Assembly: GCA_030725715.1 (NCBI GenBank)
Contig: JANRFG010000016.1
Coordinates: forward strand, 62,001-126,000
Length of the DNA: 64,000 nt
Direction: 5' to 3'
Source: Opitutales bacterium
GTDB taxonomy: Bacteria > Verrucomicrobiota > Verrucomicrobiia > Opitutales > UBA953
The notes below the pieces were generated by a model. It was not told where the DNA came from. It was given only the letters and a program-made list of their open reading frames with translations, and did no database searches. This document shows, piece by piece, positions 1 to 64,000 of the stretch. The stretch's first letter is position 1. Each line of letters begins with the position of its first letter. Position numbers and translations under genes: made by a program.

Positions 1-278
1 ACCGTCAGGTCGGGAATCGGCATCAGCTCCTGATGGATCATCGCGATGCCGGCGACCAAGGCGTCGAGGGGCGAGGCGAAGTCTGCGCGGGCGCCGCGCC
101 ATTCCACGTGACCTCCGTCCGGACGGTAGAGTCCGGCGAGCACCTTCATCAAGGTCGACTTGCCGGCGCCGTTCTCACCCATGAGCGCGTGCACCTCGCC
201 GGGCCGGAAATCGACCGACGTCGGATGCAGCACGGTCAGTCCGCCGAAGTCCTTGCGCAGTTCGAGGGCACGGAGCAT
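1..278 (-). CDS. Sugar ABC transporter ATP-binding protein, N-terminal part (cut by window edge)
   Basis: This is the first 92 or so codons of an ABC ATPase; the rest lies outside the window. Translation from the ATG at 278 gives a Walker A motif GENGAGKST near residues 34-42 and a Q-loop region MIHQEL about 45 residues later. That spacing and the wording of the Q-loop are typical of the double-cassette RbsA/MglA/XylG family that powers monosaccharide uptake. It starts 19 nt after the stop of the DUF1080 gene and so looks like the distal end of the same minus-strand cluster. Substrate cannot be told. Partner permease and binding-protein genes are not visible. Confidence 0.85.
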
Positions 279-297
279 CGGCGGACGGAAAGCGCGT

Positions 298-1155
298 TCA
301 GCGCTTCGGCAGGTCGGCGGCGACGTCGGCCGGCCAGGCGGTCAGCGGACGGATGGCCATGCGGCGGTATTCGCACTCCGCCGCCTCGGACTGGATCTGC
401 AGCTTGCCGGACTTAAGGGGGACGTCGACCGTCGAACCCTTCTCGCGGTAGCGGGAATTCAGGAGCACGTTGACCGTCTTACCGTTAAGGCGGAAGACGG
501 CGTCGCCGTTGAGGGCGAAGCACTCGATCGTGTTCCATTCACCGAAAGGCTTCTCGTCGTAATTCGTGCCGTGCCAAACGCGGGCGTTGACGGTCGTGAC
601 GGCGCCCTTCGGGTCATAGACGCGTTTCTTGACCGGATCTTCGGTGCGGATCGGGATCTCCGCCATCGCGCCGGATAAAGGCCACCAGTCACCGATATCG
701 CCTTCCTGGACCTGCAGTTCCTGGCTGCGCATCCAGAATTTTCCGGTAGCGCCGTGTTCTCCGACGCAGAAGATCAGGATACCGTTATCGCGGACCGCGG
801 TCAGTCGGGGTTCCCAGCGTTTCTCGCCCCAGCGCTGTTCCGTCTTCAGATGGAAGTTGTCGAACGAAGCCAACGAGCTGAGCGCGCCGAAGACCTGGCC
901 GGTGATATGAAGGACCGTCTCGCCGTCGACCTGCCGGGTCGTGAAGACCTTGAGGGGGTCATTGTTGAGGCCGAGGACCGGGTCGTCTTTCGGCTTGGCG
1001 CCGCGGACGTAGCCCGGGAGATCATAAGCGCGATGGACCGGCCCGAGCCACTTCTCCCACTGGGAGAGCTGAGGGTCGAGCAAGGGTTGGAAGGTCGGCT
1101 CGGCGGCGGCGGCGAGGGCGCCGAGGCAGAGCAGAGAGAGGAAGGCGAGGCGCAT
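298..1155 (-). CDS. Secreted DUF1080 (3-keto-disaccharide hydrolase-like) protein
   Basis: A 285-residue protein with a clear signal peptide (hydrophobic residues 3-16 ending in Ala-rich AAAAE). The rest looks like a concanavalin-type beta-sandwich of the DUF1080 family, with the usual C-terminal pattern FGEWNTIE, then [10 protein letters not shown], then a closing segment [22 protein letters not shown]. Members are abundant in Verrucomicrobia and Planctomycetes. Some act on 3-keto-glycosides, others are only predicted sugar-binding or hydrolytic proteins, so the enzymatic role here is inference. It starts 4 nt after the stop of the upstream esterase gene, which suggests one transcript. Confidence 0.8.
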
Positions 1156-1159
1156 CGGC

Positions 1160-2095
1160 TTAGCGGACGTCGCGCCAGAGCCAGGTCAGCGCCTCCGGTA
1201 GGAGCTGCGCGCCGTGGCGGCTGTTATGGGTGCCCTGACCTTCGACATAGACGTGGTCATAGCCTTTCTCTTTGAGGGCCGCGGCCATCTTACGGTTGGC
1301 CTCGGGCCAGCTGCCGTGCTCGTTGAGCAGGTCGTGGGCGCCTTCCTGCTGGTAGATGCGGATGTTCTTGCGCGGATTGGCGCGGACCCATTCCGGATAG
1401 ACGTCTCCGCCGGTCTCCTTGCCGCCGCTGAGGTTGGCGCGGATCTTGGTGAAGCTGCCGATGGTCGTGAAGACCTTGCTGAAGGCGTCGGGGCGATGCC
1501 AGGCGGCGTTGAAAGCGCAGATGCCGCCCGACGAAGATCCGGCGATGGCACGACGGGCCGGGTCCTTGGAGAACTTCACACCCTTGGATTCCGCGAGCGG
1601 GATCATTTCCTCGAGCAGGAACTTCACATAGAGGTCGGTGACGCTGTCGTATTCGAAGGAACGGTTCGACTTGCCCAGAGGACGGCCCTTCTTGTCCTTG
1701 CCGTTGGGGTTCTTCGGATCGGGCACGAAGCCCGGGGCGATGAACAGGGCGATCGTGACCGGCATCTTCTTCTGGGCGATCAGGTTGTCGAAGACCACCG
1801 GCACCCGCCAGGCGCCGGTACGAGAGGCATAGCCAGGGCCGTCCTGGAACACCATCAGCGCAGCTTCCTTGGAGGGATCATACTGGGCCGGGATGTAGAG
1901 GGCCCACTTCCGACCGTAACCCGGGAAGGTCTTCGAATCCGTCATCTCGTAATCGGTCACGACGCCCTTGGGCACGCCGGCCTTCTCTTGGGAATCAGGG
2001 CCCAGGACGTATTGCGCGTCGTAGTCGGGCTTCTTGGGGTCGGCGCCGAACAGGCTGATAGCCAGCAGGCAGGGGAGCAAGCGGAGGAGCTTCAT
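1160..2095 (-). CDS. Secreted esterase, enterochelin esterase-like (alpha/beta hydrolase)
   Basis: A 311-residue exported protein (signal peptide about residues 1-18) of the esterase D / enterochelin esterase (Fes-like) family. The nucleophile elbow is GSSSGG at 186-191, making Ser188 the likely nucleophile. Asp255 in EGAHD and His290 in GQGTH are good candidates for the rest of the triad. In PVC bacteria such proteins often sit among polysaccharide-utilisation genes and remove acyl groups, but the substrate cannot be read from the sequence. It lies between an MFS transporter and a DUF1080 protein on the same strand. Confidence 0.82.
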
Positions 2096-2098
2096 AGG

Positions 2099-2140
2099 GG
2101 TGTTCTGATAAGAAACACCTCACGGGGCTGACACAAGCCC
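2099..2140 (-). terminator. Two small stem-loops between the MFS and esterase genes
   Basis: Two short inverted repeats fall in the 53-nt spacer: GGTGTT (2099-2104) with AACACC (2114-2119), and GGGCT (2125-2129) with AGCCC (2136-2140). Neither is followed by a T-run on the minus strand. They may attenuate or process the transcript, or mean nothing. Confidence 0.2.
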
Positions 2141-2148
2141 AAGCGGGG

Positions 2149-3453
2149 TCAGCGGGCGGGCTCGTGGCCGACCTTCCGGAGCCGCCAGAGCTCGGGGAAG
2201 CGCCAGTGGGTCAGGCCCATCACCCCGAAGGTCGCCAGCCCCCCGAAGACCACCGAATTGACCGTGCCCATCAGGCGGGCGGCCAGACCGGACTCGGCCA
2301 TACCCAGTTCGTTGGAGCAGCCGATGAAGACCGCGGTCACGGCCGAGACGCGGCCCATCATCTCCGGCGGGACGGAAGTCTGCAGGATCGTCTGACGGAT
2401 GATCACGTTCACCGCATCGGCCGCGCCGGCGACCAGGAGGAATATGATGGAGAAGACGAAGGCGGCCGTCAGCCCGAGGCCGAGGGCGTTCGCCAGCACG
2501 ATCGAGAGCGCGAAGCCGATGGTACTCAGGCCAAAGATGGCAAACGATCCGTAAAGGGTCGGACCAGCATGGGCTAGCGGCGGTCGCACGATGAGGTAGA
2601 GCGACATCAGGACGGCCCCGATCGAGGACGCCGCACGTAAGAGGCCGAAGCCGAGGGCCCCGACTTGCAGCATATCGGCGAAGATCGGGAGCAGGGCGAC
2701 CGCCCCACCAAGCAGGACGGCGAACAGGTCCATGGTGAAAGCCCCGAGCATCACGCGCTGGCTGAGCATGAAGTCGATGCCCTGGCTGAGGCTGGTGAAG
2801 ATCGGCTCCGGGTTACGGGACTGCAAGGTATGCGTCGGCCGAAGCGCGATGGTCAGCCCGAGCGAGATCGCGAAGCAAAGCGACATGGCCGCGTAGGCGA
2901 CGTTCTCCGCGTGGGCCAGGCCGTTCTTCTCCCCGAGCCAGACCATCAGGCCCGCCAGGCCGGGTCCGAGCACGCAGGCGAGTTCGAAGATCGTGTTACG
3001 CCAGCGGACGCCGCCGGGGATGAGGTCGCGCGGGAGGATCTCGGCGATGAGCGCTTGACGGGCGGTCGTGAGGAAACTGCGGGCGAGACCGCCGAGGACG
3101 ATCACGCCGTAGATGACTGTCAGCTGGGCCCACCGGTCGGTCAGGAATTCAGGGATGAACAGAAGCAACCCCAAGCAGAACATCGCGGACAGCGCACCGA
3201 TCGCGATGCGCCGGCGGTTGTTCGTGTCGGCCACATGACCGGCGAAGAGGACCGCGCTGACGAACGGGATGACTTCGGCCAAGCCGATCGCGCCGAGCGC
3301 CAGGGCCGCGTTGGAGCCTTCATCCTTGGTCAGACGGAAGACCTGCCAGGCGACGGCGACGTTCTGGATCTGGATGGCCAGCGTACCGAGGACGATCGAC
3401 GCCAGATACAGCCGGAATGACCGGGAGGAGATGGCAGAGGGTGGCGCCGACAT
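2149..3453 (-). CDS. MFS transporter (EntS-like, MFS_3 family)
   Basis: A 434-residue integral membrane protein with about 12 hydrophobic segments. The stretch TARQALIAEILPRDLIPGG, followed by a LACVLGPGLAGL segment, is characteristic of the MFS_3/EntS group of proton-driven exporters. The open frame runs far upstream into the DUF1501 gene. The start is placed at the ATG at 3453 (MSAPPSAISS), because translation before it is a low-complexity shadow and the first membrane helix begins about 12 residues after this Met. Cargo is unknown. It lies 35 nt after the DUF1501 stop, on the same strand. Confidence 0.88.
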   Translation of the reverse strand: MSAPPSAISSRSFRLYLASIVLGTLAIQIQNVAVAWQVFRLTKDEGSNAALALGAIGLAEVIPFVSAVLFAGHVADTNNRRRIAIGALSAMFCLGLLLFIPEFLTDRWAQLTVIYGVIVLGGLARSFLTTARQALIAEILPRDLIPGGVRWRNTIFELACVLGPGLAGLMVWLGEKNGLAHAENVAYAAMSLCFAISLGLTIALRPTHTLQSRNPEPIFTSLSQGIDFMLSQRVMLGAFTMDLFAVLLGGAVALLPIFADMLQVGALGFGLLRAASSIGAVLMSLYLIVRPPLAHAGPTLYGSFAIFGLSTIGFALSIVLANALGLGLTAAFVFSIIFLLVAGAADAVNVIIRQTILQTSVPPEMMGRVSAVTAVFIGCSNELGMAESGLAARLMGTVNSVVFGGLATFGVMGLTHWRFPELWRLRKVGHEPAR

Positions 3454-3488
3454 GGGTATCGGGCTCACTATCGAATGAAGCGAACGAC

Positions 3489-4925
3489 TTAGGCAATCAC
3501 GGCTTTGACCACGTGGCCCGCGACGTCCGTCAGACGGTAGTAACGTCCTTGGAACTTGAAGGTCTGCCGCTCGTGGTCGACGCCGAGGAGGTGCTGCATC
3601 GTGGCGTGCAGATCGTGCACGTGGACCGGGTCCTTGACGATGTTGTAGCCGAACTCGTCGGTCTGACCGTGGACATGGCCGCCTTTGACGCCGCCGCCGG
3701 CCATCCAGAGGCTGAAGCAACGCGGGTGGTGGTCGCGGCCGTAGGAGTCCTTGGTGATCTTGCCTTGGCTGTAAGCCGTGCGGCCGAATTCGCCGCCCCA
3801 GATCACGAGCGTGTCTTCCAGCAGACCGCGCTGCTTGAGGTCCTTGATGAGGGCCGCCGAAGCCTGGTCGGTCTGCTTGCACTGGCGCTTGATGCCGCCG
3901 GGCAGGCCGCCGTGCTGGTCCCAGCCCTGGTGGAAGAGCTGTACGAACCGGACGCCCTTCTCGATGAGTCGGCGCGCCTGCAGGCAGTTGGCGGCGAAGG
4001 ATCCAGGCGTCTTCACGCTGTCCCCATACATCGCGAGGGTGGCGGGCGACTCCTTCGAAAGATCGGCGACCTCCGGCACGCTCGTCTGCATGCGGTAGGC
4101 CATCTCGGCCTGCGCCAGACGGGCGTCGACTTCCGGGTCGAGTTCCGCGGCGCGCTGGTCGGCGTTGAGTTTGCCGAGCGCGTCCAGCATGCCGCGGCGG
4201 GCATGGGGCGAGACGCCTTCGGGATTCGTCAGGAAGAGCACCGGTTCCTTGCCGGCCTTGAACTGCACGCCTTGGTGTTCGGAAGGCAGGAAGCCCGCGC
4301 CCCATAGGCGCGAATACAAAGGCTGGTCCTTGGTGGCGTCCTGCGAGACCAGCACGATGAAGGCCGGCAGGTTCTCGTTCATGCTTCCGAGACCGTAGGA
4401 GGCCCAGGCGCCCATCGACGGACGACCGGCGACCTGATTACCCGAGCAGAAGAACGTGATCGCCGGGTCGTGATTGATCGCCTCCGTGTGCATCGAGCGG
4501 ATCACGCAGAGGTCGTCGGCGACACCGCCGGTATGGCTCATCAGGTCGCTGTAGTCGACGCCGCTCTGGCCGTACTTCTTGAAGTCCGTGAACGAACCCG
4601 CCAGAGGGAGCGTGGCCTGGTAACCGCTCATGCCGGTCAGGCGCTGGCCTTGACGGACGGAGTCGGGCAAAGGCTGCGTGTGCTTCTCGCGGAGCAGCGG
4701 CTTGGGGTCGAGGGTCTCGAACTGCGAAGGGCCGCCGGCCTGGAAGAGGTAGATGACCCGTTTGGCCTTGGCCGGGAAGTGGGTGCCCTTGGGCAGGGGC
4801 GCCGCGTGGGCGTCGCCGACGATGCCGCGGAGCGCGAGGGCGCCGAGGCCGAGGGCGGAGGTGCCGAGGAAGTGCCGACGCGTGGGTTGCATCAGGCCGT
4901 CATAGGAGGGAAGTTCGGCGGACAT
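3489..4925 (-). CDS. DUF1501 protein with Tat signal
   Basis: A 478-residue protein starting at the ATG at 4925, two bases after the stop of the DUF1549 gene (a second possible start is Met12 at 4892). The N-terminus has a twin-arginine signal, RRHFLG followed by a Gly/Ala/Leu-rich segment. The body is the sulfatase-like DUF1501 domain, with FQAGGPSQFETLDPK near the start and the later WGGEFGRT and DHHPRCF blocks. DUF1501 proteins are nearly always encoded next to DUF1549/DUF1553 proteins in Planctomycetes and Verrucomicrobia, as here. Their role is presumed extracytoplasmic polymer processing but is not established. Confidence 0.87.
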   Translation of the reverse strand: MSAELPSYDGLMQPTRRHFLGTSALGLGALALRGIVGDAHAAPLPKGTHFPAKAKRVIYLFQAGGPSQFETLDPKPLLREKHTQPLPDSVRQGQRLTGMSGYQATLPLAGSFTDFKKYGQSGVDYSDLMSHTGGVADDLCVIRSMHTEAINHDPAITFFCSGNQVAGRPSMGAWASYGLGSMNENLPAFIVLVSQDATKDQPLYSRLWGAGFLPSEHQGVQFKAGKEPVLFLTNPEGVSPHARRGMLDALGKLNADQRAAELDPEVDARLAQAEMAYRMQTSVPEVADLSKESPATLAMYGDSVKTPGSFAANCLQARRLIEKGVRFVQLFHQGWDQHGGLPGGIKRQCKQTDQASAALIKDLKQRGLLEDTLVIWGGEFGRTAYSQGKITKDSYGRDHHPRCFSLWMAGGGVKGGHVHGQTDEFGYNIVKDPVHVHDLHATMQHLLGVDHERQTFKFQGRYYRLTDVAGHVVKAVIA

Positions 4926-4927
4926 GA

Positions 4928-7900
4928 TCAGCGGGAGGTGACGGCGGCATCGCTCGCCAGGATGGTGGAGCAGACAAGGGTGAGAGCCGCGAGGGCCGGG
5001 TCGGCAGGCATTTTCGGCAAAACCGGGGCAGGCGGCGGAGCGGCCGGCTGCTTCGCCTTGGGGTTCGCCTGCTTGGCCACGACCTTGGGGTCGGCCTTCG
5101 TCGGTTCTGCTTTCGGAGCGACCGTCGGCGGCGCGAACTGCGGTGGGTTGGCCTTCTGCGTCGCGTAGAGTTCGGTCAGCGCGGCGAGTTCCGCGGGGCG
5201 GGGCGCACGGGTGCAGACATGGCGGAATGCCTCGCCGATCTGCGCGGCGGGGTCGGCGGAGGACTTGCTGACTCGGACGGCGAGATGCTTGGCGGCCTCG
5301 ACGAAGCCGGGATTGTTGAGCAGCACCAAGGCCTGCAACGGGGTGTTGGTGTTCAATCGCTTCGGTTGGCAGACTTCGCGCGAACCCGCGTCGAAGATCA
5401 GCATGTTGTCCGGCGGGGCGGTACGCTTGCGGTAGGTATAGACGCTGCGTCGGTTGGCGGATTCCTGGACGCTCTCGCCGCCGACCTTCTCGACCAGCTT
5501 GCCGGAGGCCAGCAGGGCCTGGTCGCGGACCATCTCGGCGGTCAGGCGGAGCACCGGACCTCGGGCAAGGAGGAGGTTCGCCGGGTCTTTTTCGCGGCCT
5601 TCCGCCGTAGGGGTCGAAGATTGCCGGAACGTCGAGCTCAGCACGAGCCGGCGGAGCATCGCCTTGGTGTTCCAACCGCTGCGAATGAAGTCGACGGACA
5701 GAGTGTCGAGCAGTTCCGGGTGAGCGGGCAGGTCGCCTTGCATGCCGAGATTCTCACTCGAGGCGACGAGGCCGGCGCCAAAGACCTGGGCCCAGAGTCG
5801 GTTGATGATGACGCGCGAAGTCAGCGGGTGCTTCGGGTCGGTCAGCCACTTGGCCAGACCCAGGCGGTTCTTCGGCAGATCGGCGCTCCACGGGAAAACG
5901 TGGGTGGGCGCGCCTGGTTCGCAGGGCTTGGAGAGGTCGGGCTTGTCGTATTCGCCGCGGGTGAGCACGAAGGATTTCGGCGCGAGCGGTGAGTGTTCCA
6001 TCGCGAAGAAGGCGGGCGCGGTTTCCTCGTGAGCAGCCAGAGCCCGGCGGGCTTGCTGGACGCGTTCCCATGCGTGGGCGAAAGCCGGGTCGGCCCGGCG
6101 GAGGGCGTGCTCGGCGTGGACCGAAGCGGGCAGGGTGTCGGCGGAGAGCCCGTGGTGGACGGCGACCTCGGCGGGCGTCAGGGCCGTGCGCCAGAGCTGG
6201 ATCTCATCGAGCGAGCCGTTGCGGAAGCCAGCATCGCGGGAGCGTGAGCCGATCTCCAGGGCGTTATCACGGGGCTTGGCGTGGAGCGTATCGCGGATGA
6301 CCGTCGTCTTCACTTCGAGGCCGTCGATGAACAGGCGGAGCCCGGCGGCTTGCGACGAACCATCGTAAGTCGCCGTCACGCGCCGCCATTGGTCGATCGG
6401 CAGCACGTCGACCGTCTCGATGGAGGCCGCGCTGTTGGGCCAGAGGTGGATCATGCTCCAGCGGAGCTTGCCTTGGGTCACCAGCAGTTCGATGCCCGTC
6501 GCGTCGCCATCCCCCGTGTAGAAGCCCGTCGAGTGCAGGAGCGTCGCGCGGGCGTTCTTTTCACCGAGGCGGAGGAAGGCCGAGAACGTGAAGGCGTCGA
6601 AGCGGCCCAGCTGCTTGAACTCGTGCAGTTTGAAGCCGGCGTCGCCGTCGAACTTCACCGCCTGGCCTTTGACGCCCGGGACCAGCTGCAGGTCATCGGG
6701 GGAACCGCGGCGTTCGAACTTGGCGGACTTACCGCCGGCGAGCGCGTCATCGACGCCCGTCTTCGTGAAAGCTTCGAGCGGAAAGTGGGCGACCGGGGCG
6801 GGCACCTTCACTTCAGCCTTGGCCGTGGCGGTGTGCGTGGTGACGAGGGCTTGCTCGGCGGCGCTCACGGCGGCGCGGAGTTCATCCGCCTTACGACGTT
6901 CCGCTTCGGAATTATAGAGACGGACAAAAGGCGGCGGCACTTCACCATGGTAGGACAGGAGACCATTCTCGTTCTGGTCGCCGAACATCGCGGCCATCGA
7001 GAAATAGTCCTTCTGGGAGATCGGGTCGTATTTATGGTCATGGCAGCGGGCGCACTCCATCGTCAGGCCCATGAAGCCGTAGCCGGCGGTCATCACGCGG
7101 TCGTTGATGCCGTCCTGGCGGAACTCCTCGGCGATCGAGCCGCCTTCGAAGGTCATGCGGTGGATGCGGTTGTAGGCCGTCGCCACGCGCTGGTCTTGGG
7201 TCGGATCCGGAAGGAGATCTCCGGCGAGCTGCTCCGTCAGGAACTGGTCGTAAGGCTTGTTGTCATTGAAGGCCTTCAGCACCCAATCGCGCCAGGGCCA
7301 GGCGAACATCGCCTTGTCGCCGGTATAGCCCCAGGTGTCGGCATAACGTGACAGATCCAGCCAGGAGACCGCCAGATGCTCACCGTAACGAGGGGAGGCC
7401 AGCAGGGCATCGACGCGCTTCTCGTAGGCGTCGGGAGACGAGTCCGCCACGAAGGCATCCACCTCGGCGATCGTCGGGGGTAGACCGGTCAGAGCGAAAG
7501 AGGCGCGGCGGAGCAGGGTCGCACGGTCAGCCGGGGCCGAGGGGCGGAGGCCTTTCTTGGCCGCCACCGCGGCGATGAAAGCATCGAGGGGGTCCTTGGG
7601 CCAGGAAGCGTCGGCGAGCTGCGGGGTCGGGTGAGACTGCGGGCTCACGAAGGCCCAGTGTGGATCATATTTCGCCCCCTGTTTCACCCAGCGGATCAGG
7701 ATGTCTTTCTCCGACTTAGAAAGCGGGCGATGCAGTTCCGGGGGTGGCATCACGTCTTCCTCGTCTTCGCTCAGGATGCGCTGCACCAGCGCGCTCTTCT
7801 TGACGTCACCTGGCACCACCGCGACGTCTCCGCTCTTCAATTCTTTCGTCGCCCCGGCGAACTCATCGAGACGCAGGCCGGCCTTGCGACCCTTGTCAGC

Positions 7901-8041
7901 GTCGGGTCCGTGACAACCGTAGCAGCGGTCGGACAGGATCGGGCGCACCTCGCGATTGAAGTCCACCGGCGCGTCGGCCGCAGTAGCGACGACTGCGCCC
8001 AGCAGGCAGAGCAGGGAGGAGGCTTGAGTGGGGCGCATCAA
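4928..8041 (-). CDS. PSCyt1/DUF1549/LamG/DUF1553 exported protein
   Basis: A 1037-residue exported protein (signal peptide about 1-22). It opens with a planctomycete-type cytochrome motif C40-Y-G-C43-H44 plus GPDADKGRKAGLRLD (PSCyt1). DUF1549 follows (about 140-350, with WLDLSRYADTWGY and CARCHDHKYDP). Next is a concanavalin/LamG-like insert (about 420-620, FTFSAFLRLG, GLRLFIDGLEV, SLDEIQLW), then DUF1553 (about 690-1037, NRLWAQVFGAGLV, LNTNTPLQALVLLNNP). Near the C-terminus is an odd Pro/Ala/Lys-rich segment (about 955-1010) that interrupts DUF1553. It forms a gene pair with the DUF1501 protein downstream. The function is presumed periplasmic redox-linked polymer handling. Confidence 0.88.
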   Translation of the reverse strand: MMRPTQASSLLCLLGAVVATAADAPVDFNREVRPILSDRCYGCHGPDADKGRKAGLRLDEFAGATKELKSGDVAVVPGDVKKSALVQRILSEDEEDVMPPPELHRPLSKSEKDILIRWVKQGAKYDPHWAFVSPQSHPTPQLADASWPKDPLDAFIAAVAAKKGLRPSAPADRATLLRRASFALTGLPPTIAEVDAFVADSSPDAYEKRVDALLASPRYGEHLAVSWLDLSRYADTWGYTGDKAMFAWPWRDWVLKAFNDNKPYDQFLTEQLAGDLLPDPTQDQRVATAYNRIHRMTFEGGSIAEEFRQDGINDRVMTAGYGFMGLTMECARCHDHKYDPISQKDYFSMAAMFGDQNENGLLSYHGEVPPPFVRLYNSEAERRKADELRAAVSAAEQALVTTHTATAKAEVKVPAPVAHFPLEAFTKTGVDDALAGGKSAKFERRGSPDDLQLVPGVKGQAVKFDGDAGFKLHEFKQLGRFDAFTFSAFLRLGEKNARATLLHSTGFYTGDGDATGIELLVTQGKLRWSMIHLWPNSAASIETVDVLPIDQWRRVTATYDGSSQAAGLRLFIDGLEVKTTVIRDTLHAKPRDNALEIGSRSRDAGFRNGSLDEIQLWRTALTPAEVAVHHGLSADTLPASVHAEHALRRADPAFAHAWERVQQARRALAAHEETAPAFFAMEHSPLAPKSFVLTRGEYDKPDLSKPCEPGAPTHVFPWSADLPKNRLGLAKWLTDPKHPLTSRVIINRLWAQVFGAGLVASSENLGMQGDLPAHPELLDTLSVDFIRSGWNTKAMLRRLVLSSTFRQSSTPTAEGREKDPANLLLARGPVLRLTAEMVRDQALLASGKLVEKVGGESVQESANRRSVYTYRKRTAPPDNMLIFDAGSREVCQPKRLNTNTPLQALVLLNNPGFVEAAKHLAVRVSKSSADPAAQIGEAFRHVCTRAPRPAELAALTELYATQKANPPQFAPPTVAPKAEPTKADPKVVAKQANPKAKQPAAPPPAPVLPKMPADPALAALTLVCSTILASDAAVTSR

Positions 8042-8357
8042 GGGGACTGACAGTCAACGCTGAGGCCTAGTTCCTGTCGAACGATGTTTAAAGCGTAGGG
8101 TCGCCGCCTCATCTCAATATCCGTCGATTACACCAACCGCACCCGATCATCCGACGGCCTCATCGTTGACTCTCGAGAACCACGCATTTGCTCGCACGAT
8201 GCCTTTCGGTCTTATCGTCGTCCCGCAATTCGAGTGTTCCGCTCCGTTGTTTAATTCTCATTTACGATAAATGAACGAAACGCTCATATCTTTCATATAG
8301 GATGCTTTTCGCTCATTTAATCTTGCCAAACGCGTGGGTTTCTACCGAAATAGGGCC
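8042..8357. promoter_or_regulatory. Divergent intergenic region upstream of the glm cluster and the DUF1549 cluster
   Basis: This is the only gap above 300 nt. The left half is of ordinary composition. Positions 8218-8325 are AT-rich and contain a perfect 7-bp inverted repeat TCATTTA-cga-TAAATGA (8258-8274), a second TCATTTA at 8313-8319, and TCATAT at 8284 and 8293. I see no convincing -35/-10 pair or open frame. It must hold promoters for both flanking gene sets. Confidence 0.45.
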
Positions 8358-9713
8358 ATGGCGACCAAACTCTTCGGAACGGACGGGATTCGCGGACAGG
8401 CAAACGAATATCCGATTACGCCGGAAATTGCCCTGCGCATCGGCCAGGCAATCTCGCGGGTACTGCGCTCCAGCGGGGCCAACCACAATCGCGTCATCAT
8501 CGGTAAGGACACCCGCATCTCCGGGTACATGCTCGAGACGGCCCTGACCAGTGGGCTCGTTTCCAGTGGCATGGACGTCTTCCTCGTCGGACCGATGCCG
8601 ACGCCGGCGGTCGCGCATCTGACGAAATCGATGGGCTGCGGCGCCGGCATCATGCTGACCGCTTCCCATAATCCGTACGAAGACAACGGACTGAAGATCT
8701 TCGGCCCGGACGGCTTCAAGCTCTCCGATGACCTGGAAGCGCTCGTCGAACAGGAAGTCCTTTACGACGTGAAGGCCAACGGCGTGACCGGTGACAAGAT
8801 CGGGAAGGCCTACCGCATCGACGACGCCCGTGGTCGTTACATCGAATTCGTGAAACATAGCCTGGGCAACGCCGGCCTCGACGGGATGAAGGTCGTCGTC
8901 GATTGCGGCCATGGGGCCGGCTATCTCCTGGCTCCGCTCATCTTCAAGGAACTCGGCGCGAAGGTCGTCAAACTCGGCGTCGAGCCTGATGGCGTCAATA
9001 TCAACGCCGGGGTCGGCGCCCTTTATCCGGAGTTCGCCGGCAAGGTCGTGAAAGAGCAGGGAGCGGACGTCGGTATCTCGCTCGACGGCGACGCCGACCG
9101 GGTGATCTTCAGTGACGCGAGCGGCGCTTGCGTCTCCGGCGACCGTATCCTCGCTCTCAGCGCCTTGGCCCTGAAGGAGGAAGGCAAGCTCAGCGGAAAC
9201 ACCATGGTCTGCACCGTGATGTCGAACCTCGGCCTGCATGAAGCCATGCGCAAGGCCGGCGTCGGCGTGGTCACCACGGCGGTCAGCGATCGGCACGTCA
9301 TCGAGGCCCTGCGTAAGGGCGGGTATTCGTTCGGGGGCGAGAACTCCGGTCACCTCATCTTCGCCGATTACGCTTCGACGGGCGACGGCATCCTCAGCGC
9401 CTTGCAGGTCCTGAGGTTCATGCGGAAGAAGGGCGCCACCTTGGCCGACCTCGCCGCAGGCATGCGCGAGTACCCGCAGGCCTTGGTGAACCTGAAGGTC
9501 CGTTCACGCGTACCCCTGAGCCAGCTGCACTCCTTGCAGGAAGAGATCAGCAAGGCGGACGCGGCTTTCGGTAACTCCGGCCGCCATCTCATCCGCTACT
9601 CTGGCACGGAGAACAAGCTGCGCATCCTCGTCGAACATCAGGACCAAGGGGAGGTCGACCGATGGTCCCTGGCCTTCAAGTCCGCCGTGGAGGCCGATTT
9701 CGAGTCCCTCTGA
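8358..9713 (+). CDS. glmM: Phosphoglucosamine mutase
   Basis: A 451-residue enzyme converting glucosamine-6-phosphate to glucosamine-1-phosphate for UDP-GlcNAc synthesis, in the usual length range. The start is the ATG at 8358 (MATKLFGTDGIRG); a GTG eight codons upstream is less likely. The active-site loop TASHNP places the phosphoserine at Ser103. The metal loop DGDADR has Asp243, Asp245 and Asp247, and the sugar-specificity loop GGENSGH and the C-terminal RYSGTENKLR phosphate site are present. It is the first gene of a tight cluster with a glmU-like gene (1-nt gap) and glmS. Confidence 0.96.
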   Translation: MATKLFGTDGIRGQANEYPITPEIALRIGQAISRVLRSSGANHNRVIIGKDTRISGYMLETALTSGLVSSGMDVFLVGPMPTPAVAHLTKSMGCGAGIMLTASHNPYEDNGLKIFGPDGFKLSDDLEALVEQEVLYDVKANGVTGDKIGKAYRIDDARGRYIEFVKHSLGNAGLDGMKVVVDCGHGAGYLLAPLIFKELGAKVVKLGVEPDGVNINAGVGALYPEFAGKVVKEQGADVGISLDGDADRVIFSDASGACVSGDRILALSALALKEEGKLSGNTMVCTVMSNLGLHEAMRKAGVGVVTTAVSDRHVIEALRKGGYSFGGENSGHLIFADYASTGDGILSALQVLRFMRKKGATLADLAAGMREYPQALVNLKVRSRVPLSQLHSLQEEISKADAAFGNSGRHLIRYSGTENKLRILVEHQDQGEVDRWSLAFKSAVEADFESL

Positions 9714-9714
9714 G

Positions 9715-10599
9715 ATGGCCACCTTCTTCTTAACTGAAGCCGGAGAGACGCCCGGTTGCCACCCGCTTACCCTCACGCGCTCGCTGGGTGAATTTCCCTT
9801 GGCTAATCTCGCCTTGCGACGTCATCAGCAGGCCGCACTGATGGCTCTCGGCCTGACCGAAACCGCCGGAACTGACGCCGCTCTGACGGTTCATGCCTCG
9901 GCCTGGTTCTCGTCCGCCGAACTGGCGACCTTCGTGGCTGATGCTTCTTATGGCACCATGACGACCGCGGAGGGTATCGTCTTGGTCGCCCGGAAAAATG
10001 GCGGCCGTGAACTCCGCGCCAGCCAATCCTTCGCCATCACCTACGCCTGGGACCTCTTGCGAGCCAACGTCGAAGCGATGACGACCCGTAAGACCTACGC
10101 TCAGGAATCCGGCGCGCACGCATCGCTGCATGTCGACGGACGCCTACAGGTCGGCAAAGGCACCAAGATCCTGCCGGGCGTCGTCATCGAGGGCGACGTC
10201 ATCATCGGCGACCACTGCAAGGTAGGTCCGAACTGTTACATCCGCGGCTCCACGTCCATCGGCGACAAGTGCCACGTCGGTCAGGCCGTCGAGATCAAGA
10301 ATTCCATCCTCCTCCCGGGCACGAACGTCGGTCACCTTTCTTATCTGGGTGATTCCATCCTCGGTGAGAAAGTGAACTTCGGCGCAGGCACGATCACTTC
10401 TAATCTACGTCACGACGGAGGCGCGCATCGCAGTCCCGTCGCCGGACGCATGGTCGACACCGGCCGCCGTAAGCTCGGCGCGATCATCGGCGACGGCGTC
10501 CATACCGGCATCCACACCTCCCTGTACCCGGGGCGTAAGCTCTGGCCGAAGACCTCGACCTTGCCCGGCGCCATCGTCGACAAGGACATCCTTTCCTGA
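9715..10599 (+). CDS. Compact alternative GlmU-like protein (left-handed beta-helix acyltransferase)
   Basis: A 294-residue protein. Residues about 150-290 are hexapeptide repeats of a left-handed beta-helix (GVVIEGDVIIGDHCKVG, YIRGSTSIGDKCHVG, then GDSILGEKVNFGAGT). The N-terminus has PLTLTRSLGEFPLANLALR, which resembles the opening of the alternative bacterial GlmU family (TIGR03991-type, GlmU_Nter) rather than the usual pyrophosphorylase loop. Those proteins are, as I recall, about 390 residues, so this one looks shortened in its uridylyltransferase half. Position between glmM and glmS strongly suggests a role in making UDP-GlcNAc. Whether it performs both acetylation and uridylylation, or only one, cannot be told. 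Confidence 0.75.
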   Translation: MATFFLTEAGETPGCHPLTLTRSLGEFPLANLALRRHQQAALMALGLTETAGTDAALTVHASAWFSSAELATFVADASYGTMTTAEGIVLVARKNGGRELRASQSFAITYAWDLLRANVEAMTTRKTYAQESGAHASLHVDGRLQVGKGTKILPGVVIEGDVIIGDHCKVGPNCYIRGSTSIGDKCHVGQAVEIKNSILLPGTNVGHLSYLGDSILGEKVNFGAGTITSNLRHDGGAHRSPVAGRMVDTGRRKLGAIIGDGVHTGIHTSLYPGRKLWPKTSTLPGAIVDKDILS

Positions 10600-10601
10600 C
10601 C

Positions 10602-12440
10602 ATGTGCGGAATCGTCGGCTATGTCGGTCGCCATGCGGCCACGCCCGTCCTCCTCGGCGGCCTTCGCCGGCTCGAGTACCGGGGCTATGATTCGGCGGGA
10701 CTTTCCTTACAAGACGGCAGCGAGCTCCTGACCCTGCGAGCCGTCGGGAAAGTCTCCCGCCTGGCCGACAAGGTACGGAGCGAATGGACCGACGAACGAC
10801 AGGCCAGCGGTGTCGTCGGCATCGCCCACACCCGCTGGGCTACCCACGGGGCGCCGACCGAAGCCAACGCCCACCCGCATGCCGATGCCGGCGGGCGCAT
10901 CCGTCTGGTGCATAACGGCATCATCGAGAATTACCGGTCCATCCGCACCAAGCTGGAGGCCAAGGGGCATGTCTTCGCTTCTGAGACCGACACCGAAGCC
11001 GTCGCCCGACTGGTCGGTGAATATTACAAGGGAGACCTTCGCAAAGCCGTCATCAGCGCCTTACGTCAGGTCGAGGGAGCCTACGGCATCGCGGTCATCT
11101 CGGCCGACGAACCGGGACGCATCGTCGTCGCCCGGAAAGGCAGCCCGCTCGTCATCGGCGTCGGCGAAGGTGAGTGCCTGATCGCTTCCGACCCCTCGGC
11201 CCTCATCTCGCACACGCGGCGGGTCATCTACCTGGACGACGGGGATGTCGCCCTGGTCACCGCTGACTCCGTGGACATCACGGACCTGAATCATGCGCCG
11301 ATGGACCGTGACGTCGCCGAACTGGAGTTCGAGCCCGGGGCGGTGGAGAAGGGCGGCTACGACCATTTCATGCTCAAGGAGATCAACGAGCAGCCCGAGT
11401 CGGTCCGAAACGCCCTCCGGGGCCGTCTGGATCTGCTGAACGGCACCGCGGTCCTGTCCGGCATGGGCGCCAGCGCCCGCGAACTCCTCGACCTGCAGCG
11501 TATCGTCATGGTCGGCTGCGGCACTTCGCTGCACGCCGGCATGGTCGGTGATTTCGCGTTCGAGGAACTCGCCGCGCTCCCGGCCGAAGTCCAGCCCGCC
11601 GCCGAATTCCGCTACCGTAACCCGTTGGTCGATGGCCGTGACCTCGTCGTCGCCATTTCCCAGTCCGGCGAGACCGCCGACACGCTGGCCGCCGTCCGGG
11701 AGGCCAAGGACAAGGGCGCGATGATCATGGGGCTCGTCAATGTCGTCGGATCGACCATCGCCCGGGAGACCGGACGAGGCGTCTACCTGCACGCCGGACC
11801 CGAGATCTCGGTGGCTTCCACCAAGGCCTTCACCGGCCAGGTCGCCGTCCTGTTGCTCATGGCGCTCAAGCTCGGCAGGGGACGTCGCTTGTCCCGCGAG
11901 CGAGGCCTCGCGCTGGCGGCGGAAATCGCCCGGCTCCCCGAACTCATCGAAGCCGTGCTCCGTCAGGACGCCGCCATCGCGAAGGTCGCCGAGACCATGG
12001 TGAAGCATGAGCACGCCTTCTTCCTCGGACGCGGCCCCATGCATCCCGTCGCCCTCGAGGGCGCCCTTAAGCTCAAGGAGATTTCCTACATCCACGCCGA
12101 GGGTTATCATGCCGCCGAACTGAAGCATGGCCCGATCGCCTTGCTGACGCCGGGCATGCCCGTCGTCGTGCTCGCCAACCGTTCGCCGGTCGTGGACAAG
12201 ACCTTGGGCAACGCCGAGGAGTGCAAGGCGCGCGGCGCCCACATCATCGCCATCGTGACCGAAGGCGGCCCAGAAGCGGCGATCGCCGACGAAGTCATCC
12301 GCATGCCGGATTGCGATCCCTTGGTTGCCACCATTCCGGCGGCCGTGGCGCTCCAGTTGCTCGCTTATCACGTGGCCCGCCTGCGTGGTTGCCCGATCGA
12401 TCAGCCGCGGAATCTGGCGAAGTCGGTGACGGTCGAGTAA
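10602..12440 (+). CDS. glmS: Glutamine-fructose-6-phosphate aminotransferase (isomerizing)
   Basis: A 612-residue enzyme forming glucosamine-6-phosphate from fructose-6-phosphate and glutamine. Met is followed by the N-terminal nucleophile Cys2 (CGIVGYVG). The glutaminase domain shows RRLEYRGYDSAG and HTRWATHG. Two SIS domains follow (GCGTSLHAG, SQSGETADT; later FLGRGPMHPVALEGALKLKE). The C-terminal PRNLAKSVTVE is the hallmark end. It starts 2 nt after the glmU-like gene. A 7-bp hairpin follows the stop. No glmS ribozyme can be present upstream, since that sequence is coding. Confidence 0.97.
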   Translation: MCGIVGYVGRHAATPVLLGGLRRLEYRGYDSAGLSLQDGSELLTLRAVGKVSRLADKVRSEWTDERQASGVVGIAHTRWATHGAPTEANAHPHADAGGRIRLVHNGIIENYRSIRTKLEAKGHVFASETDTEAVARLVGEYYKGDLRKAVISALRQVEGAYGIAVISADEPGRIVVARKGSPLVIGVGEGECLIASDPSALISHTRRVIYLDDGDVALVTADSVDITDLNHAPMDRDVAELEFEPGAVEKGGYDHFMLKEINEQPESVRNALRGRLDLLNGTAVLSGMGASARELLDLQRIVMVGCGTSLHAGMVGDFAFEELAALPAEVQPAAEFRYRNPLVDGRDLVVAISQSGETADTLAAVREAKDKGAMIMGLVNVVGSTIARETGRGVYLHAGPEISVASTKAFTGQVAVLLLMALKLGRGRRLSRERGLALAAEIARLPELIEAVLRQDAAIAKVAETMVKHEHAFFLGRGPMHPVALEGALKLKEISYIHAEGYHAAELKHGPIALLTPGMPVVVLANRSPVVDKTLGNAEECKARGAHIIAIVTEGGPEAAIADEVIRMPDCDPLVATIPAAVALQLLAYHVARLRGCPIDQPRNLAKSVTVE

Positions 12441-12442
12441 GG

Positions 12443-12460
12443 GTATCGCCTCAGCGATAC
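12443..12460 (+). terminator. Perfect 7-bp hairpin after glmS
   Basis: GTATCGC-ctca-GCGATAC starts 2 nt after the glmS stop. The stem is perfect but no T-run follows, so it is either a weak or factor-dependent terminator or an RNA-processing/stability element between glmS and the small zinc-knuckle gene. Confidence 0.35.
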
Positions 12461-12514
12461 ACCTCAGGGCCTTGCCGTTGCCGACCTTGGGCGCGACGTC
12501 TTGCTCGGGGTCCC

Positions 12515-12835
12515 ATGAACGAACGCTCCAAGAAGAAGTGTCGGTGCTGCCAGAAGACCCTGCCGATGGGTCAGTTTCATCGCCTGGAAGGCACCGCGGC
12601 CATCCATCCTTTCTGCCGGCCCTGCCTGATGACGGCGGCGCGTCGCCGTTCGGCCCGCCGGACGGAGCAACGGACGCAGAAGACGCGCTGCTGCGCCCAG
12701 TGCGGTCAGGATCTCCCCGTCCAGATGTTCCACTGGCTCCGGGCGTCGGGCAGTTTCCACAGCTATTGCCGGCCTTGTCACGCCGCCTACATGGCCGAAC
12801 GCTACCGGCGCCTGCAGGATGGGCGCCGGAAGTGA
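12515..12835 (+). CDS. Small tandem zinc-knuckle protein, function unknown
   Basis: A 106-residue basic protein built from two copies of a unit about 51 residues long. Each has a CxxC (Cys9/Cys12; Cys60/Cys63), a LPxxxFH segment, and a second CRPC (Cys34/Cys37; Cys85/Cys88), so each unit can hold one zinc ion. The linkers are Arg-rich. Short CxxC...CxxC modules of this kind are common in uncharacterised bacterial and phage proteins and often bind nucleic acids. The start is the ATG at 12515 (MNERSKKKC); the frame is open upstream into glmS, but that part is a shadow. No partner gene suggests a role. Confidence 0.65.
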   Translation: MNERSKKKCRCCQKTLPMGQFHRLEGTAAIHPFCRPCLMTAARRRSARRTEQRTQKTRCCAQCGQDLPVQMFHWLRASGSFHSYCRPCHAAYMAERYRRLQDGRRK

Positions 12836-12851
12836 TCGAAAGGTTTCCCGC

Positions 12852-12926
<75 letters not shown>

Positions 12927-13030
12927 AGACAGCGGGATGGGAATGAGTGCAAGACGCGGGGAGGATTTCAAGAGCAAATGCACATTAATCGGCGAAGCCG
13001 AAGAACGGGCGACCAAGGGGTGGTTCGGAG

Positions 13031-13102
13031 TGGCCAGACCGGGACTCGAACCCGGAACCAATTGATTAAAAGTCAACTGCTCTACCATTGAGCTATCTGG
13101 CC
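13031..13102 (-). tRNA. tRNA-Lys (anticodon UUU)
   Basis: Minus strand from 13102: acceptor GGCCAGA, D arm GCTC-AATGGTA-GAGC, anticodon stem GTTGA with loop CTTTTAA (anticodon TTT), T arm CCGGG-TTCGAGT-CCCGG, acceptor TCTGGCC, discriminator A at 13031. The next bases are CTC, so CCA is not encoded, unlike its neighbour. The D arm and anticodon stem are identical to the CUU tRNA, which suggests duplication followed by change of the anticodon. Confidence 0.96.
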
Positions 13103-13157
13103 TGCCGAACGCGAAGATTACGACACGCCCGACCGCACGGGTAAAGGAAAATTGACC

Positions 13158-13721
13158 TCAGCGATGGCCGCGCTGCCGGACGGCCTCGAAGAGGCAGACC
13201 CCGGCCGAGACGGAGACGTTGAGGCAAGGCACCTGACCGAGCATCGGGATTCGCAGCAGGAAGTCGCAGGTCTCGGCCGTCAGATGGCGGATGCCGTCGC
13301 CTTCGGCGCCGAGCACGATCGCCAGGGAGCCGGTCAGCTTGGCGGCGTAAAGGGACTGGCTCGCCTTATGATCGGAGGTGCCGGCCAGCCAGACGCCGGC
13401 GTCCTTCAGCTTCACCAGGGCGTTGCGGAGGTTGTTGGCCTGCACGATCGGCATGGTCTCCGCGGCGCCGACCGCCACCTTGCGGACCGTGTCGGTGACC
13501 GGGGCGGAATTCTTGCGGGTGATGACCACGAAGGCGCAACCGGCGCATTCGGCGTTACGGAGGCAGGCGCCGAGGTTGTGCGGGTCTTGGACGCCGTCGA
13601 GGACCAGGATGAGCGGATCTTTGACGTCCTTGAGCAGGGCGGGGATGTCCGCCTCGTCATAGAGCCTCACCGGCTTGTGCAGGTCGGCGTGGCGCGGGGC
13701 GCGATCGTTGCTCCGGGCCAT
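13158..13721 (-). CDS. SpoU/TrmH-family rRNA 2'-O-methyltransferase (RlmB-like)
   Basis: A 187-residue SPOUT methyltransferase. The three family motifs are visible: DPHNLGACLRNAE, then LGAEGDGI, then IPMLGQVPCLNVSVSAG, the last forming the SAM-binding trefoil knot. The start is the ATG at 13721 (MARSNDRAPR), 7 nt after the asd stop; upstream frame belongs to asd. It lacks the N-terminal L30e-like substrate domain of full-length RlmB (about 245 residues), so assignment to 23S G2251 rather than a tRNA target is uncertain. Confidence 0.85.
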   Translation of the reverse strand: MARSNDRAPRHADLHKPVRLYDEADIPALLKDVKDPLILVLDGVQDPHNLGACLRNAECAGCAFVVITRKNSAPVTDTVRKVAVGAAETMPIVQANNLRNALVKLKDAGVWLAGTSDHKASQSLYAAKLTGSLAIVLGAEGDGIRHLTAETCDFLLRIPMLGQVPCLNVSVSAGVCLFEAVRQRGHR

Positions 13722-13728
13722 GGTCGGC

Positions 13729-14748
13729 TTACTTGCGGGCCAGGCGGCCCTGGGCGTGCAGCGCTTCGGCGATCTGGATCGCGTTGAGCGCGGCGCCTTT
13801 CCAAAGCTGGTCACCGGAGACCCAGAGGGAGATGCCGTTGTCGAAGAGGGTGTCCTTGCGCAGACGGCCGACGCCGCACTTCTCCTTGCCGGCGTAGTCG
13901 AGCGGCATCGGATACTTCTTGTTGGCGGGGTCGTCGCAGAGCTCGGAGCCGGGGAAAGCGCTGATGGCCTTGCGGGCGACGGCGAGGTCGACCGGGCGTT
14001 CGAATTCGGCGCTGATCGCGATCGAGTGGGCGCGGAAGACCGGGACGCGCACGCAGGTCGTGGTGACCTTGAGGCCGGGGAGGTCCATGATCTTACGGCC
14101 TTCGTTGAGCATCTTCGTCTCTTCCTTCGTGTAGCCGTCCTCGAGGAAGGAATCGACCTGCGGGATGAGGTTGAAGTTGATCGTGTGCGGGTAGACCTTC
14201 GGGGCGAGGGTCTCGCCCTTGGCCCACGCGCGGGCTTGGGCGTCGAGTTCGCGCATCGCTTCGGCGCCGGTGCCGGAGACGGCCTGGTAGGTCGAGGCGA
14301 AGAAGCGCTTGAGGCCGAAGGCCTGGTGGAGCGGGAAGAGACCCATCAGCGCGATGGCCGTGGAGCAGTTGGGATTGGCGATGATGCCCTTGTGGTTCGC
14401 GAGATGGTGAGCGTTGATCTCCGGGACGACGAGCGGGACGTCCGGGGACATGCGGAAGGCCGAGCTGTTGTCGATGACGATGCAACCGCGCTTGACGGCC
14501 TCGGGGGCCAGGGCGAGGGAGATGGAACCACCGGCGCTGAAGATGGCGAAATCGAGGCCTTCGAAGGCTTCCGGCTTGGCTTCCTGGACGGTCCATTCCT
14601 TGCCGCCGTAGGTCACCTTGGTGCCGGCGGAGCGGGCGGAAGCGAGCGGGCGGAGTTCGGCCACGGGGAAGTTCCGCTTGGCCATGAGCGCCAGCAGTTC
14701 TTGACCCACCGCGCCTGTCACGCCCACGATGCCGATGCGATATGCCAT
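13729..14748 (-). CDS. asd: Aspartate-semialdehyde dehydrogenase
   Basis: A 339-residue NADPH-dependent enzyme that reduces aspartyl phosphate on the route to lysine, diaminopimelate, threonine and methionine, so it also feeds peptidoglycan. The N-terminal GVTGAVGQE is the nucleotide-binding loop. The catalytic Cys128 lies in NPNCST, and YQAVSGTGAEAM and the HTIN segment are also family blocks. Length is normal. The 5' end overlaps that of the divergent L,D-transpeptidase-like gene if the latter starts at 14742. An rlmB-like gene and two tRNA-Lys genes follow on the same strand. Confidence 0.96.
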   Translation of the reverse strand: MAYRIGIVGVTGAVGQELLALMAKRNFPVAELRPLASARSAGTKVTYGGKEWTVQEAKPEAFEGLDFAIFSAGGSISLALAPEAVKRGCIVIDNSSAFRMSPDVPLVVPEINAHHLANHKGIIANPNCSTAIALMGLFPLHQAFGLKRFFASTYQAVSGTGAEAMRELDAQARAWAKGETLAPKVYPHTINFNLIPQVDSFLEDGYTKEETKMLNEGRKIMDLPGLKVTTTCVRVPVFRAHSIAISAEFERPVDLAVARKAISAFPGSELCDDPANKKYPMPLDYAGKEKCGVGRLRKDTLFDNGISLWVSGDQLWKGAALNAIQIAEALHAQGRLARK

Positions 14749-15302
14749 GTTCTGAGTTCGAGTTAGGTTTGAAGAGGGAGGTGACCGGACGCCTGAAAGG
14801 GCTGGGCCTGCCTGCCGCTGAACATTGCATCGTTGTGTCGATTGACCAGCAAAAACTATGGTTTTTCAAGGGTCAGGACTGTGACACTTACGTGGTCAGC
14901 ACCGCCCGGGCCGGCCGCGGTTGCGTCGAGAATTCCCTGCAGACGCCCGATGGCCTCCACCGGGTCGCCGCGAAGATCGGCGACGGCGCGGTCCCTGGGA
15001 TGGTCTTCAAGGCCCGCCAGGCGACCGGCAGGCTGTCCTCCGAATGGCCGACACCCGAAGACAACCTGATCACCTCGCGCATCCTTTGGCTCGAGGGATT
15101 GGAGCCTGGACATAATCAAGGCACCGACGCCGCGGGCAGGGTCGTCGACACGTATCGCCGCTACGTCTACATCCATGGGACCAATCAGACCGACAAACTC
15201 GGCCGACCGAACAGCCATGGCTGCGTCCTGCTTTCGGACCCGGATGTCATCCGTCTGTACGGACAGGTTCCGGGCGGCACCCCGGTCCTGATCCGTGACT
15301 AA
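14742..15302 (+). CDS. L,D-transpeptidase-like (YkuD) protein
   Basis: A 186-residue protein with the YkuD catalytic signature: His145-Gly in YIHGTNQ and Ser158-His-Gly-Cys161 in NSHGC, Cys161 being the expected nucleophile. Such enzymes form 3-3 peptidoglycan cross-links or attach proteins to the wall. No signal peptide is visible with the ATG at 14742, nor with the in-frame GTG at 14781 that directly follows GAGGGAG. This is odd for a wall enzyme. It may have a non-classical export route, a wrong start, or a different role. It converges on the PBP2 gene with stops overlapping by 4 nt. Confidence 0.8.
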   Translation: MPCSEFELGLKREVTGRLKGLGLPAAEHCIVVSIDQQKLWFFKGQDCDTYVVSTARAGRGCVENSLQTPDGLHRVAAKIGDGAVPGMVFKARQATGRLSSEWPTPEDNLITSRILWLEGLEPGHNQGTDAAGRVVDTYRRYVYIHGTNQTDKLGRPNSHGCVLLSDPDVIRLYGQVPGGTPVLIRD

Positions 15303-17392
15303 CGCGCCGGCTCGGCCGCCGGCTTCTCGCCGGTACCCACCCAAGTCTCGAGCATCTGCTTCACGACGGGGCCCGCCGTCTTGCCGCCCCACGTGTTGGT
15401 GTCGAGCTGGCCTTCGACAAGCACGCAGAAGGCGACGACCGGGCGGTCCGCGGGTGCGTAGCCGATCATCCAGGCGAGGTGGGCTTTCTCGCGGTTCTTG
15501 AAATATTCGGAAGTCCCCGTCTTGGCGGCGATGGGCAGGCCCGGGATGCGGGCGCTGCGCCCGGTGCCTTCCTCGACGCAACGCACCATGCCGCCGCGGA
15601 TGGCTTCGAGCTGCGCATTGTTCAGTCCGATGGGCGACGACCCGCGATGGCGGCCGTCACGGTTCGGGTCGTGGATGATCGTCGGGACGGTGCGCGTCTC
15701 GCCGCGCGCCAAGGAGGCGGCGAAGGCAGCCATGTGCAGCGGGCTGGTCAGCAGGTAGCCCTGGCCGATCGAGAAGTTCGCCGTGTCGCCGTCCTGCCAG
15801 GGTCCGGCCTTGATGCGCAGCTTGTAATCGCGGTCCGGGACGACCAGACCGCGTCCGGCCGCGTAGGGAAGTTCGGTGTGGGCCGCGCCGTTGCCATCCG
15901 CGGAGGACGTCTCGAGCAAAGGGGTGTCCAGTCCGAACCGGCGCGCCTCGGCCGCCAAGGCATCGGGGCCGGCGCGCAGGCCGATCTGGTAGTTCCAGAC
16001 GTTGCAGGAGATCGCGAGCATCTTGTCGAGGTCGACTTCGCCGTAGCCGACCGGCTCGTGTTCGGGGAAATCACGGTCGCCGACACGATAGGATGCGCCG
16101 CACTCGAGGATGTCGTCCCAGTCGACGACCTTCCTGCGCATGCCGGCGATGGCGGTGATGATCTTGAACGTCGAACCGGGCGGATAGAGTCCTTGGGTCG
16201 CGCGATTCAGCCAGGCGCCGGACTTCTCGACCTCGTCGTAAACGGCGAAGGTGATGCGTCCGGCCAGTCGGTTGGGGTCGAAGGTCGGCTGGCTGGCGAG
16301 CGCGAGGATCTCGCCGGTCTGGACGTCGAGCATCACGGCCGCGGCCGGCAGCGGGACGCCTTGGGTGTCCTTGATCTCCGCCAGCGCGGACTCGGCCGTG
16401 CGCTGGATGCGCAGGTCGAGCGAAAGGCGGATCTCGCTGCCTTGCATCGGCTCGCTGTACTTGAGCCGGGTCTGGTTGTAGCCGGAAGAAGTCTTCGTCC
16501 ACAGTTCCCAGCCGCTGAGGCCTTTGAGGACATGATTGAAGGAGAGCTCGACGCCGGCGGCGCCGGTCTTGCCGGTCTGACGCAGCTTCTGCATCGACTC
16601 AGCCCGGACCTCGGCGATGTCGTCGACATTGGGCGGGAGGTCGTCGGAGTCCTTCACGTAACCGAGCACGTGGGCGGCCATCCCGCCGAAGGGATAGGTG
16701 CGGATGATGTCCGACTCCAGGCGGATGGGGCCTTCGACCGGGAACTGCTCGATGAAGCGCGCGACGGACTTGACGCCTTGGTCCGCTCCGCCCGGCGCGT
16801 CGGCGACGGGGAAGGCCAGGTCGGCGACGAGCGTGAAGGGCAAGGCGCGGCGTTCGCGCAGGTGCTTGCGCAAGTCCTCGATGTTCACCTTGCGCTCGCC
16901 GGGCGAGACCAGCGGGGTGGCCTCGCCGGGAGCAGGTTTCCGCAAGGCCTTCGGCTGGTTCTCGTCGATGACGAACCAGACCTTGTTGAGCCAGCCTTGG
17001 AGCACGTTGACGCGGGCGAGTTCCATCACGCGCTCGGTGTCGACCTGGACCGCCTGACGCGCGCGTTCGGCGGCGAGAAGGCGAAGGTATTCGGAACGGA
17101 ATTCCTTCTGCAACGCGGCGAGGTCGGCCTTCACGCTCCAACGGGCGCGGTTGTCGACGAGCACGAAACCATGCCGGTCGATGATGCGACCACGGGCGGG
17201 CGGACGCAGGACGATGCGGCGGCTTTGGTTGTCGGACTGTTCCTTGAGGTCGCGGGACTGGATGAGCTGGCGGTAGGCCAGGCCGCCGACGACATAGAGG
17301 AAGCCGAGCGAGAATAGTCCGAAGACCACGTACAGGCGCAGTTTCTCGACGGGCGTCGACGGAAGCACCTTGGTGTCGGCCCTCTCCCTCAT
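15299..17392 (-). CDS. mrdA: Penicillin-binding protein 2 (elongation-specific transpeptidase)
   Basis: A 697-residue class B PBP with one N-terminal membrane helix (about 20-42), a dimerisation/pedestal domain beginning RPPARGRIIDRHG, and a transpeptidase domain. Active-site motifs are Ser407-TFK in PPGSTFK, Ser462-C-N in ISCNVW and Lys624-TG in AAKTGTSEY. It cross-links peptidoglycan during lateral wall growth together with the MreBCD complex encoded directly upstream. Its start overlaps the mreD stop by 4 nt. No rodA follows, although mre-pbp2-rodA is a common order. Confidence 0.95.
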   Translation of the reverse strand: MRERADTKVLPSTPVEKLRLYVVFGLFSLGFLYVVGGLAYRQLIQSRDLKEQSDNQSRRIVLRPPARGRIIDRHGFVLVDNRARWSVKADLAALQKEFRSEYLRLLAAERARQAVQVDTERVMELARVNVLQGWLNKVWFVIDENQPKALRKPAPGEATPLVSPGERKVNIEDLRKHLRERRALPFTLVADLAFPVADAPGGADQGVKSVARFIEQFPVEGPIRLESDIIRTYPFGGMAAHVLGYVKDSDDLPPNVDDIAEVRAESMQKLRQTGKTGAAGVELSFNHVLKGLSGWELWTKTSSGYNQTRLKYSEPMQGSEIRLSLDLRIQRTAESALAEIKDTQGVPLPAAAVMLDVQTGEILALASQPTFDPNRLAGRITFAVYDEVEKSGAWLNRATQGLYPPGSTFKIITAIAGMRRKVVDWDDILECGASYRVGDRDFPEHEPVGYGEVDLDKMLAISCNVWNYQIGLRAGPDALAAEARRFGLDTPLLETSSADGNGAAHTELPYAAGRGLVVPDRDYKLRIKAGPWQDGDTANFSIGQGYLLTSPLHMAAFAASLARGETRTVPTIIHDPNRDGRHRGSSPIGLNNAQLEAIRGGMVRCVEEGTGRSARIPGLPIAAKTGTSEYFKNREKAHLAWMIGYAPADRPVVAFCVLVEGQLDTNTWGGKTAGPVVKQMLETWVGTGEKPAAEPAR

Positions 17393-17907
17393 GGCACGTC
17401 AGGGGCGGGCGGGAGGCCCAGCCGGTCCATGACCGCGTTCTGCGTCAAGGCCACCGGCACCAAGCCGAGGGTGCCGACGACTCCCGCCAGCAGGAGCTGG
17501 CCGAACAGATGACCGGCGGCGCCGTCAGACGGAGCGTCGGAAGCGAAGGCCGCGGCCAGATACCAGACCAGGCAGGCGCCGACGTTGACGACGGCCGCGC
17601 CCTGCAGCATCCGCGGGGTGCTGCGGAGGAGCGGACGATTGGAAGACAGGAAGATCGCGACCGCGACGAGGGTCAGCGCCAATGTCCCGTCGGGAATCGG
17701 CCGACGGGCCTCGAAAAGGAAGCCGAGTCCGGCGGCGAACAGCACGCACTGCCAGCGCTTGAGCCGACGGGAGGGAGCGATGAGGCAGGTCCCGCTGACG
17801 AAGACGACCAAGGAGGAAGAGGCGAGCGTGTCGCCGGCGAGGTCGGCCCCCAGGAGCCAAGGGTAAGTCGCCAGCAGGAGGATCAGCCAAGCCCAGCCCA
17901 TCGTCAC
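17389..17907 (-). CDS. mreD: MreD-like membrane protein
   Basis: A 172-residue, very hydrophobic protein with five or six predicted membrane segments. It was recognised mainly by position between mreC and mrdA and by size, since MreD is poorly conserved. The GTG at 17907 overlaps the mreC stop as GTGA; an ATG two codons later (17901) is an equally good start. It presumably links MreC to the rest of the elongasome in the inner membrane. Confidence 0.65.
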   Translation of the reverse strand: MTMGWAWLILLLATYPWLLGADLAGDTLASSSLVVFVSGTCLIAPSRRLKRWQCVLFAAGLGFLFEARRPIPDGTLALTLVAVAIFLSSNRPLLRSTPRMLQGAAVVNVGACLVWYLAAAFASDAPSDGAAGHLFGQLLLAGVVGTLGLVPVALTQNAVMDRLGLPPAPDVP

Positions 17908-18779
17908 TGGAATTGGTCGCCCTGCATCAGCGCTTCGCCGGGCGTCTGGATGATCGGGACCAGCACGGACACTTCCTGCAGGTTGTAGAGGTCACGCGAG
18001 GGGACGAGCAGGCTCTCCTTGAAGTTGCCGACCTGCGTCGCGTAAGCGCCGCCGTCGAGGTAGCCGAGGGTCAGTCCGCTGGGGAACACGCCGCCCATGC
18101 CGGTCGTGGTCACGCGGGCGGGCGTGCCGGCAGGCAGCAGGTAGTCGTACGGGATCACGCACACGCGCGCCTTGGCGGTGCCCAGCGAATTCGCGGCGAC
18201 ACCGTTGATGAGGACGATGCGGTTCTGGTCGTCGCCTTCGAGGTAGGCGGTGCACCGGAAGCCGGGGCTCGTGACGAGGTCGACCTCGCTGGTCGTCAGA
18301 TGGACGGCGGTGACGCGCCCGACGACGGTGTCGCCGAAGACGACCGGGGCGCCCGGGCGGATCCCATCGTTACGTCCCTTGCGGATCACGATGCGCTGCC
18401 ACCAGGAGGAACTGTCGCGCGTGGCCACGCGGGCGACGACGGAAAGATATTCGGCCGGCACGTTGTAGCGGGTGACCTCGCGGAGGCGGGTGTTCTCCCG
18501 GCGGACATCCTCCATGCCCTTGAGCTTGAGTTCCAAAGCGGCGTTGATGCGCGCGAGGTCACGGCCGGCGGCGACGAGTTCTTCCGAGCCCCGGCTTTTC
18601 TTCTCCCAGAAGGTGGCCAGGTCGCGCGACTTGCCGACCAAGTGCAGGGCCGGGGCTTGGAACTCGACGAAGGCCTCCCGGTTCAAACGGCGGACGGCGC
18701 TGGGCAGCAAAATCCATCCGGCCACGAAGACGGAGAGGGCGACGTAGGAGGCGCGGGCACCTTGGCGGTTCTGGTCCAT
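17904..18779 (-). CDS. mreC: Rod shape-determining protein MreC
   Basis: A 291-residue protein with an N-terminal membrane helix (about 10-28), a charged helical region (about 60-100) that would form the coiled coil, and the beta-rich MreC core. GRNDGIRPGAPVVFGDTVVGRV is the family block. It lies 24 nt downstream of mreB and overlaps mreD. It acts periplasmically as a scaffold for PBP2. Confidence 0.93.
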   Translation of the reverse strand: MDQNRQGARASYVALSVFVAGWILLPSAVRRLNREAFVEFQAPALHLVGKSRDLATFWEKKSRGSEELVAAGRDLARINAALELKLKGMEDVRRENTRLREVTRYNVPAEYLSVVARVATRDSSSWWQRIVIRKGRNDGIRPGAPVVFGDTVVGRVTAVHLTTSEVDLVTSPGFRCTAYLEGDDQNRIVLINGVAANSLGTAKARVCVIPYDYLLPAGTPARVTTTGMGGVFPSGLTLGYLDGGAYATQVGNFKESLLVPSRDLYNLQEVSVLVPIIQTPGEALMQGDQFQ

Positions 18780-18803
18780 GGCGGGAAGGCCCGCGAACGG
18801 GGC

Positions 18804-19820
18804 TTAGTCTCGACCGCTCCAGCGGGAGGAGTTGGCGAGGATCTTGCCGGTGCCGTTGACCACGGCGCAGAGGGGGTCCTCGGCGACGAAGACGGGCAGG
18901 CCGGTGGCCTCGGAGATGGCGCGGTCGATCTTCCGGATCAGCGAACCGCCGCCGGCGAGCACGATGCCGCGGTCGACGAGGTCGGAAGAAAGCTCCGGAG
19001 GGATGCGCTCGAGCGAACCCTTCAGGGCTTCGATGATCTGGTTGATGTTGTCGGCCATGGCTTCGCGGACCTCCTGGGAAGTGAGGTGGAGCTGGCGGGG
19101 CAGGCCGGTGACGTTGTCGCGGCCCTTGACCTCGAAGGTGAGCTCCTGTTCGAGCGCGTAGGCGGAGCCGATCTTGATCTTGATCTCTTCCGCGGTGCGT
19201 TCGCCGATGATCAGGTTGTACGAATTGCGGATGTACTTGATGATCGACATGTCGAACTCGTCGCCGCCGACGCGGATGGAGCGGGCGTGCACGATGCCGC
19301 CGAGGGAAAGGACGGCCACCTCGGTGGTGCCACCGCCGATGTCGACGATCATCGAGCCCGTGGGTTCTTCGACCGGCAGGCCGACGCCGATGGCGGAAGC
19401 GACCGGCTCAGGGATGGTGATGACGTCATCGGCGCCGGCGCGGTAAGCGGAATCCATGACGGCGCGACGTTCGACGGCGGTGATGCCGTAGGGCACGGCG
19501 ACGACGACGGTGAGGTTCGTGAAGAGGGACTTGCGGGCGACCTTGCCGATGAAGTAGCGGAGCATGTGCTCGCTGATCTCGAAGTCGGCGATGACGCCGT
19601 CCTTCATCGGGCGCAGGGCCTGGATGTCGCCCGGGGTGCGGCCGAGCATCATGCGGGCCTCATTGCCGACGGCGATGGGCTTGCGCGTGCTCGTGCGGAT
19701 GGCGACGACGGAAGGTTCACGGAGGACGACCCCGCGGTCCTTGAGGAACACAAGGGTGTTAGCGGTACCGAGGTCGATGCCGATGGCTTGGTTGAATAGC
19801 CCGGGGAAGCGCTTGAACAT
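18804..19820 (-). CDS. mreB: Rod shape-determining protein MreB (bacterial actin)
   Basis: A 338-residue actin homologue that organises wall synthesis at the inner membrane. The start is taken as the ATG at 19820 (MFKRFPGLF), which gives the normal amphipathic N-terminus just before the phosphate-1 loop GIDLGTANTLVF. Other hallmarks are VPYGITAVERRAV, IVDIGGGTTEVAV and GIVLAGGGSLIR. An upstream in-frame start (19886) would add 22 residues not seen in the family. First gene of mreBCD-mrdA. Confidence 0.96.
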   Translation of the reverse strand: MFKRFPGLFNQAIGIDLGTANTLVFLKDRGVVLREPSVVAIRTSTRKPIAVGNEARMMLGRTPGDIQALRPMKDGVIADFEISEHMLRYFIGKVARKSLFTNLTVVVAVPYGITAVERRAVMDSAYRAGADDVITIPEPVASAIGVGLPVEEPTGSMIVDIGGGTTEVAVLSLGGIVHARSIRVGGDEFDMSIIKYIRNSYNLIIGERTAEEIKIKIGSAYALEQELTFEVKGRDNVTGLPRQLHLTSQEVREAMADNINQIIEALKGSLERIPPELSSDLVDRGIVLAGGGSLIRKIDRAISEATGLPVFVAEDPLCAVVNGTGKILANSSRWSGRD

Positions 19821-20089
19821 CAGGGTCGTGGTGGTTTCCTTTATGAACAGTTTATTCACAGCATAGTCAAACGAAACTTCGGCCACGAAAGGCCCGTCGG
19901 GTCAGTCATAAGATTCATCCAGACAGCGAGATAGGGCGTCCTTTCGGCCTGACCACCGGACCTGTTCACATCGGCGTCCGCCGGGCTGCGCCTCCGCTGC
20001 GGCGACCCCATCGAGTCGCAGGCAACCGACAACCAGCATGGAACTTGCGACCCGGCCCGAGAATCATAATCCATCATCACCCCCACCCC
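19821..20089. promoter_or_regulatory. Divergent spacer between mreB and an oxidoreductase gene
   Basis: 269 nt. On the minus strand, TTGACT (19870-19865) lies in an AT-rich stretch 45 nt before the mreB start. A -10 at the right spacing would be TTCATA, which is poor. AAAGGA occurs further down the leader. The part nearest the oxidoreductase is GC-rich with short inverted repeats. No open frame is supported. Confidence 0.3.
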
Positions 20090-21469
20090 ATGACACCCCA
20101 GCTCGATCGTCGCTCTTTCCTCCGCCAGACCGGCATGGCCGCCGCTGCTTTCGCGGTTTCCCGCCCTTGGCTCAATTCCGCGGCCCGGACGATCTCTCCC
20201 AACGAGAAGCTGAACATCGCCGCCATCGGTTTCGGCGGCGTCGGCGGCAGCAACGTGAAGAATTCCGCCGACGAGAACATCGTCGCGCTCTGCGACCTGG
20301 ACCTCGGCCGCTGCGCCGGGACGATCAAGCAGTTCCCGAAGGCCGCTCTGTTCACCGATTTCCGCAAGATGCTCGACCAGCAGAAGGACATCGACGCGGT
20401 CATCATCGCCACGCCTGACCATTCCCACGCCTACATCGCGATGGAGTGCATGCGCCGCGGCAAGCACGTCTACGTGCAGAAACCGATCTCCCATTCCGTC
20501 TTTGAAGCCCGCATCCTCACCGAGTCGGCCCATAAATATAAGGTCGTGACCCAGATGGGCAACCAAGGCCATTCCGGCGAAGGCATCCGTCAGGTCACCG
20601 AGTGGATCGCCGCCGGACTCATCGGCAAGGTGCGCGAAGTGCACACCTGGACGAATCGTCCGATCTGGCCGCAGAGCAGCGAGATGGACCGTCCTTCGGA
20701 AGCGCAGAAAGCCCCTGAAGGCATGGACTGGGATCAGTGGTGCGGGCCGGCGCCGTTCCGTCCGTTCCACGCCTCTTATCACCCCGGCAAGTGGCGTGCC
20801 TGGTGGGATTTCGGCACCGGTTCGCTCGGCGACATGGGTTGCCACATCATCGATCCCGCCTTCATGGCGCTCGATCTGCGTTACCCGATCAGCGTCGAAG
20901 GCAACGTCTCGACCGTCTTCGAGACCTTCGGCAAGAAGACCACCGGCAAGTTCGAATCCTATCCGCGCTCCTCGGTGGTGCGCTTCAAGTTCCCGGCCCG
21001 CGGCGAGATGCCTCCGGTGACGCTTACCTGGTGGGACGGCGGCCTGATGCCGCAGCGCCCCGATGAGCTCGAAGACGACATGCCGTTCGGCGACCCCAAC
21101 GGCGGCTGTCTCTTCATCGGCGACAAAGCCAAGCTCGTGTGCGGTTGCTACGGACTCAACCCGCGCATCCTGAATCAGGATCTGCGCGACGCCTCCAAGA
21201 AGCTCGCGAAGACGCTGCCCCGTATCCCTGGCAATTCCTCCGGCCACGAGAAGGATTGGATCCGCGCCTGCAAGGGCGGACCGGCCGCTTCTTCTAATTT
21301 CGACTACTCCGGCCCGCTCTCCGAGATGGTGCTCATGGGCAACCTTGCGTCTCGCTACCCCGACCGCAAGTTGCTCTGGGACGGTCCGCAGATGCGCGTG
21401 ACCAACGACAAGGACGCCGACGCCTACGTTCGCCGCGAATACCGCAAGGGCTTCGAGCTCGGCAGCTAA
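20090..21469 (+). CDS. Tat-exported Gfo/Idh/MocA-family oxidoreductase
   Basis: A 459-residue protein. The N-terminus (from the ATG at 20090) has a twin-arginine signal, DRRSFLRQTGMAAAAFAV, so it is likely exported with its cofactor bound. The Rossmann loop is IGFGGVGGSN, and the catalytic EKP motif of the family appears as QKP in VYVQKPISH, as is usual in the PVC Tat-exported subgroup. Family members oxidise or reduce sugars with NAD(P); no substrate can be given. It is not in an obvious operon. Confidence 0.87.
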   Translation: MTPQLDRRSFLRQTGMAAAAFAVSRPWLNSAARTISPNEKLNIAAIGFGGVGGSNVKNSADENIVALCDLDLGRCAGTIKQFPKAALFTDFRKMLDQQKDIDAVIIATPDHSHAYIAMECMRRGKHVYVQKPISHSVFEARILTESAHKYKVVTQMGNQGHSGEGIRQVTEWIAAGLIGKVREVHTWTNRPIWPQSSEMDRPSEAQKAPEGMDWDQWCGPAPFRPFHASYHPGKWRAWWDFGTGSLGDMGCHIIDPAFMALDLRYPISVEGNVSTVFETFGKKTTGKFESYPRSSVVRFKFPARGEMPPVTLTWWDGGLMPQRPDELEDDMPFGDPNGGCLFIGDKAKLVCGCYGLNPRILNQDLRDASKKLAKTLPRIPGNSSGHEKDWIRACKGGPAASSNFDYSGPLSEMVLMGNLASRYPDRKLLWDGPQMRVTNDKDADAYVRREYRKGFELGS

Positions 21470-21475
21470 GCCGGC

Positions 21476-22441
21476 TTAGCGCAGCGCGAGGAACGCCAGG
21501 ATCGTGCCGCCCAAGGCGATACGATACCAGGCGAACACGCCCAGCCCGTTCCGCGAGACGTAGCCCACCAGCCACTTCACGGACACGAAGGCCGTGACCG
21601 CTGCGACCAGCAGGCCGACGCTCGCCGGGCCCGCAGGGTAGACCTGGGGGAGGGCAGGGCCGAGCGACCACATCTTGTAGACCGATGCCGCTGAAAGGGT
21701 GAGCAGACCGACCAGGAAGGAGAACTCCGTGGAGGCCGCATGGGAAAGACCGGCTAAACGTCCGCCGAGGATGGTCGCGAGCGAACGGCTCGTGCCTGGG
21801 ATCAAGGCGAAGCACTGACACAGACCGACGGTCAACGCCGGACGCCAGCCGATCGCAGCGACCTCGTCGGCGGACTCAGCGGCCTTCTTCGGCAGAAGAT
21901 GTTCGGCGACCAGGATGACCAGTCCGCCGACGACCAAAGCGGCCGCCACGACTTCGACCGAGAAAAGATAGGCCGAGATGATGTCCTTGAACAAGAAGCC
22001 GAGCAGGGCGACCGGGAGGAACGCGACGAGGATCGCGGAGGCGAGGGAGATGGACTGGCCGTCGCCGCGGCAAAGCCCCGTCAGCACGCCACGGACGCGT
22101 CCGAAGAACGCCACGAGCACGGCGAGGATCGCGCCGAGCTGGATGATGACGATGTAATCATCGGCGACACGTTCCATCGAGACCGCCCGGCCCTTGCGAT
22201 CGGTGACGCCCGATACGGTGACATCGGCGAACTTCGGGACGCCGAGCAGGCTGTCACTGAGGATCATATGACCGGTCGAACTCACCGGCAGGAATTCCGT
22301 GACGCCTTCGACCGTGCCGGTGATGACGGCGCGCGCATAGGTGAACTCACGTCGCATTTCTTCAGGCGGCACCGTCGGACCATGACCTGCGGAAGCGGGT
22401 AGGGAGGACAGCAGCCACAGACCGAAGGCGAGACGAAGCAT
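21476..22441 (-). CDS. uppP: Undecaprenyl-diphosphatase UppP/BacA
   Basis: A 321-residue membrane protein that recycles undecaprenyl pyrophosphate for wall synthesis. Signature blocks are [14 protein letters not shown] and [11 protein letters not shown]. Relative to typical UppP (about 265-280 residues) it has an N-terminal extension (residues 1-28) resembling a signal peptide, ending PASAGHG. A later Met29 ([11 protein letters not shown]) would give the usual N-terminus. It is convergent with the oxidoreductase gene, with a 6-nt gap. Confidence 0.93.
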
Positions 22442-22542
22442 GGCCGAGCATTAGGCTCATGACCGTGTGGGGGCAAGGAAAGCCGTCAAAAGCCCTTGTC
22501 GCTTGCCCTTGGGTAAGGTTCTCGCTTTATGCAGGCATCACC

Positions 22543-23778
<1,236 letters not shown>

Positions 23779-23780
23779 CC

Positions 23781-24656
23781 ATGGCGGCGGCTTCGATGAC
23801 GGGTTTCGGACGCGCGGAGATCGATCTCCCCGGTGTCCGCCTTTCGGTCGAGATCGCCACGGTAAATCAGAAGAATCTGCAGGTCTCGGTCTTCGGTCCC
23901 GAAGCCTGGCCGGCCCTCGAATCTACCGCCTCCGCCTGGATCCGCGCTCGCTTGCAGCGCGGCAAGGTGACCGCTCGCGTGACGCAAGCCGCGGCTTCCG
24001 CGCAGCAGCGTCAATGGGATGCGGAGTCCGTGGCCGGCAGCCTGGACGAACTCGCCAAGATCGCCGCCCGTTGCGGAGTCGCGTTCGCTCCGGACGCCGA
24101 CCTGTTGCATCGTCTGGCTGAAGGCAGTCGACGTCCGACGGTCGTCCTGCCTCCGCTGGCCGAAGTCGAAGCGGCCGTCCAGAAGGCTTTCGATGAGGCC
24201 CTGCGGAACCTAGTCGCCATGCGGCAGGCCGAAGGGGCCGCCCTGGCCAAGGATCTCGAAGCACGGCTCACTAAGATCTCCACGATGGTGGCGGACATGG
24301 AACTCGCCGAGAAGGCCGCTCCGGTCAGGCATCGGGACGCCATGCTCAAGCGGCTGAAGGAAGCCGGGCTATCCTTGGACGTATCCGATGACCGGGTACT
24401 CAGAGAGCTGGCCTTGTTCGCGGACCGGTCGGACATCACCGAAGAGGTCGTCCGCCTCCGCAGCCATGTCGCCCAATTTTCAGCCGAACTCAGCCAGCCG
24501 AACAGCGGGCGTAAGCTGGATTTCCTGATTCAGGAACTCCTCCGGGAAGTGAACACCATCGGCAGCAAAGCGGCCGAAATCGCCACGACCAAGCAGGTTT
24601 TGGAGGCGAAAACCGAGATCGAGCGCATCCGGGAGCAGGTCCAGAACCTGGAGTGA
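23781..24656 (+). CDS. yicC: YicC-family endoribonuclease-like protein
   Basis: A 291-residue protein with the family opening SMTGFGRAE, the central block (EGAALAKDLEARL), and the C-terminal DUF1732 end (GRKLDFLIQELLREVNTIGSKA). E. coli YicC is reported to cleave RNA, including the small RNA RyhB. It is translated 2 nt after trpB, and an HU-like gene follows after 70 nt. Confidence 0.93.
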   Translation: MAAASMTGFGRAEIDLPGVRLSVEIATVNQKNLQVSVFGPEAWPALESTASAWIRARLQRGKVTARVTQAAASAQQRQWDAESVAGSLDELAKIAARCGVAFAPDADLLHRLAEGSRRPTVVLPPLAEVEAAVQKAFDEALRNLVAMRQAEGAALAKDLEARLTKISTMVADMELAEKAAPVRHRDAMLKRLKEAGLSLDVSDDRVLRELALFADRSDITEEVVRLRSHVAQFSAELSQPNSGRKLDFLIQELLREVNTIGSKAAEIATTKQVLEAKTEIERIREQVQNLE

Positions 24657-24726
24657 GGTTTTTTAGGGTGTGGTATTGCCACGACCGCTTTCCCATGCCT
24701 TTGTCTATCAACACTTACGCTACGTC

Positions 24727-25059
24727 ATGTCCAACAACCTTACCAAGCGCGACATCGTCCTGAAGATTTTCACGGACAAGGGTTACCCCCAGAAGCATAT
24801 CCGCGACTCGGTCCAGATGACCTTGGACGCCATCAGCGAGGCTTTGCTCGCGGGCCGTGACGTCGAGCTCCGTAACTTCGGCGTGTTCCAGGTCCAGGTC
24901 CGCAAGAGCCGCATCGGCCGTAATCCGAACCGTCCCGAGACGGACGTGGTCATCCCGAAGCGCGCGGTCATCAAGTTCAAGGCCGGCAAGGAACTGAAGG
25001 CCAAGCTCAAGTCGATCGACGTCGAGAAGCCCGCTAAGCCTGAGCAGCCGCAGCAGTAA
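24727..25059 (+). CDS. HU/IHF-family DNA-binding protein
   Basis: A 110-residue nucleoid protein. The N-terminal helices (LTKRDIVLKIF) lead to the family core ELRNFGVFQVQVRKSRIGRNPN with the IGRNP beta-arm, followed by VVIPKRAVIKFKAGKELK. A short Lys/Pro/Gln tail (VEKPAKPEQPQQ) extends past the normal HU end. The start is the ATG at 24727, giving the standard length. The 70-nt leader includes TTTTTTAGGG right after the yicC stop and may hold its own promoter. Confidence 0.93.
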   Translation: MSNNLTKRDIVLKIFTDKGYPQKHIRDSVQMTLDAISEALLAGRDVELRNFGVFQVQVRKSRIGRNPNRPETDVVIPKRAVIKFKAGKELKAKLKSIDVEKPAKPEQPQQ

Positions 25060-25070
25060 TCCGCGCCGCG

Positions 25071-26408
25071 ATGTCCGACATTCGAACGCTCCCCGGTTTC
25101 CGGGAGTTCTATCCCGAAGACCGTGCGGTCTTGGGTCACATCATGGACGTCTGGCGTCGCGCCTGCCGTCGTTACGGTTTCCGCGAGTGGGAATCCCCCG
25201 TGCTGGAGCCGCTCGAACTCTTCACCGAGAAATCGGGCGAAGAAATCGTCCGCCAGCTGTTCAATTTCGAAGATAAGGGAGGCCGCAAGGTCAGCCTGCG
25301 TCCCGAGATGACCCCGTCGCTGGCCCGCATGGTCGGCGCCAAGGCCAACGGCATGCCCAAGCCCATCCGCTGGTTCGCGATCGGCGAGAACTACCGCTAC
25401 GAGAAGCCCCAGAAGGGCCGTCTCCGTTCGTTCTACCAACTTAACGCCGACCTTCTCGGTGAAGCCGGCCCCGCGGCCGACGCCGAGATCATCGCCCTCT
25501 GCGCCGACTGCCTGCTCGGCTTCGGCCTGACGCAGCAGGATTTCCGTATCCGCGTCTCCGATCGCACGCTCTGGTTCCGTTACCTCGCCAGCCTCGGCGT
25601 CCCCGAAGCCCAGGCGGTCGCCGTCCTCGGCGTCGTCGACAAGCTTGAGCGCGGCTCACCCAAGGATCTCCTCGACGCCATGACCGCGGCGCTCGCCGGA
25701 ACTTCCGTCGATCCCGTCAAGGCGTTGGAGTCCGCGCGCACTTTCGCGAATACGAAGTCGCTCGCCGATATCGAGAAGCTCGCCGCCGGCGACGCCGCGA
25801 TGACCGAGCGTCTGGCTGAGTGGAAGCATCTCCTCGGTACGCTCACCACCATGGGCTTCGGCGAGTGCGTCGCCATCGACCTGACCATCGTCCGCGGCCT
25901 GGCTTATTACACCGGCTTCGTCTTCGAAGCCTTCGAGACCGGCGGCGAAGCCCGCGCCCTCGCGGGTGGTGGCCGCTACGACGCCTTGGTCAAGAAACTG
26001 GGCGGTCCGGACCTGCCGGCCGTCGGTTTCGGCATGGGTGACGTCACCATGCGTGATTTGCTGGAGTTCAAGAAACTGATCCCGGCCTATGCCGACGGAC
26101 CTGATTTCTATGTCATGATCCTCGGCGACGACGCCCGGAACGCGGCGCTGGAAGACATCGCGAACCTCCGCCGTGCCGGTTTCCGCGTGGAGTATAACCT
26201 CAAGGACGGCAAGTTCCCCAAGCTCATCCAGGCCGCCGAAGCCGCCGGCTCCAAGTATGCGCTCGTCTACGGCGGCAGCGAAGTCGCCAAGGGCGTCGCG
26301 AAGGTCCGCAGTCTCGCCGATCGCTCGGAGGCCGAAGTGCCGCGCACGGACCTCGTCCCGGCGCTCCGCGCGGTGCTCGAGGAAGGCATGCGCGCCATCC
26401 AGCCCTGA
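25071..26408 (+). CDS. hisS: Histidyl-tRNA synthetase
   Basis: A 445-residue class II aminoacyl-tRNA synthetase. Motif 2 region FAIGENYRYEKPQKGRLRSFYQ, the histidine-specific LAYYTGFVFEAF block, and motif 3 GGGRYDAL are all visible, followed by the HGTP anticodon-binding domain. It lies 11 nt after the HU-like gene, with murJ 4 nt downstream. Confidence 0.96.
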   Translation: MSDIRTLPGFREFYPEDRAVLGHIMDVWRRACRRYGFREWESPVLEPLELFTEKSGEEIVRQLFNFEDKGGRKVSLRPEMTPSLARMVGAKANGMPKPIRWFAIGENYRYEKPQKGRLRSFYQLNADLLGEAGPAADAEIIALCADCLLGFGLTQQDFRIRVSDRTLWFRYLASLGVPEAQAVAVLGVVDKLERGSPKDLLDAMTAALAGTSVDPVKALESARTFANTKSLADIEKLAAGDAAMTERLAEWKHLLGTLTTMGFGECVAIDLTIVRGLAYYTGFVFEAFETGGEARALAGGGRYDALVKKLGGPDLPAVGFGMGDVTMRDLLEFKKLIPAYADGPDFYVMILGDDARNAALEDIANLRRAGFRVEYNLKDGKFPKLIQAAEAAGSKYALVYGGSEVAKGVAKVRSLADRSEAEVPRTDLVPALRAVLEEGMRAIQP

Positions 26409-26412
26409 GCTC

Positions 26413-27996
26413 ATGACCGAGCAGACGCGCCAGTACCAGGCCATGGCGAAGACCGCCTCCTGGACGATGGTCTCGCGCGTCCTCGGCCTGGTCCGCGACC
26501 AGCTGACCGCCGCGGTCTTCGGCGCCTCGGCCATCGGCTCGGCCTTCGTCATTGCTTTCCAGATCCCGAATCTCTTCCGGCGTCTGCTCGGCGAGGGCGC
26601 GCTGACCGCGGCCATCGTGCCCGTGCTCGCGGACAAATCCGTCAAGGACGGCAAACTGGCTTCGTTCGGCTTCCTTAATTTCGTCCTGCGCAAGGTGCTG
26701 CCTTGGATGGTCGGCCTGACGCTCATCGGCATCGGCGTGGCGCTGGCCTACGCCTTCGCTTCGGCCGGCAAGATCGAGGCGGCCGTGCTCACCGCGATCT
26801 GCATGCCGTATATGCCGCTCATCTGCGTGGCTGCCTTGTTCACGTCGGCGGTGAATCTCTCCGGACGCTTCGGTCTGGCGGAGATCGCATCGGGAGTGCT
26901 GAACCTCTGCATGATCGTGGCCTTGGGCGTGTTCGGGGAGAACTTCGCCTCGAGCGACATGGACAAGGCCGTCTGGCTCTGCCTCGGGGCCTTGATCGGA
27001 GGCTGCTTCCAGCTGCTGATCCCGCTCTGGGGTCTGCGCCGCGAAGGCTGGCGCCCAGGTCTGCTCCATGTCGACGAAGCCGCGTGGAAGACCCTCAGCA
27101 TCGCGTTCCTGCCGGCTGCGCTCGGGGCCGGTGTGCAGCAGATCAACGTCCTCATTTCACGCGGATTGGCCTTCAACGTGAGCGACGCGGGCCTGATGTA
27201 TTACTACATCGCCAATCGCATCGTCGAACTCCCCATCGGACTGTTCTCGGCTTCGATCGCCGTCGTCATCTTCCCTGCGCTCGCGACCGCCTTCGCCAGC
27301 CGCGACGTCCCGGCTTTGGCACGCAACTACGGACGCGGCATGCGTCTCGTGCTGGCGATCAATGTCGGCGCCGCCTTCGGGCTGATCGCGCTCGCGGTCC
27401 CGATCGTCCAGCTCCTGTTCAATTACGGCAACTTCGGCTCGGGCGACTGCGTCCACACCAGCCGGCTGCTCGTGATCTTCGCCTTGGCCATGCCATTCTA
27501 CGCGATGATCTCGATCGTCACGCGGGCCCTGAACGTCGCCGGACGGACCGAGGCCACGCTGATCGCCGCCATCCATGCGCTGGTCGTGAACGCCACCGGG
27601 TCGGTCTTGGCGGTCTGGATGGACCACGGGGTCGAAGGCCTCGCCTGGGCGAACGCCGTCTCGACGCTCTGGCAGTATTTCGTGCTGCGCCACTATCTGA
27701 AGAAGCATGCCCCGGAGTTCCTCGCCGAGAGCCTGCTCAAGCCCGCCTTGCAGGTACTCGCCGGTTCCGTCCTCCTCGCCGTCGTGGCGTTCCAGGGGTA
27801 CGCCTTCCTGCACAATGTCCTAGACGGACACTTTAATGAGAAGATCAACCTCGTGGTCTCCATGGGTCTCGCGGGCGGCGCGGGCATGGCAATCTACGCG
27901 ATCTTCCTGGATAAGCTCGGCTATCCGGAACGAGATCTGTTGCGTGGCTATGCCAACAAGGTCCTGCGCCTTTTCGGACTGCAGCTCAGGGCTTGA
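26413..27996 (+). CDS. murJ: Lipid II flippase MurJ
   Basis: A 527-residue, 13-14 helix membrane protein of the MviN/MOP family that moves lipid II across the inner membrane. Diagnostic are SWTMVSRVLGLVRDQLTAAVFG at the start, PNLFRRLLGEGALTAA, and the later RGLAFNVSDAGLMYYYIANRIVELPIGLF block. The start is the ATG at 26413, 4 nt after hisS. The end overlaps the convergent amidase gene by 11 nt. Confidence 0.95.
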   Translation: MTEQTRQYQAMAKTASWTMVSRVLGLVRDQLTAAVFGASAIGSAFVIAFQIPNLFRRLLGEGALTAAIVPVLADKSVKDGKLASFGFLNFVLRKVLPWMVGLTLIGIGVALAYAFASAGKIEAAVLTAICMPYMPLICVAALFTSAVNLSGRFGLAEIASGVLNLCMIVALGVFGENFASSDMDKAVWLCLGALIGGCFQLLIPLWGLRREGWRPGLLHVDEAAWKTLSIAFLPAALGAGVQQINVLISRGLAFNVSDAGLMYYYIANRIVELPIGLFSASIAVVIFPALATAFASRDVPALARNYGRGMRLVLAINVGAAFGLIALAVPIVQLLFNYGNFGSGDCVHTSRLLVIFALAMPFYAMISIVTRALNVAGRTEATLIAAIHALVVNATGSVLAVWMDHGVEGLAWANAVSTLWQYFVLRHYLKKHAPEFLAESLLKPALQVLAGSVLLAVVAFQGYAFLHNVLDGHFNEKINLVVSMGLAGGAGMAIYAIFLDKLGYPERDLLRGYANKVLRLFGLQLRA

Positions 27997-28864
27997 TCGT
28001 CAAAGAGCGATAGGCCGGCGACTGGTAGCGACGGATGAGGCATTCGAGGATCGCCGTGCATTCGACGTCGATGATGCCGTCGATCTTCGCGGGTCGGAAG
28101 TGTCGCTGGAAGGCCTCGACCGCCAGCTTCAGGCCGGCTTCGTCAGGCCCGACGGCATAGCCGTAGTCCGTCAGCAGCCGGCGGAAAATAGCCGGCGTGG
28201 CGATCCGACCGCTGGCAAGGCGTTCCTTGAGCTCATCAGGCAGCGGTGAGGCGCCGACGCCGAGCCTGGCGAGCCTGGCCCAGGGAAACTTTGATCCCGG
28301 GTCGATCTTACGACCGACCGCGATGTCCGAATGGGCGACCACGTTCCAAGGCTTGATGTCATGACGTCGGATGATCTCCGCGCACAAAGCGAAGATGATG
28401 TCCGCCTGGGCGTCGGAGTAAGGATAGACGTTACCGTCGTAGTTGATGATCTCGATGCCGATGGAGTGATGGTTGAGGCCTTCAAGCTTACCCCAGGAAC
28501 TCTTACCCGCATGGTAGGCAGTCATGTCCTCGGGGACCATCCGGATGACCCGAGGCTTGACCTCGTCGGTCACCACATAATGGACGCCGACCCGATGCTT
28601 CGGGTCCTTGCCTTGGAGGATGTCCAGGGAGGAGGGCAGGGAGCCCGCCGTGTGGTGTAGGACCAGCACGGTCACGGGCTGCTGGCGAGCTTCGCAGCCG
28701 AGGGAAGTCGGACCTTGCTCGATCGTCAGCCCCGTGAACGACGGCTTAGCCTCTGGCTTCGTCGGAAGCTCCACAACCGGCGCCGTCGCGCATCCGGTGA
28801 AAAACGCCATCAATACCGATGATATCGCAAGTTGGCGGGAATATGAGCGAATCAAGGCAATCAT
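27986..28864 (-). CDS. N-acetylmuramoyl-L-alanine amidase lipoprotein (AmiD-like)
   Basis: A 292-residue zinc amidase that cleaves the sugar-peptide bond of peptidoglycan. The N-terminus has a lipobox, FFTGCAT (Cys near residue 25), so it is a lipid-anchored envelope protein. The Amidase_2 domain shows VLVLHHTAG, NHHSIGIEIIN and the AHSDIAVGRKIDPG block, whose His and Asp would complete the zinc site. The C-terminal 90 residues resemble a small peptidoglycan-binding helical domain. It may take part in wall recycling. Confidence 0.92.
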   Translation of the reverse strand: MIALIRSYSRQLAISSVLMAFFTGCATAPVVELPTKPEAKPSFTGLTIEQGPTSLGCEARQQPVTVLVLHHTAGSLPSSLDILQGKDPKHRVGVHYVVTDEVKPRVIRMVPEDMTAYHAGKSSWGKLEGLNHHSIGIEIINYDGNVYPYSDAQADIIFALCAEIIRRHDIKPWNVVAHSDIAVGRKIDPGSKFPWARLARLGVGASPLPDELKERLASGRIATPAIFRRLLTDYGYAVGPDEAGLKLAVEAFQRHFRPAKIDGIIDVECTAILECLIRRYQSPAYRSLTIKP

Positions 28865-29083
28865 GGCGGGGTACAGAATGGGATAGCGAAAGCCTGATTA
28901 AGCCCAAGAAAATACAGATTAAGCGTAATTTATATCGAACTGTGTTATTAATAACCTAATTAGACATAATGTATATTGTGCGAAATGTTCCTAAGGTCGG
29001 GTTCCGGTCCGTAATGCGTTATTGATTGCTCGATTGGATACGCTCATAACCAAGGCTTACCCAGCACCGATACCCCTTACTTT
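28865..29083 (+). promoter_or_regulatory. AT-rich control region upstream of the rhamnose locus
   Basis: Markedly AT-rich compared with flanking DNA. It contains direct repeats GATTAAGC at 28896-28903 and 28917-28924 (21-nt period, two helical turns), a perfect 12-bp palindrome GTTATTAATAAC (28944-28955), and an imperfect 16-bp palindrome CATAATGTATATTGTG (28965-28980, 12 of 16 positions symmetric). These are candidate operators for the adjacent DeoR-type regulator. It also serves as the 5' region of the divergent amidase. Confidence 0.5.
29022..29050 (+). promoter_or_regulatory. Candidate sigma-70 promoter for the DeoR-type regulator
   Basis: TTGATT (29022-29027), a 17-nt spacer and CATAAC (29045-29050), with the start codon 33 nt further on. 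The match is fair (5 of 6 at -35 and 4 of 6 at -10) and the location fits. Confidence 0.35.
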
Positions 29084-29863
29084 ATGAAAGTAGCTCGTCA
29101 CATCATTGAAGCCCGCCGCGAAGCCATCGCCAAACTTCTCTCCAAGGTCGGCTACGTTCCGGTTTTAGAGATCTGCAAACAGTTCAATGTGTCGGAAGCG
29201 ACGGCTCGACGCGACCTGACTGAATTGGAGAACCAGCGCCGCATCACCCGCACGCACGGTGGCGCTCTCTCTGACTTCAACCGCAACTTCCCGCCGCTCG
29301 ACGACCGTAAGATCGAAGACGCCGAAGCCAAGCGCCGTATCGGCAACCTCGCCGCTTCCCGCGTCAAGGCCGGCATGACCGTCTACCTGGACTCCGGTTC
29401 GACGATCTTCTTCGCCGCCGAAGCCATCGCCGCCGCCGGCGTGCCCGACCTCCAGATCGTCACGACCTGTCTGCCGACGGCTCAGCTGATCTCTTGCCTG
29501 CCAGGCGTCGAAGTCTACATCCCGGGTGGTCTCTTCCTGACCCGACATGCGATGGTCGCCGGAGACCGCACGCTCGAGGAAGTCGCCCGCTGGAACTTCG
29601 ACGTGGCCTTGCTCGGCGCCGAAGGCATCGACGAAAACGGCCTTTGGAATTCCCAGCGCGACATCTCGCACCAGCAGCGTGAAGTCATCCGTCGCAGCGA
29701 CGAAGTCCTCATCTGCATGAATAAGATCAAACTCGGCCGCGGTGGACCTTGCGCTGTCACCCGTGACGTCACCTCGTTGTTCCTGGTCACCGATGCCGAC
29801 GCCGCTGCCGTGCAGAAAGCGAAGGTCAAGTTGCTCCCGGAACGCGTGCTGACCGCTCTCTGA
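29084..29863 (+). CDS. DeoR/GlpR-family transcriptional regulator
   Basis: A 259-residue sugar-phosphate-responsive repressor type. The N-terminal winged helix-turn-helix (about 15-60) includes VSEATARRDLTELENQRRITRTHGGAL, nearly the family consensus. The DeoRC effector domain follows, with DSGSTIFFAAEAI and LLGAEGIDENGLW. It heads the rhamnose locus and likely controls it from the palindromes just upstream. In Bacillus, DeoR-type RhaR controls rhamnose genes, so the pairing has precedent. Confidence 0.92.
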   Translation: MKVARHIIEARREAIAKLLSKVGYVPVLEICKQFNVSEATARRDLTELENQRRITRTHGGALSDFNRNFPPLDDRKIEDAEAKRRIGNLAASRVKAGMTVYLDSGSTIFFAAEAIAAAGVPDLQIVTTCLPTAQLISCLPGVEVYIPGGLFLTRHAMVAGDRTLEEVARWNFDVALLGAEGIDENGLWNSQRDISHQQREVIRRSDEVLICMNKIKLGRGGPCAVTRDVTSLFLVTDADAAAVQKAKVKLLPERVLTAL

Positions 29864-29885
29864 GTTCGCCTCTTTTTTCTGAGGC

Positions 29886-30641
29886 ATGTCGTCGGACGCC
29901 ATCCAGTCGCTGCTAACATTGTCCCACCAGCTGGGCGGTGAACGTCTGCGGATGGCCATCCTGGGCGAAGGCAACACTTCGGTCCGGCTCGATGATGACA
30001 CCTTCGCGGTCAAGGCGTCCGGATCTAACCTCGCCAGCCTCACGGCCGCGGACGTCACTTCCTGCGCTTTCGACCGACTGTTGCCACTGTTAGATAAGAC
30101 CACCGCGACGGATGTCGAAGTCGACCAGGCCCTCCTGACTGCGCGTCTGGATCCTGCCGCCAAGAAGCCGTCGATCGAAGCCCTCTTCCACGCTTACCTG
30201 CTCACCCTGCCCGGCGTCCGCTGTGTCGGTCATGTGCATGCCATCGCGGTGAACCAGATCCTCTGCTCGCCGCGCGCCCGGGAGTTCGCCGAAAAGCGCG
30301 CCTGTCCGGATGAGATCGTGATGTGCGGCGTCGAGTCGGTCTTCGTGCCTTACGCCGAGCCCGGCCTCGGACTTTCTCAGGCCATCCGCCGCGAGGTCGT
30401 CGCATTCGTCGAGCGTACCGGTCGCGACCCGAAGATCATCCTTCTCCAGAATCACGGCATCATCGCCGTCGGTGCTTCGCCCAAGGCCGTCCTCGGGTCC
30501 CTGCTCATGGCCGAAAAAGCCGCTGAGATCTTCGTAGGTGCCGCCGCCCTCGGCGGGCCGGGCTTCCTGACTTCGGCCCAATGCGAACGTATCGCCGGAC
30601 GACCCGACGAACATTACCGGCAGAAAATGCTCGGTATGTGA
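29886..30641 (+). CDS. Class II aldolase/adducin-family protein (fuculose/rhamnulose-phosphate aldolase-like)
   Basis: A 251-residue zinc-dependent class II aldolase. Expected residues are present: Glu98 in PSIEALFHA, His116 and His118 in GHVHAIA, and His190 in LQNHGI. The family splits L-fuculose- or L-rhamnulose-1-phosphate into DHAP and L-lactaldehyde. It resembles in size the aldolase of Planctomycetes-Verrucomicrobia microcompartment loci, but I see no shell genes here. Its start lies 22 nt after the deoR-type stop. It seems redundant with the aldolase domain of RhaEW downstream, so a second substrate such as fuculose-1-phosphate is possible. Confidence 0.88.
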   Translation: MSSDAIQSLLTLSHQLGGERLRMAILGEGNTSVRLDDDTFAVKASGSNLASLTAADVTSCAFDRLLPLLDKTTATDVEVDQALLTARLDPAAKKPSIEALFHAYLLTLPGVRCVGHVHAIAVNQILCSPRAREFAEKRACPDEIVMCGVESVFVPYAEPGLGLSQAIRREVVAFVERTGRDPKIILLQNHGIIAVGASPKAVLGSLLMAEKAAEIFVGAAALGGPGFLTSAQCERIAGRPDEHYRQKMLGM

Positions 30642-30674
30642 CCCCTTTTCACCCCTCCCCTGCCCCTTCTGACC

Positions 30675-32144
30675 ATGTCCAATTACCTCGCCATCGACCT
30701 CGGAGCCGAATCCGGCCGCGTCATCCTCGGCCAGCTCAAGGCCGGTAAGTTCACCATGAAAGAGGTGCACCGTTTCTCGAACGGCGCCATCACCGCCAAC
30801 GGCACCCTGCGCTGGGACATCATCCGCATCTTCCGTGAGATCCGCATCGGCCTCGCCAAGGGCGCCAAGCTCGGACCGATCAAGTCCGTCGCCTGCGACT
30901 CTTGGGGCGTCGACTATGTCCTTCTCAAAGGTGACGGCCCGCTCCTCTCGCTGCCCTTCACCTATCGCGACGAGCGAAGCTTCAAGGCCTACGAGCTGGC
31001 CATGCGTCGCTTCTCCCAGAAGGAGATCTTCGAAGGCACCGGCATCGCCTCGATCTCGATCAACACCCTCTACCAGCTGTTCGACGACGCCGAGAACCGC
31101 CCCGAGATGCTGCAGTTCGCGGACAAGTTCCTGCTCATCGGCGACTACATCACCTTCCTGCTCACGGGCAAAGCCCGCGCCGAAGAGACGCTGATCTCCG
31201 GCAGCCAGTGCTGGGATACCCGTAAGCGCGACTGGGCCTGGCCGGTGCTGAAGAAGCTCGGCATCCCGAAGCATATCTTCCCGAAGCCCGTCGCTCCGGG
31301 CGTCAAACTCGGCAAGATGCTGCCGTACCTCGCCAAGGAAACCGGCCTGGGCAAGGCCGAGGTCGTCACGACCTGCGCCCACGACACCGCCGCCGCGGTC
31401 GCCGCGGTGCCCGCCACCAAGGGCGATGATTGGGCTTACCTTTCCTCCGGCACCTGGTCGCTCCTCGGCCTCGAACTGCCTAAGCCGCTCGTCAACGAGA
31501 CCGTCCGCAAGGCCAAATACACGAACGAAGTCGGTTTCGGCGGTACGTCCCGCTTCCTCAAGAACCTCGTCGGTCTCTGGGTGCTCCAGGAATGTCGCCG
31601 CGAGTGGATGGAGAAAGGCGAGGTCTCCGACTACGGTGAGATCGTGAAGCTCGCGCTCAAAGCGCCTTCGCTCCGTTCGTTCATCCGTCCCGACGACGTC
31701 CGCTTCGCCAAGCGCGGCGACATGGTCGCCAAGGTCCAGGCGTTCTGCCGCGAGACCAAGCAGCCTGTCCCGAAGACGCATGGTGAGATCGCGCGCTGCG
31801 TGCTCGAATCGCTCGCCCTCCTTTATCGCGTCGAGATGGACGGCATGGAGAAACTCACCGGCCGTAAGTTGAAGCGCCTGCACATCGTCGGCGGCGGCTG
31901 CCGCAACGCCTTGCTCAACCAAGCCACGGCCGACGCCACCGGCCGAACCGTCATCGCCGGACCCGTCGAAGCCACCGCTGCCGGCAACATCTTGGTCCAA
32001 GCCATCGCCATGAAGGAGCTCAAGAACCTCGACGAACTGCGCAAGGTCGTCCGAAACTCCTTTGAGGTAGTGACTTACGTACCTAATCCCACGTCCGCGT
32101 GGGCCGCCGCCCAAGCCAAGTTTAATGGTTTAAAGAAGTCATAA
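30675..32144 (+). CDS. rhaB: Rhamnulokinase
   Basis: A 489-residue FGGY-family kinase phosphorylating L-rhamnulose. The N-terminal phosphate loop is AIDLGAESGRVI, followed by CDSWGVDYVLL, typical of rhamnulokinases. SSGTWSLLG and the C-terminal GGGCRNALLNQATADATG adenosine-binding segment complete the fold. It lies 33 nt after the aldolase and 39 nt before RhaEW. No rhamnose isomerase or transporter is encoded nearby. Confidence 0.93.
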   Translation: MSNYLAIDLGAESGRVILGQLKAGKFTMKEVHRFSNGAITANGTLRWDIIRIFREIRIGLAKGAKLGPIKSVACDSWGVDYVLLKGDGPLLSLPFTYRDERSFKAYELAMRRFSQKEIFEGTGIASISINTLYQLFDDAENRPEMLQFADKFLLIGDYITFLLTGKARAEETLISGSQCWDTRKRDWAWPVLKKLGIPKHIFPKPVAPGVKLGKMLPYLAKETGLGKAEVVTTCAHDTAAAVAAVPATKGDDWAYLSSGTWSLLGLELPKPLVNETVRKAKYTNEVGFGGTSRFLKNLVGLWVLQECRREWMEKGEVSDYGEIVKLALKAPSLRSFIRPDDVRFAKRGDMVAKVQAFCRETKQPVPKTHGEIARCVLESLALLYRVEMDGMEKLTGRKLKRLHIVGGGCRNALLNQATADATGRTVIAGPVEATAAGNILVQAIAMKELKNLDELRKVVRNSFEVVTYVPNPTSAWAAAQAKFNGLKKS

Positions 32145-32183
32145 AACCCCTTACTCACCTCACACCCTTTCCACGTAATCAAC

Positions 32184-34376
32184 ATGTCCAACTACAAGTA
32201 CGTCTCCCACCTCTGGAATGATGCCGAAGCCGCGAAGCTCGATCCGGTCGGCCGTCTGGTCTATCGTTCGAACAAGCTCGGCGCCGACCAGCGCATCACG
32301 AACACCGGCGGCGGCAACACCTCTTCCAAGATCGTCGAGAAGGACCCCCTGACCGGCGCCGACACCCAGGTCCTCTGGGTCAAGGGTTCCGGCGGCGACC
32401 TCCGCACCAGCAACCGCGACAACTTCTCCTCCCTCTATCAGGACAAGCTCATCGGCCTTCAGGCCTCCTACGCCGCCCGCGCCGACAAGGGCCTTAAGTC
32501 CCAGGCCGAGGACGACATGGTCGCGATGTACAACCACGCCACCTTCAACCTCAACCCGCGCGCCTCGTCGATCGACACCCCGCTGCACAGCTTCCTCCCG
32601 GGCAAGCACGTCGACCACATGCACCCGAACGCGATCATCTCGATCGCCGCTTCCAAGAACTGCGAAGCCCTGACCAAGGAAATCTTCGCCGGCAAGATGG
32701 CGTACGTGAAGTGGATGCGCCCGGGCTTCGAACTCGGCCTCGCCATGCAGGACATCTCCCGCCAGCAGCCCGCCATCAAGGCCATCATGATGGGCCAGCA
32801 CGGCTTCATCTCCTGGGCCGATGACGACAAGGCCTGCTACGAACTGACCCTCGCGATGATCGAGCAGGCCGGCGCCTACATCGAAGCGAAGTACCAGGCC
32901 AAGGGCGGCGACGCCAAGGTCTTCGGCGGCGCCCTCTACCAGACCCTCGACACCGAGAAGCGTCATGCGACCTTCGCGGCCATCCTGCCTTGGCTCCGCG
33001 GCCAGGTCTCCAAGGAGAAGCGCTTCATCGGCACGATCCAGGACGACGAGAAGATCCTCCGTTTCGTCAACTCGAAGGACGCCCCGCGCCTCGCCGAACT
33101 CGGCACCTCCTGCCCGGACCATTTCCTCCGCACCAAGATCAAGCCGCTCTACGTGAGCTGGAACCCCCAGTCCGAAGACGCCGCCGCGCTGCAGACCAAG
33201 CTCGCCGCCGCGCTTGAGCAGTACCGCAAGGACTACGCCGCTTATTACGACGCCTGCAAGCGCCCGAACTCCCCGGCGATGCGCGACCCGAACCCGACGG
33301 TCGTCCTCATCCCCGGCCTCGGCATGATCGCCTGGGGCAAGGACAAGTCCGAATCCCGCGTCACGGCTGAGTTCTACAACTGCGCCGTCGAAGTCATGCG
33401 CGGCGCCGAAGCCATCGACCAGTACATCGCCCTGCCTCAGCAGGAAGCCTTCGACATCGAGTACTGGCTGCTCGAAGAGGCCAAGCTGAAGCGCATGCCG
33501 GCCGAGAAGGAACTCGCCCGCCAGGTCATCATCGTCGTCGGCGCCGGCTCCGGCATCGGCAAGGAGACCGCCCATCGCCTCGTCAAGGAAGGCGCCCACA
33601 TCGTCTGCGTCGACAAGAACGTCGAGGCCGCCCAGGCCACCGCCAAGGAGATCACCGACAAGCTCGGCTCCGGCATCGGCGTCGCCGGCACCGGCCTCTC
33701 CAACTGCGGTCCGGCCATCGGCCTCGCCGGCGACATCATGGACCGCGCCTCGATCCGCAAGATGCTCGACCAGGTCGCGCTCGCCTACGGCGGCTTCGAC
33801 TCCATCTGCGTGACCGCGGGCATCTTCGTCTCCCCGGACACCACCGGCCACATCCCGGACGACAAGTGGGCCCTCACCTTCGCCCTCAACGTCACCGGCA
33901 GCTACCTCGTCGCCGACGAAGCCTTCAAGACCTGGAAGGAACAGGGTCTCCGCGGCAACCTCGTCCTGACCACCAGCGCGAACGCCGCCGTGGCCAAGAA
34001 GGGTTCCGTCGCCTACGACACCTCGAAGGCCGCCGCCAACCACCTCGTCCGCGAGATGGCCATGGAGCTCTCGCCGCTCATCCGCGTCAACGGCGTGGCC
34101 CCGGCCACCGTCGTGCAGGGTTCGGCGATGTTCCCGCGCGACCGAGTGATCGCGTCGCTCGCGAAGTACAACATTCCGTACACCGAAGATGAGGCGACCG
34201 ATTCGCTGACGACGAAGCTCTCCCGCTTCTACGCCGATCGCACCCTGACCAAGAACCCCATCACCCCCGCCGACCAGGCCGAAGCCTACTTCCTCCTCGT
34301 GACCAATCGCCTCAGCAAGACGACCGGACAGGTCATCACCGTCGACGGCGGCCTCCACGAGGCCTTCCTCCGCTAA
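32184..34376 (+). CDS. Bifunctional rhamnulose-1-phosphate aldolase / lactaldehyde dehydrogenase (RhaEW type)
   Basis: A 730-residue two-domain protein. Residues 1-430 form a class II aldolase with NTGGGNTSSK, zinc ligands His145 and His147 in HVDHMHPNA and His206 in GQHGF. Residues 445-730 are a short-chain dehydrogenase with the GAGSGIG loop (453-459), catalytic Tyr611 and Lys615 in YDTSK, and a C-terminal TVDGG block. The fusion matches the TIGR02632-type enzyme (RhaEW): it cleaves rhamnulose-1-phosphate and oxidises the L-lactaldehyde to L-lactate. Codon choice is strongly biased to C-ending codons compared with neighbours, suggesting high expression. Confidence 0.95.
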   Translation: MSNYKYVSHLWNDAEAAKLDPVGRLVYRSNKLGADQRITNTGGGNTSSKIVEKDPLTGADTQVLWVKGSGGDLRTSNRDNFSSLYQDKLIGLQASYAARADKGLKSQAEDDMVAMYNHATFNLNPRASSIDTPLHSFLPGKHVDHMHPNAIISIAASKNCEALTKEIFAGKMAYVKWMRPGFELGLAMQDISRQQPAIKAIMMGQHGFISWADDDKACYELTLAMIEQAGAYIEAKYQAKGGDAKVFGGALYQTLDTEKRHATFAAILPWLRGQVSKEKRFIGTIQDDEKILRFVNSKDAPRLAELGTSCPDHFLRTKIKPLYVSWNPQSEDAAALQTKLAAALEQYRKDYAAYYDACKRPNSPAMRDPNPTVVLIPGLGMIAWGKDKSESRVTAEFYNCAVEVMRGAEAIDQYIALPQQEAFDIEYWLLEEAKLKRMPAEKELARQVIIVVGAGSGIGKETAHRLVKEGAHIVCVDKNVEAAQATAKEITDKLGSGIGVAGTGLSNCGPAIGLAGDIMDRASIRKMLDQVALAYGGFDSICVTAGIFVSPDTTGHIPDDKWALTFALNVTGSYLVADEAFKTWKEQGLRGNLVLTTSANAAVAKKGSVAYDTSKAAANHLVREMAMELSPLIRVNGVAPATVVQGSAMFPRDRVIASLAKYNIPYTEDEATDSLTTKLSRFYADRTLTKNPITPADQAEAYFLLVTNRLSKTTGQVITVDGGLHEAFLR

Positions 34377-34380
34377 GCCT

Positions 34381-34503
34381 GTGCGCGTCTCCCTCTTCGT
34401 TCCTTGCTTCGTCGACCAGCTGCCCCCTCAGGTCGGCTTGGCGACGGCCAAGGCGCTGAAGCGCCACGGTCCGAAGGAACTCTCTCTCGTCCTGGTCGGT
34501 TGA
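34381..34503 (+). pseudogene. Remnant of a lutA-like lactate-utilisation gene
   Basis: Four nt after RhaEW, a GTG opens a 40-codon frame whose first 30 residues read VRVSLFVPCFVDQLPPQVGL then ATAKALKRHG. That matches the start of LutA/YkgE-type iron-sulfur oxidoreductase subunits (pattern V-x-L-F-x-x-C-x-V-D, then P-x-V-G-x-A-x-x-x-L-x-x-x-G). After HG, where the family continues into its CCG-type cysteine motif, the frame changes to PKELSLVLVG and stops. The rest of the about 240-residue gene is absent. LutABC oxidises L-lactate, the product of RhaEW, so the remnant sits exactly where a functional gene would make sense. A translated leader peptide is the alternative. Confidence 0.55.
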
Positions 34504-34507
34504 AGCC

Positions 34508-37500
34508 ATGCGTCTGCCCGCCTTCGCCTTGCTCGCTTCTGTCGTCGCCGGCTTCGGCGCCGAGGTGAAGCCGTTCAAGTGGTCGGGCGACCTCAACGTG
34601 CCTGACCCGACTTCGGTCACGTTCGACGAAGCCGGGAATGCCTACGTGGCCTCGACGACGCGCCGCAAGGTGGGCGACCTGGACATCCGCGAGCACCGTC
34701 TCTGGATCCCGGACGACGTCGGACTGACCTCTCCCGCCGACAAGCTCGCCTTCTATCAGCGTGAACTCGCGCCCGGAAAGATGAAGTCCGGCCGAGGCAG
34801 CCTGAAGGACCATAACAAGGACGGCTCGGTCGACTGGAAGGATCTCACCTTCCATCAGGAACGCATCTACAAGCTGACGGATGCCGACCGCGACGGCGTC
34901 GCCGACAAGCTCACGGTCTTCGCCGAAGGCTTCAACTCGCCGGTCTCCGGCATCGCCGCCGGCGTGCTCTACTTCGACGGCTGGGTCTACGTGACCGCGA
35001 TCCCTGACGTCTGGCGCCTCAAGGACACCGACGGCGACGGCGTGGCGGACGTGAAGGAAGTCATCGCGACCGGCTTCGGCGGACACATCGCCTATGCGGG
35101 CCATGATATGCACGGACTGAGGCTCGGCCCGGACGGTCGCATCTATTGGACGGTCGGTGACAAGGGCGCGAACGTCGTCAGCAAGGAAGGCCGGCGCTTC
35201 GCCTATCCGCATGAAGGGTGCGTGCTGAGATGCGAACCCGACGGCTCCGGCTTCGAAGTCTTCGCCCACGGCATCCGCAACACCCAGGAGATCGCCTTCG
35301 ACAGCTTCGGCAACGTGATCGGCGTCGATAATGACGGCGATCAGCCGAAGGAACGCGAACGCCTGATGTACCTGCTCGAAGGGTCGGACAGCGGCTGGCG
35401 CAACCAGCACCAATACCAGACCACCCAGAGCCGCTGGATGAAGGAGAACATGTGGATGCCGGCCGGCGCGGCCGATCAGCCCCTCTCGATCATCCCGCCG
35501 ATCGCCAATTATTCCGACGGTCCCGCCGGCTTCCTCTTCGAGCCGGGTCACGCCCTTGAAGGCGACCTGCGCGCCCACTTCATCCTCGATCAGTTCCCGA
35601 AGGGGAAGATGGACGCCTTCACGCTCGTCCCCGACCGCGATACCTTTCGCCAAGATAAGCTAAGGGTGATCCATGACGGCCTGATGGGCATCGGCATGAC
35701 CTGGGGCATCGATGGTCGCGCCTACTTCGCCGACTGGATCGGCGGCTATCCCCTCGACGGCAAAGGCGCGATCTGGCGGATGGACGTCGCCCCGAACATC
35801 GACCGAACCTCCGAAGCCGTCCTTTCGAAACCTTTCTCCGTCGAAATCCCCAAGGACGAGCTCCTTGGACTGCTCGGTCATCGCGACCAGCGCGTCCGCA
35901 TCAACGCCTCGATCCGCCTCCATCGTCGCGGAGCCTGGTCGGAGATGCTGGCGCTCGCCCTGAAGGCAGACTCGCCGCGTTTCGCCCGCATCCACGCGAT
36001 CTGGGGTTACGGCATGGGGGTCCGACTCGGCAAGGTCGCCGACGTGATTCCTTCGTTGCCCTTGCTCGATGACGCCGACGGCGAGATCCGCGTCCAGGCG
36101 ATGAAGATCCTGAGCGAAGCGAAGGCCTCACAGGTGCTCACCGACAAGGTCGCCTCACAGCTCGGCCAAAGCGATTTCCGCGTCCGCACCCAAGCCGGCA
36201 TCACGCTGGCGAAACTCGGAGGCAAAGTCCCCTTAACGTCCTTCCTGCGAGAGGCCGAGACCGACCTCCGTCTGCCTTGGCTGCGCCATGGCCTCGTCAG
36301 CGGTCTCGCCGGGACGCGCTCCTCCGAGGAACTGCTCCACCTCGCCCAGACCAAGACCGGCGCCGAAGCCGTCTTCGCGACGCTGGCCCTCGTCCGGCAA
36401 AAATCACCCCTGCTGTCCAGGCTCCTTGCGCACGCCGGTCCCGAGGTCGTCACCGAAGCCGCCCGCGCCATCCATGATGACGAAGGCATTCCGGCCGCCC
36501 AGCCTGCCCTGGCCGCGGCCTTCGGCCAGCCGAACCTTCCCTATCATGCCGCGCGTCGCGCCCTGAACGCCAACTTGCGCTCAGGCACCATGGAGGACTT
36601 CCGAAGAGTCCTCGATTGGGCCTTGCGCCAGCCGACCGGCGCGCCGCTGAGAACGGAGGCGTGGAGGACTCTCCTTGATTTCGAAGAGCCCGCTCCGCTC
36701 GACCCGGTCGACGGATTCGCCCGCCGACACGCGGCGCGGGACCGGCGGGCTTTCGCCGACGAACTCAGGGCGCGTCAGCCGGAACTCCTGGCGATCAAAG
36801 ATTCCGCTGACCGTCCTCAAGTGCTGGCACTTCTCGTCCGCTACGAACTGGAAGTACCGGTGCCCGTCCTGCTCGCCTTGGCCGCCGACCTCAAGGCCGC
36901 CCCTCCGGTCCGGCTCCAGACACTGAGACTGCTCGGCCGACAAAATGCCGAAAAAGCCACCGTAGTGAGGGTGCTCGCCCTGGCCGCCGGGGAAGGCAAC
37001 CCGTCGGAAGTCAGGACCGAAGCGTTGCGGCAGCTTTTCCTCAAGGACGGAGACTCCGCATTGCGCGTCGCCCGCGATATCATCGCCTCCAAATCAGCGA
37101 AGATCGCCGAGAAACAGGCGGTCGTCGCCGCCCTGCGCGGACGAGAGGACGCGGCCTCGCTCAAGATCCTGCAGGAACTGGTCGAGCGCATGGCGGCCCG
37201 GAAACTGGACAACGGCCTTAAGCTCGACGTCTTCACTTTGGCGAAGGAATCATCCGCGGAGCCGATCAAGGCGTTGATCCGACGTTACCTGGATGGGGCC
37301 GCCAAACAGCCCGGCGCGATGGCCGGCTCCGAACTGCCTTACGAGCTGCTCTCGGACGGCGGCGACCCGGTCGCAGGACGAGCCTTGATCAACGGACACC
37401 TCGGGGCGAACTGCGTCGCCTGCCACCGCGTCGACTCAGATGAAGGCAGCGACGTCGGACCGAGCCTTCGTCAGATCGGCGCGCTCCGCACCAAGTCCGA

Positions 37501-37807
37501 ACTGACCCAGTCGCTCGTCGAACCGTCAGCCAAGATCGTCCAAGGCTTCGGCGTCGAGACCATCGTCCTCAAGGACGGCACGACCCTCGCGGGCAGCGTG
37601 CTCAAGGAAAACGCCAAGGCCCTCGAACTCAGGCTGCCCGACGGCAAGATTCAGAAGATCACCGTCGCTTCAGTCGCCTCGCGCACGCCGCCCGTTTCCG
37701 TCATGCCGCCCATGCTGGGCATCCTGACTCCCGCGGAGATCCGCGACGTCGTCGCCTATCTCAGCGGGCTCAAGCCGAAGGCGGCCAAAGCCAAGGCCAA
37801 GAAATAG
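34508..37807 (+). CDS. Secreted PVC-type dehydrogenase with HEAT-like region and haem-binding domain
   Basis: A 1099-residue exported protein (signal peptide about 1-18). Residues about 25-430 form a beta-propeller dehydrogenase domain of the TIGR02604 kind, with Asp-rich calcium-type loops at 101-112 (DHNKDGSVDWKD), 125-133 and 173-181. A helical HEAT-like region follows (about 450-950). The C-terminus is a Pirellula/Verrucomicrobium-type haem domain (TIGR02603 kind) with C969-VA-C972-H973, ending in a Lys/Ala tail. It probably oxidises a sugar-like substrate outside the cytoplasm. It starts 4 nt after the lutA remnant, though no functional link to rhamnose use is shown. Confidence 0.88.
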   Translation: MRLPAFALLASVVAGFGAEVKPFKWSGDLNVPDPTSVTFDEAGNAYVASTTRRKVGDLDIREHRLWIPDDVGLTSPADKLAFYQRELAPGKMKSGRGSLKDHNKDGSVDWKDLTFHQERIYKLTDADRDGVADKLTVFAEGFNSPVSGIAAGVLYFDGWVYVTAIPDVWRLKDTDGDGVADVKEVIATGFGGHIAYAGHDMHGLRLGPDGRIYWTVGDKGANVVSKEGRRFAYPHEGCVLRCEPDGSGFEVFAHGIRNTQEIAFDSFGNVIGVDNDGDQPKERERLMYLLEGSDSGWRNQHQYQTTQSRWMKENMWMPAGAADQPLSIIPPIANYSDGPAGFLFEPGHALEGDLRAHFILDQFPKGKMDAFTLVPDRDTFRQDKLRVIHDGLMGIGMTWGIDGRAYFADWIGGYPLDGKGAIWRMDVAPNIDRTSEAVLSKPFSVEIPKDELLGLLGHRDQRVRINASIRLHRRGAWSEMLALALKADSPRFARIHAIWGYGMGVRLGKVADVIPSLPLLDDADGEIRVQAMKILSEAKASQVLTDKVASQLGQSDFRVRTQAGITLAKLGGKVPLTSFLREAETDLRLPWLRHGLVSGLAGTRSSEELLHLAQTKTGAEAVFATLALVRQKSPLLSRLLAHAGPEVVTEAARAIHDDEGIPAAQPALAAAFGQPNLPYHAARRALNANLRSGTMEDFRRVLDWALRQPTGAPLRTEAWRTLLDFEEPAPLDPVDGFARRHAARDRRAFADELRARQPELLAIKDSADRPQVLALLVRYELEVPVPVLLALAADLKAAPPVRLQTLRLLGRQNAEKATVVRVLALAAGEGNPSEVRTEALRQLFLKDGDSALRVARDIIASKSAKIAEKQAVVAALRGREDAASLKILQELVERMAARKLDNGLKLDVFTLAKESSAEPIKALIRRYLDGAAKQPGAMAGSELPYELLSDGGDPVAGRALINGHLGANCVACHRVDSDEGSDVGPSLRQIGALRTKSELTQSLVEPSAKIVQGFGVETIVLKDGTTLAGSVLKENAKALELRLPDGKIQKITVASVASRTPPVSVMPPMLGILTPAEIRDVVAYLSGLKPKAAKAKAKK

Positions 37808-37854
37808 CCAATGCGGGGTTGAGTAACCGGCCGACGGTAAGCCATGCTGGAAGC

Positions 37855-40053
37855 ATGCTGCTACGTCTCCTGCTGCTCGCGCCGCTGGCCGCCCTCGCCC
37901 AAGGCTCGCTGGTCGCCGACTGGCAGAAACAGTACGACACCTGGTACTGGAAGGCGCCACGGGCCAAGGTGGAAGCCCCACGCTGGAGCGAGAACGGACG
38001 CACGCTCGCCTATGGCTGGCTGGGCAAGGACGGACTCGAGTGGCGGCTGGTCGACTGCGAATCCGGCCAGAGCCGGCCTGCGTTCGACAAGGTGGCCTTG
38101 GTCAAGGCATTCAGGGATCTCGACGGACGTAAGGCCGACCCGCGCAATTGGCCATTCAAGCAAATCGTGCCGACCGAAGACGGACGCCTGCGGCTCGAAA
38201 GCGACAAGGGGTCATGGTGGCTCGGCAGGGACGGCAAGCTCGTGCTGGCAGCCGGCGCCTCACCGACCAAGGCAGAGACCAGATTAGACGGGAACAGCCG
38301 GATGCAGAATGCAGCCAAGGAAGGACTGCGTTCCCCCGTCGGCGGCGCGACCGTCGAACTCCGCGACGGCGACGTCTATCTCACTTCAGGCGAAGGCCAG
38401 CCGGCCCGCAAACTCACGCAACGCCCGGCAGGCTCCGTCGACGTCTTCGTCGGCCCGGTCTCCTGGTCCCCGGACGGCACGCATTTCGCGCTGTGGAGCG
38501 AACGTAAGCAGACCGTCCGGAAATACAAAGTAGTCGATTCGGTGAAGGCAGCGACCCGCGAGATCAACTACGACAAGCCCGGCGACCCACGGACGGAACG
38601 CGTGGCCTGGGTCTTCCAGTCCGACGGCAAGGGCGCCGCGGCCTGCCCATCGGAGCTCACCGGCAAGACCTACGCCACCGACCGACTGGATTGGTCCGCC
38701 GAGGGGCGTTTCCTACGGAGCGAGTACATCCGCCGCGGATTCACGGGGCATGGCGTCGTCGCTTACGACGTGAAGACCGGCGGATGGCGCAAGCTGTTCG
38801 CGGAAGAAGACCCCAAGTTCGTCTATACCTTCAACGCCCGTTATCGTCATGACCTCTCCGACGAACTGACCGTATGGGCCTCGGAGCGTACCGGCTGGAA
38901 TCACCTTTATGCGGTCGACCTTCGCACCGGTCGGACGCTCCGCCCCATCACGTCAGGAGAATGGGTCATGAAGCAGGTCCTGCACCTTGACCGGGCCAAG
39001 GGCCAGATCCTCTTCACCGCCGTCGGCCGTAACCCGGGCGAGAATCCTTACCACCATCACGTGTGCAAGGTAGGCGTGAACGGGGATGGCTTCGTCGACC
39101 TCACCCCGGGCGACGCGCACCACGAGGTGCTGTTCTCGCCCGACCGGCGCACCTTGATCGACACTGCTTCCCGCGTCGATCGCTCGCCCCTCTTCACGCT
39201 CCGCAGCGCGGCCGACGGCCGCCAGCTCGCCGTGCTGGGAGCGACGGATACCAACGAACTCGTGAAGGCCGGCTGGCAACCCGCCCGCCCTTTCGTCGCC
39301 AAGGACCGCGAGGGCAAGTTCGACATCTGGGGCGTCGTCACCCGGCCGCACCCGTTCGACCCCAAGAAGAAGTATCCCGTCATCGAACATATCTACGCCG
39401 GCCCGCACGGGTCCTTCGCGCCCCGCAACTTCAATTGGTGGCATCGTAAACATCGCGAGCTTTCGACGATGGGTTTCTACGTCGTGCAGATGGACGGACG
39501 CGGGACGAACCATCGCGGCAAGGAATTCCATCAGCAGAGCTGGCGCAACCTCAAGGACGGCGGCTTCCCCGACCGCATCGCCTGGATGCAGGCGTTGGCC
39601 AAGACAGAGCCCAGCATGGACCTCTCCCGCGTGGGCATCTTCGGTGGGTCCGCCGGCGGGCAGAACACGGCCCACGCCCTGCTCCTGCACGGCGGCTTCT
39701 ACAAGGCCGGGGCGGCCGACTGCGGGTGCTACGACAACCGGGTCGACAAGCTCTGGTGGAACGAGCAATGGCTCGGCTACCCCCTCGGTCCTTGGTACGA
39801 CGAGAACTCCTGCTCCCGCTACGCCGCCAACCTCCGCGGGCGGTTGTTCCTCTCGGTCGGCGAGTCCGACACGAACGTCGATGTCAAGTGCAGCTACGAC
39901 TTCCGTGACGCGTTGCTCAAGGCCGGCAAGAAGGACCAGATCGAGTTCCACGTCGTCCCGGGCGCCAACCACGGGGCGGGCGAATCCAACGACATGCGTG
40001 AGAAACGAGCCCGCTTCTTCCGTGACGCCTTAGGCGGCCCTCTTCCCTTATGA
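37855..40053 (+). CDS. S9-family prolyl oligopeptidase / dipeptidyl peptidase IV-like
   Basis: A 732-residue exported serine peptidase (signal peptide about 1-16, start at the ATG at 37855). The N-terminal two thirds look like a DPP-IV-type beta-propeller. The alpha/beta hydrolase domain carries the nucleophile elbow GGSAGG, the acid in GESDTNVD and the base in GANHGAG. Expected substrates are short peptides, often with penultimate proline. The stop overlaps the next start by 4 nt. Confidence 0.9.
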   Translation: MLLRLLLLAPLAALAQGSLVADWQKQYDTWYWKAPRAKVEAPRWSENGRTLAYGWLGKDGLEWRLVDCESGQSRPAFDKVALVKAFRDLDGRKADPRNWPFKQIVPTEDGRLRLESDKGSWWLGRDGKLVLAAGASPTKAETRLDGNSRMQNAAKEGLRSPVGGATVELRDGDVYLTSGEGQPARKLTQRPAGSVDVFVGPVSWSPDGTHFALWSERKQTVRKYKVVDSVKAATREINYDKPGDPRTERVAWVFQSDGKGAAACPSELTGKTYATDRLDWSAEGRFLRSEYIRRGFTGHGVVAYDVKTGGWRKLFAEEDPKFVYTFNARYRHDLSDELTVWASERTGWNHLYAVDLRTGRTLRPITSGEWVMKQVLHLDRAKGQILFTAVGRNPGENPYHHHVCKVGVNGDGFVDLTPGDAHHEVLFSPDRRTLIDTASRVDRSPLFTLRSAADGRQLAVLGATDTNELVKAGWQPARPFVAKDREGKFDIWGVVTRPHPFDPKKKYPVIEHIYAGPHGSFAPRNFNWWHRKHRELSTMGFYVVQMDGRGTNHRGKEFHQQSWRNLKDGGFPDRIAWMQALAKTEPSMDLSRVGIFGGSAGGQNTAHALLLHGGFYKAGAADCGCYDNRVDKLWWNEQWLGYPLGPWYDENSCSRYAANLRGRLFLSVGESDTNVDVKCSYDFRDALLKAGKKDQIEFHVVPGANHGAGESNDMREKRARFFRDALGGPLPL

Positions 40054-40583
40054 CCAAATCCACCGCCGGCGCCGGCCTGATCGAGCTGCGCCTCAGCAAC
40101 GTCGGCCAGCTTTTCAACACCATGGATCCGTCTCCGTTCCACGAGCGCGACCTGGATCATGACGCCGAAGAATTCATCCTCAGCTGGGCCCGTGAGCATG
40201 AACGCGACTCCGAACTACGGCTCCGCGTCGTCCTGAAGCAGCCGGCGGATGAAATCGTGGCAGGGCAGGTCCGGGAATCCGTCCGGCATTACTTCGAATA
40301 CCAGGCCCGCATCGCCCGTCGGGAGCTGCGCGGCCTCTTCAGCGAAGGCCGGACCGCCCTCGCCATCGGGGTGCTGTTCCTGGCCGCGACCCTCATCCTC
40401 CGCGGGCTGATCCCCGCGGGTGGCTGGACGGAATTCGTCCGCGAAGGTCTCACCATCTGCGGCTGGGTCGGCCTCTGGAAGCCGATCGACATCCATCTGT
40501 ACCGATGGTGGCCGCTGAAGGCCCGCGGCGACCTCCTGGCGCGCATCGGCCGGTGTCAGGTCGAAGTCGTTTTCGAGGCCTGA
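40050..40583 (+). CDS. Small membrane protein of unknown function
   Basis: A 177-residue protein overlapping the peptidase stop by ATGA. The N-terminal half is soluble and charged and contains LFNTMDPSPFHERDLDHDAEEFI. I recall this block from a widespread uncharacterised bacterial family. Two hydrophobic segments (about 105-122 and 131-148) form a helical hairpin. The C-terminus, WWPLKARGDLLARI, is basic. Function is unknown; translational coupling suggests co-expression with the peptidase. Confidence 0.75.
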   Translation: MTKSTAGAGLIELRLSNVGQLFNTMDPSPFHERDLDHDAEEFILSWAREHERDSELRLRVVLKQPADEIVAGQVRESVRHYFEYQARIARRELRGLFSEGRTALAIGVLFLAATLILRGLIPAGGWTEFVREGLTICGWVGLWKPIDIHLYRWWPLKARGDLLARIGRCQVEVVFEA

Positions 40584-40693
40584 AGGCAGGCCCGCAACGC
40601 CCTTATGGGGAGGGTAAGAACCCCCGAAATAACGAATTTTTTACGATGTGGCATTGACTGAGGGGGTGCCCTGCCCCAATCCCAACCTTTCGC

Positions 40694-42478
40694 ATGCAGA
40701 ATTTCGCGAGCCAGTGCCTGGACCAGACCAAGGCCCTCCTCAAACTCAACTTCAACTCCCTCGCTCCTGACGGGACTGTCGTGCCCGTCGATGGCGAGGT
40801 CTCCCGTGCCGATGAGCCCGGCCACGCCGCCCTGGCCTTCGGGGAATATTTCCGGGCCACCGGCGACCTCTCCCTCGACCGCCAGAACATCGCGGAGATC
40901 GTCGCCAAGACGATCACCGCCCAGGTCCGTGTCAGCCAAGGCTCCGACAACGGCATGGCCTTCGCCTGCCTCGGCCTGCTCGCCTTCGGTCCGACGCGCG
41001 AACGCAACCCCGTCTGGGAGCTCCTCGACGAGTCCACCCGCGCCCTCATCGACGAGCGTCTGGCCGTCGAACATGACCACCACGACCACGTCCAGGCCTT
41101 CGATATCGCCAAGGCCGTCTGCCGTTTCTCCTTCGGCCTGACCAAGAAGGACGAGACGGGCGCGCTCGTCGACCGCTTCATGGACCGCATCACCGCGGCC
41201 TCCACCGGCGGCTTCCACGACGAGGCCTCCAAGGCCGCGAACCCCGACAATTTCGGCGGGGCCTTCGACCTCTACGGCGTCGTCTCGCTGATCTTCATCC
41301 GCCAGTCCCTCCAGCTACACGCGAACATCCAGGTCCGTGACGACAAACTGCCCAGGCTCCGCGGCCTCGCCGAGAAGTACCTCCGGGTGATCATGGACAC
41401 CGTCCGCGAAGACGGGCTCGGCTGGAGCTACGGCCGCGGCATCGGCGCCTACGGCCAGATGCACTGCATCACCCTGTTGCTCCAGGCCCTGCGGGACCGC
41501 TGGGTGCCGGTCGACAAGGAGCCGCTGGCCCGCGACCTCGTGCGCCGCCTGTACGCCCATTTCTTCACGACGTTCTTCGACGCCGAGCACGGCGCCATCG
41601 TCATCCGCGACGGCGAGCGCGACACCATCCCGGGCCACACCACCCGCATGGCCAACTTCGACGCCGCCCGTTACCTTTCGCAGTGGTCCCGGCTCGCCAA
41701 GACCATCGGTGGTTCGATGGACGTGTTCAAGCCGGCCAGCCGCCTGCCGGTCTGCCGCTTCTTCTCCTACGACAAGTCGCCGCGCAAGGAACAGGGCCTC
41801 CTCTCGTATCAGGATCCCGCCTCGGGCCTGCACGTGATCCTGCCGCTGGTCTCCTCCGGTTCGCATCGCTTCTCCGACTCGCTGGCCTTCCCGCACATGC
41901 CGGGCGTCTTCGACTGGCCGTCCAACCAGGCGACCACCCCGTTCATCCCGGAGTTCACCATCGGCGGCAAGGTCTTCACGCCTTCCTTCTACGGCAAGAA
42001 CGCGCAGGTCGCCATGGGCACCAAGGCCGGCACCTATCATTTCCGCTACGAACAGCCCGACCTCGTCGACGGAGACGAAAAGATCTCCGCCAACATCGCC
42101 TCCCTCAAGGTCGACTGGGAGTTCAACGGCGGCCGCATCATCGGACGTTTCACGCTCACCGCCAAGGCGGCCGTGGTGCTCGAAGATTTCCGCCTGGTGC
42201 TCCCGATCGCCGCGACCCATTCCCGCATGACGCCGGGCAACGCCCTCGTCCTCGGCGCCGAATCGCATCGATGTGAGGTCCTCAAGGATGATTTCCATGC
42301 CGCCTGGGCCGAGACCAAGGTCGTGAGCGACAACCCCAAGCACCGCACCTGCTGGGGCAAGGTCCACTTCTACCAGACGCTGCAGCGCGACAAGCCGATG
42401 CCCCTGCGCGCCGGCATGAGCTACGCCTTCGAGATCGCCTACCAGCCCCATATCGTCCGGGCCGGTGACGCGGTCTGA
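40694..42478 (+). CDS. Unrecognised 594-residue cytoplasmic protein (possible alpha/alpha-toroid plus beta-sandwich)
   Basis: I do not recognise this protein confidently. There is no signal peptide. Residues 1-330 are rich in amphipathic helices and include a histidine cluster HDHHDH (127-132), NPDNFGGAFDLYG (about 183-195) and GWSYGRGIGAYGQMH (243-257). The last recalls the active-site helices of alpha/alpha-barrel lyases, heparinase-like and DUF2264 proteins. Residues 370-590 are beta-rich, as in the sandwich domain that often follows such barrels. A cytoplasmic uronate/oligosaccharide-processing enzyme would fit, but this is inference. It is preceded by a 110-nt gap containing TTGACT at 40654 without a convincing -10, and followed by metG after 78 nt. 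Confidence 0.7.
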   Translation: MQNFASQCLDQTKALLKLNFNSLAPDGTVVPVDGEVSRADEPGHAALAFGEYFRATGDLSLDRQNIAEIVAKTITAQVRVSQGSDNGMAFACLGLLAFGPTRERNPVWELLDESTRALIDERLAVEHDHHDHVQAFDIAKAVCRFSFGLTKKDETGALVDRFMDRITAASTGGFHDEASKAANPDNFGGAFDLYGVVSLIFIRQSLQLHANIQVRDDKLPRLRGLAEKYLRVIMDTVREDGLGWSYGRGIGAYGQMHCITLLLQALRDRWVPVDKEPLARDLVRRLYAHFFTTFFDAEHGAIVIRDGERDTIPGHTTRMANFDAARYLSQWSRLAKTIGGSMDVFKPASRLPVCRFFSYDKSPRKEQGLLSYQDPASGLHVILPLVSSGSHRFSDSLAFPHMPGVFDWPSNQATTPFIPEFTIGGKVFTPSFYGKNAQVAMGTKAGTYHFRYEQPDLVDGDEKISANIASLKVDWEFNGGRIIGRFTLTAKAAVVLEDFRLVLPIAATHSRMTPGNALVLGAESHRCEVLKDDFHAAWAETKVVSDNPKHRTCWGKVHFYQTLQRDKPMPLRAGMSYAFEIAYQPHIVRAGDAV

Positions 42479-42556
42479 GGGCGGTTTCCCCGCCGCTCCC
42501 GCCTTCGGGGTTGTCCTGCCCCCTGACCCTGCCCTATGTCCCTAGGGTAACTCTTC

Positions 42557-44098
42557 ATGCCCAGTCCGTTCTACATCACCACGGCCATCGACTACGCCAA
42601 CGGCTCGCCGCACCTCGGCCATGCCTACGAGAAAGTCCTCTCCGACGTGATTTCCCGGCACATGCGCATGAGCGGGCGCCCGGTCCACTTCCTCACCGGA
42701 CTGGACGAACACGGCCAGAAGGTCCAGCAGACGGCGCTGAAGCGCGGCGTCGAACCGCAGGTCCTCGTCGACGGGATCGCCGCGGTCTTCAAGGGCATGC
42801 TGGGCGACCTCAACATCTCGAACGACGACTACATCCGCACGACCGAACCACGACATAAGCAGGTCGTCCGACAGTTCCTGCAGAAGCTGTTCGACCAAGG
42901 CCTCATCTACAAGGGCCAGAAGACCGACTGGTATTCGACCCGCCAGGAGCAGTTCCTCACGGACAAGGACCGGGCGCCGGACGGCTCCTGGCCGGAGATC
43001 TACGGCGAGGTCACCCAGACGACCGAAGAGAACTACTATTTCAAGCTGACGCAGTTCCAGCCTTGGCTGGTCGAGCACCTCCGCTCTCACCCGGACTTCA
43101 TCACGCCGCGCTTCCGTCAGAACCAGGTCCTCGAGTTCCTGAAGGAGCCGATGAACGACCTGTGCATCTCGCGTCCGAAGACCCGTCTGACCTGGGGCAT
43201 CGAACTGCCCTTCGATACGGCGTTCGTCACCTACGTCTGGTTCGATGCCCTGACCAACTACTACTCGGCCGTCGCGGACAAAGGCCTCTGGCCCGCCGAC
43301 GTACACGTCATCGGCAAGGACATCCTCTCGCCGCCCCATGCGGTCTACTGGCCCTGCATGCTCAAGGCCCTCGGCATCGTGCCCCCGCGCCAGCTGCTCG
43401 TCCACGGCTGGTGGACGGTCAACAATCAGAAGGCCTCGAAATCCGCCGGTAACGCCGCCGACACCCTCGGTTTCGTCGCTTCGCACGGGGCCGACGCCTT
43501 CCGTTTCTACCTCTGCCGTGAGATGGTCGTCGGTCAGGACGCCGACTTTTCGACGCTGACGTTCGAGAACCGCTACAAAGCCGACCTGGGCAACAACCTC
43601 GGCAACCTCGTCAACCGCCTGCTCAACATGGTGGGCCGCAATTACGCCGGCGCGATCCCGGCCGCGGCGGCCGACGAAGAACTCGAACAGAATCTCCGTC
43701 GCCTCTGGGACGACAGCGTGAAGAAATACGCGGAGGCCTTCGCCGACTACCAGGTCAGCCACGCCCTCGAAGCCCTCTGGGTGTTCATCAGCGCGATGAA
43801 CGCCTACATCGAAGCCCGCGCCCCGTGGAAGCTCGCGAAGTCCGCCGACTCCGCCGATCGCGCCCGCCTCGACTCCTGCCTCGCGCACGTGGCCGAAGGC
43901 CTGCGCCTCGTCGGCACCTTGCTCACCCCGGTGATGCCGGCCACCTGTGACAAACTCCTGACGAACATCGGCCGTCCGGCAGCCACGACCTTCGACGGTC
44001 AGCTCACCTGGTCATCCGTCTGCACGGGCTCGAAAGTAGCTGAAAAGTGCATCCTTTTCCCGCCGATCGAGGCTCCGCAGGAAAGTCCGCCCGCCTGA
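42557..44098 (+). CDS. metG: Methionyl-tRNA synthetase
   Basis: A 513-residue class I synthetase. The HIGH motif appears as HLGH (19-22) and the KMSKS loop as KASKS (292-296). TTAIDYANGSPH opens the Rossmann fold, and the anticodon domain includes NNLGNLVNRLLNM. The cysteine zinc knuckle of E. coli MetG is replaced by a short YSTRQEQF stretch, and the C-terminal tRNA-binding dimer domain is absent, as in the short bacterial type. Confidence 0.96.
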   Translation: MPSPFYITTAIDYANGSPHLGHAYEKVLSDVISRHMRMSGRPVHFLTGLDEHGQKVQQTALKRGVEPQVLVDGIAAVFKGMLGDLNISNDDYIRTTEPRHKQVVRQFLQKLFDQGLIYKGQKTDWYSTRQEQFLTDKDRAPDGSWPEIYGEVTQTTEENYYFKLTQFQPWLVEHLRSHPDFITPRFRQNQVLEFLKEPMNDLCISRPKTRLTWGIELPFDTAFVTYVWFDALTNYYSAVADKGLWPADVHVIGKDILSPPHAVYWPCMLKALGIVPPRQLLVHGWWTVNNQKASKSAGNAADTLGFVASHGADAFRFYLCREMVVGQDADFSTLTFENRYKADLGNNLGNLVNRLLNMVGRNYAGAIPAAAADEELEQNLRRLWDDSVKKYAEAFADYQVSHALEALWVFISAMNAYIEARAPWKLAKSADSADRARLDSCLAHVAEGLRLVGTLLTPVMPATCDKLLTNIGRPAATTFDGQLTWSSVCTGSKVAEKCILFPPIEAPQESPPA

Positions 44099-44134
44099 GT
44101 GGACAACGGCTGAGGATGGCCTAACTTTCCGGAT

Positions 44135-45475
44135 ATGGAACCCGTCAAAATCCTGGATGAGGCCGACCTTCTGGCCAAGGCTGAGGCTCGGGCTGGCGAC
44201 CATGGTTTCGTGTCGTATGAGTTCGCGGTCCCGGAACTCGATCCGCTGGCGGTGCTGGAGACGCTCAATGAGCCGGCTCCGAGAGGTTACTTTGAAAACC
44301 CTTCGCGCCGCCGTTCCCATGCCGCCGGCGCCCCCGTGCGACAGTGGCGTGGCCGGGGGGAGAAACGCTTCGCGGACGCCGATGGCTGGCTGAAGGGGCT
44401 CGACGCCGAACTGACCTGCGTGGGTCACCGTCCTCGCGTGATCGCGACTTTCCCTTTCTACCCCGGGACCGACGTCGAAGGCGCCGAAGCCCGGATGTTC
44501 CTGCCGGGATGGCAGGTCGTCAGTGAAGACGGCGTCACCACGGTCACGCTCGTCGAGCCCGCCGGCCCCGGCTGCGCCGCCCGCCTCGCCGTGCGCGCCG
44601 ACGGCTTCCGGCGCTTCAGCTACCGCTCCACCCCGCCTTCGCCGCGCGCACCGGTACCGACGGTGCTGTCCGAAGTCGGCGGCGCGTGGTTCACCTCGGC
44701 CGTCCTGCGGGCGACCGAACTCATCAAGGAAGGCTCGTTCGAGAAGATCGTCCTGTCGCGGGCTTTCGACTGGCGCCGCAGCGAGCCCTTCAGCGCCTAC
44801 GCGACCCTGCACCGGCTTCGTCGGGGCAACCCTCAGTGCCACACTTTCCTCGTCGACGAGGACGAAGGCTGCCTGGTCGGTTCGACGCCGGAGACGTTGC
44901 TGTCCCTCTTCGACGGCGCGGTGCGTTCCGAATCGGTGGCCGGCACGACCCGACGCGGCGAATCCGCCTCCGAGGACGCCTCGCTCGCCGAAGCCTTGCT
45001 GACGAGCGACAAGGATCGCCGCGAACATACGGCGGTGACGGCCTCGATCCTCCGACGCCTGCGCATGGTCGGCGTCCTCGCCGCCACCTCGCGCAACGCC
45101 GAACTCCTCCGTCTCGGCAACGTCATGCACCTGCGCACGCCGATCGAGGGCACCATGCCGGCGGATCGCCGCTTCCTCGAAGTCGCCGGCGAACTCCATC
45201 CGACGCCGGCGGTCGGCGGCAAGCCTCGCGCCCTCGCGCTCCCCTTCATCCCGGGGTTCGAGCCCCATCAGCGTGGCCTCTACACCGGCGCCGTCGGCTG
45301 GGTCCGCTCCGACGGACAGTCCGGCAAGCTCTTCGTCGCGCTGCGCTGCGCCCGGCTGAAAGGTTCCGCGGCCCGCGCCTTCGCCGGCGCCGGCATCGTC
45401 GCAGGCTCGGACCCGGGGGCGGAAGCCACCGAGACCGAGATGAAGCTGCGCACGATCCTCGAAGCCCTGATCTGA
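44135..45475 (+). CDS. Isochorismate synthase
   Basis: A 446-residue chorismate-using enzyme. The C-terminal half holds the family landmarks: FEKIVLSRAF, SVAGTTRRGE, GELHPTPAVGG and LYTGAVGWV. The HPTPA block distinguishes isochorismate synthases (MenF/EntC/DhbC) from anthranilate synthase. With no siderophore genes nearby, menaquinone synthesis (MenF) is the likelier role, though no other men gene is in the window. dtd starts 2 nt after its stop. Confidence 0.87.
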   Translation: MEPVKILDEADLLAKAEARAGDHGFVSYEFAVPELDPLAVLETLNEPAPRGYFENPSRRRSHAAGAPVRQWRGRGEKRFADADGWLKGLDAELTCVGHRPRVIATFPFYPGTDVEGAEARMFLPGWQVVSEDGVTTVTLVEPAGPGCAARLAVRADGFRRFSYRSTPPSPRAPVPTVLSEVGGAWFTSAVLRATELIKEGSFEKIVLSRAFDWRRSEPFSAYATLHRLRRGNPQCHTFLVDEDEGCLVGSTPETLLSLFDGAVRSESVAGTTRRGESASEDASLAEALLTSDKDRREHTAVTASILRRLRMVGVLAATSRNAELLRLGNVMHLRTPIEGTMPADRRFLEVAGELHPTPAVGGKPRALALPFIPGFEPHQRGLYTGAVGWVRSDGQSGKLFVALRCARLKGSAARAFAGAGIVAGSDPGAEATETEMKLRTILEALI

Positions 45476-45477
45476 GG

Positions 45478-45915
45478 ATGAAGGTCGTCCTGCAACGCGT
45501 CCTCAGCGCCGCCGTGTCCGTCGACGGGGTGACCAGCGGTGCGATCGGCGTTGGTTATCTCCTGCTGGTCGGCATCGCCGCAGGCGACGACGAGACGACC
45601 GTCCGCCGACTCGCCTCGGACGTCGCGAAGGCCCGGCTGATGCCTGACAGCCAAGGCAAGATGGGCGTCAATCTGCGCGACGCCGGCGGCGAAGCCCTCG
45701 CGGTCAGTCAGTTCACGCTCTTGGCGGACTTCTCCAAAGGCAACCGCCCCTCCTTCAACGGCGCGGCCCGCCCGGAAGTCGCCCGGCCGCTGTTCGACCT
45801 GTTCGTCGCCGAGCTTTCGACGCACCTCGGACGGCCCGTCCCGACGGGTGTCTTCGGCGCCGACATGCGCGTCGGACTCGTCAACGATGGTCCGGTGACG
45901 GTCGTCCTGGAGTAG
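45478..45915 (+). CDS. dtd: D-aminoacyl-tRNA deacylase
   Basis: A 145-residue protein of normal Dtd length that removes D-amino acids from tRNA. The start MKVVLQRVLSAAVSV, the SQFTLLADFSKGNRPSF block and the C-terminal NDGPVT (the cross-subunit Gly-Pro motif) are all present. It follows the isochorismate synthase by 2 nt, presumably in one transcript. Confidence 0.96.
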   Translation: MKVVLQRVLSAAVSVDGVTSGAIGVGYLLLVGIAAGDDETTVRRLASDVAKARLMPDSQGKMGVNLRDAGGEALAVSQFTLLADFSKGNRPSFNGAARPEVARPLFDLFVAELSTHLGRPVPTGVFGADMRVGLVNDGPVTVVLE

Positions 45916-45963
45916 TTTAGGCTTAACCTCCGGACGGCTTCGCCCTACCCCTCTGCTTCCGCC

Positions 45964-46718
<755 letters not shown>

Positions 46719-46722
<4 letters not shown>

Positions 46723-48071
46723 GCGCTGGTCGGCGGGACCGCCTTCGGCATCACCAGGATCTTGTCCAGGCGATGGCCGTCCATGTCGACGACCTCGAAG
46801 ATATGACCCAAGGCCTCGACCCGGTCGCCCTCGTTCGGGATGCGGCCGAGGGTGCGCATGATGAAGCCGGAGATGGCGGTGAAGCGTCCGGTGCCCTCGC
46901 CCGGGAATCGGCCGACGATGCCCGTCGCCTCGCGGAAGTCATCCAGGGTCACGATGGCGTCGACGATCCAGCTGCCGTCGTCGCGACGACGGATCGGCTT
47001 CGGCTGCGCGACGGGCGAACCTTCGTTGGGCAGTTCACCCACGACGGACTCGAGGACGTCGTTCAAGGAGACCACGCCGCGCACCCGTCCGAACTCGTCG
47101 GCCACGAGCGCGATGTGGATCTTATCCTTGCGGAACTTCTCGAGGAGCTGCGTGCCGGTACACTGCGGCGGCACGGTCGGCGGCTCGGTCAGCAGGTCCT
47201 TGATGGAGGCGCTGCCGGCCAGGGAAAGATTGGCCCAGAGGCGCTTCACGGAGACGACGCCGAGCGGACGGTCCGGCGAGCCACGGAAGACCGGGAACCA
47301 AGTGTGGCCGGACGCGACGACCTTGCGCCAGTTCACCTCGTCGGAGTCATCCAGATTGAGCCAGACGACGCGGTTGCTGGGCGTCATCAGGCGTTCGGCG
47401 GTGATGAGGTCCAGCGACAGGGCGCCGTGCACCATGCGATGCTCCGCGGCATGCAGGACGCCGGAAGCCATGCCTTGGTCGACCATCATGCGCAGCTCGT
47501 CTTCGGACATCGTGTCCTCGGGCGTACGCTTACGGCCGAACACCAAAAGGATGATGTCGGCGAAGAAGCCGAGCGTGCTGACCAACGGCGAAGCGAGCAA
47601 GGAGACCAGCATCATCGGACGGGACAGCAGCACCGCCAACCCCTCCGGGTCCGAGAGACCCAGACGCTTGGGCACGATCTCCGCGCAGATGATCGTGAGG
47701 GAGCCGATCACGAACGAGACGCCCATGCGGGAGAGGTTCGCGGCGTTGTCGTGCAGCCATGCGAAAGAACTGGCTTCCAAGTGCGGCTGCAGCGCGGCGG
47801 CGATGGGCGCCCCGCCGAAAGTGGCGGCGATGATGCTGCCGAACGTCAGGCCCACCTGGACGGTGGAAAGGAACTTGGAAGGGTTCGCGAGCAGCTCCAG
47901 GGCCGCCTTGGCTCCCTTGCTGCCATCCTCGGCCAGGCGCGTCAGGCGACGGCGGTTGGACGACACCAGCGCCATTTCGGAGAGCTCGAAAACACCGATG
48001 GTCACCCAGCAGGCCAATATGACGAATAATTCCACGAAAACAGGGCTACGGACTCCCCCATGGACAGTCAA
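46719..48071 (-). CDS. CNNM/CBS/CorC-domain membrane protein (haemolysin C-like transporter)
   Basis: A 450-residue protein: an N-terminal DUF21/CNNM membrane domain (about 12-200, with [16 protein letters not shown] and [13 protein letters not shown]), two CBS domains (about 210-340), and a C-terminal CorC_HlyC domain. Such proteins are linked to magnesium or cobalt efflux. The start is uncertain: the frame opens at a TTG (48071), and a GTG at 48035 ([10 protein letters not shown]) would begin right at the first membrane helix. Confidence 0.88.
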
Positions 48072-48114
48072 ATCCGCTTGTTCACCCCCACCCTAACCCT
48101 AGGTTAAACCCTCA

Positions 48115-49725
48115 ATGGCGACTCATTTCGAGGCAATCATCGTCGGCAGCGGCATCGGTGGGCTGAGTTTCGCGCTCAACCTGGCCGAGCGCGGGCATGC
48201 CGTCGCCATCGTGACGAAGAAGACCAGTTCCGAGTCGAACACCAACTGGGCCCAAGGCGGCATCGCCTGCGTCACCGATCAGACCGACGACTTCGCCAGT
48301 CACGTCCAGGACACGCTCACCGCCGGCGACGGACTCTGCGACCTCGCGGCGGTCCGCCACATCATCGAGGCCGGCCCGGCCCGGGTCGCCGAACTCATCG
48401 CCTGGGGCGTGCAGTTCGAGAACGGCGCCGACGGGCGTCCTGACCTCGGCCGCGAAGGCGGCCACTCCAAGCGACGCATCCTCCATGCGCGCGACATGAC
48501 CGGCCGGGCCATCGAATCGGCGCTCCTTCGCGCCATCGGCCGTCCGCCCAAAGTGAAGATGCTGGAACACCACCTCGCGATCGACCTGATCACGCGCGCC
48601 AAGCTGGGCCTCTGCGCGGTCGGCGCCAATGAGGACCGCGTGCTCGGCCTGCATGTGCTCAACACCCAGGCCGGCCGCGTCGAGACTCTCTCCGCCGCGA
48701 CGGTGGTCCTGGCGACCGGCGGCACCGGCCAGGTCTACCAGTTCACCACCAACCCCGACATCGCCACCGGCGACGGCATCGCGATGGCCTATCGCGCCGG
48801 CGCCGAAGTCCGTGACATGGAGATGGTGCAGTTCCATCCGACGGCCCTGAAGGCCCCGGACGGCGGCCGCGCCTTGATCTCCGAAGCCGTACGAGGGGAA
48901 GGCGCGATCCTGCGCGACCTATCCTTGCGGGCGTTCATGAAGGACTTCCATCCGCTCGGTGACCTCGCCCCGCGTGACATCGTCGCCCGTGCGATCGATT
49001 CCGTGATGAAGAAGGACGGCGCTCCTCACGTCCTGCTGGACGCCACGCAGGTCGCCAAGGGCCACCTGCCCGAACGTTTCCCGCACATCTACGAGACCTG
49101 CCGCAAGGCGGGATTCGACCTCGCGACCGAGCCCGTGCCCGTCGTGCCCGCCGCCCATTACCTCTGCGGCGGCGTCGCCACCGACCTGAAGGGTCAGACC
49201 ACCTTGGCTGGCCTGTTCGCCGTCGGCGAAGTCGCCTGCACCGGCCTGCATGGGGCCAACCGCCTGGCCTCCAACTCGCTGCTCGAAGCGGTCGTGCTGG
49301 CCCATGACGGCGCCGCCGCGGCCCACGAGGAGATCCTTCGGTTGACGCCGCCCGCGGGCGCCCTGCCGGCCTGGATCGACGGTTCGGCCGGCGATCCCGA
49401 TGAACGCGTCGTCCTGACGCATAACTGGGACGAACTCCGCCGCACGATGTGGGATTATGTCGGCATCGTCCGTTCGACGAAGCGATTGCAGCGCGCCCGC
49501 ACCCGCATCGGCACCTTGTCCGATGAAATCCGCGAGTACTACTGGAATTTCCGCGTCGAACCTCGCCTCCTGGAGCTCCGCAACCTGATCCAGGTCGCGG
49601 AGCTCATCATCGACTGCGCGCTGCAACGTCGGGAAAGCCGCGGCTTGCACTTCACCCTCGATTATCCGGCGAAGCTGGCCGAAGCCCGGCACACTTCCGT
49701 TCGGCGACCCCTCGGCCGCTCATGA
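48115..49725 (+). CDS. nadB: L-aspartate oxidase
   Basis: A 536-residue FAD enzyme oxidising aspartate to iminoaspartate, the first step of de novo NAD synthesis. The dinucleotide loop is VGSGIGGLSFALNLAERG. NTNWAQGGIA, HYLCGGVATD and GLHGANRLASNSLLEAVV are family blocks. No nadA or nadC is nearby. The stop overlaps panE by 4 nt (ATGA), joining it to another cofactor gene. Confidence 0.96.
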   Translation: MATHFEAIIVGSGIGGLSFALNLAERGHAVAIVTKKTSSESNTNWAQGGIACVTDQTDDFASHVQDTLTAGDGLCDLAAVRHIIEAGPARVAELIAWGVQFENGADGRPDLGREGGHSKRRILHARDMTGRAIESALLRAIGRPPKVKMLEHHLAIDLITRAKLGLCAVGANEDRVLGLHVLNTQAGRVETLSAATVVLATGGTGQVYQFTTNPDIATGDGIAMAYRAGAEVRDMEMVQFHPTALKAPDGGRALISEAVRGEGAILRDLSLRAFMKDFHPLGDLAPRDIVARAIDSVMKKDGAPHVLLDATQVAKGHLPERFPHIYETCRKAGFDLATEPVPVVPAAHYLCGGVATDLKGQTTLAGLFAVGEVACTGLHGANRLASNSLLEAVVLAHDGAAAAHEEILRLTPPAGALPAWIDGSAGDPDERVVLTHNWDELRRTMWDYVGIVRSTKRLQRARTRIGTLSDEIREYYWNFRVEPRLLELRNLIQVAELIIDCALQRRESRGLHFTLDYPAKLAEARHTSVRRPLGRS

Positions 49726-50636
49726 GGATCGCCATCGTCGGAACCGGAGCCCTCGGCGGTTGGTATGCCGGCCTGCTGGCCGAAGCCGGTCATGAGGTCC
49801 ATTGCCTTGCTCGCAGCGACCACGAGGTGATCAACCGGGACGGCCTGACCCTCCGCCACAAGGGCGCGCAACGGGTCGTCCGCGTCGCCTCCGCCACGCC
49901 TGAAGCCGCCGCGATCGGACCGTGCGACCTGGTCGTGGTGACGCTGAAGTCCACCTCCAACGATGCCCTGCCCCGGCTGCTTGGCCCCTTGCTCGGTCCA
50001 GCGACTCTCGTCGTGACCCTCCAGAACGGCATGGGCAACGTCGAGGCGCTCGCGCGGCTCCTGCCCGCCGAACGGATCGTCGCCGGACTCTGTTTCGTCT
50101 GCATCAACCGACTGGCTCCGGCCGTCATCGACACCACGCTCGCCGGTTATGTCCGGATGGCCGCGGCGACCGGCCCGATCAACCCTGCGGTCGAACGCTG
50201 CGTCGGGATCTTCGCCGCCGCCGGGGTCGACTGTCAGGCCGAGACCTCCTTGGAATCGGTGCTGTGGAAGAAACTCTGCTGGAACATCCCCTTCAACGGC
50301 CTCGCCATCGCCGGCGGCAGCATCACCACGGATCTCATCCTCGCCGACCCCGCGCTCAACGAACGGGCTTACTTGCTGATGAAAGAAGTCCAGGCGGCGG
50401 CCGTCGCCCGCGGACATGGTTTCGAAGACAGCCATATCAAGCGCCAGTTCGTCGTCACCGTCGGCATGGGTCCTTATCGTCCTTCCAGCCTCATCGACTT
50501 CGTCGAAGGTCGGGACGTCGAAGTCGAGGGCATCTGGGGCGAACCGTTACGACGCGGGCTTGCCGCCGGCGTGGCGATGCCGGAGACCCAAAGGCTCGTC
50601 GACGACATCAAGGCTCGGCTGGCCGCCAGAGCCTGA
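49722..50636 (+). CDS. panE: 2-dehydropantoate 2-reductase (ketopantoate reductase)
   Basis: A 304-residue NADPH enzyme of the pantothenate/CoA pathway. The N-terminal loop is VGTGALGGWYAG, then LQNGMGN. The central KKLCWNIPFNGL contains the catalytic Lys and Asn, and the C-terminal block is YRPSSLIDFVEGRDVEVE. Length is normal. It is translationally coupled to nadB. Confidence 0.92.
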   Translation: MRIAIVGTGALGGWYAGLLAEAGHEVHCLARSDHEVINRDGLTLRHKGAQRVVRVASATPEAAAIGPCDLVVVTLKSTSNDALPRLLGPLLGPATLVVTLQNGMGNVEALARLLPAERIVAGLCFVCINRLAPAVIDTTLAGYVRMAAATGPINPAVERCVGIFAAAGVDCQAETSLESVLWKKLCWNIPFNGLAIAGGSITTDLILADPALNERAYLLMKEVQAAAVARGHGFEDSHIKRQFVVTVGMGPYRPSSLIDFVEGRDVEVEGIWGEPLRRGLAAGVAMPETQRLVDDIKARLAARA

Positions 50637-50642
50637 AGAGGC

Positions 50643-51104
50643 TCAACGCGCGTAAGGCGCGCGACCCAGTGCGGTCAGCTTTGCGCCTATGTCTTCGCGG
50701 ACACGATCCTGGCTCAGGAAGTTGACCGGCGTGCCCGGGACCACCTGGGTCGTGAAGAGGACCCTGCCCTCACGCGCCCGGAGGACCAAGCCAAGGCCGA
50801 CGACCTGACGTGTTGACGCTGCTCCGTACCCCGCGGTTTCCCATCGCCCCTCGAGGATGGCGTCCGCCGACGCCTCTTCGAGGGCGGCATGATAACCCAT
50901 GGCCTCCAGTCGACGGACGGCGGCGTCATGGGCGACCTCTCCGCATCGGCGCAGCTCAGCACTGGTCGCTCCGGCGGGCTCGCGGACAAAGATGCGCCGG
51001 ACCTCCGCGGGGGCCGCGCCCTGATCCGACAAGGGGACGCATCCCGCCAAAAGCAGCGTCAAGGCCGTCCATAGGCGGCGCCAGGAGGGTCCCGTGCGGT
51101 GCAT
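50643..51104 (-). CDS. Small lipoprotein of unknown function
   Basis: A 153-residue protein with a lipobox LLLAGCV (Cys near residue 22). The mature part alternates short helices and beta strands, with GYHAALEEASADAILEGRWE and a conserved-looking ARxGRVLFTTQV segment. This resembles small outer-membrane lipoproteins of the DUF4136 sort, but the match is weak. It converges on panE with a 6-nt gap. Confidence 0.7.
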   Translation of the reverse strand: MHRTGPSWRRLWTALTLLLAGCVPLSDQGAAPAEVRRIFVREPAGATSAELRRCGEVAHDAAVRRLEAMGYHAALEEASADAILEGRWETAGYGAASTRQVVGLGLVLRAREGRVLFTTQVVPGTPVNFLSQDRVREDIGAKLTALGRAPYAR

Positions 51105-51196
51105 AAGTTGTTTATTACCCGTTCTCGCCCCGCGTCCAGCAGGGACATGATGGGACGGGTTGACCTTTGCGCCCGGCGGAGGTCCCCTCTCCCTCC

Positions 51197-52252
51197 ATGG
51201 CCCGAGTCCAAGCCGTCACGTTCGACCTCGCAGGCACCCTGCTCTTCCCGCACCCCTCGGTGGGAGCGGTGTACGCCGCGTGCGCCCAAGCCCATGGCGT
51301 CGAGATCGAAGCCGCCGTCCTGGAGGCGGCCTTCCCGTTGGCTTTCAAAGGCGGCCCCAAGAACGCCAAGCCGGAGGTCTTCTGGCGGGAAGTCGTCCAA
51401 CGCTGCTTCGGGCCCGCGCTCCCCTCGTCGAAGACGGAGCTGGTCTTCCATTCCTGCTGGGAAGCCTTCGCGAAACCCGAAGCCTGGCGGCTCGCGCCGG
51501 GCACCCTTCAGGCGATCTCGGCGATCCGCTTCCTCGGCGTCCGCGTCGGCGTGCTTTCGAACGCGGACGCGCGCATGCGCACGGTCCTCGAAGGACATGG
51601 GCTCATGAAGCATCTCGACGGCGTCTTCCTGTCGGAGGAGACCGGCTACGCGAAACCCGACGCCCGGGCGTTCGGACAGGCGGCGCGCGCCTTGGGCGGC
51701 GCGGTCTCCGGCCTGGTGCACTTCGGCGACAGCCCGACCGAGGACGGCGAAGGCGCCCGTGACGCCGGCGCGACCGGCGTGGTCGTGGGCGGAGCGCACG
51801 CGCCCGAGCGTTGCCTGCGCAACGAACGCATCTCCGAGGCTCCTTACGCCGTGCGCGCCCTGCTCACGGAAGGAAAACTCAAAGGCAAGTTCTCGCGGAC
51901 CGTCCAGAACCTGCTCGCCAATCTGCGCGGCCTGCCGGAAGACCGCGGACGTTCCAGCGACCGCCCGCTCAAGACCATCGACGATGCGGTGCAGGACGCC
52001 TTCAAGAAGCTGCGCCTGGATAAGCCAGTGCCCGAGACGGCCATCGTCGCGCACTGGCTGGAGCTGCTGCCGCTGAAGCTGGCGAAACGCTCCGCCCCGC
52101 TCCGCGTGCTCGAAGGCGGCAAACTCGTCGTGCAGTGCGAGAATTCCGTCATCAAGTCCGAGATCCGCTTCCACGAACGCGCCATGCTGGCGAAGATCCG
52201 ACTCCTGCGCGGCTGCCAGGACGTCCGCGCGATCAGCTTCGTCAACGCCTGA
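51197..52252 (+). CDS. HAD-hydrolase / DciA (DUF721) fusion protein
   Basis: A 351-residue single frame with two unrelated domains. Residues 1-205 are a HAD-superfamily hydrolase: motif I FDLAGTLL (Asp10, but Ala12 where the general-acid Asp is usual), motif II LSNAD (Ser121), motif III Lys153 in GYAKPD, and motif IV GDSPTED (Asp178, Asp183). Residues about 225-351 are a DUF721/DciA domain, with DAVQDAFKKL, a W-x-L-LPLKLAKRSAPLRVLEGGKLVVQC core and the final VRAISFVN. DciA is the replicative helicase (DnaB) loader/operator in many bacteria and is usually a separate small protein. The start at the ATG at 51197 (MARVQAVTFD) is clear. Confidence 0.8.
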   Translation: MARVQAVTFDLAGTLLFPHPSVGAVYAACAQAHGVEIEAAVLEAAFPLAFKGGPKNAKPEVFWREVVQRCFGPALPSSKTELVFHSCWEAFAKPEAWRLAPGTLQAISAIRFLGVRVGVLSNADARMRTVLEGHGLMKHLDGVFLSEETGYAKPDARAFGQAARALGGAVSGLVHFGDSPTEDGEGARDAGATGVVVGGAHAPERCLRNERISEAPYAVRALLTEGKLKGKFSRTVQNLLANLRGLPEDRGRSSDRPLKTIDDAVQDAFKKLRLDKPVPETAIVAHWLELLPLKLAKRSAPLRVLEGGKLVVQCENSVIKSEIRFHERAMLAKIRLLRGCQDVRAISFVNA

Positions 52253-52645
52253 TCAGTTCGCCTTCGGCTCGAACGGACGCTGGAAGACGTCCTTTAAATC
52301 GTACACGTCCTTGAAGTCATCGAGATCGTCTTCCTCGGAGCGGCCGAACAATCCGGTCTCGATGATGTTGAAGACCACGTTGCCGACGTCGACGGACTTA
52401 CGCAGGCCCCAGTTATGGAGCAAGGGATAGGACATCGGACCGTAGGTCTCGAGCACGTGCTGACGGAAGCCCTCGAGCAGCTGCGGACCCGAGACATGCC
52501 GGTTCACGATGCTCTTCCCCTTCTTGGGTTCTCCGTGGACGATCTTCTGGGCATGGTCGAGACCGAGACGCACGACATCGTAAGCCTGCGGCTGATAGCG
52601 GGCGTCCTTCAGACGGATGAGGCGGACGGCTTCGTCGAAATCCAT
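52253..52645 (-). CDS. Minf_1886-family protein
   Basis: A 130-residue protein matching the family first noted in Methylacidiphilum and common in Verrucomicrobia and Planctomycetes: FDEAVRLIRLKDARYQPQAYDVVRLGLDHAQK at the start and LLHNWGLRKSVDVGNVVFNIIETGL later. The function is unknown. It abuts the convergent HAD-DciA gene with no gap and shares a transcript direction with hisC (2-nt gap from this start to the hisC stop). Confidence 0.82.
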   Translation of the reverse strand: MDFDEAVRLIRLKDARYQPQAYDVVRLGLDHAQKIVHGEPKKGKSIVNRHVSGPQLLEGFRQHVLETYGPMSYPLLHNWGLRKSVDVGNVVFNIIETGLFGRSEEDDLDDFKDVYDLKDVFQRPFEPKAN

Positions 52646-52647
52646 GA

Positions 52648-53736
52648 TCAGAGCTTGGCGAGTTCGGCGAGCAGCCGGGCATTCTGGGCTTCGGTGCCGA
52701 CGGTGAGGCGGAGCCAGCCCGTCATGCCGTAACCGCGGAGGGGGCGGACGATGACGCCCGCCTTCTGCAAGGTCGTGAAGGCCTCTTCGGCCTTCGGAAT
52801 CTGCGCCGCCAGGAAGTTGGCCTTGCCGTCGATGAAAGCGAAGCCGAGCTGCTTGAGGCCGGCGGAGAGCTGGGCGATGCCGGCGGCGTTGACCTCGCGG
52901 GTGCGGCGCACGAAAGCGTCGTCATCCAGGGCGGCCTCGGCGGCGGCCAAGGCCGGGAGGTTGACGTTGAAGGGCTGGCGGACGCGGTTGAGCAGGCCGC
53001 AGACCTCGGTCGCACCCATCAGGTAACCGACGCGCAGGCCGGCGAGCCCGTAGGCTTTGGAGAAAGTGCGGGACAGGACGACCTTGCGGCCGGACTTCAT
53101 CAGTGGTCGCAGATCCGCCGAAGCTTCGAGGTATTCCGCGTAGGCTTCGTCGAGGCAGAAGATGACGTCTTCGGGCAGCGAAGCGGCGAAAGCCAGGATA
53201 TCCGCCGGATCATCCGTGCCGCCGGTCGGGTTGTTGGGGCTGGCCAGGAAGACGATGCGGGTCTTGGCCGTGACCGCGGCGCGCATGGCCTTCAGGTCGT
53301 GACGGAAGCCGGGCATCGGTACTTCCACCGGAGTGGCGCCGAAGAGCATCGTGGCGAGCTTGTAGACGATGAACGCCTGCGAGCCGAAGACGACCTCGTC
53401 GCCGGGACGGAGAAAAGCCTGGGCGAGCAGGATCATCACCTCGTTGGAACCGTTGCCGATGACGAAGTTGCCGGGCTCGAGCGCCCACTTCTTCGCGAGT
53501 TTCTCGCGCAGGAAAGTGCAGCCGCCGTCCGGATAGAGATGGCAGTCATCCAGGCCCTTCTTCGCGGCGGCCAGACCGAGGGGCGACGGACCGAGCGGAT
53601 TCTCATTGGAAGCCAGCTTGATGACCGCGGAAGGGTCGAGGCCGAACTCACGGGCCACGACTTCGATGGGCCGGCCGGCCTCGTAGACGGGCTGGGTCAG
53701 CACAGGGCGATTGGCGAGGTCGGCGTAGGTGGCCAT
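52648..53736 (-). CDS. hisC: Histidinol-phosphate aminotransferase
   Basis: A 362-residue fold-I PLP aminotransferase. ASNENPLGPSP near the start, the SPNNPTGG block, and SRTFSKAYGLAGLRVGY with the PLP Lys are diagnostic. The start is the ATG at 53736 (MATYADLANRP); an in-frame ATG five codons upstream (53751) is possible. Related aminotransferases (tyrosine/phenylalanine) cannot be fully excluded. Confidence 0.9.
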   Translation of the reverse strand: MATYADLANRPVLTQPVYEAGRPIEVVAREFGLDPSAVIKLASNENPLGPSPLGLAAAKKGLDDCHLYPDGGCTFLREKLAKKWALEPGNFVIGNGSNEVMILLAQAFLRPGDEVVFGSQAFIVYKLATMLFGATPVEVPMPGFRHDLKAMRAAVTAKTRIVFLASPNNPTGGTDDPADILAFAASLPEDVIFCLDEAYAEYLEASADLRPLMKSGRKVVLSRTFSKAYGLAGLRVGYLMGATEVCGLLNRVRQPFNVNLPALAAAEAALDDDAFVRRTREVNAAGIAQLSAGLKQLGFAFIDGKANFLAAQIPKAEEAFTTLQKAGVIVRPLRGYGMTGWLRLTVGTEAQNARLLAELAKL

Positions 53737-53833
53737 GCGTAGGACACTCATGAGGGAGAATGCCCTCAAGGCAAGCGTCCGCATGCCGCCTCCCCGCTTG
53801 CCAGCGAGGGGGGCGGCAGGTAGACGAACGCAC

Positions 53834-54799
53834 ATGAAGATCATCGTCACAGGAGCCTCCGGATTCCTTGGCCGCGAAGTCTGCCTCGCCGCTCAACGCC
53901 GCGGCCACGAGGTGCTGGCGCTGGGCGGCTCCCGTGCGCCCGTGGTGCCCGGCGTGGCGCAGGCCCGTGCCTTCGACCTGTGCTCCGAAGCGGCCCTCGA
54001 AGCCCTCGTGCTCGAAGAGTTCCCGCACGCCGTCGTGCATTGCGCCGCCTTCCCGACGATCGAAGCTTGCCAGGCCGACCCCGCCCGCGCCCAGGTGCTC
54101 AACGCCGAAGTCCCGAAGAAGCTCGCGCAGCTCTGCTTCCACCTCGGCGCGAAGCTCGTCCACCTTTCCACCGACACCGTCTTCGACGGCGTCGCCGGCT
54201 CTTATCAGCACACCGACCACCCCAAGCCGCTGAATCTCTACGGGGAGACCAAGGCGGCCGCCGAAGTCGAAGTCCTGCGCTACGGCCGCGAGCACGCCGC
54301 CGTCCTGCGCACCTCGCCGATCATCGGCAATTCGGTGAGCGGTGACCGCGGTCTGCATGAACGGCTGTTCGTCTCTTGGAAGGAAGGCCGGCCCACCTCC
54401 CTCTTCACCGACGAGATCCGCCAGCCGGTCGAAGTCTCGAATCTCGCGGACGTGACGATCGAACTCTGCGAACGGAACAACCTCAGCGGGCTTTATCACT
54501 GGGCGGGCACCGAAGCCATGAGCCGACATGAGATCGGCGTCCGCATCGCCCGCCACTTCGGTTTGGATGCCGACAGCCTGGTCCGCCCGATCACCCGGGC
54601 CGACGTCCCGGCCGCCGCCGCCCGCCCGCGCGACCTCAGCCTCAAGCTGCACCCCCTCGCCGGCAAACTCCGCACCCAGCCGCAGTCGTTCGCAGACCAA
54701 TTGGCGCAACTGCGAGTGCCTCGGGGCACCGAGAACTGGTACGAACAGGCCACCGGCCGAAAGGTCGTGCGTCGTCTCGAAAAAGGCATAGACTTCTGA
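53834..54799 (+). CDS. NAD-dependent epimerase/reductase of the RmlD (dTDP-4-dehydrorhamnose reductase) type
   Basis: A 321-residue extended short-chain dehydrogenase. The Rossmann loop is VTGASGFLGREV. STDTVFDG and the catalytic Tyr-x-x-x-Lys in YGETKAAAE are characteristic of RmlD-like proteins. No rmlA, B or C gene is close, so a role in dTDP-rhamnose synthesis is unproven. A LipM-like gene starts 2 nt after its stop. Confidence 0.85.
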   Translation: MKIIVTGASGFLGREVCLAAQRRGHEVLALGGSRAPVVPGVAQARAFDLCSEAALEALVLEEFPHAVVHCAAFPTIEACQADPARAQVLNAEVPKKLAQLCFHLGAKLVHLSTDTVFDGVAGSYQHTDHPKPLNLYGETKAAAEVEVLRYGREHAAVLRTSPIIGNSVSGDRGLHERLFVSWKEGRPTSLFTDEIRQPVEVSNLADVTIELCERNNLSGLYHWAGTEAMSRHEIGVRIARHFGLDADSLVRPITRADVPAAAARPRDLSLKLHPLAGKLRTQPQSFADQLAQLRVPRGTENWYEQATGRKVVRRLEKGIDF

Positions 54800-54801
54800 A
54801 C

Positions 54802-55497
54802 ATGGATGTCCTGCCCCGCCAAGCCGCCGATGCCGTCGTGAACATGGCGGCCGACCAGATGCTGCTGGAGCACTACCCTGCGCCCGATCGCGTCCGCTTT
54901 CGTCCGTTCGCCTGGTCGGAGCCCAGCTATACTTTCGGCGTATCGCAGTCGTGGGCCAAATATCGCGCGCTGGTGCCGGCGAACATCCCGCTGGTCCGAC
55001 GCTGCACCGGCGGCGGCCTCGTCTCGCACCTCGACGATTGGACCTTCGCGCTGGTCATCCCGCCCGCTCATCCGCTTTTCAAAGCCGACGCGATGGCGAC
55101 CTACGCCGCGGTCCACGAAGCGCTCCTCGCGGCCTTGCTCGCCCAAGGCCAGCCGGTGAAACTTTCCCCCGTTCCGGAAGGCCAGCGCGAGTTCCAAGCA
55201 CCTGACGCTTGTGCGCATCGCGCCGAACCCAACGACCTCGTCCGATCAGACGATGGCCGCAAGGTCGCGGGCGCCGCGCAGAAGCGTAACCGGCACGGCT
55301 TGCTCATCGAAGGCTATGTCTGGAAGCCGTTCCTGACCGGCTGCGACTGGCTGCGCTTCGAAAAGGATTTCCTCACGCAGCTGGGAAGCATCCTCCAGAG
55401 CGCACCGGTCGACGTCGCGGAACCAGTCTACGATCAGTTCGACCACGAAGGCACTTGGGCCAAGTTCGCGTCGAAGGAGTGGAACGAGCGGATTTAA
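54802..55497 (+). CDS. Lipoyl/octanoyl transferase-like protein (LipM/LplA family)
   Basis: A 231-residue protein of the biotin/lipoate protein ligase family. RRCTGGGLVSHLDDWTF is the substrate-binding block, and Lys154 in GRKVAGAAQKR is the conserved lysine. Cys137 in DACAHRAEPNDLV sits where LipM octanoyltransferases have their catalytic cysteine. This favours an octanoyl transferase over an ATP-dependent lipoate ligase. Its stop overlaps the mutS stop by 4 nt. Confidence 0.8.
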   Translation: MDVLPRQAADAVVNMAADQMLLEHYPAPDRVRFRPFAWSEPSYTFGVSQSWAKYRALVPANIPLVRRCTGGGLVSHLDDWTFALVIPPAHPLFKADAMATYAAVHEALLAALLAQGQPVKLSPVPEGQREFQAPDACAHRAEPNDLVRSDDGRKVAGAAQKRNRHGLLIEGYVWKPFLTGCDWLRFEKDFLTQLGSILQSAPVDVAEPVYDQFDHEGTWAKFASKEWNERI

Positions 55498-58037
55498 GCG
55501 AACAGGTCTAGTTCCGGACCCGCTTCCTTGCCCGTCGGCTTGGCCGCTGGAGCCTTCTTGGGCGTGACGGAGCCCTGGACCTGCGCCGAGACTGCCGAGG
55601 CCTTGGCGGGCAAGCCAGACCCCGCCTCCAGGCCACCGAGGATCTCGCGGGCACGCTGGACGACGGCCGGCGGCATGCCGGCTAGGCGGGCGACCTGGAT
55701 ACCATAGGAACGGTCCGCCGCCCCCGGCACGACCCGACGGACGAAGACGATCTCATCCTGCCACTCCTTGACCGCGACGGACCAGTTACGCAGACGCGGA
55801 CGGTCTGCCGCCAGCTTGGTGAGTTCGTGGTAGTGGGTGGCGAAGAGCGTGCGGGGGCCGGCGGAGCCTTCGCCGTGGAGATGTTCGGCGACGGCCCAGG
55901 CGATGCTGATGCCGTCATAAGTGCTCGTGCCACGGCCGATCTCATCGAGGACGACCAGCGAACGGGCGGTCGCGTTGTTGAGGATATTGGCGGTCTCGTT
56001 CATCTCGACCATGAACGTCGAGTTGCCGCGCGAAAGCTCATCGGACGCGCCGACGCGGCAGAAGATACGGTCGACGAGACCGATGCGGGCCTTGGTGGCC
56101 GGGACCCAGCAGCCGAGATGCGCCAGCAAGGCGATGAGGGCCACCTGCCGGATATACGTCGACTTGCCCGCCATGTTCGGTCCGGTGAGCAAGGCGATCT
56201 GCTCGCCGGAGCCGGCGAGACGGGTGTCGTTCGGCACGAAGGAGCCGGCGCCCGGACGAGCCTGCAGCATGCGTTCGACGACGGGATGACGACCTTGCTC
56301 GATCTCCAGGACGTCGGAGTCGTCGACGACGGGCTGGCACCAGTTGGCCTCGCGGGCGAGGTCGGCCCAGCCGCGCAGGACATCGACTTCGGCCACGACG
56401 AGGGCGGTGGCGAGCAATGCCTCGGTGCGGGCGACGACCTCCGCCAGCAAGGCTTGGAAAAGTTCGGTCTCCCGGGCCAGCGCCTGCTCGTCGGCGCGGA
56501 GCACCTCGCGTTCCTTGGCGCGGAGTTCTTCGGTGGTGAAGCGCTCGGCGTTCACCATGGTCTGCTTACGGATGTAATCGGCCGGGACGGCGGCCAGGTT
56601 GGCCTTGGTGATCTCGATGGCGTAACCGAAGGCGCCATTGTAGCGGACCTTCAGGGATTTGATGCCCGTACGGTTCTGCTCGTTGCGCTCGAAATCCGCG
56701 ATCCAGCCCTTGCTGTCCGAAGCGAGCGAGCGGAGGCGATCGAGTTCCGCGTCATATCCTGCGCGCAAGGCTCCCCCTTCGGTCAGATCGACCGGGAGTT
56801 CGTCGCCGAGCGCGGTTTCCAGGCGAGCCAGCAGGGCCGGCTCGGTCTCGATCCGTGCGGCCAACGCGGAGAGAGTGCCGCCGGGCAAGGCCTGCAGTTC
56901 TTCGCGCAAAGGAGGCAACGAGCGTAAAGTGTCGCGGATACCCCCGAGCTCGCGGGGATTACGCAGACGGTTCTGTAGTCGGGCGAGGATGCGGGCGAGG
57001 TCGCGGACACCGCGCAAAGCTTCGGCGACACGGGAAGCCGCTCCCGGGTGACGGACGAATTCACCGACGGAGGCCTGCCGACGGCTGATGAGCCCGAGGT
57101 CGGTGGACGGTTCGGCCAGCCACAAAGCCAGCAGGCGCGCACCGGCGGGGGTTTCGGTCCGGTCGATCGTCTCGAGCAACGAACCTTCGCGCGCGCCGCC
57201 CGAAGCCGCGAACAGCTCCAGGTTGCGCGAAGAGGCGGCGTCCAGGAGGACCGAGTCGCCGAGCTTGGTCTCGATCAGGCGGAACAGGTTCTTCGGACGG
57301 TCGCAAAGCGAGTCGGTGACGTAGCCCAGCACCGCGCCGGCGGCGCCGAGCGCGGGATGTTCGTCGGTCAGACCGAAGCCGGCCAGACCATGGACGGAAA
57401 GCGTCTGCGCGACCAGGCGGGCGCCGGCGGCGCCGTCGAAGTTCCAGCCCGGCAGGCGAGAGACCGCCCTGCCCTGCAGGAAGACTTCCAGGGCTTCGCG
57501 ATCGGCCGCGGACGGCTCGAGGCCTTCGGGCAGGATGATCTCGCGGGGCGAGACCGAGTGAAGCAACGGAAGCAGACGCGAAGGACTGCCGTCTGAAGCC
57601 AGCCGGAAATCGGCCGTCGAGACGTCGAGCCAGGCGGCGTGCCAGCCTTGCTTGTCCCAGCAGAGGGCGGCCAGATAGTTGCCCCGACGCGAGTCGAGTT
57701 GGGAATCCTCCAGCGCCGTCCCGGGAGTCAGGATGCGGGTGAGTCCGCGGCGGACCAGCTTGCCGGCGACGGGCGCTTCGAGCTGATCGCAGATCGCGAC
57801 CTTCCAGCCGGCGGCCAGGAGCCGGTTCACGTAAGCCGGGGCGGCGTGGTGCGGGAGGCCGGCCATCGGCGTCTCGTGGCGCTTCGTGAGCGTCAGACCG
57901 AGCACCTTGGCGGCGACCTCGGCGTCGTGGCCGAAGACCTCGTAGAAGTCGCCGAGGCGGAAAAGCAGGATCGTGCCCTCCGCGAGTTTCTCGCGGAATT
58001 CACGGTACTGCCGCTGCATCGGGGTTTCCTTCTCCAC
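55494..58037 (-). CDS. mutS: DNA mismatch repair protein MutS
   Basis: An 847-residue mismatch-binding ATPase. The N-terminal mismatch-contact motif is LFRLGDFYEVF. The ATPase domain has Walker A TGPNMAGKSTY, and the Walker B region VLDEIGRGTSTYDG with ATHYHEL. Residues 785-847 form a variable Lys/Ala/Pro-rich tail ending DLFA. Length is standard. No mutL is in the window. Confidence 0.97.
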   Translation of the reverse strand: MEKETPMQRQYREFREKLAEGTILLFRLGDFYEVFGHDAEVAAKVLGLTLTKRHETPMAGLPHHAAPAYVNRLLAAGWKVAICDQLEAPVAGKLVRRGLTRILTPGTALEDSQLDSRRGNYLAALCWDKQGWHAAWLDVSTADFRLASDGSPSRLLPLLHSVSPREIILPEGLEPSAADREALEVFLQGRAVSRLPGWNFDGAAGARLVAQTLSVHGLAGFGLTDEHPALGAAGAVLGYVTDSLCDRPKNLFRLIETKLGDSVLLDAASSRNLELFAASGGAREGSLLETIDRTETPAGARLLALWLAEPSTDLGLISRRQASVGEFVRHPGAASRVAEALRGVRDLARILARLQNRLRNPRELGGIRDTLRSLPPLREELQALPGGTLSALAARIETEPALLARLETALGDELPVDLTEGGALRAGYDAELDRLRSLASDSKGWIADFERNEQNRTGIKSLKVRYNGAFGYAIEITKANLAAVPADYIRKQTMVNAERFTTEELRAKEREVLRADEQALARETELFQALLAEVVARTEALLATALVVAEVDVLRGWADLAREANWCQPVVDDSDVLEIEQGRHPVVERMLQARPGAGSFVPNDTRLAGSGEQIALLTGPNMAGKSTYIRQVALIALLAHLGCWVPATKARIGLVDRIFCRVGASDELSRGNSTFMVEMNETANILNNATARSLVVLDEIGRGTSTYDGISIAWAVAEHLHGEGSAGPRTLFATHYHELTKLAADRPRLRNWSVAVKEWQDEIVFVRRVVPGAADRSYGIQVARLAGMPPAVVQRAREILGGLEAGSGLPAKASAVSAQVQGSVTPKKAPAAKPTGKEAGPELDLFA

Positions 58038-58114
58038 GGAAGGGAGCGAAAGCCCCGGGAGGGTCTCCGCAAGTGCGGACTACCGGCTCCGGCCCGGAGA
58101 GGCCCGGAAGTTGC

Positions 58115-59650
58115 TCACATCAGCTGGGCGGCGAGTTCGGACAAGGCGCTGCGGACCCCGCTGAGCAGGCGGACGTTCGCCGTGATGGCGTGCCCCTTCA
58201 TGCGCTCGTGGGTGTGGATGAGCCCGTTGGACTTGCCGTCGAGATAAGGGGTGTCGACCTGGTCGAGGTCACCGATGAGGACGACCTTGGAACCTTCCCC
58301 GATGCGGGTGATGACGGTCTTCGCTTCGTGCGGGGTCATGTTCTGGGCTTCGTCCACGATCATGAAGGCGTGGCCGATCGAACGACCGCGGATGAAGGTC
58401 ATCGCCTCGATCTCGATGAGGCCGGAGTCGATGAGCCACTGGTAAGGCTTGCGCGGCTGGTTGATCGCCTGGAACTGGGAGCCGAAGATCGGCTGGGGCG
58501 TCTTCATCGCCTGGGCCTTCTTCTGGCGGCGCTGCGTGTCGGTGGCGACGGCTTCCTTGGCGGTCGGGGTCGCGGCGGCGTTGCCGTTCTTCGAGAAAAG
58601 CACTTCGAGGTTGTCGAAGTACGGCTGGATGTAGGGCGAGAGTTTCTCCTCCTTGGAGCCGGGCAAGGCGCCGATGTCCTTGCCGATCTGGACGACCGGG
58701 CGCGAGACGTAGAGTTTCTTATAAGGAGAGAAGTCGCTGAGCACCTGGGACAGCGCGGCGGCGATGGACAGGAAGGTCTTGCCGGTGCCGGCGCGGCCGA
58801 AGCATGTGACCAGGCGGATCTCCGGGTTCAGCAGGGCGTCCAGGAAGATCCACTGCTCGAAGTTCTTCGGGATGACGCGCATGCCGCGGGGCATCTGCAG
58901 CCCCTTGCGGGCGCCGCTGTCGGACGACATGAACTCTCGGTAGAGACCCAACGGGACGAAGGCACCTTCGCCCAGGTGCCGGGCGGGTTCGGTCCAGGAA
59001 TCCGAAGTGAGCATCACGTATTCGTTGACGAGCAAGGGCGGCTCTTCCTTCACCTTCACCTGGACCTGGGCGAGCTCCCGGAAATCGCGCATCGCGGCGG
59101 CGGTGACCTTGATCGTGCGGTAGTCGCCGACGTCGCTGGTCTCGACGCGGTCGTTGCGGTAGTCCTGGACTTCGAGACCGAGGGCCTGCGCCTTCAGCGC
59201 CATGCAGGCGTCCTTGGTGACGAGGATGACCTGGCCCTTGGAAGTGTCGCGGAGGTAGATCGCGGACGCGATGATGCGGTGGTCCGGCGCGTCGACCTGC
59301 ATGAAGACCGCGCGGAGGCGTTCGGACTTCGGGCCGCTGAAGTGGTCGCGGATCAGCGCCTCGTTGATCACGATGCGCAGTTCGCCGCCGTCGCGGAGGT
59401 CGGCGTGCAGCGTGCCCGGCTTGGTGGGATCGCCGTCGACGATGTCCTTCAGCGGGCGATCCTCGAAGAGCGCCCGGATGGCCCGGTTCACGCGACGCGC
59501 GCTGGCGCCGAGCTGACCTTGCTGGGTCTTCAGACGATCGAGCTCGGACAAGACCTCGACAGGCACGGCGACGATGTGCTCATCGAACTTGAACAGGGAC
59601 TCGGGATCGTGAATCAGTACGTTGGTGTCCAGGACGTAAGTCTTTTTCAC
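58115..59650 (-). CDS. PIN domain-PhoH family ATPase (YlaK-like)
   Basis: A 511-residue protein. The N-terminal PIN domain (about 1-150) begins YVLDTNVLIHDP with the acidic nuclease residues. The PhoH domain (about 270-500) has Walker A FGRAGTGKTFLS and the motif FMIVDEAQNMTPHE. PhoH2-type proteins act as RNA helicase/nucleases. The start is taken as the GTG at 59650 (VKKTYVLDTN), right at the PIN domain. The frame is open upstream but conflicts with the DUF971 gene. Confidence 0.9.
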   Translation of the reverse strand: MKKTYVLDTNVLIHDPESLFKFDEHIVAVPVEVLSELDRLKTQQGQLGASARRVNRAIRALFEDRPLKDIVDGDPTKPGTLHADLRDGGELRIVINEALIRDHFSGPKSERLRAVFMQVDAPDHRIIASAIYLRDTSKGQVILVTKDACMALKAQALGLEVQDYRNDRVETSDVGDYRTIKVTAAAMRDFRELAQVQVKVKEEPPLLVNEYVMLTSDSWTEPARHLGEGAFVPLGLYREFMSSDSGARKGLQMPRGMRVIPKNFEQWIFLDALLNPEIRLVTCFGRAGTGKTFLSIAAALSQVLSDFSPYKKLYVSRPVVQIGKDIGALPGSKEEKLSPYIQPYFDNLEVLFSKNGNAAATPTAKEAVATDTQRRQKKAQAMKTPQPIFGSQFQAINQPRKPYQWLIDSGLIEIEAMTFIRGRSIGHAFMIVDEAQNMTPHEAKTVITRIGEGSKVVLIGDLDQVDTPYLDGKSNGLIHTHERMKGHAITANVRLLSGVRSALSELAAQLM

Positions 59651-59696
59651 GTCCGCAACCCTGCACCTTCGCCGAGGGCGGGCAACCTGTAAAAAC

Positions 59697-59999
59697 TTAT
59701 TTCGGCTCATCGATAGCCCGAAGGTAATCCCAGCTATAGATGCCGGTCCGGTGTCCGTCGCTGAACTCGAAACACACCGCATAGTTGCCCACGCGGTTCA
59801 TTCCCGTCACCGTGACCCCGGGGAACCGACGGGGCCCGTCGCCGCCCCAACGCTGGCCGAGGATATCCACCTCCCCCATGTTCTCCGCGCTTGGGGAGAG
59901 CTCCCGCAGGAGTTCGGCCCGCAGGCACTGTTCATGGCCGTCCTCCCAGGTGAGGGCGACGAAGTCCCCGATGATCTGAAGGTCGCATGGCGGCCGCAT
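59697..59999 (-). CDS. DUF971 protein
   Basis: A 100-residue protein with the DUF971 (gamma-butyrobetaine hydroxylase N-terminal-like) pattern: a central VALTWEDGHEQCLRAELLRE, then GNYAVCFEFSDGHRTGIYSWDYLRAI. Small proteins of this type are linked to iron-sulfur cluster handling in some bacteria. The start is the ATG at 59999. A longer frame upstream overlaps ybaB and is not credible. Confidence 0.85.
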   Translation of the reverse strand: MRPPCDLQIIGDFVALTWEDGHEQCLRAELLRELSPSAENMGEVDILGQRWGGDGPRRFPGVTVTGMNRVGNYAVCFEFSDGHRTGIYSWDYLRAIDEPK

Positions 60000-60092
60000 G
60001 CCGTCAAAGTGGTCGGCCCGAGGGCGGGCGCAAGCGGGTACGTAAGGGACGACCTTGACTCCGTGCCGCCGCTGGCGACCCTGCCCTGCAAT
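60000..60092. promoter_or_regulatory. Divergent spacer between the DUF971 gene and ybaB
   Basis: A 93-nt gap of ordinary GC-rich composition between divergent start codons. It must carry promoter elements for both sides unless they lie in coding sequence. I see no clear motif. Confidence 0.3.
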
Positions 60093-60398
60093 ATGGCAGG
60101 CGTAGGCAAACTCCTCAAACAAGCCCAGAAGATGCAGCGTGGCATCGCCGAGGCCCAGCAGCAGCTTTCGGCCGAAAGACTGGAAGTCTCCCACGGCGGC
60201 GGCGCGATCCGCGTGACGGTCGACGGCCATGGGCTCGTCCATGGTCTGGCGATCGACCCCGAGTTCCTCAAGGAAGAGAAGACCTTGGTCGAACAGGCCC
60301 TGGTGCTCGCCCTCCAGGAAGCCTCAGCCAAGGCCCGCGCCCTGCATGAGGCTACGATGTCGAAAGCCACGGCCGGATTCTCCCTCCCCGGGATGTGA
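60093..60398 (+). CDS. ybaB: YbaB/EbfC nucleoid-associated protein
   Basis: A 101-residue DNA-binding protein. VGKLLKQAQKMQRGIAEAQQQL forms the long helix and AIRVTVDGHGLVHGLAIDPEFL the strands, as in YbaB. The start is the ATG at 60093; the upstream frame runs antisense to the DUF971 gene. It lies 6 nt before recR, a widely conserved pairing. Confidence 0.92.
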   Translation: MAGVGKLLKQAQKMQRGIAEAQQQLSAERLEVSHGGGAIRVTVDGHGLVHGLAIDPEFLKEEKTLVEQALVLALQEASAKARALHEATMSKATAGFSLPGM

Positions 60399-60404
60399 TC
60401 GCCC

Positions 60405-61007
60405 GTGACCCCTTCCTTCGACAAGGTCCGCCAGCTCCTCAAGATGCTCCCCGGCATGGGGCACCGTTCCGCCGAACGCCTCGCCCTGCACCTGCTGGTG
60501 GAGCGACCCGGCAAGCTCGCGCCCCTGCTCGAATCGTTGCAGGCCGCCGCCGCGGCCGTCCGGCGCTGTGGTCGCTGCGGCAGCCTCGCCGAGACGGAAC
60601 TCTGCCCGGTCTGTCAGGACGTCAAACGCGATCCCGCCGCCGTCTGCGTGGTCGAACAAGTCCCCGACCTGATGGCCATCGAGCGCTCCGCGGCCTATCG
60701 CGGCACCTACCACGTCCTGCACGGACGCCTGTCCCCGATCAACGGCGTCGGCCCCGACCAGCTGAACCTGGCGACCTTTGAGCAACGCCTGAAGGACGAA
60801 CCCATCACCGAAGTCGTCCTCGCGCTGGGCAATGACATCGAAGGCGAAGCGACTTGCCATTATATCACCGAAGCGATCCACGCGATCCGTCCGAGCATCA
60901 AGGTCTCGCGCATCGGCTTCGGGCTGCCGAGCGGCAGCGGCCTGACTTTCGCCGACCCCGCCACGCTCCGGAGCGCCCTGGAGGGTCGTCGCGATGTCGC
61001 CAACTGA
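60405..61007 (+). CDS. recR: Recombination protein RecR
   Basis: A 200-residue protein that acts with RecF/RecO in gap repair. It has an N-terminal helix-hairpin-helix (LLKMLPGMGHRSAERLALHLL), a four-cysteine zinc finger CGRCGSLAETELCPVC, and the Toprim domain with CVVEQVPDLMAIE. The start is a GTG at 60405. The end overlaps the next gene by 14 nt. Confidence 0.96.
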   Translation: MTPSFDKVRQLLKMLPGMGHRSAERLALHLLVERPGKLAPLLESLQAAAAAVRRCGRCGSLAETELCPVCQDVKRDPAAVCVVEQVPDLMAIERSAAYRGTYHVLHGRLSPINGVGPDQLNLATFEQRLKDEPITEVVLALGNDIEGEATCHYITEAIHAIRPSIKVSRIGFGLPSGSGLTFADPATLRSALEGRRDVAN

Positions 61008-62151
61008 CCTGCTGGCCTACCCGGATTCCGCTGAAGCCTTCTGGGTCGGACAGGCGGAACTCGCCGCGGAACGACTGGGCGACGAAGCCCTGGAACGCAT
61101 GACGCCGGCGGTGGCGCATCTTTCCGACCTCTTCACGACCGAAAGGCCCGACCGCAAATTCCCGGACTACTTCGCCGACCCACGCCTGCTCGCGGCCTAC
61201 GGGGTCTTCTTCCTCCCCCAGAGTTTCACCCGCACGTCCTTCGCGCTGGCCCAGATCTGCGGCCTCCGCGGCTGGCGACCCTCGACGTCCGCCCCTGCGA
61301 TCCTCGACCTCGGTTGCGGGCCTGGCTCCTGTGGCGTCGCGGCGGCGCACCGCCTCCGGCAGTCAGGCATCAACGACATCCGGCTGACCGGCGTCGACAA
61401 ATCCCCGTGCGCCCTGGCCGCGATGGAATCCTTCGGCCGCGCCGTCCTCGGAGCTGAAGCCACCGTCCGCACGCGCGTCGGCGACGCCTCCCGGCCGGAC
61501 ACCTGGCCGGAAGGCCGCTACGACCTGATCGTCGCCGGCTTCGTCCTGAACGAGATGCCGCAGCTGGACGCCCCCGCCCTGCTCCGCTGGTTCGGGGAGC
61601 TCAAGGCGCGGTTAGCTCCGGGCGGTCTGATCCTGATTCTCGAGCCTGCGTTACGCCTCACAGCCGAACGCCTGCAGCGTCTGAGCGACGAGATCGCGGG
61701 TGGCGAGATGACCCGCATCGCGCCCGAGCTGGATGCCCTGCCGGACCCGCAGCTCGGCGCGGGCGAACATTGGAGCCACGAGACCCGTACCTGGGACGCC
61801 CCGGCGTCGACGGAGTTCGTCAATCGCCACCTTCATCGTGACCTGCGGGAAGTGCGGTTTTCCTTCGCGGCATTCTCCGAAGCGTCCTTGGCGCCCCTGC
61901 CGACCGGGCTGGCCCGGCTCATCTCCGACGTCCAGATCATCAAAGGCTTGCTGCGCTTCATCACCATCCGCGAAGGACGCATCGAATCCGTCGAGGTCCC
62001 CACCCGAGGTCTGTCCAAGCATGAGGTCAAGAAACTCGCGGCCCGGTTCGGACGTGGCGACATCGTCCGCCACCCCCGTCCGGCGGCACCGAAACTGCGA
62101 TTGGCCAATCATGGGGAATTAGAGGTTTTTTGGACGCCGGGCGGCCCCTGA
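60994..62151 (+). CDS. Rsm22-type SAM-dependent methyltransferase
   Basis: A 385-residue protein resembling bacterial homologues of mitochondrial Rsm22/METTL17. The N-terminal block YFADPRLLAAYGVFFLPQSFTRTSFAL is typical. SAM-binding motif I is LDLGCGPGS, followed by AGFVLNEMP and a LAPGGLILILEPALR strand. These proteins are associated with the small ribosomal subunit. It starts inside the end of recR (14-nt overlap). Confidence 0.82.
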   Translation: MSPTDLLAYPDSAEAFWVGQAELAAERLGDEALERMTPAVAHLSDLFTTERPDRKFPDYFADPRLLAAYGVFFLPQSFTRTSFALAQICGLRGWRPSTSAPAILDLGCGPGSCGVAAAHRLRQSGINDIRLTGVDKSPCALAAMESFGRAVLGAEATVRTRVGDASRPDTWPEGRYDLIVAGFVLNEMPQLDAPALLRWFGELKARLAPGGLILILEPALRLTAERLQRLSDEIAGGEMTRIAPELDALPDPQLGAGEHWSHETRTWDAPASTEFVNRHLHRDLREVRFSFAAFSEASLAPLPTGLARLISDVQIIKGLLRFITIREGRIESVEVPTRGLSKHEVKKLAARFGRGDIVRHPRPAAPKLRLANHGELEVFWTPGGP

Positions 62152-62171
62152 GCACCATATTGTAACATTCC

Positions 62172-62207
62172 CCGCAGGGCATTTGTTTGCCTGCCCTGAA
62201 TCTGCGG
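62172..62207 (+). promoter_or_regulatory. Alternative stem-loops in the ppk leader
   Basis: Within the 109-nt gap before ppk, CAGGGC (62175-62180) pairs with GCCCTG (62193-62198). The overlapping CCGCAG (62172-62177) pairs with CTGCGG (62202-62207). The two pairings share bases and cannot both form fully, which is how switch-like leaders look. It may also be chance in GC-rich DNA. Confidence 0.25.
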
Positions 62208-62260
62208 AACGTAATGGAGTCGCCTGCGTCGCCACGCGTCGCGGCCCCATCATACTCTCC

Positions 62261-64000
62261 ATGTTCAACCGCGAACTCAGCTGGCTCAGTTTTGACCGAA
62301 GGGTCCTCGAACTCGCCGAGGACGAAAGCATCCCCCTGCTCGAACGCGTCCGCTTCCTTTCGATCGTCAGCTCCAACCTGGACGAGTTCTTCGAGATCCG
62401 CGTGGCCGGCATCATGCAGCAGGAAGAATCCGCCAGCCATCCGGCCACCAAGGAATTCCTCGCGGAGCTCCTCGACCGCGCCCGCACGCTGGTCGACGAT
62501 CAGCAGAGATGCTGGCGGCAGAAACTCCTCCCCGCCCTCTCCGCCCAGGGCATCGAGGTGCTCGCCCGGGAGCAGCTGGGCGACCTCGCCCGAGGCGAAC
62601 TTTCCCCGCGGTTCGACCGTGACATCCTGCCGGCGCTCACGCCGCTGGCGATCGACCCCTCCCATCCTTTCCCGGTGCTGACGAACAAGGGGCTCTATGT
62701 GCTGGCCTTGCTCCGCGATCCTGCGTCCGGCGAAATGCGGCGGGCCGTCGTGCCCGTGCCGCGCATCCTCCCGCGGATCCTGGCCCTGTCGGGCCGCAAG
62801 AGTTTCACGTTCCTCAGCCACGTCATCCAGCTCTTCCTCCACCGGCTTTTCCCGGGTCTCGAACTCCAAGGCTCCTGGGCCTTCCGCATCACGCGCAACA
62901 GCGACCTCTACGTGGACGAGGAAGAAGCGGTCAACCTGCTCGAAGCCATCGAAGACGAGATCCGCAACCTGCGCAAGGGCGCCCCGGTGCGGCTCGAGAT
63001 CGAGGCCGACGTGCCCGCCGGCGAGATGCAGTGGCTGCTGGATTCCATCGGCCTGACCGCGGACAACGCCTTCCTGATCCCCGGCCCGGTCAACATGCTC
63101 CGACTCGGGAGCCTCATCGAAATGATCGGTCGCCCGGAACTGCTCTATCCGAACTTCGTCTCGGTGACCCCGGCCGAGTGCGCCGAACCCGCCAAGCTCT
63201 TCGAGCGCATCGCCGAGCAGGACATCGTCCTCCATCATCCTTACGAGTCGTTCACCCCGGTCGTCGATTTCATCCGGCAGGCCGCCAAGGACGAGAACGT
63301 CGTCGCCATCAAGCTCACCCTCTACCGCACCAGCGGGGACTCGCCCGTGGTCGAGGCCCTCAAGGAGGCCGCCCGCAACGGCAAGCAGGTCACGGCCCTG
63401 GTCGAGCTCCGCGCCCGTTTCGACGAACTCAACAACATCGAGTGGGCCCGGCAGCTGGAGGAAGCCGGCGCACACGTCGTCTACGGCCTCGCCGGCCTCA
63501 AGACCCACTGCAAGGCCTGCCTGGTCGTCCGGCAGGAGAAGGACGGGCTGCGCCGTTACGCCCACCTCGGCACGGGCAACTACAACCCCAAGACGGCGCG
63601 CATCTACACCGACTTCTCCCTGCTCACCCGCGACGAGGAGATCACGGCGGACGTCGGCCTGCTCTTCAACGTCCTGACCGGCAACCTGGCCGGGCCGAAG
63701 TTCCGGCACCTGCTCGTGGCTCCGTTCGACCTCGCCCGCCGGATCGTCGAGCTCATCGACGCCGAAGCCTCGGCGGCGAAGGCCGGCCGCAAGGCGACGA
63801 TCTTCGCGAAGGTCAACAGCCTCGTGGACCCGGAGGTCATCGCGGCCTTGTACCGGGCCTCCGTGGCCGGCGTGAAGGTGGAGCTTGTCGTCCGCGGCAT
63901 CTGCTGCCTCGTCCCCGGCAAGCCCGGCCTCAGCGAGAACATCCGCGTGCGCAGCTTCCTGGGCCGCTTCCTCGAGCACAGCCGCCTCTTCCGCTTCGAG
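62261..64000 (+). CDS. ppk: Polyphosphate kinase 1, N-terminal 580 residues (cut by window edge)
   Basis: It begins with the family opening NRELSWLSFDRRVLELAED and SSNLDEFFEIRV. The catalytic core shows LYRTSGDSP, LVELRARFDELNN, GLKTHCKACLVV (with the phosphorylated His) and HLGTGNYNPKTA. The second PLD-like half continues to the window end at RSFLGRFLEHSRLF. PPK1 is usually about 690 residues, so about 110 are missing on the right. It makes polyphosphate from ATP. Confidence 0.96.
   Translation, partial: MFNRELSWLSFDRRVLELAEDESIPLLERVRFLSIVSSNLDEFFEIRVAGIMQQEESASHPATKEFLAELLDRARTLVDDQQRCWRQKLLPALSAQGIEVLAREQLGDLARGELSPRFDRDILPALTPLAIDPSHPFPVLTNKGLYVLALLRDPASGEMRRAVVPVPRILPRILALSGRKSFTFLSHVIQLFLHRLFPGLELQGSWAFRITRNSDLYVDEEEAVNLLEAIEDEIRNLRKGAPVRLEIEADVPAGEMQWLLDSIGLTADNAFLIPGPVNMLRLGSLIEMIGRPELLYPNFVSVTPAECAEPAKLFERIAEQDIVLHHPYESFTPVVDFIRQAAKDENVVAIKLTLYRTSGDSPVVEALKEAARNGKQVTALVELRARFDELNNIEWARQLEEAGAHVVYGLAGLKTHCKACLVVRQEKDGLRRYAHLGTGNYNPKTARIYTDFSLLTRDEEITADVGLLFNVLTGNLAGPKFRHLLVAPFDLARRIVELIDAEASAAKAGRKATIFAKVNSLVDPEVIAALYRASVAGVKVELVVRGICCLVPGKPGLSENIRVRSFLGRFLEHSRLFRFE

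Follow-up and report, generated by a model that had tools for sequence, protein, structure and literature searches.

The question raised by this locus is why the helicase loader DciA is encoded in one frame with a HAD-like domain, and what the HAD half contributes. The window (the whole stretch of DNA analysed, 64,000 nucleotides) contained a single unbroken frame of 351 codons plus stop at 51197-52252 (+). An earlier note, made from the sequence letters, had described this frame as a HAD domain joined to DciA. The translation was free of stops and both Pfam models matched above their cut-offs: PF00702 (HAD) over residues 5-191 (72.2 bits, cut-off 26.4) and PF05258 (DciA/DUF721), the model by which the note had proposed to check the second half, over residues 261-348 (47.5 bits, cut-off 24). 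The boundary of about residue 225 given there for the DciA half is reasonable; Pfam starts at 261, but a conserved segment (FSRxxxNLLANLRGLPEDR, 232-250) comes before the match and is common to many stand-alone DciA proteins of the order. The features of the gene are as follows.

51197..52252, + strand: HAD-DciA fusion gene, 351 codons plus stop (translation, Pfam)
51209..51769, + strand: HAD domain, PF00702, residues 5-191 (Pfam; fold match to 3k1z, HDHD3, E 1.1e-14)
51224..51238, + strand: HAD motif I, D10-L-A12-G-T14, with nucleophile D10 and no Asp at +2 (translation, alignment)
51260..51466, + strand: helical cap, model helices within residues 22-90 (AF2 model; absent in 4 genomes of genus g22)
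51557..51559, + strand: HAD motif II residue S121 (alignment)
51653..51655, + strand: HAD motif III residue K153 (alignment)
51725..51745, + strand: HAD motif IV, G177-D178....D183 (alignment)
51710..51817, + strand: about residues 172-207, counterpart of the segment that dead HAD remnants in genus g22 retain in conserved form
51890..51946, + strand: segment 232-250, FSRTVQNLLANLRGLPEDR, likely the old N-terminus of DciA (stand-alone DciA; model helix 234-244)
51977..52240, + strand: DciA/DUF721 domain, residues 261-348 (Pfam, profile match, fold)

The full-length AF2 model of the fusion had a mean pLDDT of 86.9 and a pTM of 0.64, with residues 245-259 below 50, and this linker was disordered in the model. 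The DciA half (226-351) modelled alone had a pLDDT of 76.5. Foldseek returned three matches to the latter model at E <= 0.001, each to one of the two solved DciA structures, those of Vibrio cholerae (8a3v, E 1.8e-4) and Deinococcus radiodurans (7ykm, E 1.9e-4), which have the same KH-like fold. A sequence profile of 37 relatives matched 7ykm at E 2.6e-6 and 8a3v at E 0.018.

According to published work, most bacterial phyla use DciA as their helicase loader (PMC5109545, PMC9865707), and its extensions vary (PMC9865707). The C-terminal extension of Caulobacter DciA is reported to bind DnaB, and its DUF721 and N-terminal extension to bind ssDNA; the C-terminal hairpin of Vibrio DciA is reported to sit on the LH-DH module of DnaB (PMC9825169, PMC12547741, PMC9912922). 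A serine/glycine marker in DnaB is said to separate the DciA from the DnaC types (PMC9912922). Unlike known DciA proteins, including that studied in Caulobacter, the fused DciA sits behind a HAD domain and has no C-terminal extension after DUF721, the Pfam match stopping at residue 348 of 351; the conserved segment lies instead on the N-terminal side of DUF721. Stand-alone DciA of the order likewise ends with DUF721.

The window's genome (1.93 Mb, 94.86% complete) contained one DciA and one DnaB. The earlier note had raised the prospect of a second dciA, or of a dnaC or dnaI, in this genome, and the searches went against it at this completeness: no second dciA was found by PF05258 or by the profile of 37 relatives, and no recognisable dnaC or dnaI by PF01695, of whose ten hits nine were below the cut-off and the single one above it is read here, from its sequence, as dnaA. 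Across 30 sequences of the window's genus pN/pS was 0.28 for the HAD half, 0.18 for segment 228-260 and 0.20 for DciA; by this codon measure both halves are under purifying selection in the genus. An internal start for a free DciA was sought in the same 30 sequences as a dip in synonymous variation at the junction and none was seen, a result that is not proof.

A contig scan of GTDB genomes located 27 distinct loci encoding relatives, 26 of them carrying Opitutae, Opitutus or Verrucomicrobia titles; those spanning the whole protein were 65-93% identical and kept the join in other assemblies, which answers the worry about misassembly voiced in the earlier note. One contig whose title names a Polynucleobacter meluiroseus MAG (L022; CALPIW020000154.1, 1-786) carried a fused gene 99% identical over residues 90-351 and was probably misbinned. 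The window's GTDB family (f1) comprised 79 genomes in five genera. PF05258 matched in 67 of these, and the A2 profile (37 relatives) added two more (G057 and G062). DciA was fused to HAD in all 69, giving 70 fused frames, four of them cut by a contig edge, including that of G071, which shows the tail of the HAD model only. Nine of the ten f1 genomes with no DciA match were under 90% complete and the other (G019) was 91% complete. Besides its fused copy, G078 had a 59-residue DciA frame with no HAD at a contig edge (C220). Two fused genes were present in G020 (assembly BS8), L005 (BGOK01000029.1) and L025 (BGOK01000010.1), 90% and 65% identical to the window's, respectively; either the bin mixes two species or the gene is truly duplicated.

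In the rest of the order, DciA frames among the matches listed were mostly of 120-200 residues, and the long DciA frames outside f1 (G131, G206, G267, G251, G049) contained no HAD. The profile of the fused protein gave a match of any kind at E <= 1e-20 in 86 of 387 genomes of the phylum; both halves lay in one unbroken frame in seven, all of them f1, with up to five candidates scored per genome. Fusions beyond the phylum were sought with close-relative patterns only. A tree built on MutS from 30 genomes set its ten f1 rows apart from the rest by one branch (support 100/98); provided the root is outside f1, this agrees with the fusion having a single origin. Searches of an open-licence library, whose coverage of DciA studies is incomplete, turned up no report of a HAD-DciA fusion, and unpublished status is not claimed. 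Fusion of domains is in itself commonplace; what is not is a fusion of the sole helicase loader found, with the separate-gene and post-catalytic states alive in relatives.

The HAD half was placed by profile and fold. TIGR02252 (REG-2-like) was the best of 27 NCBIfam matches (135.9 bits, under the cut-off of 155.2), and human HDHD3 (3k1z) came first in the PDB by both sequence and fold (E 1.1e-14, TM 0.77 by target length). The HAD set of nucleophile Asp, Ser/Thr, Lys and GDxxxxD is complete in the window protein (S121, K153 and G177-D178....D183 are present) and the second Asp of motif I is replaced by A12, as the earlier note had correctly read. The step taken there from the missing Asp to reduced phosphatase activity does not follow, because most of f1 retains the remaining active-site residues and the missing Asp did not arise with the fusion. 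Residue +2 of motif I was Ala, Val, Ser, Thr or Phe, and never Asp, in 62/62 readable fused rows (of 70). Nor was it Asp in any of 31 distinct stand-alone relatives of the phylum, which were the best-scoring relatives and not a random set (39 rows less four unreadable distant paralogues and four duplicates), and the alignment gave Lys at this position in HDHD3. Since stand-alone relatives and HDHD3 also lack the second Asp, its absence belongs to this HAD branch and predates the fusion. The window's HAD differs from the REG-2-like/HDHD3 proteins (TIGR02252, 3k1z) in scoring below the TIGR02252 cut-off and in being fused to DciA. Outside four degenerate proteins of genus g22, D10 was present in 62/62 readable rows and K153 in 65/65, the position of S121 held Ser or Thr, and that of D178 held Asp or, in 3 rows, Asn.

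Dehalogenases and phosphonatases also lack the second Asp. In HAD phosphatases this residue is described as the general acid/base (PMC12715507). Plant HADs without it are reported, among them Arabidopsis HDF1, which keeps the first Asp, has another residue at +2 as here, and according to its authors may not be a phosphatase; it differs from the fusion in being a plant protein with Tyr at +2 and no DciA (PMC9876914). A literature search on HDHD3 substrates returned no paper on its substrate.

Upstream stretches of 0.2-4 kb were examined in 39 outgroup loci of dciA. A HAD gene lay directly upstream of dciA on the same strand (from overlapping to 300 nt apart) in 9/39, namely 5/10 loci of family f20 and 4/6 loci of family f8, a count that is no frequency because these two families were sampled more heavily after HAD had been seen there. 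HAD was 2.4 kb from dciA in one further f8 locus and 1.4 kb from it in one of two loci of family f3, the other of which has 216 upstream bases only. No HAD was found near dciA in the 0.2-4 kb examined upstream in 21 loci of other families. The link between the two genes is therefore not obligatory, as they are not neighbours in other families or in half of the f20 loci. The adjacent pairs of f20 and f8 have the same HAD branch, the same DciA and the same gene order as the fusion and differ from it in being two genes with a stop between them. In G129 the two share a frame with a single TAA between; in G198 the HAD stop overlaps, as ATGA, the ATG before KFSS of dciA, with another ATG further upstream. 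Loss of the stop between adjacent genes of this kind would give the fusion, and the gene order in these sister families suggests that it arose from such neighbours.

Genus g22 of f1 was found to be split. Three genomes (G062, G063, G065) encode a full HAD; in the other four of the seven (G057, G058, G061, G064) the HAD is degenerate, with the cap and motifs II and III gone and the frame still continuing into DciA. By eye, the alignment shows Arg, Asn, Asn and Gly in place of the nucleophile in these four, in the order given; in the same order GD has become GG, GT, GV and GA, with D183 kept. A frameshift is unlikely, since the HAD profile found the missing part in no other frame at the four loci. 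A search of the rest of these four genomes (75-94% complete) for an intact REG-2-like HAD found none, and relocation of the HAD was rejected: the best other TIGR02252 hit was 50 bits, compared with 103-148 bits for ten intact fused copies searched. A branch with the degenerate rows on one side appeared in 26% of the MutS bootstrap trees, which does not separate one loss from several.

In the four degenerate proteins a 36-column stretch from motif IV, first chosen by eye and covering only four sequences, had a mean identity of 73% and a pN/pS of 0.25, the g22 ratios being rough because synonymous sites are near saturation. On the same rough scale the former motif II/III stretch was relaxed (0.73), the whole HAD remnant had 54% identity and a ratio of 0.47, and DciA had 39% and 0.60. 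The motif-IV stretch of the three intact g22 proteins had 76% identity and a pN/pS of 0.27. A scan of gap-free 37-column windows placed the best window in the motif-IV stretch (0.72, median 0.45; best in DciA 0.51). A dead, cap-less HAD remnant that, in these alignments, has the most conserved stretch of its protein around motif IV is new and surprising, and the persistence of this stretch is taken as the strongest indication that a portion of the HAD core serves the loader in some way beyond catalysis. The earlier note had proposed a binding or regulatory role for the HAD; the selected stretch in four dead, cap-less HADs supports this in its binding, or structural, part.

The DciA halves of g22 (L093, L094, L096, L097, L098, L202, L203) had 39-46% mean identity and a pN/pS of 0.54-0.60, compared with 0.20 in the window's genus. 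The DciA of L202 (G062) had no Pfam match at E <= 0.1 and that of L097 was under the cut-off.

The reading preferred, with middling confidence, is that the HAD half is mainly a structural or binding module of the sole recognisable loader, that the DciA half does the loading, and that the HAD site is probably kept and not needed. The DciA half would do its usual job of binding DnaB and ssDNA during loading. The HAD half, on the N-terminal side of DciA, would act in folding, in oligomerisation or in contact with DnaB or another partner. Most genera would probably retain ligand binding or hydrolysis at the HAD site, which the essential role of the loader would not require. If segment 232-250 makes a putative contact with DnaB or DNA, the HAD core would sit beside that contact. 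This is favoured by the join in 69/69 f1 genomes with DciA, by the single DciA and DnaB of the window's genome, and by the selection on the motif-IV stretch (73%, 0.25) after the loss of catalytic residues in 4/7 g22 genomes. Against it stand the nucleophile and Lys kept in every readable row outside the four degenerate genomes, which speak for a retained activity or ligand site and not a mere scaffold, the weaker constraint on the whole remnant (54%, 0.47) than on the motif-IV stretch, and the fast-evolving DciA of the genus with the dead HADs.

It is also conceivable, if less likely, that the stop separating two adjacent, probably co-transcribed genes was lost and that the HAD, with a small-molecule job, and DciA remain separate in function on one chain, with no shared mechanism. 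The two genes adjoin in f20 and f8, in one case sharing a frame interrupted by a single stop and in another with the stop of the first overlapping the start of the second; they lie apart in other families and in half the loci of f20, the linker at 245-259 is disordered in the model, and the active-site residues of the HAD are kept in most genera. Coincidence does not readily account for a join kept in 69/69 genomes of five genera, or for a HAD piece still selected after catalysis was lost. A more doubtful proposal is that a small ligand, phosphorylated or not, binds or is slowly turned over at the HAD site, which alters the hold of DciA on DnaB or DNA and so ties loading to metabolism. This is possible, given active-site residues conserved in most genera: D10 and K153 do not vary in the readable rows once the four degenerate proteins are set aside, and the HAD domain adjoins the conserved N-terminal segment of DciA. 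Without the +2 Asp, reported as the general acid/base of HAD phosphatases (PMC12715507), a bound state could conceivably be long-lived. However, stand-alone relatives share the same motif I, which is therefore no adaptation to loading; four genomes do without the HAD site; and the literature search gave no HDHD3 substrate paper. In its fullest form, and with as little confidence, a HAD ligand or phospho-aspartate state would tune the grip of DciA on DnaB or ssDNA, and part of g22 would be a frozen, ligand-free pseudo-HAD still touching the loading machinery. Extant members of the order would in that case form a series from separate genes through an enzyme-linked loader to a pseudoenzyme-loader.

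Two further explanations carry very little weight. That the C-terminal half has given up helicase loading to another factor is very improbable: the chain ends three residues past DUF721, without the DnaB-binding extension of Caulobacter and Vibrio, and DciA is fast-evolving in g22, but stand-alone DciA of the order has the same ending, dnaC and dnaI were not found in the window's genome, and the DciA half is strongly selected in the window's genus. An assembly or frame error joining two genes was rejected and has a negligible probability. Most of the genomes are metagenome assemblies and no support for such an error was found; against it, the same join occurs in relatives from many assemblies, the 30 coding sequences of the genus contain no stop, and codon-level selection runs across the junction.

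In the f1 clade the sole DciA found is never made without HAD; related families have the two as separate genes, and a catalysis-free state occurs within the clade. This offers a direct comparison between loading tied to metabolism and a HAD core as part of the loader.

The stop of the fusion gene (ending at 52252) abuts the end of a convergent TIGR04138 (Minf_1886) gene at 52253-52645 (-), with zero spacing. A 153-aa protein with no Pfam or NCBIfam match is encoded at 50643-51104 (-), divergent to the fusion gene, and is kept at the same place in most loci of the window's genus. Where the flanks reach, loci of this genus have panE upstream of the fusion and the TIGR04138 (Minf_1886) gene and hisC downstream. 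The pair nadB-panE also precedes the fusion gene in 6/6 loci of genus g25.
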